Source: a virus
DNA length: 34,149 nt
IMG/VR virus record: IMGVR_UViG_3300049825_000530
Location: 1-34,149 of that record
Reading direction: 5' to 3' (one strand)
In this document: in pieces, positions 1 to 34,149 of the stretch
Layout of the letters: each line of letters starts with the position of its first letter
Position numbering within the stretch: position 1 is the stretch's first letter
Program-made: the position numbers and the translations under genes
The notes under the pieces: generated by a model
What the model was told of the DNA's origin: nothing
The model's database searches: none
What the model saw: only the letters and a program-made list of their open reading frames with translations

Positions 1-254
1 CCAAACCGCGACAAACAAAAAGCGGACCACAATTGGTCATAGGTGACACGAATTTCGCTACCCCTCTTTTCAAGAAGCGAATTGATGCCGTTGACCATTT
101 CCGCAACCGTCTCGCCTTTAGGGACGCGATCAGGAGCGTTCAAAAGCAAACCTACGGACGTGCGGTTTTTACCCATCGCCAGAGACAGTTCGCTGTGCGA
201 AATGTTCAAAACTTCGAGCAATTTCTTGATGTCTTTGTCACATTGCGGTTGCAT
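1..254 (-). CDS. Cro-like small DNA-binding protein (partial, runs off left edge)
   Basis: An open frame begins at an ATG at 254 and reads leftward without a stop to base 1, giving at least 84 residues. The segment at about residues 7-40 (DKDIKKLLEVLNISHSELSL, then MGKNRTSVGLLL) resembles a helix-turn-helix of the XRE/Cro type: a first helix, an SHSEL turn and a recognition helix. It is divergent from the CI-like repressor gene, with about 67 bp between the two starts, which is the position of a Cro or early antirepressor in lambdoid switches. No strong Shine-Dalgarno sequence is visible. If the window is circular, the frame continues at base 34149 and is in phase with the primase start at 34094. 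Function is inferred from fold-like pattern and position; there is no diagnostic catalytic motif. Confidence 0.7.
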   Translation of the reverse strand, partial: MQPQCDKDIKKLLEVLNISHSELSLAMGKNRTSVGLLLNAPDRVPKGETVAEMVNGINSLLEKRGSEIRVTYDQLWSAFCLSRF

Positions 255-283
255 GGCTATGTGTTACGTCGAATTATCGTCAG

Positions 284-320
284 TGTCAAATGTTTTCTAT
301 CGTCACATTATAGTCACATT
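284..320. promoter_or_regulatory. Divergent early/maintenance promoter-operator of the lysogeny switch
   Basis: Between the Cro-like and repressor starts lie two direct copies of GTCACATT (302-309 and 313-320), 11 bp apart or about one helical turn. A third copy lies at 237-244, inside the start of the Cro-like gene. A minus-strand TATAAT (312-307) and a plus-strand TATAGT (309-314) overlap between the two repeats, so one protein bound there could control both promoters. A minus-strand TTGACA lies at 289-284 but without a good -10 box at 17 bp. The repeats as repressor or Cro operators are inference. Confidence 0.5.
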
Positions 321-321
321 C

Positions 322-1107
322 ATGGCAAAGACTTACATGATTGACTATATGTTGACGGCAGAGGCTATTTCTCGACGTAAGCGCCTGGAGCAGGCCATTG
401 ACCGCGCTGGCCTAACGTCCCAGGGAGCCGCTGCGGAATTATGCGGTGTAAGCCAGCCCACGCTTAATGATGTTCTATCTGGGCGGCGGCCAGGACGTGA
501 ACTACTGAAGAAACTCGCTGAAAAAACCAACGTTTCCTACGAATGGCTACGCTTTGGCGACCCCGACAAAGCCCCAAGCTGGGCCTCAAGCACCAGGGTT
601 TCGGAAGGCGCAACCCCATACACAGCAGGCCACACCGTTGATATCGTCGGATGCGTCACCGCCGGAAACGGTGATGTCTCTGGCTATGACGATTTGATAG
701 AAACCGTGGAAATCCCCGCACATTGGAAGATTATCGTAGTCCACGGCATGTCGGCTTATCCAATATTTTACCCCAACCAATTGGCCTGGGTCGATATGCA
801 ACGCGCTGGCCGACCAGCGGAAATGCCGGAAAAACAGTACATTGACCTGCACGACAACGTCGTGGTGGTGCAAGGCGAGGCAAACGGCAAACGCTTCGGC
901 ATGCTCAAGCGCTTCAATTATCAGCCCGAAAACCCGCAAAAATTCAGCCTTTCCAGCTTGGATGGCGGGCGCTCGTCCCCTTATGTTTCCCCCGAGTCAG
1001 TGGACGTTGTTTTGCCTGTCGTCGGCAGTTGGTGGGAAGACCCCCGCCGCCCACGGAAAAAACGCTACCACGCTCGGTCGGTTATTGTAAAGCTAGTGGA
1101 GGAGTAA
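322..1107 (+). CDS. CI-like phage repressor with S24/LexA-type self-cleavage domain
   Basis: 261 residues from the ATG at 322. An XRE-type helix-turn-helix spans about residues 20-70, including GAAAELCGVSQPTLNDVLSG. The C-terminal half is a LexA/CI peptidase_S24-like domain: an Ala-Gly scissile pair in CVTAGNG (A114-G115), the serine nucleophile region HGMSAYP (S144), and a candidate general-base lysine in MLKRF (K196; K190 is an alternative). Such repressors bind operators to hold the lytic genes off and cleave themselves when RecA is activated. The start is uncertain: in-frame ATGs exist at 322, 337 and 349 and none has a clear ribosome site. I chose 322 because a TATAGT at 309-314 would put transcription initiation at or next to this ATG, giving a leaderless message as for lambda cI. 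It heads a four-gene plus-strand operon ending with the integrase. Confidence 0.88.
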   Translation: MAKTYMIDYMLTAEAISRRKRLEQAIDRAGLTSQGAAAELCGVSQPTLNDVLSGRRPGRELLKKLAEKTNVSYEWLRFGDPDKAPSWASSTRVSEGATPYTAGHTVDIVGCVTAGNGDVSGYDDLIETVEIPAHWKIIVVHGMSAYPIFYPNQLAWVDMQRAGRPAEMPEKQYIDLHDNVVVVQGEANGKRFGMLKRFNYQPENPQKFSLSSLDGGRSSPYVSPESVDVVLPVVGSWWEDPRRPRKKRYHARSVIVKLVEE

Positions 1108-1110
1108 CCA

Positions 1111-1605
1111 ATGCAGCATTTATTTTTATTGTTTTCGTTATTGTTTGTTTTTTCGTTTATTAGCGGCGAGGAAAAGGCTGACCCCGTCGCTGTTCCTGAC
1201 AGTAATATCACTGCTTCGGAATTTAAACCGGTCGTCATGCTTCCCAATGAATTAATTGGGCACTTTGGTTTTATGGAATGGACAAATGTTTCCGTGATTA
1301 CTCCTGAAAGCGCACAGTTTCTTCAAAATGGTGACAAAAGAATAATGAGGGCTGAAAAAAGCTATTCACACCAGGGTATTTACGAAAAAAGGGACGGTGA
1401 GGGATTAAAGATGGTGCTGGTTTCTCATGCCGACACCCGCACCTCTACACGCTCCTACGTTTGGAGGAAAATCGAATGTTTAACGGATGGCACCGTTAAA
1501 ATATATGAGAAAAGGGGCAATGACAGAATAGCCACCATTGATGATCTTGCAGCGATCAATGATGAATCATCACCACGTAAGGCTATTCCGCAGAAGGTGC
1601 GCTAA
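1111..1605 (+). CDS. Small secreted/periplasmic protein of unknown function in the lysogeny operon
   Basis: 164 residues. The N-terminus is a strongly hydrophobic export signal (residues 1-18, LFLLFSLLFVFSF) followed by ISGEEK, which resembles a signal-peptidase I site; no lipobox cysteine is present. The mature part is polar and has no domain I recognise. A strong ribosome site (GGAGGAG) sits inside the last codons of the repressor gene, and only three bases separate the two genes, so it should be expressed together with the repressor in the lysogen. Its base composition is more A+T-rich than the surrounding structural genes. Lysogeny-expressed envelope proteins of phages often alter the host surface or block superinfection; that role is inference from position and export signal only. 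Confidence 0.75.
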   Translation: MQHLFLLFSLLFVFSFISGEEKADPVAVPDSNITASEFKPVVMLPNELIGHFGFMEWTNVSVITPESAQFLQNGDKRIMRAEKSYSHQGIYEKRDGEGLKMVLVSHADTRTSTRSYVWRKIECLTDGTVKIYEKRGNDRIATIDDLAAINDESSPRKAIPQKVR

Positions 1606-1916
1606 TGAAGTCGCTAATAAATACCGCCATTAAAGCAAATGTCGTCTGCAAGAACTGCGAAACTATTTTCACTCACGATATTCCCAAGTCTAGAATTATC
1701 ATTGATCGCATCGGTGTTACGGTGATTTCTATACTGCTCATTATTGCTTCCTCCCAGAGTCACAACCGCTTAGACAGCTTCACTGCCTGGGGTGTGGTTA
1801 TTTGGTTTATTTGGTTATTAAAACGAAAACATAACGTCCCAAAATGTCCCGCTTGCAAGTCGCGCATCAGCGTGCCAGCCAATAGTCCGGTCGGTAAGCG
1901 CATCGTCGGCATCTAA
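1605..1916 (+). CDS. Small membrane protein with split CxxC...CxxC zinc ribbon
   Basis: 103 residues. Two cysteine pairs, C15-x-x-C18 and C81-x-x-C84, flank two hydrophobic segments at about residues 32-49 and 59-73. The topology is therefore a membrane hairpin with both cysteine pairs on the same (probably cytoplasmic) side, where they could form one zinc ribbon. The ATG overlaps the stop of the secreted-protein gene by one base (TAATG), and its own stop overlaps the integrase ATG the same way, so it is translationally coupled inside the repressor-integrase operon. I do not recognise the family. A superinfection-exclusion or membrane-stress-sensing role is possible but not shown by the sequence. 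Confidence 0.72.
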   Translation: MKSLINTAIKANVVCKNCETIFTHDIPKSRIIIDRIGVTVISILLIIASSQSHNRLDSFTAWGVVIWFIWLLKRKHNVPKCPACKSRISVPANSPVGKRIVGI

Positions 1917-3100
1917 TGGCCAACGCCTTCTTCCGCAAAGACCGGCAATGCTGGGTCGCCAATATTCGCGCCCTGTGGTCGCCTAGGGGAAAAAGGACTA
2001 TCATTTATATACCGGAACGGCGCATTGTCAGCGAAAGCACGGCAAAGGCCGACGCGAAAGCATTTGCCGACGAAGCCGAACGTTATTGCCGCACCCTTGA
2101 AGGCGCACATGAACCAGAAGACATCCAACATGCTCTTCGTCTTGGCGCGATAACCGACAAACAAGCCGCCGCATTGCGATCTGGCACGGTGGTGCCGGTT
2201 CGCGGGCTGGAAATGCAACGGCTCACGATTCGGGAAGCGGCGCAGGCGCACCCATCGAGCACCCGCGACAGTTTAGCGATGCAGGTTTATTATTTACGTA
2301 ACCTAGATGATTTCACCACCTACACGGGCGTCAAAAATTTGGCCGATGTCACCCTCGACAACGTGTTGCAATGGGTGTCCGAAATGAAGCGGCGAAAATG
2401 GAAATGGGACACCCGCCGCCATGCGCTCATTTATTTACGCCGCGCCGCCGTCATGGGCACCAGGCAGGGCCTACCCAATCAATTAGCAGGCATCCGACTG
2501 GACCACCAAGACCGCGTCCGCACCATAATTCGCGTGTGGCCACTGCCGCGCATCGTCCAGGCCATCAAAGCTGCCGATGATCCGCGCATTGCCGCCGCGT
2601 TGGTGCTCGGTGGCTGCCTTGGCCTGCGACCAACTGAAATTCAGCGCGTCGAGGTGGACGACCTGGTCGGTGACGTGCTGCACATCGGCCTGCGCGAAAG
2701 CAAAAACACCGCCAGCGTGCGCAGCCTACCGGTCCCCGCCCCCGTGTTGCGCTACCTGACCGCGTTGACCAACAAACGCAGCACGGGTGCGCTCCTATTA
2801 CCCCAGGGCGCCCGATCCGGCCCCACGCTAACCAGCAGCGGCCTGCATCAACTGATGGCCGACACGCTCACGACCCCAAAGATCGCCCCCAAAGATTTGC
2901 GCAAAAGCTTTGCCACCTGGGCAGCCACTCAAATACCAGCGGCGGACCTGGAGCGGTATCTTGGCCATCAGTCAGCGCTGCATGCCGCGGTGACGTCGCG
3001 CCACTATCTTGCCGCGCATTTTGCTGATCAGTTGCGACCGAGTGCGAAATTATTGTCCGAAACAATAGCCCCGTTGTTGGGTTATTCCCCTGCGTCTTGA
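1916..3100 (+). CDS. int: Tyrosine-family site-specific integrase
   Basis: 394 residues, a normal length for a phage tyrosine recombinase. The N-terminal ~100 residues are an arm-binding-like region, about 105-200 a core-binding domain, and about 205-385 the catalytic domain. Catalytic residues read R238 (GLRPTE), K263 (ESKNTAS), K326 and R329 (PKDLRKS), H351 (YLGHQS) and the nucleophile Y364 (SRHYL). The usual histidine of the HxxR box is lysine here, a tolerated family variant. It should recombine attP at 3932-3979 with the host tRNA-Arg gene. It is the last gene of the repressor operon, and its 3' end overlaps the convergent gene 3082-3384 by 19 bp. No excisionase could be identified with confidence in the window. 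Confidence 0.95.
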   Translation: MANAFFRKDRQCWVANIRALWSPRGKRTIIYIPERRIVSESTAKADAKAFADEAERYCRTLEGAHEPEDIQHALRLGAITDKQAAALRSGTVVPVRGLEMQRLTIREAAQAHPSSTRDSLAMQVYYLRNLDDFTTYTGVKNLADVTLDNVLQWVSEMKRRKWKWDTRRHALIYLRRAAVMGTRQGLPNQLAGIRLDHQDRVRTIIRVWPLPRIVQAIKAADDPRIAAALVLGGCLGLRPTEIQRVEVDDLVGDVLHIGLRESKNTASVRSLPVPAPVLRYLTALTNKRSTGALLLPQGARSGPTLTSSGLHQLMADTLTTPKIAPKDLRKSFATWAATQIPAADLERYLGHQSALHAAVTSRHYLAAHFADQLRPSAKLLSETIAPLLGYSPAS

Positions 3101-3384
3101 TCGGGCAGCGGCCATCCTGCCGTGAGCCCGAATTCCGTTTCGGGAATGTTAAAATGGGTGCAAATACTTTCTACTTTTGACCACGTAATTGATTCGCCGC
3201 TTTTTCGGAACACAACGCCAATCGCACCGTAGCCCTTTTTGTGTAGATATTGCGAATCAAAAGTTTCGCCTGTTTCCACTTCTTGAATGGACAGGCCCGG
3301 ATGACTACACAAAGAAACCTTGAACTTTTTCAAGGTTTCAAATAATTCGCCGTAATTTGGATTGGGCCGAAACGGATAGGACAT
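3082..3384 (-). CDS. Unknown 100-aa protein, second gene of a two-gene cassette beside attP
   Basis: 100 residues with no family I can name. It is soluble and mixed in character, with a central segment GYGAIGVVFRKSGESITW followed by SKVESICTHFNIPETEFGL. It lies three bases downstream of the HicB-like gene (3388-3729) and must be co-transcribed with it. The pair sits between the integrase 3' end and attP, where phages often carry cargo genes. Its 3' end overlaps the integrase 3' end tail-to-tail. It lacks the conserved HicA pattern of a short dsRNA-binding fold with a catalytic histidine in a GSH context, so calling it the toxin partner would be speculation. The start at 3384 has only a weak ribosome site, fitting coupling to the upstream gene. 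Confidence 0.72.
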   Translation of the reverse strand: MSYPFRPNPNYGELFETLKKFKVSLCSHPGLSIQEVETGETFDSQYLHKKGYGAIGVVFRKSGESITWSKVESICTHFNIPETEFGLTAGWPLPDQDAGE

Positions 3385-3387
3385 TAA

Positions 3388-3729
3388 TTACGCAGCCGAT
3401 GACGAAGGCAGCAATACTGGCTTAAGGGTGAAGCTGTACCCATCAACTGCATCTTGAATATCCATGCCTGACGCCACTTCTCCGCGACCCAAAAGTGCCT
3501 GGTAACGTTCTGGCGCGGCTTTCACTCCGAAGAATCGTGCCTGTTTGATTGTTTTATTTGCGGCAATGGTGCCGATGATAGAACGTTGAAGTTCATTCAT
3601 CGCTTGTTTTGCCGTCCTTCCTTCACCAACAATGAAGTGGTCGAGGCAAATAGCACAATACATGATTACAGATGACCCATCAGCTAAGGCGACTTTTTGA
3701 GGAACGATAACAACTTTTAGCTCTGACAT
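3388..3729 (-). CDS. HicB-like small protein (possible antitoxin or regulator)
   Basis: 113 residues from the ATG at 3729, which is preceded by AGGAAAG at good spacing. A longer frame begins at 3765 but its extra residues look non-native. After a beta-rich start (LKVVIVPQKVA), the core MYCAICLDHFIVGEGRTAKQ followed by AMNELQRSIIGTIAAN matches the HicB-like fold pattern: strand, 'CLDH..I..EG.T..EA...L...I'. A lower-conserved C-terminal part (APERYQALLGRG) is seen in related phage and bacterial proteins as I recall them. HicB proteins neutralise HicA toxins and often autoregulate. Here the neighbour is not a recognisable HicA, so the pair may be a divergent toxin-antitoxin system or just a regulatory cassette. 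A minus-strand extended -10 promoter lies about 90 bp upstream. Confidence 0.75.
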   Translation of the reverse strand: MSELKVVIVPQKVALADGSSVIMYCAICLDHFIVGEGRTAKQAMNELQRSIIGTIAANKTIKQARFFGVKAAPERYQALLGRGEVASGMDIQDAVDGYSFTLKPVLLPSSSAA

Positions 3730-3819
3730 TTTATTCTTTCCTGTTCGTTTGTGGCGCGTGTTCATAGGCTGTCCCCTCCATACGCAAGTGCAAGGCCCGT
3801 GACAAAGGCTTGTTTGGGC

Positions 3820-3828
3820 AGTATACCA
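3820..3828 (-). promoter_or_regulatory. Candidate extended -10 promoter for the HicB-like cassette
   Basis: On the minus strand the sequence TGGTATACT gives an extended -10 element (TGn followed by TATACT) ending at 3820. Transcription would start near 3813, leaving a leader of about 84 nt before the ATG at 3729. No good -35 element is visible at 17 bp, as is usual for extended -10 promoters. It is separate from the long structural operon, so the cassette could be expressed during lysogeny. Confidence 0.45.
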
Positions 3829-3931
3829 TACAACGGCAGCAATGCTGATGACATAAGTTTAATAACTCAACAGGCGTGTGTCGTTTTATTGTGTCAAAGT
3901 CATAAACCATTGCAGCACAATGCCACAAAGA

Positions 3932-3979
3932 TGACTACGAATCAGAAGGTTAGAGGTTCGAGTCCTCTCCGGCGCGCCA
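3932..3979 (+). other. attP: attP core: 3' half of a tRNA-Arg(ACG) gene
   Basis: The segment reads as the 3' half of a bacterial tRNA: partial anticodon stem TGA, loop CTACGAA with anticodon ACG at 3937-3939, stem TCAGA, variable loop AGGTT, T arm AGAGG/TTCGAGT/CCTCT (3952-3968), acceptor strand CCGGCGC (3969-3975), discriminator G and an encoded CCA (3977-3979). Upstream bases do not form a D arm or 5' acceptor strand, so no complete tRNA is encoded. Recombination in or near the anticodon loop would rebuild the host tRNA-Arg gene with this phage copy. Phage genes on both sides show the window is the unintegrated form. Confidence 0.88.
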
Positions 3980-3983
3980 AGTG

Positions 3984-4012
3984 AAAACCCCTGTGAAAAC
4001 GGGGGTTTTTTT
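3984..4012 (+). terminator. Bidirectional intrinsic terminator after attP
   Basis: AAAACCCC (3984-3991) pairs with GGGGTTTT (4002-4009) across a 10-base loop, followed on the plus strand by a T run to 4012 and a second one to 4019. It would end transcription of the restored tRNA-Arg gene after integration. Read on the minus strand the same hairpin is followed by four Ts, so it could also stop the long structural operon that ends at 4094. Confidence 0.75.
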
Positions 4013-4093
4013 GTTTTTTGGGGTGAAAAGTTTGACACAAGAAATTGAGAGGGTCAATCGTTGTAAGTGCTTGGAAACGCGGTTTTCGTTGTG

Positions 4094-5071
4094 TCAGGAA
4101 ACAATTATCCCACCGGGGGCGCATTTGTTTTTGGTGCTGGCAAAATACCACAACGGCACGTCTGTTCGGGGAGCCGCCTTGAACGACTTGAGACTGGTAT
4201 GGCGATCGTTTGGGTACGGGTCGTCTGGATGCGTGTTCCAGCATCCCAGGTCTGCGACCTTTCCTGCGGGGGGCAATATGGCGGGCATGGTCTTTGATTC
4301 GACGGCATTATAGTCTGAGGATGTGTACGAGACTGTCACTGACCCAACGCTGACCCACGGGCTGTCGCCAATGTAATTGGGGGGCGTTCCATATGGCTGA
4401 TCTATTATCTTATAGCCAAAATTCCATGTTTCTGATCCAGAATTGACGCCGTCGCCTTTATAGAAATCTATTGATCCAGCTCGGAATCCCACGTGACCGT
4501 TAGCGAAAATGGTAGATGCACCAGAAAGCGCGCTACTAAACCCCTTGTCATCAAAAGCCATTGGGCGCCAATTTGAGCGCGCTTCGTATTCCCTTGACGC
4601 AACATGCGAAGCATCGTTGTTGGGGAGTATCTTTGTGGGGAACCTAACACTTACCGGGCTACCCCGCTGATCTCCAATGTAGTCATCTATCAAAAGCACC
4701 GTGCGGCCACATCTGCCCACGCTAGTATAGCCACCCGGTAAACTTTTTGGAACGGCAACGAGGCCGTAAGAAACGTCACCGTCATATGCCGCGCCACGCC
4801 AGCACCGCGTGCGGATGCCATAGAGGTTTGATTGGTCAAAGGAAAAGCCATTTTCATCACTTGAGTACGGCCAGTCAAAAACTTCTGTTAAGACAGGCGC
4901 GAACCAATCAACAAGTGGGGGAAATTCATCTTCAGATTCCGGGTCTTCAATTGGCGTTGCCCTCACCGGTCGCATGCGACCAAACCGACCAAGACCCCAA
5001 AAATCAAGGGGGGCGTCGCCGCCGCCATATCGCGAGTATTCCTGGTTTTTGCTATTTATAAAATTGGCCAT
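4094..5071 (-). CDS. Last gene of the tail operon; unknown structural protein
   Basis: 325 residues, rich in Gly, Ser, Tyr, Trp and Asp, with no export signal or membrane segment and a predicted beta-rich character. No domain recognised. It starts three bases after the stop of the 138-aa gene and is the promoter-distal end of the minus-strand late operon, just before attP. Phages usually place tail-tip, fibre or host-adhesion genes here, so a distal tail or receptor-contact role is plausible. Local composition and the paucity of helical segments agree with a virion surface protein. The C-terminus (STKNKCAPGGIIVS) overlaps one of the candidate integrase arm sites. Confidence 0.72.
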   Translation of the reverse strand: MANFINSKNQEYSRYGGGDAPLDFWGLGRFGRMRPVRATPIEDPESEDEFPPLVDWFAPVLTEVFDWPYSSDENGFSFDQSNLYGIRTRCWRGAAYDGDVSYGLVAVPKSLPGGYTSVGRCGRTVLLIDDYIGDQRGSPVSVRFPTKILPNNDASHVASREYEARSNWRPMAFDDKGFSSALSGASTIFANGHVGFRAGSIDFYKGDGVNSGSETWNFGYKIIDQPYGTPPNYIGDSPWVSVGSVTVSYTSSDYNAVESKTMPAILPPAGKVADLGCWNTHPDDPYPNDRHTSLKSFKAAPRTDVPLWYFASTKNKCAPGGIIVS

Positions 5072-5074
5072 GAA

Positions 5075-5491
5075 TTAACCAGCCGTCCAGCATTTCACCG
5101 TCGCACCGCCGCCGCCGCTGACCGAAATGCTTACCGGACCCCCTGCTAGAATAACGTCGTCAACAAGCAGGGCATTACCGAATGAGCCGTGATCGTCGTT
5201 TACTATTAAAACGTAGTCATCCTGCGCGACTCCGTCGATATACAGCGTCCCCCTACCGATGCCGTCTATAAATGAGCTTGTTACTGTGGGATCGTAGGCG
5301 GATGGCACGCTCGGAAGATTTCCCGAGTAAGCGTTTATTCCTGCTTGTCCTGTTTCTAAGGTGTTACCCCCTACGATCTTGACGGTATAATCGTGAACGA
5401 TTGCCGACGTCACGGTGATGACGGGCCGTTGTTCTAGGCGCCTGCGGAGGCGTTCGACTTCTCGTTCTAGGGCTTTGATGCGGTCAGCCAT
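5075..5491 (-). CDS. Small tail-associated protein with N-terminal coiled coil
   Basis: 138 residues from the ATG at 5491, overlapping the end of the large tail gene by 8 bp. The longer frame from 5557 adds only a proline-rich shadow of the upstream gene. Residues 1-25 (MADRIKALEREVERLRRRLE) form a clear short coiled coil that would trimerise or dimerise the protein. The rest is beta-rich and ends in SISVSGGGGATVKCWTAG, a Gly-rich tail. The design, a coiled coil followed by a small beta domain, is common in short tail fibres or adaptor proteins, but there is no family-specific motif. Confidence 0.75.
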   Translation of the reverse strand: MADRIKALEREVERLRRRLEQRPVITVTSAIVHDYTVKIVGGNTLETGQAGINAYSGNLPSVPSAYDPTVTSSFIDGIGRGTLYIDGVAQDDYVLIVNDDHGSFGNALLVDDVILAGGPVSISVSGGGGATVKCWTAG

Positions 5492-7700
5492 GTTTGAGGT
5501 CCAGGTCTTGCCAGTCGGTGGTCCAGGTGGTGGTGCCGTTGGTGTTGTCGTAAACAATTGAGGACACGGGCGTATTTAATTCGTAGCGCTGGCCGTTGGC
5601 GGTTAGGTAGGTGACGACGACCCCGCACGGGGGGTAGATGACGCCACCACCGTCGTAATCTGCCGAGCTTGGGATGTCACCGTTGCATTTCAGCGTCCAG
5701 CTTGCATTGCGGTGGACGGTGCCTTTTTTGAATGGGCCATACCACGCGACGGATAGCGCGTGAATGCGTGCCAATGCATCGCGGTCATCGCGTATGATGA
5801 TGGGGCTACTGCCGCTGTTTCTGCGACCGGGGCTTGCACCGGCGTCTTCGTTGGCTGAATCAATGTCCCAAATTGCGTTTGGAGCGGCAAGCCACAGGTG
5901 AATGTCATTGATGGTGATGATTTTCTTGCGCGGCGATGATTCGACTCCCGTCGCCAAGCGCACGCGATGGGGAAGGCGGAAACCGAGGGTCATCACTAGG
6001 TCTTCGTAGTTGTAAAAACTTCCGAGTGACGATTCGTCTTTATCGCCAATTGATCGCGTTCCGGATTCCAAGTCACTGCTAACGGTTACCAAAAAGCCGT
6101 CAGGCATAAGTCGGAATTGTACTCCCAATTCGGTTTGCTCAATTCTCTCATATAAATCGCTAGATTTATACAATAAAACCAACGGGCCACGACGCGAAGG
6201 CGTTCCACCGGCGGCGGCGGCGGTCGACCCATCGTTACGCGCCACCCCACCGTTAAGCACATAGCCTTCGTAGAGCGGCAAATCGTCCAACACCTCGACC
6301 GTTGAGGTGGCGCTATCACCCTTATATCCGCCTGTCGTTTTAATGTCCCCCTGATCATTGCATCGGTAATCACAATTTACACCAGGGCCGTCGTTGCCGT
6401 CCCCCACCAACATTTTGAACCCGCGCTTGAGACGATGGAGATTAAAAACGTATTTCCAACGTTCGTCCAAACGCTTTTCCGCATCGAGCGCCACAAATGC
6501 CGTCTCATCTGCCGTTGACCAGGCGGGCGCGAGCGTGAGCGAGTGTTCGACCGTGGCCATGACTTCGATTTGCTCACCCTGAGTCACCAAATAATCAACG
6601 CGGTATTGCTCGGCGTCTCCCAGGGATAAAGACACCACTCGGTGGTCACCAATAAGATCGACAGTAACCGCCGTTTCGTTACTGACAGCCCCCTCAATAT
6701 GCACGGAGACGCCATTGCTCGGTTTATTATATTCAACATCCGCGGGAAGCTGCGGATAAACAAGCAAAAAACAGGTCAATTTACCGGTCGGGGAAGACTC
6801 GTCAAACGTTGGATAAACCGCGCCACGGCCACGACTGCGTGCGCAAATCCTGGTGAGCAAATCAAAAACCGTGTCCCCGTCTTGAACCGGCCAAGGACTG
6901 GCATCGTCGAATAAATCGGTCATGCCGGTGAATGACCAATGTGGCTGTCCACTTGGTCTACCAATGGCCAGGATGTCATTGATCACTTCGGTATCGGTCC
7001 AGGAATTTCCCGCACCAGGCAGAACGAATTTCGTTCCTAATACGCCTTGACCTCTATCTATCTCCCAGCTCCCATTTGAAGGATCGCGATTGCCGGCAAC
7101 CTGAGACGGTGACTTTGCTGAATAATTATAGCCAGGATGACCAGCAGCGGGTGCGATAGTTCCCGCTGAATCGATAAATCCATGGCGGTCTAAATACCAT
7201 CGTTTCGTGCGGTGGATTGCATCAACGCAATAATAGGTAATTTCGCCGGATGGAATTTCCGCACCGCCCCACGGGCTGTCCATTTGATATTCGCAAGACC
7301 CCCACCAAACCGTTTTCCAGGCCGCGTCTAATATGTCGCCATTGGCATCCACATAGGCGGCTTGCAATCTTATCTCTTTGCCCGTCAGGTCTGGCAGGTC
7401 CAGGGTATCTGATGCGGGGTCCCATTGATTGCCGGTGGCCATATTTTTAGCGCTGGCTGCACTGGCTCCGACAATGCGTGATTGGAATAATCCATAGCGG
7501 AAAATGATTTCAGCCGTCCCAATTTGTGGTAATAGTGCCCGTGAATAATTTTTTAGGATGAAGCCAAACGCCTGCGCGCCTTCTTGCTCCATTTTTTCAA
7601 TGGCCCAACCACCGCCGCTGTTGACCGATCCGCCCCACGTTGACCGCGTGAGGAGTCGGAATTGTGGCCAACTTGCGTTTTTAATCGGTAAAGTAATCAT
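5484..7700 (-). CDS. Large distal tail protein (738 aa), probable tail hub or tip component
   Basis: 738 residues from the ATG at 7700. That ATG overlaps the preceding stop as TAATG and has GGAG upstream; a 10-residue-longer frame exists but begins inside the previous gene. The sequence is beta-rich, with many Trp, Asp and Gly, and without membrane segments or long helices. The segment around residues 240-290 (SWTDTEVINDILAIG and DTVFDLLTRICARSRGR) resembles the hub-like domains of tail-tip proteins, which carry a receptor-facing platform. It is the largest gene of the tail region and lies where baseplate hub or tip proteins occur. No peptidase or lysozyme signature was seen. Function is inferred from size, order and composition. 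Confidence 0.75.
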   Translation of the reverse strand: MITLPIKNASWPQFRLLTRSTWGGSVNSGGGWAIEKMEQEGAQAFGFILKNYSRALLPQIGTAEIIFRYGLFQSRIVGASAASAKNMATGNQWDPASDTLDLPDLTGKEIRLQAAYVDANGDILDAAWKTVWWGSCEYQMDSPWGGAEIPSGEITYYCVDAIHRTKRWYLDRHGFIDSAGTIAPAAGHPGYNYSAKSPSQVAGNRDPSNGSWEIDRGQGVLGTKFVLPGAGNSWTDTEVINDILAIGRPSGQPHWSFTGMTDLFDDASPWPVQDGDTVFDLLTRICARSRGRGAVYPTFDESSPTGKLTCFLLVYPQLPADVEYNKPSNGVSVHIEGAVSNETAVTVDLIGDHRVVSLSLGDAEQYRVDYLVTQGEQIEVMATVEHSLTLAPAWSTADETAFVALDAEKRLDERWKYVFNLHRLKRGFKMLVGDGNDGPGVNCDYRCNDQGDIKTTGGYKGDSATSTVEVLDDLPLYEGYVLNGGVARNDGSTAAAAGGTPSRRGPLVLLYKSSDLYERIEQTELGVQFRLMPDGFLVTVSSDLESGTRSIGDKDESSLGSFYNYEDLVMTLGFRLPHRVRLATGVESSPRKKIITINDIHLWLAAPNAIWDIDSANEDAGASPGRRNSGSSPIIIRDDRDALARIHALSVAWYGPFKKGTVHRNASWTLKCNGDIPSSADYDGGGVIYPPCGVVVTYLTANGQRYELNTPVSSIVYDNTNGTTTWTTDWQDLDLKHG

Positions 7701-8116
7701 TAAATAAACTCCGTGAGGGTCAGCTTCCAAACAAATACGACATGCGCTAATCCAGCCGCACCGGCGCCGGTGGCTGGTCCAGGGACGCAGGTTGCTATGA
7801 CGCCATCAATATGGACTTTTTTTGCTTGGTACGTCACCGTATCGAGTGTCATTTTTAAGGTGCCCAACGACTGTACAAATCGCGCTGCTTTTCTTTTTAA
7901 TTCAATCGCCGCGTCGTAGGTTGCCGCGTCAGAAGTCGCGTAGAGCTGGAACTGCGGATATTGTTTGAACACGGTACGCCAACGACGGCCATCGACGCCT
8001 GGCGTTGTTAATTCTTCCGATTCAACAATTGGCTCGTCCTCCATCATTCCGGTGTCGGTGAGCACCGTAAGGAATTGAATCGTGCCGCCGCCGTCTTGCG
8101 CTAGTGATCCGCTCAT
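7700..8116 (-). CDS. Tail-associated protein of unknown function (138 aa)
   Basis: 138 residues, starting at an ATGA overlap with the end of the helical 312-aa gene, with AGAGGG as ribosome site. Mixed alpha/beta: an N-terminal strand-rich part (GTIQFLTVLTDTGMM), a helix AAIELKRKAARFVQSLG, and a hydrophobic C-terminus ending in VFVWKLTLTEFI. Position between the candidate tape-measure protein and the large tail protein corresponds to distal-tail/minor-tail genes in siphophages. No named family recognised. Confidence 0.75.
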   Translation of the reverse strand: MSGSLAQDGGGTIQFLTVLTDTGMMEDEPIVESEELTTPGVDGRRWRTVFKQYPQFQLYATSDAATYDAAIELKRKAARFVQSLGTLKMTLDTVTYQAKKVHIDGVIATCVPGPATGAGAAGLAHVVFVWKLTLTEFI

Positions 8117-9051
8117 GGTCCGCCCTCTGGACTGGTGGAAAAGTTGGGGCGCGGCCCAGAACCAGCGCGCATGAGTTCATTACTTGTTTTAATTTGTTTC
8201 AATTCTTTGAGCATCTCACTTGCAGCAGATCCATTGTCGAGAATCGCATTATCAACGGCCCTCGCACCACCCTCCAGAAAAGGCCCCGCCATCGACATAG
8301 CCCCCAATGCCTGAAAGCCAACTTCTTGTAGGCCATTAATAAACCCTCCATTGCGGGTGCTTCTGAGGAGTCGCGCAATCTCTCCAGTCCGGCTCTTTAA
8401 TCCGCTGGCCGATTCTTTATCAGCCTTTTCCTGTTCGGCATTCCTGGTTTTGTTTCTAAGCATCATTTCGACGAAGCTCTCATCCGAAAGCCTTGAATTT
8501 CTTTCTTGAGCAACGCCCCGTAAGTCTGTCAGCGGAAGGTTTTTTTCTAACCGCCCAAATATCTCATCTTCGTTAATGACTTGACTATTAAAAAGCCTCG
8601 TTGCTTCAGGAAGCTTACTTCGGTCATAGGGACGACCGTTTTTAGTTTTTCCAGAAGCGAACCTGGAAAAAAAATTATCCGACTCTTCCTGAGAACGACC
8701 GCCACCAGCAAATTGCATCGTGGCAAGCGCTCCCGCCATTCCACTCGGACCTTTATCTAAACCCAGGGCAATGGCGGTTTTTTCTCTTTCGAGACGGTCA
8801 CCACCGGCTTTTTTGTTGCCCTCAATTGATGCCGAACGTTGCCGCTCAACCTCCCTAGTCACCGCTGACATGACGCCCATAATAGCGTTTATTTTGACCA
8901 ACGAACTGACTAAAGGCTTGGCCCAATTTTCTATTTGTTTTCCTACGCTCGCCGCGTCCTTCGCTGCTCCCCTTAATTTTTGTGCGGTTTTTTCTGCGGC
9001 CTGGTCTATTTTTCCATTGTCCGCATCAATGACGATTTTCGTGTTAGCCAT
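8113..9051 (-). CDS. Helical tail protein, candidate short tape-measure or internal tail protein
   Basis: 312 residues from the ATG at 9051, which has GAGGATAAT upstream and follows the previous stop by one base. The frame from 9117 merely extends into the preceding gene. The protein begins MANTKIVIDADNGKIDQAAE, a pattern typical of tape-measure N-termini (a short strand, then long amphipathic helix with KTAQKLRGAAKDAASVG). It then has charged helices and a Gly/Ala-rich hydrophobic stretch near residues 245-275. It sits where the tape measure belongs, after the tail tube and two further genes. At 312 residues it is very short for that role; a known rule of about 1.5 angstrom per residue would imply a tail near 47 nm. 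Confidence 0.7.
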   Translation of the reverse strand: MANTKIVIDADNGKIDQAAEKTAQKLRGAAKDAASVGKQIENWAKPLVSSLVKINAIMGVMSAVTREVERQRSASIEGNKKAGGDRLEREKTAIALGLDKGPSGMAGALATMQFAGGGRSQEESDNFFSRFASGKTKNGRPYDRSKLPEATRLFNSQVINEDEIFGRLEKNLPLTDLRGVAQERNSRLSDESFVEMMLRNKTRNAEQEKADKESASGLKSRTGEIARLLRSTRNGGFINGLQEVGFQALGAMSMAGPFLEGGARAVDNAILDNGSAASEMLKELKQIKTSNELMRAGSGPRPNFSTSPEGGP

Positions 9052-9052
9052 A

Positions 9053-9874
9053 TTATCCTCTGGTCTTTCCGGCGCCGGTGGGGCGGGGTTGTCCTGCGCC
9101 GGTGCTGCGGCCGTCAACGCTTCCAGCGAAGCGGGCGGTTAGGCCGCCTTGTAGGCTGGCGTTTAATGCGGATCCGAAATTGGCTACGATGTAATCAAAT
9201 TCCCAGCCGGGTAATTCTCCCAAGATCCGCACGGCCCAATGGTTTTGGCGGTTGCCGCGGGGCATGGTGATCGTCAGTTGGGTTTTGCTGGCGGTGGAGA
9301 TGGCGCGGGCGCGGGCGCCGGCAATGGCTCCGTCGCGCAATTGGCCGGTGTAAACCAGCGGCACCATGACATCGTCTGCTGCGAGATTCACGGCGTAATC
9401 GCGCACTTTATTTTTTGCCCAGGCCCTGATGTCGTGGTGCATTTTTTTAATGTTCGCGCCGTCTAGCCATCGAGCGCGGCGGGCTTTGCCGTAGCGCGAG
9501 GCGTTGGTGGACATCCATTTGTCTTCGAGTTCTCGCGGGATTGGCTTATTTCCCCACGGGTCCCAGCCGAAAAACTCACGCGACAGGATGCGGCGATAGA
9601 TGGCGGCTAGGTCGTGCGCGCCGTCTGATTCGGCGCTACGCAATTTGGTGGTGGCCATGCGGGCGTTGTTTTTGGGGTAATTAAACGGAGCGCGTTTGAC
9701 GTAGGGAGAAAAACGTCTAGGCAAAAATGATTTGATCCACGATTTGCCCGCGAGCACCAACGATTCGCGCACCATACGGTTGCGTTCGCCTGGACGGAAT
9801 AGGGCCAATGCGGCGCCGCTGGCGTCAATGCGGGCGCGGATTGCGCCGTTGCCGGTGGCAAAGACCGTGGTCAT
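9053..9874 (-). CDS. Tail morphogenesis protein of unknown family (273 aa)
   Basis: 273 residues, ATGA-type overlap with the preceding gene and AAGG upstream of the ATG. Basic protein rich in Arg and Ala with helical segments; a central block contains RRILSREFFGWDPWGNKPIP and a run of conserved-looking aromatic residues. The C-terminus (GAGQPRPTGAGKTRG) is a flexible Gly/Pro/Arg tail, so the apparent GAGKT is unlikely to be a Walker motif. Lying between the small chaperone-like gene and the helical tail protein, it may be a minor tail or assembly protein. I do not recognise it. Confidence 0.7.
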   Translation of the reverse strand: MTTVFATGNGAIRARIDASGAALALFRPGERNRMVRESLVLAGKSWIKSFLPRRFSPYVKRAPFNYPKNNARMATTKLRSAESDGAHDLAAIYRRILSREFFGWDPWGNKPIPRELEDKWMSTNASRYGKARRARWLDGANIKKMHHDIRAWAKNKVRDYAVNLAADDVMVPLVYTGQLRDGAIAGARARAISTASKTQLTITMPRGNRQNHWAVRILGELPGWEFDYIVANFGSALNASLQGGLTARFAGSVDGRSTGAGQPRPTGAGKTRG

Positions 9875-10455
9875 GGTTCGACCTTTAATTTTTGACTGGT
9901 GGCAATGCCCAATACCGACAGCGCTAGGGCGTCGTCGATCAGGCAGAGCTTGCCCAATATTTCCATCGTTAGGTGATGGGTGAGTGTCAACAATTCAGCG
10001 GTCCAACGGCAGGCCATGGACATGTCCATGCCTGCGTCGTTGTCGCTGAGTAGCGCATCACGTGCGGCCTGGGTAATTGCCACGGCACGCAATTGATCGG
10101 GCGTGAGCGCGGGTAAATAATCTTCGCCGTACGCGACGGCAAAATGGCGGGTGCCGTCAGGGCCGCTGATCACGGGCGCTGACCAGGTGCGGCCTTGTAG
10201 ATCTGTGGCGTCACAGGTGCGCGCCCAGCGTTGGTCGCGGGTGATGTCCTGTGGATTAAATGGCGACAATAACGCGACGTCATAACCATCGGCCAATGGT
10301 CGCCAGTCGGTGCGGTCGCCAACTAAATAGGCTTCCCCGATGGCCCATGCGGTGGCGCCTTCGCCTAAATCGCGGCGCTGCAAATTAGCGGCACCGACCA
10401 ACCAGGCGGGCGGGGTTTGGCTGCGTTCTGGTTTTTTGTCGCGGTATAATAACAC
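9871..10455 (-). CDS. Possible tail assembly protein (194 aa, GTG start)
   Basis: 194 residues beginning with a GTG at 10455, two bases after the tail-tube stop. It contains an N-terminal part with several Trp and Asp residues and a helical C-terminus with a hydrophobic stretch (ELLTLTHHLTMEILGKLCLIDDALAL). Genes directly after the tail tube in siphophages usually encode tail assembly chaperones, often with a programmed frameshift. No slippery heptamer feeding a second product was noticed here, and the next gene is a separate overlapping frame. Role inferred only from order. Confidence 0.65.
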   Translation of the reverse strand: MLLYRDKKPERSQTPPAWLVGAANLQRRDLGEGATAWAIGEAYLVGDRTDWRPLADGYDVALLSPFNPQDITRDQRWARTCDATDLQGRTWSAPVISGPDGTRHFAVAYGEDYLPALTPDQLRAVAITQAARDALLSDNDAGMDMSMACRWTAELLTLTHHLTMEILGKLCLIDDALALSVLGIATSQKLKVEP

Positions 10456-10457
10456 GA

Positions 10458-11363
10458 TCAGGTCGCAGGTACGGTGGCAGAGGTGGACACGACCAAGGGG
10501 TGCGTGGTCGTGGTCGAGAGGGCGTGGACTTCAACGCCGAGTTTGGGAATCTCTAAATGACTGGCGCTCATTTCGGCGGGGTGAATGCGGCCACTGGCGG
10601 CGGTAATGGAGATACCGTTAGCGGTTCCCACCAGGCCGGTGGTCGCGTCGTAACGGCGGAAATATTGCACCACGTTTGAGGTGATATTAGCGCCCAATAA
10701 ACCAATGGCTCCCAGCATGGTGATCGGGTCGCTGTGGCCGCCCATCAATTTTGGCATGCCGCCCAAGCGCCCGGCATAGCGCGGGAAGCGGTCGCCGTCG
10801 TTGCGGTGAAGCTTTAATTCCTGGCCTAATTCTCCACCAGCAGACACCAAGCCGCTGATCACGGTGCCGTTGACCGACATGGGGCCAATGGTGTGTAAAA
10901 TTGGCTGACTGACGAGGGTTGGCAGCGCGTTGTTGTTGGTTTGGGTCAACGGGTGCGTGGTTGCGTCGTTGGCCAAAATGGCAATTTCTACGGTTGCCAT
11001 TAATAATCCGTCCTGATCGACGGACCAACCCGTGATCATGGCCGCGCCTAAACAACTGGCGGTCAGTGCCCATTTGCTATGAACGCTTGAGGCGCTTTGT
11101 TCAAAGTCGACAAATTGCGCCAAGTATAAATCCATCGCCGTCAATTTGAGCACGCCCAAACCGACAACATCATAGGCCGACTGGAACGGCATGGTCAATT
11201 TAATCGTGGGGTTCGCGCCACTGACACGCACTAACGAGCCGTACAGGTTCGCGCTGTGCTTGTCCACGTCGGCAATAATGCCTGGGCCAAGGTCGATTTG
11301 TTTGACGGCGCATACGGTTGAGTTTAGGCGCACGGGCGCGAGTGATGAAATAAGTGTGGTCAT
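10458..11363 (-). CDS. Probable major tail tube protein
   Basis: 301 residues, beta-rich, no membrane segments, preceded by AAAGG at good distance. The N-terminal part (VRLNSTVCAVKQIDLGPGII, then YGSLVRVSGANPTIKLTMPF) gives alternating strands like tail-tube and major tail proteins. The C-terminal half (ISGLVSAGGELGQELKLHRN) is again beta-rich. It follows the head-tail joining and tail completion genes and precedes the possible chaperone, the canonical location of the tail tube gene. Assignment is by order, size and composition; no unique motif is available. Confidence 0.68.
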   Translation of the reverse strand: MTTLISSLAPVRLNSTVCAVKQIDLGPGIIADVDKHSANLYGSLVRVSGANPTIKLTMPFQSAYDVVGLGVLKLTAMDLYLAQFVDFEQSASSVHSKWALTASCLGAAMITGWSVDQDGLLMATVEIAILANDATTHPLTQTNNNALPTLVSQPILHTIGPMSVNGTVISGLVSAGGELGQELKLHRNDGDRFPRYAGRLGGMPKLMGGHSDPITMLGAIGLLGANITSNVVQYFRRYDATTGLVGTANGISITAASGRIHPAEMSASHLEIPKLGVEVHALSTTTTHPLVVSTSATVPAT

Positions 11364-11366
11364 TGG

Positions 11367-11777
11367 TTAGCCTTTCAGGCCGTATTCAAATTCGATGTTA
11401 ATGGCGTTGCGGGTGAATCCGTCAGCGGTCTTGGCATCGCCAGGAGTGGCGGCCAAGCCGGTCACGCCGCCACGTAATGGCAGGCCGGTGGTTTGCGCCT
11501 GTAATTCGTTGACGATGGCCATGGCGAAGGCTTCGGTTTGTCCGACATCGCCGGTGTGATAAATGACCAGCAATAAATTACCCGAGGGCAAGCCAGCCGC
11601 GCCGGCGGCATAGGGTGTGCGGGTGGTGGGTGATGCCGAGATGACGCCAATAATGCCGACCGTGGTGGTGTCTTCGGTCGGATAAAATAAACCGGACAGG
11701 CCAGGCGTCCATGACGCGCAGGCAACAATCATATTGGCGAACGATGTCACCACGGCAGGGGCGTTAGTGAGTGTCAT
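11367..11777 (-). CDS. Probable tail completion/terminator protein
   Basis: 136 residues. The ATG overlaps the stop of the preceding joining gene (ATGA) and has AAGGGTG in front. An alpha/beta pattern is seen: an N-terminal helix (APAVVTSFANMIVACASW), strands (GNLLLVIYHTGDVG), another helix (EAFAMAIVNELQAQT) and a final strand NIEFEYGLKG. Small alpha/beta proteins of this size immediately before the tail tube gene are usually tail terminators, which cap the tail tube and bind the head connector. No sequence motif proves it. Confidence 0.6.
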   Translation of the reverse strand: MTLTNAPAVVTSFANMIVACASWTPGLSGLFYPTEDTTTVGIIGVISASPTTRTPYAAGAAGLPSGNLLLVIYHTGDVGQTEAFAMAIVNELQAQTTGLPLRGGVTGLAATPGDAKTADGFTRNAINIEFEYGLKG

Positions 11778-12136
11778 TTCACACCCTTGCGATCAGGTCC
11801 CAAGGTGGTGGTGTCAATCAACATCACTGGGCACACTTGTTGCACGTCAATTTTTACATCTTCAACGGCGTAGGTTGAGTTGGTGACGCTGTCTTTTATT
11901 TGGTAGCCCTTGCCTAATTGCGGCGTCACCGGTCCCTTTAATATGCCGGTTCGTTTCAGGATATAAGCGTCTGCATTATCGTCGTATTCCTGGCCCTGAA
12001 CGCGGTCGAGGGTCAGCACGAAACCGGCTAACGCGGTGAAGCTGCCCGTTGTACCAAGGCGATATGATAACGATTCACCCTTGGCGGTGGCCAAGAAAGA
12101 AAGTCCACGGGTGAGGGTGTCGGATATGACAGACAT
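11774..12136 (-). CDS. Probable head-tail joining protein
   Basis: 120 residues, mostly beta: strands around ESLSYRLGTTGSFTALAGFV, LTLDRVQGQEYDD and GYQIKDSVTNSTYAVEDVKI. Small beta-barrel proteins of this length between head genes and the tail terminator are commonly stoppers or head-tail joining proteins (the lambda gpFII/SPP1 gp16 type). The start follows directly after the lipoprotein-gene stop's neighbour region with no gap, and its stop is overlapped by the next ATG. Fold and role are inferred from size, pattern and order. Confidence 0.6.
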   Translation of the reverse strand: MSVISDTLTRGLSFLATAKGESLSYRLGTTGSFTALAGFVLTLDRVQGQEYDDNADAYILKRTGILKGPVTPQLGKGYQIKDSVTNSTYAVEDVKIDVQQVCPVMLIDTTTLGPDRKGVK

Positions 12137-12661
12137 TTAGGCGTGGTCCACGTAGGTTGATGGTGCTGGTATTTGCTTGGCTAATTCTACAGACTGTTCG
12201 TGCAGCTTGTCGCGGGATTGTTTTAATTCTGAAACGCGCTGTTCCTCGCGTTTGCGCGCTAGCATTTCTCGCAAATACATGGCGGCGGCGGTGGTCGCTA
12301 AACCAGCGGCGCCGGTTTCGGTTGGGGTTACTCCGCCCCATGGTTTTGAGGTCGCTTGGATGCCGGTTAATTTCGCAATGCCTGCGTCAACTAATTTTCC
12401 AACGATGGCACCAGTTTGTTGGGCGATGGCTTGCGCGTCGATTTGGGTTTTGCTGTCGGTGTGGGCGGCTTGGTCTTCGCTGCCGTTGCGTTCAACGGTA
12501 AACGACAGCGGCAACGTTAGCAAAGATCCGTCCGCTTGTGGCAAGACCATATTGCCGGACACAGCAATGTGGTCTTGCTTGACGGTCTGCGCCTGCGTAT
12601 CTGTGCGGGTTTCCGTGCAACCAGACAGGATTAATGCAATTAATAATAACGCTTTATACAT
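12137..12661 (-). CDS. Phage lipoprotein with C-terminal coiled coil
   Basis: 174 residues from the ATG at 12661, preceded by AAGGA. The longer frame up to 12871 is a shadow of the upstream gene. The N-terminus MYKALLLIALILSGC is a textbook lipoprotein signal with lipobox LSGC and lipidated C15. After it come a beta-rich section (SGNMVLPQADGSLLTLPLSF), a Gly/Ala-rich middle and a charged coiled coil at about residues 128-165 (LARKREEQRVSELKQSRDK). It partners with the preceding gene, which encodes a membrane-anchored coiled-coil protein. Together they resemble a two-component spanin or lysis-accessory pair, although 174 residues is long for an outer-membrane spanin. Insertion between head and tail genes is unusual for a lysis gene. 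Confidence 0.78.
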   Translation of the reverse strand: MYKALLLIALILSGCTETRTDTQAQTVKQDHIAVSGNMVLPQADGSLLTLPLSFTVERNGSEDQAAHTDSKTQIDAQAIAQQTGAIVGKLVDAGIAKLTGIQATSKPWGGVTPTETGAAGLATTAAAMYLREMLARKREEQRVSELKQSRDKLHEQSVELAKQIPAPSTYVDHA

Positions 12662-13106
12662 CGCGGAAAATCCTTGACGTTTCATCGCTGTTGGTGGATG
12701 GCCGTTTTCTTTCGGCCGCTTCATGGTGTACGGGATGCGGTGATGGGGTGAGGTTGTGCGATGAATCGCTTGGCTCGCCGTGGTCGTCGCCGTAGCGGCG
12801 CAACATTTTAATGGCGCGAAAGCATAGTTCTTTGGTTGATACCAACGCCTCGCTTGAGCGGTCGAGCGCATCAGCTACACGGGCGTTGATTTCGACCATG
12901 GCTTTTTCCCGTTCCAGGGTTCGCTCTCCGGCCTTTGATTGCATGTCAACAACCGTTCGACTCATGAGGTCTAAGCGTTTGGTGTTTTCCACGTCGCGAT
13001 CTTCGCAGCGCTTGGTGGCTATCGCATTCGCACGCCATAACGCCGCGCACGCCAAGAGCGCGGCATAGACCAATAATTCCTCCACGCTCTTGGGGGCGAA
13101 GTCCAT
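12654..13106 (-). CDS. Small membrane-anchored coiled-coil protein (possible inner-membrane spanin or holin-like)
   Basis: 150 residues from the ATG at 13106, which overlaps the preceding stop as TAATG. A single hydrophobic segment at about residues 10-27 (LLVYAALLACAALW) is followed by a long charged helical region (residues 30-105) and a Pro/Ser/His-rich tail. One N-terminal membrane anchor plus periplasmic coiled coil is the architecture of Rz-type inner-membrane spanins, while holins usually have a shorter polar part. The following gene is a lipoprotein, which strengthens the spanin reading. No endolysin is nearby. Orientation and function are inferred. Confidence 0.7.
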   Translation of the reverse strand: MDFAPKSVEELLVYAALLACAALWRANAIATKRCEDRDVENTKRLDLMSRTVVDMQSKAGERTLEREKAMVEINARVADALDRSSEALVSTKELCFRAIKMLRRYGDDHGEPSDSSHNLTPSPHPVHHEAAERKRPSTNSDETSRIFRDV

Positions 13107-13279
13107 TAGAGAGTCGCTTTTTCTGGTTCGGGTTTTGGTGCTGGCGCTGGCTTCCATAAATCAAAAGCCGCATTGATATTGGCCAGCATGATTTGCTGGC
13201 ATGAGGTTGGGCATGATTTCCCTGACAGAAAATCGGACACGACATTCACAATCAGGGCTTTGGCTTGTTCTTCGTTCAC
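13106..13279 (-). CDS. 57-aa hypothetical protein with GTG start
   Basis: A short frame from GTG at 13279 encodes 57 residues starting VNEEQAKALIVNVVSDFLSG (first residue Met in vivo). The GTG overlaps the stop of the preceding gene by the four bases GTGA, and its own TAA overlaps the ATG of the membrane-protein gene. These couplings at both ends support a real gene. Helical N-terminal half with two cysteines (SCPTSC), then a Pro/Lys-rich tail PAPAPKPEPEKATL. A longer frame reaching 13435 is an artefact of the upstream gene. No known family. Confidence 0.65.
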   Translation of the reverse strand: MNEEQAKALIVNVVSDFLSGKSCPTSCQQIMLANINAAFDLWKPAPAPKPEPEKATL

Positions 13280-13581
13280 GGTTGGACTTCGCTTTCTTTT
13301 TCCGCAATGAGTGCGTCGTAGAGGTTTTTTTCTGCAACGAATAAATCGTCGATTGATTTTGCCTGTTGGCAGGCTGCGAGGTAAGCCGCTGCGGCTGGTC
13401 GCTCTTTTATTTGTGCGAACGATTCGCGGAAACATTCGCCAAGGTTGGTTGATTTTCCGTCACTGCTGATTGATTCGCGCAGAATATAAACGGAAGCGTC
13501 GCCACCGTTTGGGGTGTGTCGTCCGACAAAGTGCGTTCGTTCGGTGATGGTTTGGGCGGGTTTGTTTTTTTGAATGGCCAT
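13276..13581 (-). CDS. Hypothetical protein (101 aa)
   Basis: 101 residues, ending in the GTGA overlap with the 57-aa gene. N-terminal half appears beta (THFVGRHTPNGGDASVYILR), C-terminal half helical (IKERPAAAAYLAACQQAKSI then VAEKNLYDALIAEKE). It follows the fibre-like gene 13590-14366 with eight bases between. No recognised domain; could be an accessory or chaperone for the upstream fibre-like protein, judged only by adjacency. Confidence 0.7.
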   Translation of the reverse strand: MAIQKNKPAQTITERTHFVGRHTPNGGDASVYILRESISSDGKSTNLGECFRESFAQIKERPAAAAYLAACQQAKSIDDLFVAEKNLYDALIAEKESEVQP

Positions 13582-13589
13582 ATGATTCC

Positions 13590-14366
13590 TTATGCCGCGC
13601 CTTTAATTGCGCCGATGGTGACTAGGGCTGCGCGAAGTTCATTTAATAACGTAACAATGCCGTCAGCCTGCGCCGACGTGGTGAAACCGTACGGTGCCGT
13701 ATTGGTGGCGGCGGTTCCGGCAACGGCTGCTTGGTTTGCACTGGCTGGTTGAACGACTGGCGTTGCATTCCACAAACTGAGCTTTTGCGTTGTGGCTGTC
13801 CCTATTTTGGTTCCGGTCGTGGCGTTAATAATTATGTTAACCGCATCGCCTAACGTGACACCTGAAGCCGAAATATCCAATACTGGCGTTCCTAATGTTG
13901 CCGATCCCCCGCTTATTGTTAATGCGTGCTCCCAATTCGTTGAGCCTGCGTTTGGCACGATAAAATTACCGCCGCGACGAAAGAAAATGTCTGTCGAGTT
14001 CCCTCCAAATTGCCCGCCCGCAACTGTGCTAGGATCTATACCAAATCCGGTTCCGATTGATGAATTGCCGATAAAAACCGCAGCGTAGCCTCCGTATCCG
14101 TAGTTTTTGACTTGAATCAAATTACCGTAGGCGGTCACTATCGCGGAAGAAGCATAACCGGCTGAGCCGAGCGAGATGCCCGTCCCGCTGTTTGGCAAAA
14201 CGTAAATCGCCCCGTTGACTCTGGCCCCGCCCCCCACCCGCAACAATTCGCTGCCGCCTGGGTCGGTGCCGACAATCAGCGTCGCCACTGCCAGATTAGT
14301 CCCCGCCAGCCGTGCAACAATTTGGCCAGGGGTTAATGGTAGGGTTATGTCTTGGCGCACGCTCAT
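13590..14366 (-). CDS. Fibre-like virion protein
   Basis: 258 residues, Gly/Ser/Thr/Ala-rich and beta-rich throughout, without Cys and without membrane segments. Near the C-terminus (about residues 183-205) is the segment GTKIGTATTQKLSLWNATPV followed by VQPA. I recall close variants of this at the C-terminal ends of many phage fibre or adhesion-type proteins. A final helical part (IVTLLNELRAALVTIGAIKG) would pack as a trimer end. Its ATG overlaps the preceding gene stop. It lies just after the capsid region, so it could be a head fibre or tail fibre; the sequence cannot decide. Confidence 0.75.
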   Translation of the reverse strand: MSVRQDITLPLTPGQIVARLAGTNLAVATLIVGTDPGGSELLRVGGGARVNGAIYVLPNSGTGISLGSAGYASSAIVTAYGNLIQVKNYGYGGYAAVFIGNSSIGTGFGIDPSTVAGGQFGGNSTDIFFRRGGNFIVPNAGSTNWEHALTISGGSATLGTPVLDISASGVTLGDAVNIIINATTGTKIGTATTQKLSLWNATPVVQPASANQAAVAGTAATNTAPYGFTTSAQADGIVTLLNELRAALVTIGAIKGAA

Positions 14367-15091
14367 GTCGTGGCCTTCCAGTTGATGGTCAATTTAATTT
14401 CTGCGGCGATGATGGTTTTGGTGGATTTGGTTAGGCGCAGGTGTGCTGTTGCAGATGTCGATTTCGTGGACGCGGCGACGGCCAGGGCGGATGGGAAGGT
14501 GTCCAGGGTTGCCCGTATAATGCGGGTTCCCGATGTGTCGGTGGTGATGGTTTCCACCAGGGTTGCTACCGATGCGGCCGCCGAACTATCAAGGGTGTCC
14601 AATTTAATTTCAGCGGCACGGGTGGTGCAGTCGGCTAAACTGGTGGCGCCGATGCTGGTCAGGGCGGCTTCGGTGACAGAAAAGGACAGGTCGATGCTGT
14701 CGCCGTCGAACATGGAGGCGGTGGAATCGGTACGGGTTGGGGTGACGGTGACGCCGTTGCTGGACACAATTAGTCCACCGACGCTGTCGACGTCGTAGGC
14801 GGTGCCTTCGCCGCTAAATTCAACGGGCGAACAGGTCTTGCCTGATGGCAACGTGACGCCACAGGTGAAAACGCCATCGGGTACGGTGAAAGAAATTAAA
14901 TGCCGTTTGCCCACGCCGGTGGTGGGAATGGTCCAGGTTGGTTGAGGTGACAACGCCGCGTTGGCAATATCACGAAACGTCAACGCATAACCGGCTGCCA
15001 AGAAAGCGGTTTTATCTGCATAAGTGGCCGCCACGCCCGCGTCGGTTTCGAGGTAGAGCGCTTGGCAATCGGTTTCGCCGGTTTTGGCCAT
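14363..15091 (-). CDS. Structural protein of unknown function (242 aa)
   Basis: 242 residues, Thr/Ser/Ala-rich, beta-dominated with short helices (e.g. LADCTTRAAEIKLDTL), no membrane segment. It is the first gene after the intrinsic terminator that follows the major capsid gene, so its expression should be lower than capsid. The pattern of repeated short strands suggests a virion surface or fibre-attachment protein. It is coupled to the fibre-like gene by a 4-base overlap, and the two may form one assembly. Confidence 0.7.
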   Translation of the reverse strand: MAKTGETDCQALYLETDAGVAATYADKTAFLAAGYALTFRDIANAALSPQPTWTIPTTGVGKRHLISFTVPDGVFTCGVTLPSGKTCSPVEFSGEGTAYDVDSVGGLIVSSNGVTVTPTRTDSTASMFDGDSIDLSFSVTEAALTSIGATSLADCTTRAAEIKLDTLDSSAAASVATLVETITTDTSGTRIIRATLDTFPSALAVAASTKSTSATAHLRLTKSTKTIIAAEIKLTINWKATT

Positions 15092-15109
15092 TGCTCAAAG
15101 TCTTTCCAT

Positions 15110-15147
15110 AAAAAACCGGCACAGCACGTAAATGCGCGGTGCCGGTT
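15110..15147 (-). terminator. Intrinsic terminator downstream of the major capsid gene
   Basis: On the minus strand AACCGGCAC (15147-15139) pairs perfectly with GTGCCGGTT (15122-15114), followed by a T run through 15110. It sits between the major capsid stop and the next gene start at 15091. Partial termination here would set a high capsid-to-tail transcript ratio. Confidence 0.85.
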
Positions 15148-15185
15148 CGCTTCGTATTTTCAGACAGGGAATAATCAGCCGATCA

Positions 15186-16163
15186 TTAGCCGACGTTGGT
15201 CAATAAGTGACCGCACTCTGGGTATTCGACCTTGACGCCAATTTGGCGACGTCCGCGAATGCAATTGCGGCGGATTTTTTCGTCCCAGAAAGACTCAATG
15301 GTAAAATCAAAGCTGCCGCCGTCGCCTTCCCAGTTATAGGCGTTGATTAAATTAATATCGAACAAGTTCGACGCTGGGTTGATATAGGCTACCTGAGCGC
15401 GGGTAGTGTCCCAAATATCGGCGCCAACATAATTTTGTCCTTGTTTTGCGGTGTCTTTTAATCCGCCGCAAATGATGATTTTGTCGAGTTCCAACAGGCC
15501 AGCAACTAACTGCATTTGAACGCGTGCCGGCATATCAGAAGTAGCGCCGCCATTAATGCGGTTCAGGATCTGCGTGCATTCCGTCAACGCGTTCCATGAC
15601 GTCCACGATATGATTAAAGCATTTGGTAAGCGTCCGCAATTTTGACGCACTTTGACGCGGGCTGCCTTGACGTCGGTAATTGGCGTTGCGGTCGCTGGGG
15701 TCGTCCATGGAATAGATACGGCAGTGGTCAATGCCGCGCCGGTGAAGGTCGTGGTGCTGAACGCCTTAGATGCCACGTCTTTTTCATGCATGCGGCTGAG
15801 TTTATCCAGCACGATGCGCGTTGCGGCTTTTTCTGCGTCGTAATAGAGCGACGTTTGCTGACGGGCATTCTCGTCAATCGGCATGGCCAAGCCGTTTTCT
15901 TTGGTGATGAAAGTAAACGTTTCATCGCCAAGGGTGACTTCGGAATAGCTGCCGTCTGGACCACGTTCGACCGTGTTGGGGTCTTTGGTCATGACTTCGC
16001 GGGGAATGCGTTTGACGGTTCCGGCGGCCATATCAACGTCGACGCGCATGGCGACTTCGTTGGCTTTGAATTGTTCGGCCTGACCGCTGATGCTCCATTC
16101 TTCGACGACTGCGCCGCGAAGGTCTGGACGTTGGATCGCTTGGGAGACTGATGGGGATGACAT
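15186..16163 (-). CDS. Major capsid protein
   Basis: 325 residues with AAGGACAC upstream of the ATG. It follows protease/scaffold and decoration genes and is followed by a strong intrinsic terminator, as expected of the most abundant virion protein. The N-terminal part has a long extended arm; a central helix (AEKAATRIVLDKLSRMHEKD) looks like the spine helix of HK97-type capsids. A segment PNALIISWTSWNALTECTQI fits a peripheral-domain helix. I see no signature sufficient to name a Pfam capsid family with certainty. Late in the protein, FDFTIESFWDEKIRRNCIRG precedes the closing beta strands. Order and size make this assignment reliable. Confidence 0.85.
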   Translation of the reverse strand: MSSPSVSQAIQRPDLRGAVVEEWSISGQAEQFKANEVAMRVDVDMAAGTVKRIPREVMTKDPNTVERGPDGSYSEVTLGDETFTFITKENGLAMPIDENARQQTSLYYDAEKAATRIVLDKLSRMHEKDVASKAFSTTTFTGAALTTAVSIPWTTPATATPITDVKAARVKVRQNCGRLPNALIISWTSWNALTECTQILNRINGGATSDMPARVQMQLVAGLLELDKIIICGGLKDTAKQGQNYVGADIWDTTRAQVAYINPASNLFDINLINAYNWEGDGGSFDFTIESFWDEKIRRNCIRGRRQIGVKVEYPECGHLLTNVG

Positions 16164-16182
16164 GGTGGGTGTCCTTTATCGA

Positions 16183-17031
16183 TCAACGATTGATGGAAAC
16201 GGTGAGCTGGCTGAGGGCGGAAGTTTCGCCCGTGCTACTCGCGGTTTGGGTGACAGTGAAGGTCCACGGGACGGTTGGGTCGAGCGTGGCTAATGCCGCG
16301 CCAGTGCCGCGTGCGGTGGCCGTGGTGACGGGGCCGAGCACGGTGAAACCATTGGCAACCACTTGGGTGGCTGTCCGCATTTCAAATTCGACATCAATGA
16401 CACCAACGTCGTTGTTGGCCACGTCGATGGCGCCGGTGTCGGCCAGGGTGACCGTGTTGGTGCCGTCGGTGACTTTTAATTTTAATTGCAGGGTTTCTGC
16501 GCCGGTCGTGGCCGATACGTCAACCTTTGCGCGGACGCGGCCAACGGTGGCAATGCGGGCGACTGCGGCGCCAACCACGACGTTGCGGTCGTAGGCGGTT
16601 TCCGCTGCGGTTGCTGCAATGTTGGTCGAAGGGCCAACGATTTTTCCCAGCCACACGGCGAGGTTTGGCTGTAGCTCGACTTCAATTTCATCTAAGTCAG
16701 CGGTGGACGCTTCGCGGGCAACGCCGACTCGGATGCCTGTCGCTAAGTTGGTGATTTTGCCATTGGCGGCGGCGTAGACGGCTTGGCCTGCGGAGATCGC
16801 CACAGCCGCGACCAGCATAGCGGTTCCGCCACTTCTGAGTAATTCGCCAGCGGCTACGAAGCCGTCGGTTGCCAACGCGGTGTTGTTAAGGTCGAGTGGG
16901 TTAATGGCTTCTGGAGCCTCACCGGCGCCGCACAGCGCCCAGTTACCAGAAGAGTTTTGCCGTAACAGACGGAAGCGTGGGAGCGCTGCGGCCATTGGCA
17001 GAGAACGATATTGACTGACTTGACTGCTCAT
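16183..17031 (-). CDS. Capsid decoration/cement-like protein (DUF2190-like N-terminus plus extra domain)
   Basis: 282 residues with a very strong ribosome site (AAAGGAGG). The region near residues 60-120 has the beta-barrel pattern of DUF2190 cement proteins: GGTAMLVAAVAISAGQAVYA, then a strand containing IRVGVAREASTAD and DEIEVELQP. Residues about 130-282 form a second, Thr/Ala/Val-rich beta domain (SATTGAETLQLKLKVTDG), longer than usual for the family. Between protease and major capsid genes this is the normal place for decoration proteins, which stabilise expanded heads. The extra domain could project from the capsid surface. Confidence 0.75.
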   Translation of the reverse strand: MSSQVSQYRSLPMAAALPRFRLLRQNSSGNWALCGAGEAPEAINPLDLNNTALATDGFVAAGELLRSGGTAMLVAAVAISAGQAVYAAANGKITNLATGIRVGVAREASTADLDEIEVELQPNLAVWLGKIVGPSTNIAATAAETAYDRNVVVGAAVARIATVGRVRAKVDVSATTGAETLQLKLKVTDGTNTVTLADTGAIDVANNDVGVIDVEFEMRTATQVVANGFTVLGPVTTATARGTGAALATLDPTVPWTFTVTQTASSTGETSALSQLTVSINR

Positions 17032-17034
17032 GGC

Positions 17035-18417
17035 TCAAGCCTCCTTTTTCTTTGGGGTGGTGTTCACTGCGTCAATGAACGCTTTATTGATGTGTGGAAA
17101 TTTGCGGGCGATGGTGTCACTTGGGCGTTGGTCGCCTGCCGCTTTTAATTCTGCGACTTTGGCGTGGTACGTTTCAACGGCGCCAGGGGCTGCGGGTGGG
17201 GTGGCGGTGCCGCCAACTAATGGCGCAACGCCAACCGGTTTGGACAATTCCAGCTTGGCTTTGAGGTCGGCAATTTCGGCATCTTTCGCGGCCAGCCCGT
17301 TGGCGTGGTCGGTTTTCGCTTTGGCAAATTCCGCCTTTAATTGTTCGGCTTCGGCCTTTACCGCTTTGTTGCCTTCGCGTTCGATGGCGCCGAGGATGTC
17401 GGCTTCGGACGCAGGGGTGGCGTCGGCATTACCGACAGCCATTGAGGAAATGAGGACGGCATGCGCTGGTTGATCTTTGATCAAAGCGGCGAGGCGGTCG
17501 GGTGCTAATTTCATGGTTTTAGTTCCTGTTGGTGAACCCGTGGCCAGACCCTGGCGCGAGTTAGAAAGAGACGAGACAAACGCTGTCAAGGCGTCGTCGA
17601 ATGAGGTAACGCTATCAATTAAACCGAGGCGTTGTCCGTCGGCGGCTAAATAACAATCGCCATCAGTGACAGCCTTTAATGCGTCGCCGGAAAGTTTGCG
17701 CGCTTTGGCTACATCGGCGTAGAATAATTCCGCCATTTGATCAATGACCCGTTGACGACTGGCCAATTGTTCGGGGTTCCAGTCTTCGCCGGGTTGGCCT
17801 GGGGCTTTTTGTTTGCCGCTGCGTAACGTGTAAAATTTGTCGCCATTTTTTGCGGCTTTTTCGCTGGTTCCGCGCACGGTTGCAATCACGCCGATAGAGC
17901 CAACGAGCGATGACGGGGTGGCGTCTACGCGCTCCGCCGTCATGGCGATGCGATAGGCCATTGATGCGCCAATGCCGTCGATAAATGCACGAACTGGTTT
18001 GACGGCGCGGGCGGCAGTTACGGCGCTGAGGGCTTGTTCGCCGCCGTCCACAATTCCGCCACCCGATTCCACGTGCAGCATAATGCCGCGCACTTCGGGG
18101 TCATTGATGGCCGTGCGTAAATCGGCGGCAAACGATTCGTAGCTGGTGCCAGATGGCGAGCTAACGTCGTTGATGTTTCCCGCGTGTTTACAGAGCACAC
18201 CTTGGACGGGCACTAAGGCCACACCCTGATGGATTTCGTAGGTGCGGTCCCGTGGGTTTGGCGTTTTTGCTGGACGACCAATGGCGGCCTGGATTTGTTC
18301 GGGCGTATAACGAACGCCGGAATCATGACGCTCGACAACGCCGCGCAGCCGGTCCAGGGTGTCTGGATCCATGGCCCAATGTGCGCGCAATACGTGGTCA
18401 AGCAAACTCATGACCAT
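17035..18417 (-). CDS. S49-family (SppA/lambda gpC-like) prohead protease with C-terminal scaffold
   Basis: 460 residues. An S49 ClpP-fold peptidase domain covers about residues 60-280: GIMLHVESGGGIVDGG strand-turn, the nucleophile serine in IGASMAYRI (S152), and the catalytic lysine in RSGKQKAPG (K204). The 52-residue spacing between them equals that of bacterial SppA as I recall it. The rest, from about residue 305, is helical and charged, with a coiled coil near residues 350-395 (EREGNKAVKAEAEQLKAEFA) and a Pro/Ala-rich linker, like the scaffold fused to gpC-type proteases. This enzyme trims scaffold and capsid proteins in the immature head. A second ATG two codons in (18411) is an equally good start. 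Confidence 0.9.
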   Translation of the reverse strand: MVMSLLDHVLRAHWAMDPDTLDRLRGVVERHDSGVRYTPEQIQAAIGRPAKTPNPRDRTYEIHQGVALVPVQGVLCKHAGNINDVSSPSGTSYESFAADLRTAINDPEVRGIMLHVESGGGIVDGGEQALSAVTAARAVKPVRAFIDGIGASMAYRIAMTAERVDATPSSLVGSIGVIATVRGTSEKAAKNGDKFYTLRSGKQKAPGQPGEDWNPEQLASRQRVIDQMAELFYADVAKARKLSGDALKAVTDGDCYLAADGQRLGLIDSVTSFDDALTAFVSSLSNSRQGLATGSPTGTKTMKLAPDRLAALIKDQPAHAVLISSMAVGNADATPASEADILGAIEREGNKAVKAEAEQLKAEFAKAKTDHANGLAAKDAEIADLKAKLELSKPVGVAPLVGGTATPPAAPGAVETYHAKVAELKAAGDQRPSDTIARKFPHINKAFIDAVNTTPKKKEA

Positions 18418-18486
18418 GCTTCTATCGTGTTCTTTTTAATCTCGTTTTTTGTGTGGCTTGTCTGCGTTGCGCACAACGCGCACGCA

Positions 18487-18909
18487 TTAGGCCAGCAACA
18501 ACAACAGGGTGGCGTCGACCTGTTCGCGTTGTTCCCAGGGTGGCGGCGGGGCGGTTGCCGACATCGGGGCAGAGAGCACGGCGCCGGACAATGATACTTT
18601 TAGACATCCACTTATATGAGGTATTTCAACCAGGCCAACGGCGGAAAATTCCAGCCCATCGAGCACGGACAACAATTCGCCAGCAATAACGGGCGCGACG
18701 TTTTCACCCGTGACGGCGAGCGCTGCGCCGTCGAGTGTTGTTGATAGGTGTCCCTTTTTTTCTTCTGGCGCAATCCAACGTTTGCGTTTGCGACCCTGGC
18801 CGATTTGCAACGGGCCGGTTGAGCCTGGGGGATTTGATGCGTTTTGTCCGCCAAAATAATTGGAATCAAAGGCAGCCGCGCCGAAATGGTTGCTGGTAAA
18901 AAATCCCAT
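18487..18909 (-). CDS. Small virion-associated hypothetical protein (140 aa)
   Basis: 140 residues starting MGFFTSNHFGAAAFDSNYFG, an aromatic-rich opening with repeated N/S-x-F-G units that I recall from small phage proteins encoded next to fibre genes. The middle is basic (GRKRKRWIAPEEKKG), the rest beta-like, and the end hydrophobic (VDATLLLLLA). It lies seven bases after the 1119-aa gene and may be its partner. No enzymatic motif. The 69 bases after it before the protease gene hold nothing obvious. Confidence 0.7.
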   Translation of the reverse strand: MGFFTSNHFGAAAFDSNYFGGQNASNPPGSTGPLQIGQGRKRKRWIAPEEKKGHLSTTLDGAALAVTGENVAPVIAGELLSVLDGLEFSAVGLVEIPHISGCLKVSLSGAVLSAPMSATAPPPPWEQREQVDATLLLLLA

Positions 18910-18916
18910 ACTGAGC

Positions 18917-21900
18917 CTACGGGGTCAGCGTCACAGCGGTGCGGTTTCCGTCTTTGTCGGCCACAGCGGCCACACGGTTTTGAGTGTCTCCGAGGTTGCG
19001 GAAAATAGGCGTATCTGGTCCGCCGCTGACCTTACCGCCAAGCACCGCCGCCGCGATTCTCATTGCCTGTCGTAATGTGTAGCCGGTTTCAATGCCGTTG
19101 GTGAGGTCTAATAATGCCGCCGCGACTGCATCGCGTTCGCCGGTGGTTAATGTCATGGCGCTGCCGACTGCGGCGGGGGCCGATGGGATTAAATCGGTCT
19201 TGGCTTTAATGGCTGCGCTGTCGGCAAGGTAAGCGCGGCCAGAGTCGAAATAGATTGCGCCGGTGGTAGTTGCCGAAACCAGGCCCCGCGCCCCTCCAAC
19301 CTTATTTCCGAATCCACCGTTGATCGTCAGTAGAGCTGCGTTTTTATTATCAAAGGCAAGGTCTACGACTGACCCGTTTACAGTATAGTTTACAGCGTCA
19401 CTAGCGACAATGCCGCCAAACACAGCGGATATACCCAGTGATGAAGTTAAGGCAAATACATACCAAGCGTAAACTCTCTGCCATGAGGTTGTTCCATCGC
19501 CATCGGTCGTGTCGATTTCAATGTTGGGAACATCTGCGGAGAACTCTGTAACGGTTGACCCATCAATGGCGTTGCTCGCATAAACGGAATCTATCTCTTG
19601 GCTCGCAAGCGCAGACCATCCAGTGGGGCCAGCAACGACCGTAACAACATATTCCAGATACGCGACAAGTCCAACGCAGTAGGTTAAGCGGATTCTTATT
19701 AAATTTCCGCTCGTAAACTCTACGCCCTCGGTATAATTCGCACTGAATGTCGATGTGGCATTGACAGCGTTGACTATTTCGGTTGCGGTCGAATCGTTGT
19801 ATATCTGTAGACGACTATTGGCAACAATGCCCGTGATGGTTCCCACGTTGGCCTTGTTATTTACGACCGTCGATGCTCCCGCTCCGTTGCGCACGGTTGG
19901 CACTTGGTCGCCATAAGCGCCTAAATTGATCGTGACTAAACCGCCGGAATTATTATAAATACAAGCGTCTGTTGTGGCGTTTGCGCCGTAACCGCTGAAC
20001 GTGTTTGTGGTAAACGTGTACGTCCCTGGCGTGGTCAATTCCAACGCATGCCCAGTGCCGCCACTGGTAAAAGTCGAAAGGCTGATTTTGCTGGGGTCAT
20101 CGCAGGTAATTTTGCAGTTCTTGAATGAGCAAGAGGTGAGCACTGCCGTGTTTTGTGTGAATGACAGGCAGTTAATAAATGTCATCGTCAGGAACGTAGT
20201 TACGGCGCGAAGCGTAACGGTTGCGTTAATTATTGTACGGCCTGCAAAATCATAGGTAGCTGATGCGCTACAGGTCGCCAACATTTCAAATCGCCAAATT
20301 GAGCCGCCAGACCACACGCCTGCCTTTGGCTTGAATACGTCACCAGACCTTGCGTCAACAATGACACCAACATAAGCGGTGTCACAGTGGAAAAGCGTGT
20401 ATAAATTGCCGGATAGCGCTTGCGTTGGGAATGTGATACTCCCCGACTTTGGGTCGTCATTGACTAAGAATAGCGGATCTATTCCGCCAAATTTCAGCGG
20501 GACGCAACACTTATTGTCCTCCCCCTTTAAGAGCGGGACGGGATAACTATTGCAAATACTGATAACATCAGCCCACGAAAGCGGATTCGCGGAACTGCCG
20601 CCTTGAATTGTGACATAGCCTGTGATTTTAATAAATTGGCTAAACTGAACTTGGCATGCGCCATCGTAATTATTTGCGACAATGCCTATTTTTTTTGTTG
20701 CCGACAACGTTGGCGGGGTCGTGGATTGGTAGTATTTTGAATCGACAGATTCATCAGCTTTAACGCAATACGTATTGCTCCCGTTGCGATCAAAGTCAAG
20801 GGAATCCGCGCTGCAAATAGTCCAAAGTTTCCAGTTATTTGACGCATCGCCAAGCGCCAAAGGAATGCCACCTCTCGATTTTGGTCCACTGTCGATTTTA
20901 TCGCGTGGAGATGTCAGCTTCAGATTGCCGATTAGTAAGCCATCATCGCAATCTTTTGTCGATCCAAAAGTGTAAGCCGCGCCTGCAAAACAATTTGCCA
21001 GACTTGCTGGCGTTATATTTATTGCGTCCTCAAAAGGATTGTATGCGCTGTCGCCGGATGCTGCCAAGGCATCGTAATAGCAACCAATTTGACTAATCCA
21101 AACCTGGGTAAAGGTTGGGTTGACCGTGTAAACCGTCGTAACTCTAAAGCGCATCCAATAAGCAGAAGGCAAGCCGTCTGGCGTTCCTGCTGTCCAATCG
21201 CTTGGAATTACCCAACCTTTTACGTGGCCTGTTCCGGCTGCTGCCGTAAATGCATCAATACCGTTAGCCTTTTGCAATGAAGCCCACGCGCTGCCGTTCC
21301 AGTATTCCAAGATATTAACGCCAACGGTTCCGGCGGTTCCTCCGTTATTGTCAATGCGCACAGCTCCAAATGTCGCGCTATTACCCACTGCGAAATAATC
21401 GCCTACGGCTTCAGTTGCAGGAATCGGCACTACGTCAGCGGTGGTGGCGTTTGTTGCTGCTGTGGTTACGTTCGTCAGCGTTAATGGACTGGCATCTACC
21501 TGATAGCAATATTGCGGATTAACTGGACTGCCCCAATTGCTTACTGCTGCTGCGTTGGTGTCTACGGCGTCAGAGGTAAATGGTGTGTTGGTGCCTTTTA
21601 ATGGGTGCAATAACGTGCCAAAATTCGGATCAATATACCCTGGAATAATTGTGCCAGAGCTACCATCGCGGAAAGCGATAGTGAAAATAATTGATTCGTC
21701 ACTACTTCCCGCGCAATAAAAATTGCACACTTCGGACACGCCTGCGGTTTTCTGGAATCGCCAAGCAACACCTGCGCCACAAGCGCCTGAGTCCTGATTG
21801 GAGATATTCATATTTCCAGGGTAGGCAGTAGGGCTCACGCCGCCGTCTGAGGCGCAGAAGTGCATGACCAAGGCGTTATCAAAATTAGTGGTGACCGTGG

Positions 21901-22276
21901 TCGATGCGTAAGGCGTTCCGGTTAGTCTTTGGACTTTTGCAAATACGTCCACGGCAGTGACGTGGATTCCGTCGAGCGTAAACGCAACCGCCGAGACTTC
22001 ATCGGCGGTAGTAAATGTGAATGTCGGATCTGTTTCGGAACTGCTTGCGGCAGTCCTCAGATACACCGCCCCGCGAACCGTGTTATTTCCGGTTGTACCA
22101 ATCCCATCAGTGTCTTGCTGGTTCCACCCCGCTGGGATGGAGAAGTCTGATGCGTTCTGATCGCGTACGATGAACACGCCTATCGTATTGCCAGTTACGT
22201 GCGGGGCTAATGGAACCGTAACCGTGGTGACGGCTGATAATTCATTGAACGGTTTTACGGCGACGGGCTTGCCCAT
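18917..22276 (-). CDS. Large fibre/adhesin-like protein with beta-helix character (1119 aa)
   Basis: 1119 residues, the longest product in the window, rich in Thr, Ser, Gly, Asn and Val with regular short strands. Residues 1-220 look like a beta-sandwich head-binding domain. Residues about 660-830 show repeating short turns of a parallel beta-helix (FINCLSFTQN, SFKNCKITCDDPSK, CIYNNSGGLVTINLG). The last ~80 residues (LDLTNGIETGYTLRQAMRIA ... GGPDTPIFRNLGDTQNRVAA) match, from memory, a C-terminal domain shared by many phage fibre-like proteins. The gene lies between portal-side and protease genes, away from the tail module, so it may be a head-attached fibre. Receptor or glycan binding is inference. 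Confidence 0.8.
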   Translation of the reverse strand: MGKPVAVKPFNELSAVTTVTVPLAPHVTGNTIGVFIVRDQNASDFSIPAGWNQQDTDGIGTTGNNTVRGAVYLRTAASSSETDPTFTFTTADEVSAVAFTLDGIHVTAVDVFAKVQRLTGTPYASTTVTTNFDNALVMHFCASDGGVSPTAYPGNMNISNQDSGACGAGVAWRFQKTAGVSEVCNFYCAGSSDESIIFTIAFRDGSSGTIIPGYIDPNFGTLLHPLKGTNTPFTSDAVDTNAAAVSNWGSPVNPQYCYQVDASPLTLTNVTTAATNATTADVVPIPATEAVGDYFAVGNSATFGAVRIDNNGGTAGTVGVNILEYWNGSAWASLQKANGIDAFTAAAGTGHVKGWVIPSDWTAGTPDGLPSAYWMRFRVTTVYTVNPTFTQVWISQIGCYYDALAASGDSAYNPFEDAINITPASLANCFAGAAYTFGSTKDCDDGLLIGNLKLTSPRDKIDSGPKSRGGIPLALGDASNNWKLWTICSADSLDFDRNGSNTYCVKADESVDSKYYQSTTPPTLSATKKIGIVANNYDGACQVQFSQFIKITGYVTIQGGSSANPLSWADVISICNSYPVPLLKGEDNKCCVPLKFGGIDPLFLVNDDPKSGSITFPTQALSGNLYTLFHCDTAYVGVIVDARSGDVFKPKAGVWSGGSIWRFEMLATCSASATYDFAGRTIINATVTLRAVTTFLTMTFINCLSFTQNTAVLTSCSFKNCKITCDDPSKISLSTFTSGGTGHALELTTPGTYTFTTNTFSGYGANATTDACIYNNSGGLVTINLGAYGDQVPTVRNGAGASTVVNNKANVGTITGIVANSRLQIYNDSTATEIVNAVNATSTFSANYTEGVEFTSGNLIRIRLTYCVGLVAYLEYVVTVVAGPTGWSALASQEIDSVYASNAIDGSTVTEFSADVPNIEIDTTDGDGTTSWQRVYAWYVFALTSSLGISAVFGGIVASDAVNYTVNGSVVDLAFDNKNAALLTINGGFGNKVGGARGLVSATTTGAIYFDSGRAYLADSAAIKAKTDLIPSAPAAVGSAMTLTTGERDAVAAALLDLTNGIETGYTLRQAMRIAAAVLGGKVSGGPDTPIFRNLGDTQNRVAAVADKDGNRTAVTLTP

Positions 22277-22327
22277 TATGCACCTATCGTTCTATTTGTG
22301 CGTGTTCTTTTGTTCGACATGGCAAGG

Positions 22328-22735
22328 CTAGGCGTTGCCTTCGCTAATTGCTGCGCTGGTGATGGTTACTTGGCCGCCGGTCAATAATCTGGTTGCGTTT
22401 AATATGATGGGAGTCCCATTTGTTCCGACGTCGCAATCAAATACGACATTGCCTGCGCTATCCGTCGCCCGCGCCCAGGTTGCGTCACCCGTTACGATGG
22501 CGGTGGTTGGGGCGATGGGAGCAAAAGTTAGCGTGCCGTTGACCGCGTTGGGGGCGCACGGGCGGGGGAATATAAATTGCGCCAGCGCGGGGTTATTTGT
22601 GAGGATGTTGCCTAACGTTGGGCGCGGGCCTGCGTAGAGCACTAGACGACCGGCGGCCATGCCGCCATCAATGGCGTCACGAATAACATTGAGACGGTCA
22701 TTACGGCAAAACAGTGACAGCGTGAGCGGGTTCAC
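22328..22735 (-). CDS. Phage structural accessory protein (135 aa, GTG start)
   Basis: 135 residues beginning at GTG 22735, overlapping the portal stop by GTGA, with GAGG upstream. It resembles a family I recall as common near phage fibre genes: a helical start (RNDRLNVIRDAIDGGMAAGR), a strand LVLYAGPRPT, strands around GTLTFAPIAPTTAIVTGDAT, WARATDSAGNVVFDCDVGTN, and an ending VTITSAAISEGNA. The biochemical role of the family is not known to me. Directly upstream of the 1119-aa fibre-like gene, it is likely part of the same structure. Confidence 0.75.
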   Translation of the reverse strand: MNPLTLSLFCRNDRLNVIRDAIDGGMAAGRLVLYAGPRPTLGNILTNNPALAQFIFPRPCAPNAVNGTLTFAPIAPTTAIVTGDATWARATDSAGNVVFDCDVGTNGTPIILNATRLLTGGQVTITSAAISEGNA

Positions 22736-24642
22736 TCGTCAACCTCTTGACTGCCAATGGGTTTTCCTGCGGCGTCGTGGACCAAGACGCGTTTTCCGGC
22801 GCGGGGAATGTTCACCGTCAAATGTGGCGGGGGCATTGCGCCTATGGCGCTGGTGATGCCTGCGCCAATTTCACGGGCGAGGGCGGCGACGTCGCAGTGT
22901 CCCTGGTCGCTTTCTTCGTCGTCTGATTCCGTGTCCAATTCGGTGTCTATTGGTTCAGCGATGACGGGCGGCGGGGGCGTGGCGGTGCTCTTTGTGGCGT
23001 TGGCGGCTTCGTCTTGGTTGGCGACGCCGGAAATACTGGACGGCAATTCCCAGCCGAGAATCAACAGCGGGCTGACTTCATAATTTAAGTCAGCGCGGAT
23101 TTTCTGCGATGCTTGAATGGCTAAACGCAGGGCCTTGGTGCGGTCTTCGACGGTTTCGCGGATAACATCATCGTAGCTGCCGCCACGTTTAGCGACGATT
23201 CCACGCGGGGAATCTTGGCCGGTGGTGACCATGACGTTGGCGGCTTCGGCGTCTTCTTTCGGATTAATGTATGGCCATGCGGGACTGGCAAAGCGGAATT
23301 TGTAGAGACTGCCATCGTAATGCGCGGCGCGGATCATGCCGCCCTGTTTGGTGGCGAGACGGCGCAAGAACATGCGCGCTATTGGGCAGTAGAATTGATG
23401 CGAGAAAGCGCGTTGATTGCGCACGAATGACATACGTGCTTGATCCATCGCGCCACGCCAGCCGCTGAAATTGGTTTGACTGGCGTCAAGCAAGACCATT
23501 TCGAGGGGCATATTTAATCCCGCGCCGATTTGGCGGATTAAATGACGGACATGCTCGAAATGCTCTTGATTGGGGATTGGCGCGGTGGCGAGTTTTGCGC
23601 GGACACCAGCGGGCAAGGTGGTGGACATGCCGTAGCGCACGGCTTCGGACGTAACGGTGTCCACGCTGCCGTCGGGGGTAGATTTGGTGACGGTTTCTCG
23701 ACTGCCGAGGCGAACGGGTCCGCCGGCCACACCAGCATCGCGTTCAAAGAATACGGCGTGCGCGGCGGCGGATTGCGCTTTGACAATGGTGGAAAATTGC
23801 AGGTCATCGAGCATGCCTGATTTGACCATGAGCGGCGTGATCCATGGATAGCCGCGATGCTGCGTCACGCGGCGCGGGTCCATGATGTGGCAGACTTGGC
23901 GGAAATTATCGCTATCACGGGCGGCGATGGTGCGGCCAGTGGTGACGCGGTTGCCGCCAAATTGTCCCTGTCCTATTTCTGAGAAATTATAATTTAGGAC
24001 ACGTCCCTGGCTGTCAAAATCCAGGCCAAGCCAACTTTCGGCGCTGCCGCCCACGGTTTGGCAACGGTCGGCCTCAATCATTTGCACGGTGCCGTCGTCA
24101 ACCAAAATGGCGAAATGATCGCCGTCTTGCACCATTTGGAAAAACGTGAGCCAGGCTTGCGCGGCTAAATCACGTTCGCCGTAATAATCGCAGGCCAGCG
24201 GGTTGGTTGCATATTCGGTCCACATGTCGGCCAGTTCGTCGTTTAGGACGGGGTCGCCGGTTTGTGGTACAAAACGAAAGCCGGATGATTGTATGACGTT
24301 ATCCGACAGGCGGGAAATCATTTGGCCGAGTAAGTCGTCATTGCCGACCATATGCCGCGATATTTCGCGGACCCGCCATAAATGTGCGGCTGGTAAATGC
24401 GCATCGCCGGTGCCGCCTAAACCATCGCGGCGGCGCATGAAGCGGTTGGTGGGGTCGGCTGCGTCAAAACGTCCGCTGGCTTCGCCTAAATTGTCTTCGT
24501 AATCGCGGCGGGCTTCGGTTAGGCTTTTGGCCTTTGCCGCAATTTGTTTATGGATAACCACAATTTGCGGTTGGGCTTTTTCGCGACGTTTACGGCTAGG
24601 CGATGCCGAGGCGGCGGGGTCTATGGGGGTGAGGGCGGTCAT
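22732..24642 (-). CDS. Portal protein (lambda gpB type)
   Basis: 636 residues, ATG overlapping the preceding stop and GAGGCG upstream. The long helical and beta mixture matches lambda-family portals (phage_portal_2): an early segment FMRRRDGLGGTGDAHLPAAH, GNDDLLGQMISRLSDNVIQS, a central DFDSQGRVLNYNFSEIG, and FSHQFYCPIARMFLRRLATK followed by the PAWPYINPKEDAEAANVMV box before the crown region. The portal forms the dodecameric ring through which terminase pumps DNA and to which the tail connects. About 110 C-terminal residues are acidic and low complexity (EPIDTELDTESDDEESDQGH) before a last conserved-looking part. Confidence 0.93.
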   Translation of the reverse strand: MTALTPIDPAASASPSRKRREKAQPQIVVIHKQIAAKAKSLTEARRDYEDNLGEASGRFDAADPTNRFMRRRDGLGGTGDAHLPAAHLWRVREISRHMVGNDDLLGQMISRLSDNVIQSSGFRFVPQTGDPVLNDELADMWTEYATNPLACDYYGERDLAAQAWLTFFQMVQDGDHFAILVDDGTVQMIEADRCQTVGGSAESWLGLDFDSQGRVLNYNFSEIGQGQFGGNRVTTGRTIAARDSDNFRQVCHIMDPRRVTQHRGYPWITPLMVKSGMLDDLQFSTIVKAQSAAAHAVFFERDAGVAGGPVRLGSRETVTKSTPDGSVDTVTSEAVRYGMSTTLPAGVRAKLATAPIPNQEHFEHVRHLIRQIGAGLNMPLEMVLLDASQTNFSGWRGAMDQARMSFVRNQRAFSHQFYCPIARMFLRRLATKQGGMIRAAHYDGSLYKFRFASPAWPYINPKEDAEAANVMVTTGQDSPRGIVAKRGGSYDDVIRETVEDRTKALRLAIQASQKIRADLNYEVSPLLILGWELPSSISGVANQDEAANATKSTATPPPPVIAEPIDTELDTESDDEESDQGHCDVAALAREIGAGITSAIGAMPPPHLTVNIPRAGKRVLVHDAAGKPIGSQEVDE

Positions 24643-24926
24643 TGGCGCGCCTCACGGAAATCAAGGATAACCGTGCTCTCACCCGTGCGGGCGGTGTCGT
24701 TTCCGTCGAGCCAATTTTCAACGTCGGCCAGTTCGCCTTTAATTAAATCGACGTTGCGACTAACCGAGGTGCCATCAGCAGTAACGCCTGACATATACCG
24801 GCGAACCAATATACGGCAGGCTTTTGCAAAGGCGCGGGCCTTGGTCGCACTAGACGAGTCCCGATAGTCTGAATTGTCGTCATAGGATGCTTCTACTTCG
24901 GTGAGCGTGCTTGTGCTGTCGACCAT
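24639..24926 (-). CDS. Small gpW-like connector candidate
   Basis: 95 residues, mainly helical (SSATKARAFAKACRILVRRY and DVENWLDGN), ending FREARQ. It directly precedes the portal gene with a 4-base ATGA overlap. In lambda the small helical gpW gene lies between the large terminase and portal genes, and the length here is compatible, so a neck/connector role is likely though no signature residue proves it. No clear Shine-Dalgarno is visible before the ATG at 24926, which lies just after a G/T-rich noncoding stretch. Confidence 0.65.
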   Translation of the reverse strand: MVDSTSTLTEVEASYDDNSDYRDSSSATKARAFAKACRILVRRYMSGVTADGTSVSRNVDLIKGELADVENWLDGNDTARTGESTVILDFREARQ

Positions 24927-24944
24927 GCGCGCAGGCTAATCGAC

Positions 24945-25008
24945 ATGCGCTCATTTGTGTTTTTGTGTGCGGTGCGTGCGTGGTGTGGGATGTGCGCGGT
25001 GTGTGCGG
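24945..25008 (-). terminator. C/A-rich transcript stretch, candidate Rho-utilisation site
   Basis: The plus strand is almost only G and T here (for example GTGCGTGCGTGGTGTGGG), so the minus-strand transcript is C/A-rich and G-poor. That matches the composition of rut sites for factor-dependent termination. It lies between two operon genes and contains no open frame of note. No hairpin with a T run is seen. Confidence 0.35.
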
Positions 25009-25425
25009 TTAGGGTTTTTGCTCAAGTGCTTCCATGCGTGCGATTAGGTCGTCAAAGTCTTCGATTAAATCGGGTCGCTCATGCAGTCTATAGCCTTTGT
25101 GCTGTAATTTATAGACGCGCTCATACATCGCCAACGTGATGCGAAATGCCAGGGCGTAAGGCTGTTCCATTTCCTTTGCCTTGGCTTTCATCTGTTGGTA
25201 GAGGTTGTTGGGTAGACGGATTAGGTCGTCTAAATCGTCGTCATCGTCGGTTGATATTTGTGTTGATTTGGGTTTGTTTTTTTCATCGACTGCCATTTGC
25301 CCTGGACATGGAAAAGGTAGCACGCCCAGTGCAATGGCTGCCAGGGAGATTTCTATCCCGCATTTTATACAGACGCTAGTCCGTTTAAAGGGATCGAAAA
25401 CGCCGAGTATGTGAGGTTCACTCAT
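25009..25425 (-). CDS. Unknown 138-aa protein with CxxC motif
   Basis: 138 residues. The N-terminal part contains C18-x-x-C21 (SVCIKCGIEIS) and a further cysteine in FPCPG, possibly a small metal site. An acidic stretch DDDDDLDDLI is followed by a helical half (NNLYQQMKAKAKEMEQPYAL and YERVYKLQHKGYRLHE). The second half recalls helical DNA-associated packaging accessory proteins but has no clear family. The start overlaps the end of the next upstream gene (ATGA) with GGGGA as ribosome site. Confidence 0.7.
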   Translation of the reverse strand: MSEPHILGVFDPFKRTSVCIKCGIEISLAAIALGVLPFPCPGQMAVDEKNKPKSTQISTDDDDDLDDLIRLPNNLYQQMKAKAKEMEQPYALAFRITLAMYERVYKLQHKGYRLHERPDLIEDFDDLIARMEALEQKP

Positions 25426-25787
25426 TTAATCCCCGAGAATTTCAGATTTTCTAGCAACCATTGAATGGCGTGCACTGGCAAATCAATGTGTTTTCCGTCT
25501 GCGGTGGTGGCGTGGGTGCGGTAGAGTCCCTGGAAAAGGGCTCGCAGGGCGAGGCGTTGCGGGGTGTTGATGCGGCAATTAATATTTAGGATAATATTTT
25601 CATGGTAGTTGGTGGGCATCGGGTCGAATGGCATGGACAGGCACTCTGATGCCTGTTCGACGGCGAGGGCGGCGAGTCGCTCTAGGGCGGTGTCGCGGTC
25701 TAGGCGCATGGCGGCTAGTTGCGCTTCTAAGACGGCGACGGTTTCGCCGCTGGTGGTTGGGGTGCGGGGTGGGGTGGCGGTGGCCAT
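25422..25787 (-). CDS. Unknown 121-aa protein after large terminase
   Basis: 121 residues with a good ribosome site (AAGGAC). After a Thr/Pro-rich start, residues 15-50 are a helix (VAVLEAQLAAMRLDRDTALE) able to form a coiled coil. The second half contains RLALRALFQGLYRTHATTAD and ends in an aromatic helix (IQWLLENLKFSGIK). It follows the large terminase gene after 16 bases. No family recognised; may belong to packaging or connector functions by position. Confidence 0.7.
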   Translation of the reverse strand: MATATPPRTPTTSGETVAVLEAQLAAMRLDRDTALERLAALAVEQASECLSMPFDPMPTNYHENIILNINCRINTPQRLALRALFQGLYRTHATTADGKHIDLPVHAIQWLLENLKFSGIK

Positions 25788-25803
25788 GATGACTGTCCTT
25801 ATG

Positions 25804-27888
25804 CTAACGATCCGACAAGAGCAATGGGCGTCCGTCGGGGGTGGTTGGGGTGATGGGTTTCGGTGAGGGTTTGGTTGGGGTTTCTGGTGGCGTGCCTGCG
25901 TTGGCGGCTAGCCATGGTTGATAGACGCGCCAGAAACGGGCGAGTGCGTCGGCAATGACGAGACAGGCTAATAAGTCGTCACGGCGGCGGACTTCGCGCC
26001 AGTACCAGCTATTGGTTTTTTCGTCGCGGGTCCATACGCGGCTACTGAGGTGCAGGCAAAGTATTGAGTTGGCTTTTTGTCCGCGTGGCAAAATCAGGCT
26101 TCCTGGTTCGCCTGGGGCGGACAGCATACCGGCATGGGCGGTTTGTTGTACTTGACTGCGGGTGATGAAGGCAATTTGGGCGATGCTGTCTTGCACTTGG
26201 CGAATGTCCATAATTCCGCGCAGGGATTGGGCGACCTCCACCGGCAAGACTGATTTGCCTTCGCGCATGCTGGTGCGGGCCATGCCTTTGGCCCGTTCGC
26301 CGCCAACGCCGATGCATGGCAACCATTGCGGATGTCCGACAATCCACGGCAATAATGAGCCAGGAATATAATTGACATCAATGCCGCCAATTTGGGGAAC
26401 CATGCGTTCTTCGCTGCCTTGGATTTGCCAGCCTTCGGCGCAAATAGATTCGATAATTCCAAGGACATGGTGATGGTCAGCCTCAGTCACGGCGCGCAGG
26501 GAGTTGCCGTTGGAATCGAGTGGGACGCATAATTCGTAGCCCCAATCAACGACGCAGCGACGGCCATCGGGGCCATGGCCCGAGACGAGCCAATAATGGC
26601 GGTTTTCTTGCACGTCTTGGCCGACGGTGAGGAGGTCTACCCAGGGCGGGACTTGGCGGGGTTCGTAGTTACTTTTTCCCGATAATTCACTGAGGCCGGT
26701 GGCGGTAATTTCCACCGCTGTGCGTTCGGTGTCGCCGTGATAAACGCGCACGCATTCGTCGCGGGTGAATTGGCGCAGTTGTTCGTGGTTGCCCTTCGTA
26801 TCGCGTGATACAATTGCCTGTCTGTGATTTTTCGCTAATTGGCCGAGGGTTTTGATTGGGCTTTCTAAACTACACCAACGAATGCCCTTGCGGCTGCTGC
26901 CCATGATGGCGCCGGTGACCTGGCCGTCGGGGGTCAGGGTTTGGCCGAGGCTAACATGGCGATGATCGCGCAGGGCCGTGCGGCGTTGTTCGTCGGTCAA
27001 TAAATGGGTGGCATCATGTACGCAGACCAAGCGAGCGGTGGCGCGGGCGGTGTCGTCGGTGTCGGGGTCGTAATGTAGGCGAGCGTAGGCGATGACTTTG
27101 CCTGCGGAATTTGGCGGCGGGTCGAAGTCGAACACCTGCCAGCCGCCGGACGGGTGGTTGGTTTCGATGCATAGCGGACAGCGAAAATAATTACGGGACC
27201 GCGTGCTGTCGTCGTAGGCTAAGACCGTGCTGTCGTTGTGGTCGTCGCTGATGGTGGATGTCCTGTTTTTTCGGGCGTGTTGGTCGTAGGATGCCGTACG
27301 GCCCCATGCTAAAGAAATAAATTTGGCGCGGATTTTTGAGGCTTCGTCAACGAACATAAAGCGACAGGTGAATGATGATTGCGCGGATTCGTTGCTGGCA
27401 CCGGCGCCGATTAAATAAACGGTGGCGCCGGTGTTTAATCGGAGGAATCGTGCGCCGCCGCCACGGGCACCGCGTCCCTCGGTTGGGAGAATCCAACCGT
27501 AGCCGCTGGCTTCGATGACTGGTTTTACTTTTTCTAACCAGACCTCTTCGGCTTTGTCTTCGTCGGGCAACATCAGGCCAGCGCTCTGTTTTAATTCGAT
27601 CAAGCAATATAAGAGACAGGCGATAACGCAGGCGAAGGTTTTCCCGTCTTGCACGGGGCCGAGTACGGTCAGTTCGTCAAAGCCACCATGCAAAAATGCC
27701 AATAATATTTCACGTTGCGCGGGGTGACTTTCGGGGTCGAAGGGTTCCCAGCGGTCCTGGCCGGTTTGTTGGTCACGCGCCCACACTTTCAACGTGCGGA
27801 CGAATTGCAGAATGGTACGCGGGGGCGAACCGATTTCCAAGACGTTGCACCAGGCGGTGGTTAGTTGTTCGGACCAGGTGGGGGTCAT
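25804..27888 (-). CDS. terL: Terminase large subunit (lambda gpA type)
   Basis: 694 residues, typical for gpA-like terminases (about 600-700). The ATPase half has the Walker A-like loop GPVQDGKT (residues 77-84), Walker B RFMFVDEAS (about 177-184) and a helical region between them. A zinc-ribbon-like CPLC motif follows near residue 235. The nuclease half begins around residue 420 with the strand LLTVGQDVQENRHYWL carrying the first acidic residue (D in GQDVQ) of the RNase H-like active site, then VVDWGYE. The protein cuts concatemeric DNA and drives it into the prohead through the portal. The ribosome site is weak. Its small subunit partner is separated from it by six short genes. Confidence 0.93.
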   Translation of the reverse strand: MTPTWSEQLTTAWCNVLEIGSPPRTILQFVRTLKVWARDQQTGQDRWEPFDPESHPAQREILLAFLHGGFDELTVLGPVQDGKTFACVIACLLYCLIELKQSAGLMLPDEDKAEEVWLEKVKPVIEASGYGWILPTEGRGARGGGARFLRLNTGATVYLIGAGASNESAQSSFTCRFMFVDEASKIRAKFISLAWGRTASYDQHARKNRTSTISDDHNDSTVLAYDDSTRSRNYFRCPLCIETNHPSGGWQVFDFDPPPNSAGKVIAYARLHYDPDTDDTARATARLVCVHDATHLLTDEQRRTALRDHRHVSLGQTLTPDGQVTGAIMGSSRKGIRWCSLESPIKTLGQLAKNHRQAIVSRDTKGNHEQLRQFTRDECVRVYHGDTERTAVEITATGLSELSGKSNYEPRQVPPWVDLLTVGQDVQENRHYWLVSGHGPDGRRCVVDWGYELCVPLDSNGNSLRAVTEADHHHVLGIIESICAEGWQIQGSEERMVPQIGGIDVNYIPGSLLPWIVGHPQWLPCIGVGGERAKGMARTSMREGKSVLPVEVAQSLRGIMDIRQVQDSIAQIAFITRSQVQQTAHAGMLSAPGEPGSLILPRGQKANSILCLHLSSRVWTRDEKTNSWYWREVRRRDDLLACLVIADALARFWRVYQPWLAANAGTPPETPTKPSPKPITPTTPDGRPLLLSDR

Positions 27889-27930
27889 TTTATTTGCTTT
27901 TATTCTTTCGCTTTTACCGGCGGAATTACA

Positions 27931-28134
27931 CTAAGGTCGATTATTCGTAGGTCTGCCACACGGACCAATTTGTCTGCGTTCTAGTTTATTTTTAATCATG
28001 ATATTTAAAAGCTTAACCGTCTCTTTTAACATTTCCTCAATCATATTGCCATCGGGGTGAGACGTGATGACGGCTTCATTGCTCCCGTCTTCGTGCTCAA
28101 TTATCGTTAAGTGTGCTAATTGCTTAATTTTCAT
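27931..28134 (-). CDS. Hypothetical small protein (67 aa)
   Basis: 67 residues. Beta-like beginning (MKIKQLAHLTIIEHEDGSNE), a helix (MIEEMLKETVKLLNIMIKNK), then a basic tail. Preceded by an A/G-rich AAAGAAAG ribosome site. It is the last of a run of six short genes between small and large terminase subunits. No recognised family. Confidence 0.6.
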   Translation of the reverse strand: MKIKQLAHLTIIEHEDGSNEAVITSHPDGNMIEEMLKETVKLLNIMIKNKLERRQIGPCGRPTNNRP

Positions 28135-28139
28135 TTTGT

Positions 28140-28328
28140 TTATTTCTTTCTTTGATTTATCATCTTTTCAATTTCTGGCGCGAGTTGTTTCACGATCAGA
28201 TCAGCTACGTGAGCCGCCAAGACAAGCCGATTGTCAACTATCGTAAATAAGGGACTGCTTTTTACGTTATTGCAATCACACCCCATCAACAATTCTTTTA
28301 GCTTTTCGGTTAGGTCTGCGGCGGTCAT
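28140..28328 (-). CDS. Hypothetical small protein (62 aa)
   Basis: 62 residues. Helical start (MTAADLTEKLKELLMGCDCN), a short strand (PLFTIVDNRLVLAA) and a closing helix (DLIVKQLAPEIEKMINQRKK). Its ATG overlaps the stop of the zinc-finger gene (ATGA) and has GGGAA in front. It has one CxC pair, too little for a zinc site alone. Unknown function. Confidence 0.6.
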   Translation of the reverse strand: MTAADLTEKLKELLMGCDCNNVKSSPLFTIVDNRLVLAAHVADLIVKQLAPEIEKMINQRKK

Positions 28329-28540
28329 TTGTCAGTTCCCTTGCTCTTTATTTCTACAACAGCCTCACCGACCAAAACTATAGCTCTAATAGCATTTAAG
28401 CATGTTGTGCATAAATGGTTTTCGGTCGCATGAGCGTCCACGAAAACCAAGGTATTTTTTGTTGCCCACGAAACGCCAATAAGTTCGTCAATCGTCCTGT
28501 GCCCACAAAAATTACATTTGTAGCTTAATATCTTTGTCAT
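28325..28540 (-). CDS. Small four-cysteine zinc-finger protein resembling the ClpX N-terminal fold
   Basis: 71 residues from the ATG at 28540, preceded by AAGGA and overlapping the previous stop as ATGA; a longer frame to 28582 enters the upstream gene. Two cysteine pairs, C9-x-x-C12 (YKCNFCGHRT) and C44-x-x-C47 (LCTTCLNAIRAI), are separated by a loop containing DELIG. The order 'CxFCG...LI...C..C...' is like the zinc-binding domain of the ClpX unfoldase, which recruits substrates. A free-standing phage version could act as decoy, adaptor or simply a DNA/RNA-binding finger. That reading is inference; the zinc site itself is well supported. Confidence 0.7.
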   Translation of the reverse strand: MTKILSYKCNFCGHRTIDELIGVSWATKNTLVFVDAHATENHLCTTCLNAIRAIVLVGEAVVEIKSKGTDK

Positions 28541-28812
28541 TTGTCTGCGTCCTTGAGAATTAACGATGATTGAGTCCGCCAATTGAGATCAAAGTCGTCG
28601 CATGCTGCTGCTGGCGTAACGCCAAAGCCAGCAACTCCCTCTTGAATATTATCTCCGTAGAGCGCACACCATTGATCCCCGTCAAGGAAGACTTTTGGGA
28701 GGAAGGTGCGCGATGGCCTCCGTATTTCGCTGTAGCGATCATTGTTTCCATCAATCATCGTTTCTAATCTTAACGCAAGGATTGATAGGTAGTGTTCGAT
28801 ATTGTCGCTCAT
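28537..28812 (-). CDS. Hypothetical protein (91 aa)
   Basis: 91 residues. An N-terminal helix (HYLSILALRLETMIDGNNDR) is followed by a beta-like middle (FLPKVFLDGDQWCALYGDNI) and a segment GVAGFGVTPAAACDDFDLNW. The latter resembles the C-terminal helix of proteins that fuse a small beta sheet with an 'A..DF...W' helix. It starts at an ATGA overlap with its upstream neighbour. Family not identified with confidence. Confidence 0.65.
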   Translation of the reverse strand: MSDNIEHYLSILALRLETMIDGNNDRYSEIRRPSRTFLPKVFLDGDQWCALYGDNIQEGVAGFGVTPAAACDDFDLNWRTQSSLILKDADK

Positions 28813-29099
28813 TTGCCTGCGTCCTTGGTTAGTGGTAGGAGCGCCTCTACTAATTTGAAATAATTAACTTCACCTTCTTCAAGCTGCTCAATATGAGCAT
28901 CTGCCGCTTCAGCCACTGCGATGAGCTGCGGGAGCAATTCCTCACTGAGCGTTAACCTCATTTTACTAGCAAGCCGGAACGATAAACGAAAAGATGCGAC
29001 AACCCCCTTGTCATCATTTGCATTTCGTGCATTGATGTATTCCGTAAGCCATTTCTTTTCCTCGGCCATCAACGCCTTTAGCTCTTCGATTTTTTTCAT
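28809..29099 (-). CDS. Hypothetical all-helical protein (96 aa)
   Basis: 96 residues, almost entirely helical: KKIEELKALMAEEKKWLTEY, then an Arg/Ser/Leu amphipathic helix and LLPQLIAVAEAADAHIEQLE. It probably forms a coiled-coil dimer. It ends LTKDAGK, and its last codons contain the ribosome site of the next gene in a sequence that recurs at the next junction. Twenty-four bases separate it from the upstream gene. No family recognised. Confidence 0.65.
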   Translation of the reverse strand: MKKIEELKALMAEEKKWLTEYINARNANDDKGVVASFRLSFRLASKMRLTLSEELLPQLIAVAEAADAHIEQLEEGEVNYFKLVEALLPLTKDAGK

Positions 29100-29123
29100 C
29101 TCATCCGCCTTTCTTCTTTGGTT

Positions 29124-29372
29124 TCATTCTATGTACTCGCCTTCAAATTCCTCTGATTCGCTAACTAATTCGCATTTAATGCCAAGTTCATCATAGCTAT
29201 ATCCTTCAAGGTTGGGGTCGCCAAGGTTCCTCGCAATATGCTTCACGTGATCTTCAATGGTTTGAAAGTTATACATGTAGGATCTAAATTCCTTCATCCA
29301 CTCATCTGTAAACTTGGTTTCGTCAATTGTCACCAAGACAGTTTGTATAACAGACACTTGATAGGTTTTCAT
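29124..29372 (-). CDS. Hypothetical acidic protein (82 aa)
   Basis: 82 residues, acidic (many Glu and Asp), starting MKTYQVSVIQTVLVTIDETK with a beta strand pair, a central helix (EWMKEFRSYMYNFQTIEDHV) and a very acidic end (ESEEFEGEYIE). Small acidic proteins of phages can mimic DNA or bind host enzymes, but there is no motif here that shows this. Start overlaps the small terminase stop (ATGA). Confidence 0.65.
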   Translation of the reverse strand: MKTYQVSVIQTVLVTIDETKFTDEWMKEFRSYMYNFQTIEDHVKHIARNLGDPNLEGYSYDELGIKCELVSESEEFEGEYIE

Positions 29373-30031
29373 TTAATCCCTTTGTTTTCGATGGCGTTCT
29401 GGATTAATTCCGGCGCTTTGGTGGTTAGGGTTTCGCGTAGGGTCGCGGTGGCTTGGGTGATGGCGTCGCGGATGCGGGGGCGGTATTCGGCGGGGACGTG
29501 GGTGATTATTTCTTTGAGGACGGCGGGGGCGAGGTCGGTGAGTCCGGCTAGGACTTCGTGGGCGAGTGAGGACACCAGGCCAACCACGGCGGTGGTGGGG
29601 ATTAATTCTTTTCTGAGGGCGGCTAATTCGATGGTGAGTTTTTCTGATTGTAGTATTCGGATGTCGCGTTGGGCGAGGGCGGCAAGTTGGGCGGGGCTGT
29701 GGGCGGTGCCGTCGGGGTTGGTGTCGGTTGGTTTTCCGTCTTCGGATAATTCCCGCGAAGCGGCGACATTCGGCGCGGGTTGGGCCAGGAATTTGTCTAG
29801 GTGCTGGTCCAGGGTTGGGGCGACGGCGGCTAATGGGGTGCCGTGATTGGCGATCCATTGGCGCAGGCTGGCCTCGCTGTCGAAAGGGGCATGACGGGCG
29901 GCCCATTTATAGAGTGTCCGTCGGCTGACTGGTTTGCCGTGAATGACGAAGCGCTGCGCTAGTTGTTCGACGCTGAGGGCCATGGTGTGGGCTAGTTCTT
30001 TGGGGCCTGGGGTCATTTGGTTATTTTTCAT
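29369..30031 (-). CDS. terS: Probable terminase small subunit (Nu1-like)
   Basis: 220 residues. The N-terminal third holds a helix-turn-helix or winged-helix type segment (LSVEQLAQRFVIHGKPVSRR, TLYKWAARHAPF) with a second helix SLRQWIANHG, matching the DNA-binding domain order of small terminases. A helical middle (SPAQLAALAQRDIRILQSEK, LTIELAALRKELIP) could be the oligomerisation part, and the helical C-terminus would contact the large subunit. It starts inside the end of the methyltransferase gene (ATGA). The large subunit gene lies 1.5 kb downstream past six short genes. The role is inferred from fold pattern and order. Confidence 0.75.
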   Translation of the reverse strand: MKNNQMTPGPKELAHTMALSVEQLAQRFVIHGKPVSRRTLYKWAARHAPFDSEASLRQWIANHGTPLAAVAPTLDQHLDKFLAQPAPNVAASRELSEDGKPTDTNPDGTAHSPAQLAALAQRDIRILQSEKLTIELAALRKELIPTTAVVGLVSSLAHEVLAGLTDLAPAVLKEIITHVPAEYRPRIRDAITQATATLRETLTTKAPELIQNAIENKGIK

Positions 30032-30929
30032 CGACCGGGCCCACCAAGAATTTTCCAGGCTGCCGCCGCGCAGAGCGGGACTTGTCCGTTGCCGAGCGCT
30101 TTAATTCGGTGTACCCGATGGGCCATCCCATCAACCACTCGACCCACACTGGGTTCAGTGTCCCACCAAGTACCTCTGGTAGACAGGGCGTGTGGCCTCG
30201 GTCCTTCGCTGATCGCTTGACTTTCCCGCTGCGATAGTCCCGTGCTAATGGTGTTGGTAGCTTCACTTGGGCCGACAATTTCGGTTCGCCTCGGCTGTTC
30301 CACTTCCCCGCTTTCCGTGCCACCGCATCGTCTGCAACTGGCGTCTGCCATACCCATGTGGCTAGACCGTCGCCGCTGGTCGCTGACGCTCCCTTGCGGT
30401 TGTAATTCCCGCAGACTGTCGGTGTTGGCACGCCATGCAAAACACCACCAGCGTTCGCGTTGATGGGGCGCACCCACGTCAGCAGCGGCCAGCACTGTCC
30501 ATCGCGCATCGTACCCGCGCGCGGCCAAGTCTCTGAGAACGTATCCAAGCCCTCGACCAACGATTGCTGGCGAGTTCTCCAGGAACAGGTAATTGGGTCG
30601 TACCACGTCAGCGATGCGGAGGACTTCGCGGTATAATCCGCTTCGCTCGCCATCGATCCCGCTCCCTCTGCCGGCGACGCTAATATCTTGGCAAGGGAAT
30701 CCTGCATGGATGCAATCCACTCTTCCGGTCCATTGGGATGGATCAAACAATTGGACGTCGCCTTCATGCACGTGCAGGCCAGGAAACCATCCGTCGGTTG
30801 ATCGTTGTCTGAGCGTGGCGCAGCAGTCGGGGTCCCATTCGACGGCGCAGATGGGTGTGTGTCCAAGAATGAGGTCTGCGAGTAGTCCGCCGCCTGCTCC
30901 TGCGAATAAGTGGAGGGTTTGCATGTCAT
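30021..30929 (-). CDS. Overprinted second protein in the +1 frame of the methyltransferase gene
   Basis: 302 residues from an ATG at 30929, five bases before the methyltransferase ATG, to a TAA at 30021, seven bases beyond its stop. It covers 100% of that gene in another frame of the same strand. It is not random-looking: it contains TFSETWPRAGTMRDGQCWPL (about residue 132), GVPTPTVCGNYNRKGASATS, LPTPLARDYRSGKVKRS and LNPVWVEWLMGWPIGYTELK (about 258-277). From memory these match a phage protein family seen beside or fused with C5 methyltransferases. No enzymatic core is known to me; it may help target recognition. The ribosome site is close (3-4 bases), so translation could be coupled or weak. 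Confidence 0.72.
   Translation of the reverse strand: MTCKPSTYSQEQAADYSQTSFLDTHPSAPSNGTPTAAPRSDNDQPTDGFLACTCMKATSNCLIHPNGPEEWIASMQDSLAKILASPAEGAGSMASEADYTAKSSASLTWYDPITCSWRTRQQSLVEGLDTFSETWPRAGTMRDGQCWPLLTWVRPINANAGGVLHGVPTPTVCGNYNRKGASATSGDGLATWVWQTPVADDAVARKAGKWNSRGEPKLSAQVKLPTPLARDYRSGKVKRSAKDRGHTPCLPEVLGGTLNPVWVEWLMGWPIGYTELKRSATDKSRSARRQPGKFLVGPVDEK
30028..30924 (-). CDS. C5 cytosine-specific DNA methyltransferase
   Basis: 298 residues from the ATG at 30924 (an in-frame GTG at 30936 is alternative; AGGGTGG fits the ATG best). It has the canonical order: SAM-binding motif I LFAGAGG (about residue 6), the acidic motif II VEWDP, motif IV HAGFPCQDISVAG with catalytic Cys at about residue 78, motif VI FLENSPA, motif VIII QRERWW and a motif X-like RIKALGNGQVP near the C-terminus. 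The enzyme methylates C5 of a cytosine in a specific short site; the target recognition region is short. In phages this protects against host restriction or alters host DNA. Its stop TGA overlaps the small terminase ATG. Another frame of similar length covers it (see the entry at 30021-30929). Confidence 0.93.
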   Translation of the reverse strand: MQTLHLFAGAGGGLLADLILGHTPICAVEWDPDCCATLRQRSTDGWFPGLHVHEGDVQLFDPSQWTGRVDCIHAGFPCQDISVAGRGSGIDGERSGLYREVLRIADVVRPNYLFLENSPAIVGRGLGYVLRDLAARGYDARWTVLAAADVGAPHQRERWWCFAWRANTDSLRELQPQGSVSDQRRRSSHMGMADASCRRCGGTESGEVEQPRRTEIVGPSEATNTISTGLSQRESQAISEGPRPHALSTRGTWWDTEPSVGRVVDGMAHRVHRIKALGNGQVPLCAAAAWKILGGPGR

Positions 30930-31025
30930 TTACCACCCTGGTTTCCCGTGGAACCGTGGACCGCGCTTGTTTTCATGGACCGTGCTTGGACCGAGTGGTG
31001 AGAAAAAACACGGTAAAAACAATGC

Positions 31026-31257
31026 ATGTCCACGATGTCCATGATGTCCTTCATTAAATAGAGAGTAACAGTAGGGACATGTTGTGGTGCGTGTGTGCGT
31101 GGTGATGTGGCGGGGGTTGTGGTGTGTGCGTGGTGGTGCTGTGTGGTGGTTATGGGGCTATGACAAGTTGCGTGGACATCGTGGACATCGTGGACATGCC
31201 GCATATTTACCGCTGTTTGGTGTTTGGTTTTGGTCCACGATGTCCGTCGTGTCCGTG
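31026..31257. repeat. Three clusters of 9-bp-spaced repeats; candidate replication origin or terminase-binding site
   Basis: The core ATGTCC (or its complement GGACAT) recurs at exact 9-bp steps. Cluster A: ATGTCC at 31026, 31035 and 31044. Cluster B: GGACAT at 31174, 31183 and 31192 (inverted relative to A). Cluster C: GGTCC-type cores at 31231, 31240 and 31249 in the orientation of A, with one or two changes in the outer units. A single GGACAT is at 31075. Between primase-helicase and methyltransferase genes this is a likely iteron-type origin, as in phage P4, where the alpha primase-helicase binds repeats. A small-terminase (cosB-like) site is the alternative. Confidence 0.55.
31081..31160 (-). 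promoter_or_regulatory. G/T-only tract between repeat clusters, candidate Rho-utilisation or unwinding element
   Basis: About 80 bases of the plus strand consist almost wholly of G and T (GTGCGTGTGTGCGTGGTGAT and similar). The minus-strand RNA is C/A-rich and unstructured, as rut sites are. It directly follows the primase gene and contains no supported gene. A strand-biased element helping the neighbouring repeats to act as an origin is a second possibility. Confidence 0.35.
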
Positions 31258-31274
31258 ATCGGTAATGTTTTTGG

Positions 31275-34094
31275 TTATTGGGGCAGTGCGCCATCAGCCC
31301 CCCTGTTGGCGTTGCGCCATTCTTGGTCTTCGGCTTCGTCGGCGGCTTCGCGGCTTTGGGCGCTGGCGGCAAATAGGTCTTCGTTGGCGGTTGGGGTGGC
31401 GGCGACTTTTTCGGCGCGGGCTTTTAATTCTGCAGCGGATGCTTTTTGTTCGGCGTCTTCGGCGGCGGTGAGTGGTCGCAGGTAATAGCGTGGGCGTTTG
31501 GTTTTGTCGTCGCTCTTGTCGTCGGGTTTGGGGTCGTCGGTTTTTGGCGCGGCTGGGCGGTGGCCCTTTTCCCATCCGGCTTCACCTAAGCGACGCGCCA
31601 CCCATTGGTCGCCGCGCAAAATTCCGCCGACGGTGCGGGTGTAAAATTTGAATAGCACGGCTATTTCCGTGAGCGTGTAGCCACGTTTGGGGTCGTACAT
31701 CGGGACCACGAAGATGGGGGCTTCGCCATTCAGTCCGAATGGCTTGCCCTCTTCGCTAACGATTAGCTTTTGCCATTTTCGCTCATCGCACCAGGAGAGG
31801 AAATTATCGAAACTATCTTGCACGACGAGTTCGCGCTGGCGGTCGCGGACGACGTCTTCCACTGCGTCGAATGGTGCGGGTTCGTCTTCGTGGACGGCCT
31901 GCCAGGCCAGAAAAGAATCAGTGCCGTTGACGCCTTCGCGGTCGGTTCTGCCGTTGACTTTAATTTCATAGAATCGACGCATGCCGGTGGGGTCGTTGAT
32001 GACGTCGCGCACGGGGTTATTGGTGTCACCGATGAAGGCCATACGACGGACGACGGAATTGTGATGGTGTCCGCCAAGTTCGCGGTAACTTTTCTTTTTA
32101 CTGGTGAGGGTATTTTTTAGGGCTTGGACTTCGGCTTTATTGCCGCCGGACATTTCACCCCAAAAACCCACGGCGTAATCGCCCAATATTTCGGTCGAAC
32201 GGTCATCAGTCAGGGTGGCGGCATTAATGCCAATCATTAATTCAGCCCACGGCGTGCACAGCTTTTCGATAGCGGTTGATTTTCCGTCGCCTTGTTTGCC
32301 GACGAATATTGGCATTAAGTCCCATTGAACGCCGCGACCACTGTTTAATCGTTTGACTTGCCAGATCCAATGGCGCATCACCGCAAAGTCGGTGGGGTCG
32401 TCGCGGCCTGTGGTGGCTTTTAGCCAGCGGCGCAATTCGCAGTTGCCTGCATCGGTTGATGGTTTGCCAATTATTTTTGCGAGAATAGCGGCGCGGCGTT
32501 TGGCGCGGGCTTCCTCGGTGAGTGCTGCCAGGGTGATGTCCACCCGGTCACGTGGTAATGATTCAAAAAAACTAGCGTGCGTGAAATAGAAATGGTTGAC
32601 TAATTCGCGAGTTTTGATGGCGACTGATTGCCCTTCTTTTGTCAACCAGCCGTTGACGGCGTCGGGGTGCAGGTCGCGGCCTTGTAAATACCTTTGCAGT
32701 GATGCGACCAGGAAACGGTGGAATCCTTTGTCTTTTTCTTCGCCGCCCACCATTCCCTGCCCCGCAGGGGAGGTCAGCGCGATTTGTGCCGCTTTGATGC
32801 GGTCTTTGACGGTCTTGGCTTTCAATCCTAAATGGTTGGCTGATTGTTCTAAATATAAATCACGCAATTGGACGTCAGGCATTGGCAGTGCGACGGTAAT
32901 TAATTTATCCAAGGCGTGCAATTTGGCGACGTCATCGAGCTTTGCGACGTCGGGTGCTGTGGTGTTAAGTAAATACAGCCAGCCATCAACGGGGTTTTGT
33001 ATCGTTGATAAATACAAGTCGTTGTTGGTTTGGGTAATTTCGGACACATCTTTGCCGCCGGTCAGCATGGCAACCTGGACGTGTGCGCCCTGGGCTAAGG
33101 CAAGCGGTATGGTCTTTGCCGTTGCCCGTTGTCCGGCTTTGTCCCCGTCCAATACCAACACCAAGCGGCCAGTGGCGTCGATGGATTGGCACATGGCGGA
33201 CAGGTGCCGGTCGGTAATAGCCGTTCCCATGCAGCAAACGGCTTCGGTGATGCCAGCTTGGTGACTGGCCATCACGTCGGTTGGGCCCTCCATCACCAGC
33301 ATGCGGCTTGATTCGCGGGCGGCGATTCGGGCGCGGTGTAAATTCCAGACGGTAGCGCCCTTTTGATATAATGGCGTGTCCGTGTTGTTTACATATTTTC
33401 CGATACTGCGCGCTTTGCACTCTTCTGACGTGCGCAAAGTGCGACCGCTAAATGCAATTGGCTGTCCGAAACGGTCGCAAATGGGAAACGTGATACGTTC
33501 AAAAAAGAAATCATCCGTACGGCCCGAACGATCAACGGTCAGATTTGTTGCCAGTAACACCGCCGGATCGTGACCGGCTTTTAATGCTGCCTTTAATAAT
33601 TGACCACTTCCTGGTGCCCAGCCAACGCCGAACGCCGTCAGGGTTTCATCGGTCAATCCGCGACCATGCAAATATTCGAGCGCCAGACGTCCAGCCGGTG
33701 CGCGCAATTGTTCGGCGTAAAAATTCGCCGCGAACTTCACCGCTGAAAAAAGGTTTTCTTTTTCGCTGCGGGTCGGACCCTTCACCCCTTTGGTATCAAC
33801 CACCAAGGCAAAGCCAACGCGACGCGCCAAAAATTCCACAGCGTCGCGAAAGTCGCAATGCTCGCGGGCCATAATTAAATCAACGGCATCACCGTGAGCA
33901 CCGCAACCAAAGCAGTGATAATGCCCGTCATCGTAAACGGTGCAGGACGGCGTGCGCTCTTGGTGAATCGGGCAACAGCATGCCCAGTTGCCGCCTGCTT
34001 TTTTAATCGCGACGTACGACGCCATCAAATCGGGCAAATCTACTTTTGCCTTGAGTGCCTGCACCTGCGCGTCACCGTAAAAGCCAGCGGTCAT
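31275..34094 (-). CDS. DnaG-type primase fused to VirE/D5-like superfamily 3-type helicase
   Basis: 939 residues. Residues 10-75 hold a CHC2-type zinc finger (CPIH with C41/H44, then CFGCG with C61/C64). Residues about 110-250 form the primase core, and 262-350 a TOPRIM region with MEGPTD (E269) and the DGD pair in LVLDGDKAGQ (D316, D318). A helical linker follows, then an ATPase domain with Walker A GKQGDGKS (599-606) and a Walker B-like GFWGEMSG around 648, of the virulence-associated-E/D5 type. The C-terminal ~100 residues are charged and disordered-looking. One protein can thus prime and unwind, like the alpha protein of P4. GGTGAG precedes the ATG. The frame stays open upstream to the window edge. 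Confidence 0.93.
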   Translation of the reverse strand: MTAGFYGDAQVQALKAKVDLPDLMASYVAIKKAGGNWACCCPIHQERTPSCTVYDDGHYHCFGCGAHGDAVDLIMAREHCDFRDAVEFLARRVGFALVVDTKGVKGPTRSEKENLFSAVKFAANFYAEQLRAPAGRLALEYLHGRGLTDETLTAFGVGWAPGSGQLLKAALKAGHDPAVLLATNLTVDRSGRTDDFFFERITFPICDRFGQPIAFSGRTLRTSEECKARSIGKYVNNTDTPLYQKGATVWNLHRARIAARESSRMLVMEGPTDVMASHQAGITEAVCCMGTAITDRHLSAMCQSIDATGRLVLVLDGDKAGQRATAKTIPLALAQGAHVQVAMLTGGKDVSEITQTNNDLYLSTIQNPVDGWLYLLNTTAPDVAKLDDVAKLHALDKLITVALPMPDVQLRDLYLEQSANHLGLKAKTVKDRIKAAQIALTSPAGQGMVGGEEKDKGFHRFLVASLQRYLQGRDLHPDAVNGWLTKEGQSVAIKTRELVNHFYFTHASFFESLPRDRVDITLAALTEEARAKRRAAILAKIIGKPSTDAGNCELRRWLKATTGRDDPTDFAVMRHWIWQVKRLNSGRGVQWDLMPIFVGKQGDGKSTAIEKLCTPWAELMIGINAATLTDDRSTEILGDYAVGFWGEMSGGNKAEVQALKNTLTSKKKSYRELGGHHHNSVVRRMAFIGDTNNPVRDVINDPTGMRRFYEIKVNGRTDREGVNGTDSFLAWQAVHEDEPAPFDAVEDVVRDRQRELVVQDSFDNFLSWCDERKWQKLIVSEEGKPFGLNGEAPIFVVPMYDPKRGYTLTEIAVLFKFYTRTVGGILRGDQWVARRLGEAGWEKGHRPAAPKTDDPKPDDKSDDKTKRPRYYLRPLTAAEDAEQKASAAELKARAEKVAATPTANEDLFAASAQSREAADEAEDQEWRNANRGADGALPQ

Positions 34095-34149
34095 GCGCTC
34101 ACCGTATGACTGTCCGAATTGTGCCCGTTGTTTCTGTGCTGTTTCGTGA

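Follow-up and report, generated by a model that had tools for sequence, protein, structure and literature searches.

Two overlapping reading frames of a phage locus probably encode the subunits of one C5 cytosine DNA methyltransferase

The phage contig IMGVR_UViG_3300049825_000530, analysed over its whole stretch of 34,149 nucleotides (the window), carries a locus that very likely encodes, in two overlapping frames of one strand, both subunits of a C5 DNA methyltransferase of the M.EcoHK31I kind (Table 1). Both frames, alpha and the +1 frame beta, are open, conserved and under selection; motif IX is found only in beta, and the catalytic motifs and motif X are found in alpha. A preliminary description of this DNA correctly placed both open frames on the minus strand, at 30924-30028 and 30929-30021, and took their products for two independent phage protein families. 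Two unrelated overprinted families are ruled out by the presence in beta of the motif IX that is absent from alpha, and the products are most likely subunits of one enzyme. The G+C content of the gene is 60%, and that of the window is 54%.

Table 1. Features of the methyltransferase locus in the window
Feature	Coordinates	Strand	Length	Remarks
Alpha, C5 cytosine methyltransferase catalytic subunit, motifs I-VIII and X	30028..30924	-	298 aa	ATG at 30924; stop ends at 30028; in-frame GTG at 30936 is an alternative start
Beta (+1 frame), probable DNA-recognition subunit with motif IX	30021..30929	-	302 aa	ATG at 30929; stop ends at 30021; 302 codons
Motif IX	30102..30158	-		Beta frame LNPVWVEWLMGWPIGYTEL; same bases in alpha VGRVVDGMAHRVHRIK
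Motif X	30043..30102	-		Alpha frame, KALGNGQVP and the following helix
Variable recognition-like region	30174..30431	-		Beta constrained; alpha near neutral and disordered in the model
Doubly constrained stretch	30486..30608	-		Alpha motifs VI-VII onward over beta WYDPITCSWRT and SETWPRAGTMRDGQCW
Candidate Shine-Dalgarno AGGGTGG	30933..30939	-		Putatively common to the beta (30929) and alpha (30924) starts, judging from sequence
Internal ATG	30705..30707	-		Alternative beta start (228 aa)
Downstream gene, weak terminase small subunit match	29369..30031	-		ATG overlaps the alpha stop (ATGA)

A separate profile search of the two translations, put forward earlier as a check, placed both products in PHROG families and only alpha in Pfam. 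Alpha matched Pfam DNA_methylase (3e-34) and phrog_363 (1e-61). Beta matched phrog_1008, 'DNA methyltransferase' (1.5e-25), as did all 85 aligned beta sequences, and the sequence search found for it no Pfam family, no NCBIfam family and no PDB chain; a comparison of the beta profile with PDB sequences gave nothing credible. Both PHROGs are labelled just as DNA methyltransferase, and overlap and subunits are not mentioned there. Alpha contains motifs I-VIII, including the catalytic PCQ and ENS, in a Rossmann-type large domain, which places it among the C5 cytosine DNA methyltransferases. It is not of the single-chain type, in which IX and X occur together with I-VIII: motif X is in alpha, and motif IX only in the +1 frame, its bases being read in alpha as VGRVVDGMAHRV. 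In C5 methyltransferases, motif IX is located in the small domain alongside the recognition region (PMC3404938).

The small gene of M.EcoHK31I (YGGCCR) is said to be nested inside the large one in another frame and to encode a beta polypeptide of 176 aa; the beta of the window is likewise encoded in an overlapping frame of alpha. A published account (PMC3404938) credits the two-polypeptide form of M.EcoHK31I to Lee, Kam and Shaw (1995), describes a large subunit with I-VIII and X and a small polypeptide with motif IX only, and assigns the predicted recognition domain to the large subunit. By that description, the locus of the window is alike in having a large chain with I-VIII and X and motif IX in a separate chain, and it is unlike in that its beta spans all of alpha from a neighbouring start and constraint points the recognition region to beta. 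The split C5 methyltransferase M.AquI (CYCGRG) carries motif X in its small subunit (PMC3404938). The window shares with it the two polypeptides and the break after motif VIII, but has motif X in alpha and therefore lacks the M.AquI-type combination of IX and X in the small subunit. A likeness by description is offered by BA_3814, the predicted M.EaeI-like methyltransferase of the Bacillus anthracis prophage LambdaBa01, an orphan C5 enzyme carried by a prophage, for which YGGCCR-type specificity is predicted (PMC4722110).

The earlier view that an open alternate frame of about 300 codons is improbable by chance was confirmed. With the alpha protein fixed and its synonymous codons shuffled 20,000 times, the +1 frame contained 5.2 stops on average and none in 0.065% of the shuffles (P ~6e-4). 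The +2 frame of the gene has 11 stops, and in nine other large genes of the window the longest +1 stop-free run is at most 130 codons. Across 74 loci (those of the kept loci whose frames were clean, plus one annotated phage and the window), 17 stops were counted in the +1 frame versus 330 expected with alpha fixed, namely 5 versus 87.6 in the N-terminal, 0 versus 113 in the middle and 12 versus 129 in the C-terminal segments, and the +2 frame was without depletion. The +1 frame could in principle be untranslated, its openness following from the composition and the conserved residues of alpha, which would leave no room for stops, and the +1 frame of a conventional enzyme does resemble beta in the VI-VIII stretch as well. 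However, this reading is scarcely credible given the stop deficit with alpha held fixed, the conservation of beta in the recognition region and motif IX while alpha drifts near neutrally, and the lack of motif IX in alpha. An untranslated open frame is ruled out by the stop depletion together with the third-base and pairwise selection tests described below.

As was found by the search with beta, viral contigs contain at least 598 homologous loci, and in all 80 loci kept from this search the alpha frame lies in the same register. Because this first sample had been picked by beta, a second one was drawn by the alpha N-terminus only (residues 1-165) and comprised the top 80 viral-contig and the top 80 bacterial-genome loci. 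According to the profiles, motif IX in the +1 frame and motif X in the alpha frame occur in 134 of these 160 loci, with the beta core uninterrupted in 131 of the 134; the top-80 lists lean to near relatives of the window, so these frequencies apply to the subfamily and not to all C5 methyltransferases. The source taxa of the genome loci include Pseudomonas, Acinetobacter, Citrobacter, Kluyvera, Chromobacterium, Myxococcus, Verrucomicrobiota, Planctomycetes, Leptolyngbya and others.

The preliminary description had held that a lack of +1 homologues beyond the overlap, or stops in close relatives, would speak against dual coding. No free-standing beta was present among the homologues found, each of them overlapping an alpha gene; selection still shows beta to be coding. 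Stops do occur in one close relative (L021/L091), which has three within the first 45 beta codons and an intact core, so at least one relative can do without the N-terminal third of beta. In the conventional single-chain enzyme L089, the +1 frame matches the beta profile at residues ~68-162 (1e-14). The between-locus similarity of this part of beta is in part a shadow of alpha conservation, and similarity of the N-terminal half was dropped as stand-alone evidence for that reason.

Third codon positions of alpha are second positions of beta. At four-fold degenerate alpha residues of 144 non-redundant genes, mean third-base entropy in the N region and in motif X is 1.41 and 1.42 bits, respectively, falling to 0.95 at alpha 105-146 (P 1.5e-5) and 0.47 in motif IX (P 4e-7), the reduction of synonymous change in alpha that had been named as a test of dual coding. 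Nine four-fold columns below 0.2 bits are located in alpha 251-276, compared with 0 of 63 in the N region; Gly266 is GGG in 142 of 143 genes and Ala268 is GCC in 136 of 136. Nearly fixed third bases were also observed at alpha 109, 115, 134 and 137. Overall, the four-fold third bases of alpha hardly vary in motif IX and in parts of VI-VIII, and elsewhere they are free to change.

In a dN/dS-type count, single differences in 20 independent pairs were scored by their effect in both frames. The nonsynonymous-to-synonymous type ratios, which are rough because the cells are small (6 to 21 doubly synonymous differences per region), were 0.07-0.11 for alpha and 0.40-0.62 for beta in the N region, 0.11-0.16 and 0.34-0.48 in VI-VIII, 0.64-1.24 and 0.27-0.52 in the recognition region, 0.39-1.02 and 0.11-0.28 in motif IX, and 0.11-0.22 and 0.56-1.08 in motif X and the tail. 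The two frames alternate consistently, and position-wise divergence in 671 pairs, themselves not independent of one another, agrees with this pattern. Between E. coli PT62 and Kluyvera, alpha has several differences in the recognition region and beta is identical there. Selection was measured on the family, no DNA-level relatives being near enough for a test of the window only. This shows alternating constraint, with I-VIII and X held in alpha and the recognition region and IX held in beta, and beta is a coding frame under selection. The earlier proposal of genuine dual coding is thus supported by homologues, by the lack of stops and by reduced synonymous change, while the mutual constraint supposed to cover the whole catalytic core is clear in alpha 105-146 and gives way to alternation elsewhere.

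The starts were compared in 160 unique dual genes from the pooled loci, a set different from the 160 alpha-sampled loci. In 115 of them the start reads [ATG]TGAATGA, with alpha beginning at the first codon (ATG in 65, GTG in 34, TTG in 16) and beta at an ATG 4 nt on in every case. The second alpha residue, Asn, is encoded by AAT in 116 genes and AAC in 1, versus 521 : 898 elsewhere (P 4e-46), and Glu3 by GAG in 113 and GAA in 1, versus 878 : 1562 elsewhere; a general A/T preference near starts would not favour GAG. The beta ATG is conserved in the wider family and is kept even where alpha begins further upstream (L030, L059, L069 and L080). Shine-Dalgarno matches, where present, usually stand 4 nt from the alpha start and 8 nt from that of beta. 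The window has the opposite order, the beta ATG preceding that of alpha by 5 nt, and in its nearest relatives the upstream beta ATG lies at varying places or is absent.

It seems somewhat better supported than an even guess that beta of the window begins at 30929. A tentative variant, compatible with the two-subunit model and lying within it, is an internal start at 30707 (228 aa) or 30653 (210 aa), the open N-terminal part being left untranslated. All 14 window-clade relatives having the alpha His that overlaps the ATG at 30707 encode it by CAT, which keeps the ATG, versus 47 CAT : 78 CAC elsewhere (P 4e-6); the stops of L021/L091 fall upstream of it, and selection on beta is weak ahead of residue ~105. 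Against an internal start, +1 stops of the N region are depleted in the alpha-sampled relatives too (9 versus 105 expected), and the ATG adjoining the alpha start is conserved across most of the family. The extended beta N-terminus is stop-free yet weakly constrained, as would be expected if the ribosome merely passes through it.

Separate initiation of beta would be unnecessary if programmed +1 frameshifting in alpha produced a single chain entering the beta frame, and in the split relatives (Firecracker, Heather and Streptomyces) such a shift would indeed yield a full I-X chain. For window-type genes this is improbable: they hold motif X in alpha, which one shift would lose, and their beta ATG is maintained by the codon choice described above, also in genes with an upstream alpha start.

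In the AlphaFold model of alpha, pLDDT is ~90 over most of residues 1-165, reaches 90 again near 281-290 and is below 50 for 170-273, the chain being unstructured between the large domain and the motif X helix (283-294). Its top PDB folds are M.HhaI and M.HaeIII over ~169 columns. The model of beta alone is poor (mean pLDDT 60.5, pTM 0.25), and the fold search with it matched no solved fold and was uninformative; a lone half-domain such as beta may not model well. The best part of this model is the motif IX helix (block pLDDT 92), with a helix at 68-83 and hairpins at 108-119 and 139-148 of middling confidence. The near-neutral evolution and modelled disorder of alpha in the recognition region, together with the constraint on beta there, suggest that this region belongs to beta rather than alpha; the published assignment of the M.EcoHK31I recognition domain to the large subunit speaks against this.

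In the two-subunit model, alpha would supply the AdoMet-binding and catalytic large domain (I-VIII) and motif X, with the stretch between VIII and X serving as an unstructured linker, and beta would contribute motif IX and, most likely, the small domain that recognises the target. One ribosome-binding site probably serves both frames, the start codons being 4-5 nt apart, so the subunits would be made together. Both proteins are presumably produced in this phage and would assemble as a heterodimer, beta pairing with alpha to give an active enzyme. Recognition of DNA by beta and methylation of DNA by the predicted enzyme would follow, and its purpose may be shielding of phage DNA from host restriction.

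Three arrangements of the motifs were found among the relatives. Motif IX in beta with X in alpha is the window type, present also in Acinetobacter phage ABMM1 (L003). Both motifs are in beta in Mycobacterium phage Firecracker (L001, gp6/gp5), Streptomyces phage Heather (L002, 35/36) and several Streptomyces loci, the first two having the M.AquI arrangement with partial overlap. Both are in alpha in ReT1v (L005) and Catenulispora (L249), where a long +1 frame is nevertheless open (1862-3028 and ~1958-3427, respectively), with a match to the beta profile that extends across the recognition region. In L121, L164 and L096, one frame shift, either real or a sequencing error, joins the alpha N-terminus to the beta C-terminus and brings motif IX into the alpha frame. 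A prophage copy in E. coli PCP07014 (L252, 2503-3264) has stops in alpha and beta at about one place and is annotated as a pseudogene.

The two-polypeptide kind has already been published for M.EcoHK31I, and the present locus is filed with it. In the literature searched, with most subscription journals outside the coverage, no report of the overlap in phages was found; a start shared by both frames, their overlap over the full length, a constraint that alternates and puts the recognition region in beta, and the occurrence in several phyla seem not to have been described. Present annotation greatly understates how common the overlapping version is. The chances appear evenly balanced that it represents an ancient, widespread gene form missed by annotation, with subunits co-extensive in two frames behind one ribosome-binding site, each bearing a near-neutral out-of-frame shadow of the other's domain, and arisen via compensating frame changes around a single-chain recognition domain. 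The locus is among the clearer cases of long dual coding on one strand, supported by homologues in several bacterial phyla and by selection on both frames, and is a test bed for how overlapping proteins share mutational load. Annotation needs correcting, since for this common methyltransferase of phages and prophages one of the subunits is often absent or labelled hypothetical, and it is predicted that no active enzyme would result from expressing the annotated gene with a recoded +1 frame.

In the two E. coli prophage records examined in RefSeq, only alpha is annotated. In Microcystis phage Mwe-JY08 (L006, 392-652), the one gene that the submitter called under the match encodes a short hypothetical protein in the beta frame, although the alpha frame extends across the entire stretch; annotation takes one frame or the other. 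Portal, terminase and major head genes are present in this phage contig, and two of its large minus-strand ORFs, 18917-22276 (1119 aa) and 5484-7730 (748 aa), are without a PHROG match. Between the primase-helicase gene and the methyltransferase, at 31011-31259, direct repeats of 9 bp (GTCCACGAT-like) are clustered with inverted repeats whose arms reach 39 nt at 85%; the cluster could be an iteron-type origin or a regulator site.

Follow-up and report, generated by a model that had tools for sequence, protein, structure and literature searches.

The Rep protein of SaPIs reads, through its C-terminal domain, iterons that lie directly downstream of its own gene, and the isolated C-terminal domain of Cch2 binds its own iterons, in an origin that has three direct repeats (PMC7581432). 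For PICIs, origins in which two iteron sets flank AT-rich DNA have been shown to work, and plasmid replication from a rep-ori segment required rep and was far weaker when ori was missing (PMC6092414). In the P4 record, type I repeats are annotated in crr, just past the alpha stop; they read TGTTCAC, two adjacent ones keep a 9-bp step, and counted from the alpha stop the order is one GTGAACA, two TGTTCAC, and two GTGAACA. For most environmental phages, the origin of replication has yet to be mapped.

Here, we analyzed a 34,149-nucleotide stretch of virus DNA (the window; IMG/VR record IMGVR_UViG_3300049825_000530, taken over its positions 1 to 34,149) in which repeats follow a primase-helicase gene. 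We conclude that these repeats are very probably the iterons of a phage replication origin, bound by the primase-helicase's own C-terminal domain, and that the main interest of this origin lies in what the comparison with relatives revealed about the co-variation of origin and initiator.

Nine Repeat Cores 3' of a Primase-Helicase Gene

The 338-bp gap between the primase-helicase stop and the methyltransferase gene contains nine GTCC cores, arranged as three triplets with the middle one inverted (Table 1), and all nine keep an exact 9-bp step. An earlier note, made from the letters of this DNA alone, had described this arrangement, and every one of the nine cores was confirmed in the sequence. 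Its repeat unit, ATGTCC, holds for seven of the nine, but triplet C is degenerate (GTCC starts at 31233, 31242, and 31251; two units without CAC), and even TGTCC is found in only eight. Triplet B reads CGTGGACAT three times on the + strand; from the primase stop onward, the window order is three GGACA, three TGTCC, and three GGACA. The note had also called the repeats far from random, and the statistics agree: the gap holds two identical 5-mer triplets at a 9-bp step, where 2000 dinucleotide shuffles gave 0.005 on average and never more than 1, and no 6-mer triplet at a 9-bp step other than A and B occurs anywhere in the 34 kb.

Table 1. Positions of the repeats, flanking DNA, and genes in the window
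Feature	Position	Strand	Description and basis
Iteron triplet A	31026-31052	+	ATGTCCACG ATGTCCATG ATGTCCTTC; 223-249 bp past primase stop; sequence, Tandem Repeats Finder
Iteron triplet B	31171-31197	-	ATGTCCACG three times, perfect 9-bp steps; 78-104 bp past primase stop; Tandem Repeats Finder
Iteron triplet C, degenerate	31232-31258	+	TGGTCCACG ATGTCCGTC GTGTCCGTG; 17-43 bp past primase stop
Single extra inverted core	31074-31080	-	GGGACAT; sequence
Inverted repeat, left arm (39 nt)	31011-31049	.	Takes in triplet A and flanking CGGTAAAAACAA
Inverted repeat, right arm (39 nt)	31174-31212	.	Takes in triplet B and flanking ATATTTACCG
A+T-rich flank around triplet A	31000-31070	.	63% AT
G+T-rich stretch between triplets A and B (81 bp)	31080-31160	+	89% G+T
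Primase-helicase gene (939 aa)	31275-34094	-	CHC2 zinc finger, DnaG/Toprim primase core, VapE-type SF3 helicase, C-terminal winged-helix-like domain; Pfam, PHROGs
Predicted winged helix (aa 807-874 of primase-helicase)	31473-31676	-	LTEIA helix, DQWVARRLGEAGW helix, wing ending KRPRYYL; alignment and AlphaFold model
C5 cytosine DNA methyltransferase gene	30028-30936	-	Other border of the intergenic region, context only; Pfam, PHROGs
TerS candidate, the sole one	29369-30031		Weak match: phrog_57 E 0.0055, phrog_141 E 0.047
Terminase large subunit	25804-27888		gpA family

The two arms of the inverted repeat are 85% complementary, and the strand folds far better across the gap than shuffled versions do (DNA fold z -5.5). 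Opposed iteron sets are present, but the spacer between triplets A and B is 40% AT, and AT-rich DNA lies at triplet A instead, where we regard the flank as a candidate unwinding region. The G+T-rich stretch has a strong strand asymmetry. Just upstream of the methyltransferase start, at 30955-30991, we also observed three related words, GTGGACC, ATGGACC, and TTGGACC, which are possibly decayed iterons. A search against Rfam gave no match, and GC skew did not change sign there.

A VapE/D5-type SF3 initiator helicase is encoded directly upstream of the nine cores, which lie directly 3' of its gene, 17-249 bp past the stop; the repeats, this position, and the domain make-up of the protein can be seen directly in the window. 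Pfam assigned the helicase to VapE (E 2e-25), a PDB sequence search matched the protein to DnaG primases, and the helicase region matched 7pds (PriRep1 with dsDNA) both by profile (E 4e-97) and by predicted fold (E 9e-10). On the other side, the next gene encodes the methyltransferase and not, as the note had it, the small terminase subunit; the TerS candidate sits beyond it, ~1 kb from the repeats. With a repressor and an integrase at 43-3100, the source phage looks like an undescribed temperate lineage. Its TerL had no match by tblastn at 1e-5 against 50,697 named phage records, an IMG/VR search for relatives of the primase found no other locus, and a genome scan for relatives of the primase-helicase returned partial relatives only, none of them close.

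Triplets downstream of Related Helicase Genes

We gathered VapE helicases from IMG/VR, using the helicase of locus L054 as the query. A 9-bp triplet was found downstream of the stop in 26/26 distinct VapE loci more than 40% identical to L054, mostly 138-180 bp past the stop. Closer to the stop, 20-45 bp beyond it, many VapE relatives had opposite-strand copies with an 11-bp step. We then counted triplets with at least 7/8 identical positions within 350 bp downstream in a set of 55 loci made non-redundant at 70% identity. Near-perfect triplets followed 17 of the 55 genes, compared with 0/55 for upstream regions and 0.09% for shuffles, and the remaining 38 had no clear triplet at this strict threshold; below about 40% identity to L054, a clear triplet was often absent. 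The step was exactly 9 bp in 14 of the 17.

The letters are less constant than the layout. Iteron words in the VapE family include GTGGACA, CTGGACA, TGGACGG, GGGACA, AGGTTGGG, and TATTGCA, and since they drift between relatives, TGTCCAC could be ruled out as a word universal to the family. Opposed and unannotated repeats were likewise found after primase-helicase-type genes in Marinobacter phage PS3 (GGTCACCCC-type), Yersinia phage YeP5 (three copies of AGACAACCT), and Staphylococcus phage IPLA35 (TGTTGCATCA). More broadly, the GenBank records of VapE-helicase phages that we inspected (L413-L421, among them PS3, YeP5, IPLA35, Adelaide, and Jess A) contain clusters of repeats, without annotation, 3' of the primase-helicase gene.

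Iteron Letters and the Helicase Tail

We next compared iteron letters with helicase sequences in 32 helicases, non-redundant at 97%, that were split into GGAC and GTTGG iteron classes. With counts that ignore relatedness, one wing column (P/W/Q vs. R/H/Y) separated the classes with 0 errors in 32, and one helix column (T to R) did so with 1 error in 32; both columns fall within the C-terminal domain, where this helix precedes the wing. Pairs of relatives across the two classes differed mainly in the tail: helicase core and tail were 92.5% and 64% identical for L183 (TGGACA) and L139 (GGTTGG), 88.7% and 50.5% for L094 and L127, and 83.6% and 47.5% for L085 and L123. Iterons differed despite 92% identity of TerL in L094/L127 and 78% identity of TerS in L085/L123, where the TerL family is named from one member's gpA match and the TerS family from a Nu1-like N terminus and its position. 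Because such similar terminases accompany different iterons, the terminase is unlikely to be the iteron reader. Together, these comparisons are strong evidence, short of proof, that iteron letters track the helicase C-terminal domain. Comparison across relatives thus shows 9-bp triplets directly 3' of VapE-family helicase genes, with letters that appear to co-vary with that domain.

An AlphaFold model built on the helicase-tail alignment predicted a helix-helix-strand-wing-strand C terminus at moderate confidence (pLDDT 73.5), and its nearest folds were winged helices, as weak matches; the P4 origin-binding domain was absent among the matches listed by Foldseek and VIA-align. Profile comparison (hhalign) of the window tail with VapE tails gave no significant match. 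An earlier structure model disagrees with this second one on the recognition helix, its alignment having probably misplaced the C-terminal helix, and the exact recognition helix that the models would assign to the window protein is uncertain. In the window, the residue at the wing position is P (in KRPRYYL), together with the iteron word GTGGACA, and the residue at the co-varying helix position is E, not T.

The TGTCCAC Word in Other Phages

Three tandem copies of GTGGACANN occurred in 78 IMG/VR stretches, compared with 5 stretches (4 contigs) for three copies of the permuted control GTAGCGANN; because the control matched so few, we consider the triplet truly enriched. Some of the 78 were coding repeats (e.g., L030, L037, and L069) and were set aside. 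A VapE or DUF5906 helicase was encoded somewhere in about 30 of 46 records with the triplet. The largest group consisted of podovirus-like phages with a P22-type portal, whose arrays are next to the terminase, with a DUF5906 helicase 2-3 kb away. These arrays are sporadic, tracking neither helicase nor terminase, and are missing in many relatives with 70-90% identical helicases; for this reason, we make no origin claim for them. Relatives lacking the repeats had been named in advance as grounds for rejecting the origin reading: they were found in this one unrelated lineage, but not among helicases more than 40% identical to L054.

In four of the podovirus-like loci (L019 13279-13473, L044 3526-3711, L291, and L377), TGTCCACnn triplets with exact TTGTCCACA units stand beside TTTTAAG and a 13-bp palindrome, e.g., AAGTC-AGC-GACTT. 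Up to five such clusters, on alternating strands, precede TerS and are absent from many close relatives; they are possibly a mobile or lineage-specific element. Long arrays of TGTCCACGA were seen in L079 (2598-2700), L078 (1257-1290), and L045 (6905-7150). The L078 array, a possible partition site, lies just before a ParA-like AAA_31 gene, and those of L079 and L045 are at or inside the start of a homologous open frame. Although an LxxAGW-type tail motif is visible in VapE, DUF5906, DUF927, and AAA_25 helicases, the C-terminal domain that we expected them to have in common was not supported by profile comparison of the tails, which gave no significant match.

Alternative Readings of the Repeats

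A packaging site (cos/pac), in which the small terminase would read the repeats as it does cosB R sites, was the earlier note's second suggestion. Arrays do lie between helicase and terminase genes in several lineages, and the window has its weak TerS candidate nearby. However, the methyltransferase gene separates that candidate from the repeats, the P4 crr, which shares this design, serves replication, and the near-identical terminases described above go with different repeat words, the difference between those relatives lying in the helicase C-terminal domain. We therefore consider the suggestion very unlikely. The chance that the repeats are DnaA boxes, at which host DnaA would open an origin or be titrated, seems slimmer still. 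TGTCCAC is the inner part of an TTGTCCACA-type box; the DnaA-box 9-mer consensus is TTATNCACA / TTGTCCACA. The podovirus-like units read TTGTCCACA exactly, which is identical to the high-G+C DnaA-box consensus. The window units (ATGTCCACG), by contrast, are off the box at both end bases, none matches the consensus at both ends, and two units of triplet C have no CAC. Moreover, VapE relatives show drift to AGGTTGGG or TATTGCA at the corresponding site, which a conserved host protein would not follow.

Short tandem and inverted repeats also suit operators, and the long TGTCCACGA arrays by the ParA-like gene in L078 and its homologues bring to mind a parS-like partition site. That the window arrays bind a repressor or a ParB-like protein is nevertheless the faintest prospect of those considered: a promoter scan of the repeat region found no promoter-like site, the repeats lie 3' of the primase gene with no par gene recognised nearby, and the words of relatives co-vary with the helicase tail. 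An iteron origin beside a primase-helicase resembling the P4 alpha type, which the note had favored, is instead supported by position, strand order, core word, the triplets of VapE relatives, and the co-variation with the tail.

Discussion

Our analysis supports the view that the window site is an iteron origin of the P4-crr/SaPI type, a known type, in an otherwise unfamiliar temperate phage. How the protein would bind, load, and start replication in this phage can be inferred from the comparisons above. The primase-helicase (939 aa) would use its winged-helix-like C-terminal domain to bind TGTCCAC(nn) units, three per array and in opposed orientations, and thereby assemble opposed VapE-type SF3 helicase hexamers on duplex DNA beside A+T-rich DNA. 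The helicase would melt this neighboring DNA and then translocate, and the fused DnaG-type primase domain would make primers.

More novel than the origin itself is the apparent co-variation of origin and helicase C-terminal domain as an exchangeable cassette: the origin word seems to change in step with its reading domain, whereas the helicase core and the terminase are retained. A bolder reading, which we offer tentatively and think rather less likely than not to hold as a whole, is that this origin/winged-helix cassette has a readable code, in which P vs. R/H in the wing and T vs. R in the helix would specify TGGACA vs. GGTTGGG at 9-bp steps, and that TGTCCAC is a recurrent solution across VapE, DUF5906, DUF927, and RepA-like families, so that origins could be predicted from sequence. 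The 32 proteins support the cassette and its code; the cross-family half is not supported, because the tail profile comparison failed and the DUF5906 arrays are sporadic. The comparison nonetheless offers, for a self-loading initiator, a protein-DNA code that can be put to the test. It also provides a rule for VapE-type phages: opposed arrays with a 9-bp (sometimes 11-bp) step should be sought 20-250 bp past the helicase stop.

In PLE satellites attacked by a nuclease that cuts the origin, RepA/origin swapping has been reported (PMC8263062), and the apparent joint switch of origin word and reading domain resembles it. In its layout, the window site is like the P4 crr, where iterons also lie just past the primase-helicase stop with a 9-bp step and in the same strand order, and the core words, TGTTCAC in P4 and TGTCCAC in the window, are one base apart. 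P4, however, also has another ori at a distance and carries crr in two copies of 120 bp, whereas the window has a single site; the window further differs in its full triplets, in the C for T in the core, and in its CHC2/DnaG-VapE fusion protein. The SaPI Rep-ori and Gram-negative PICI pri-rep-ori systems pair an initiator helicase carrying a C-terminal origin-binding domain with two iteron sets and AT-rich DNA directly downstream (PMC7581432, PMC6092414), and the homology of the window helicase to PriRep1 of 7pds is a likeness to these systems. In contrast to SaPIs and PICIs, the window comes from a temperate phage, which encodes structural genes of its own, and not from a satellite, and its proposed origin has three triplets, a long G+T-rich spacer, and different iteron letters. 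Finally, the SCCmec Cch2 origin differs in its AAGTG word and polymerase-type primase partner but, like the window, has three short direct repeats downstream of the helicase, which in Cch2 are bound by the isolated C-terminal domain (PMC7581432).
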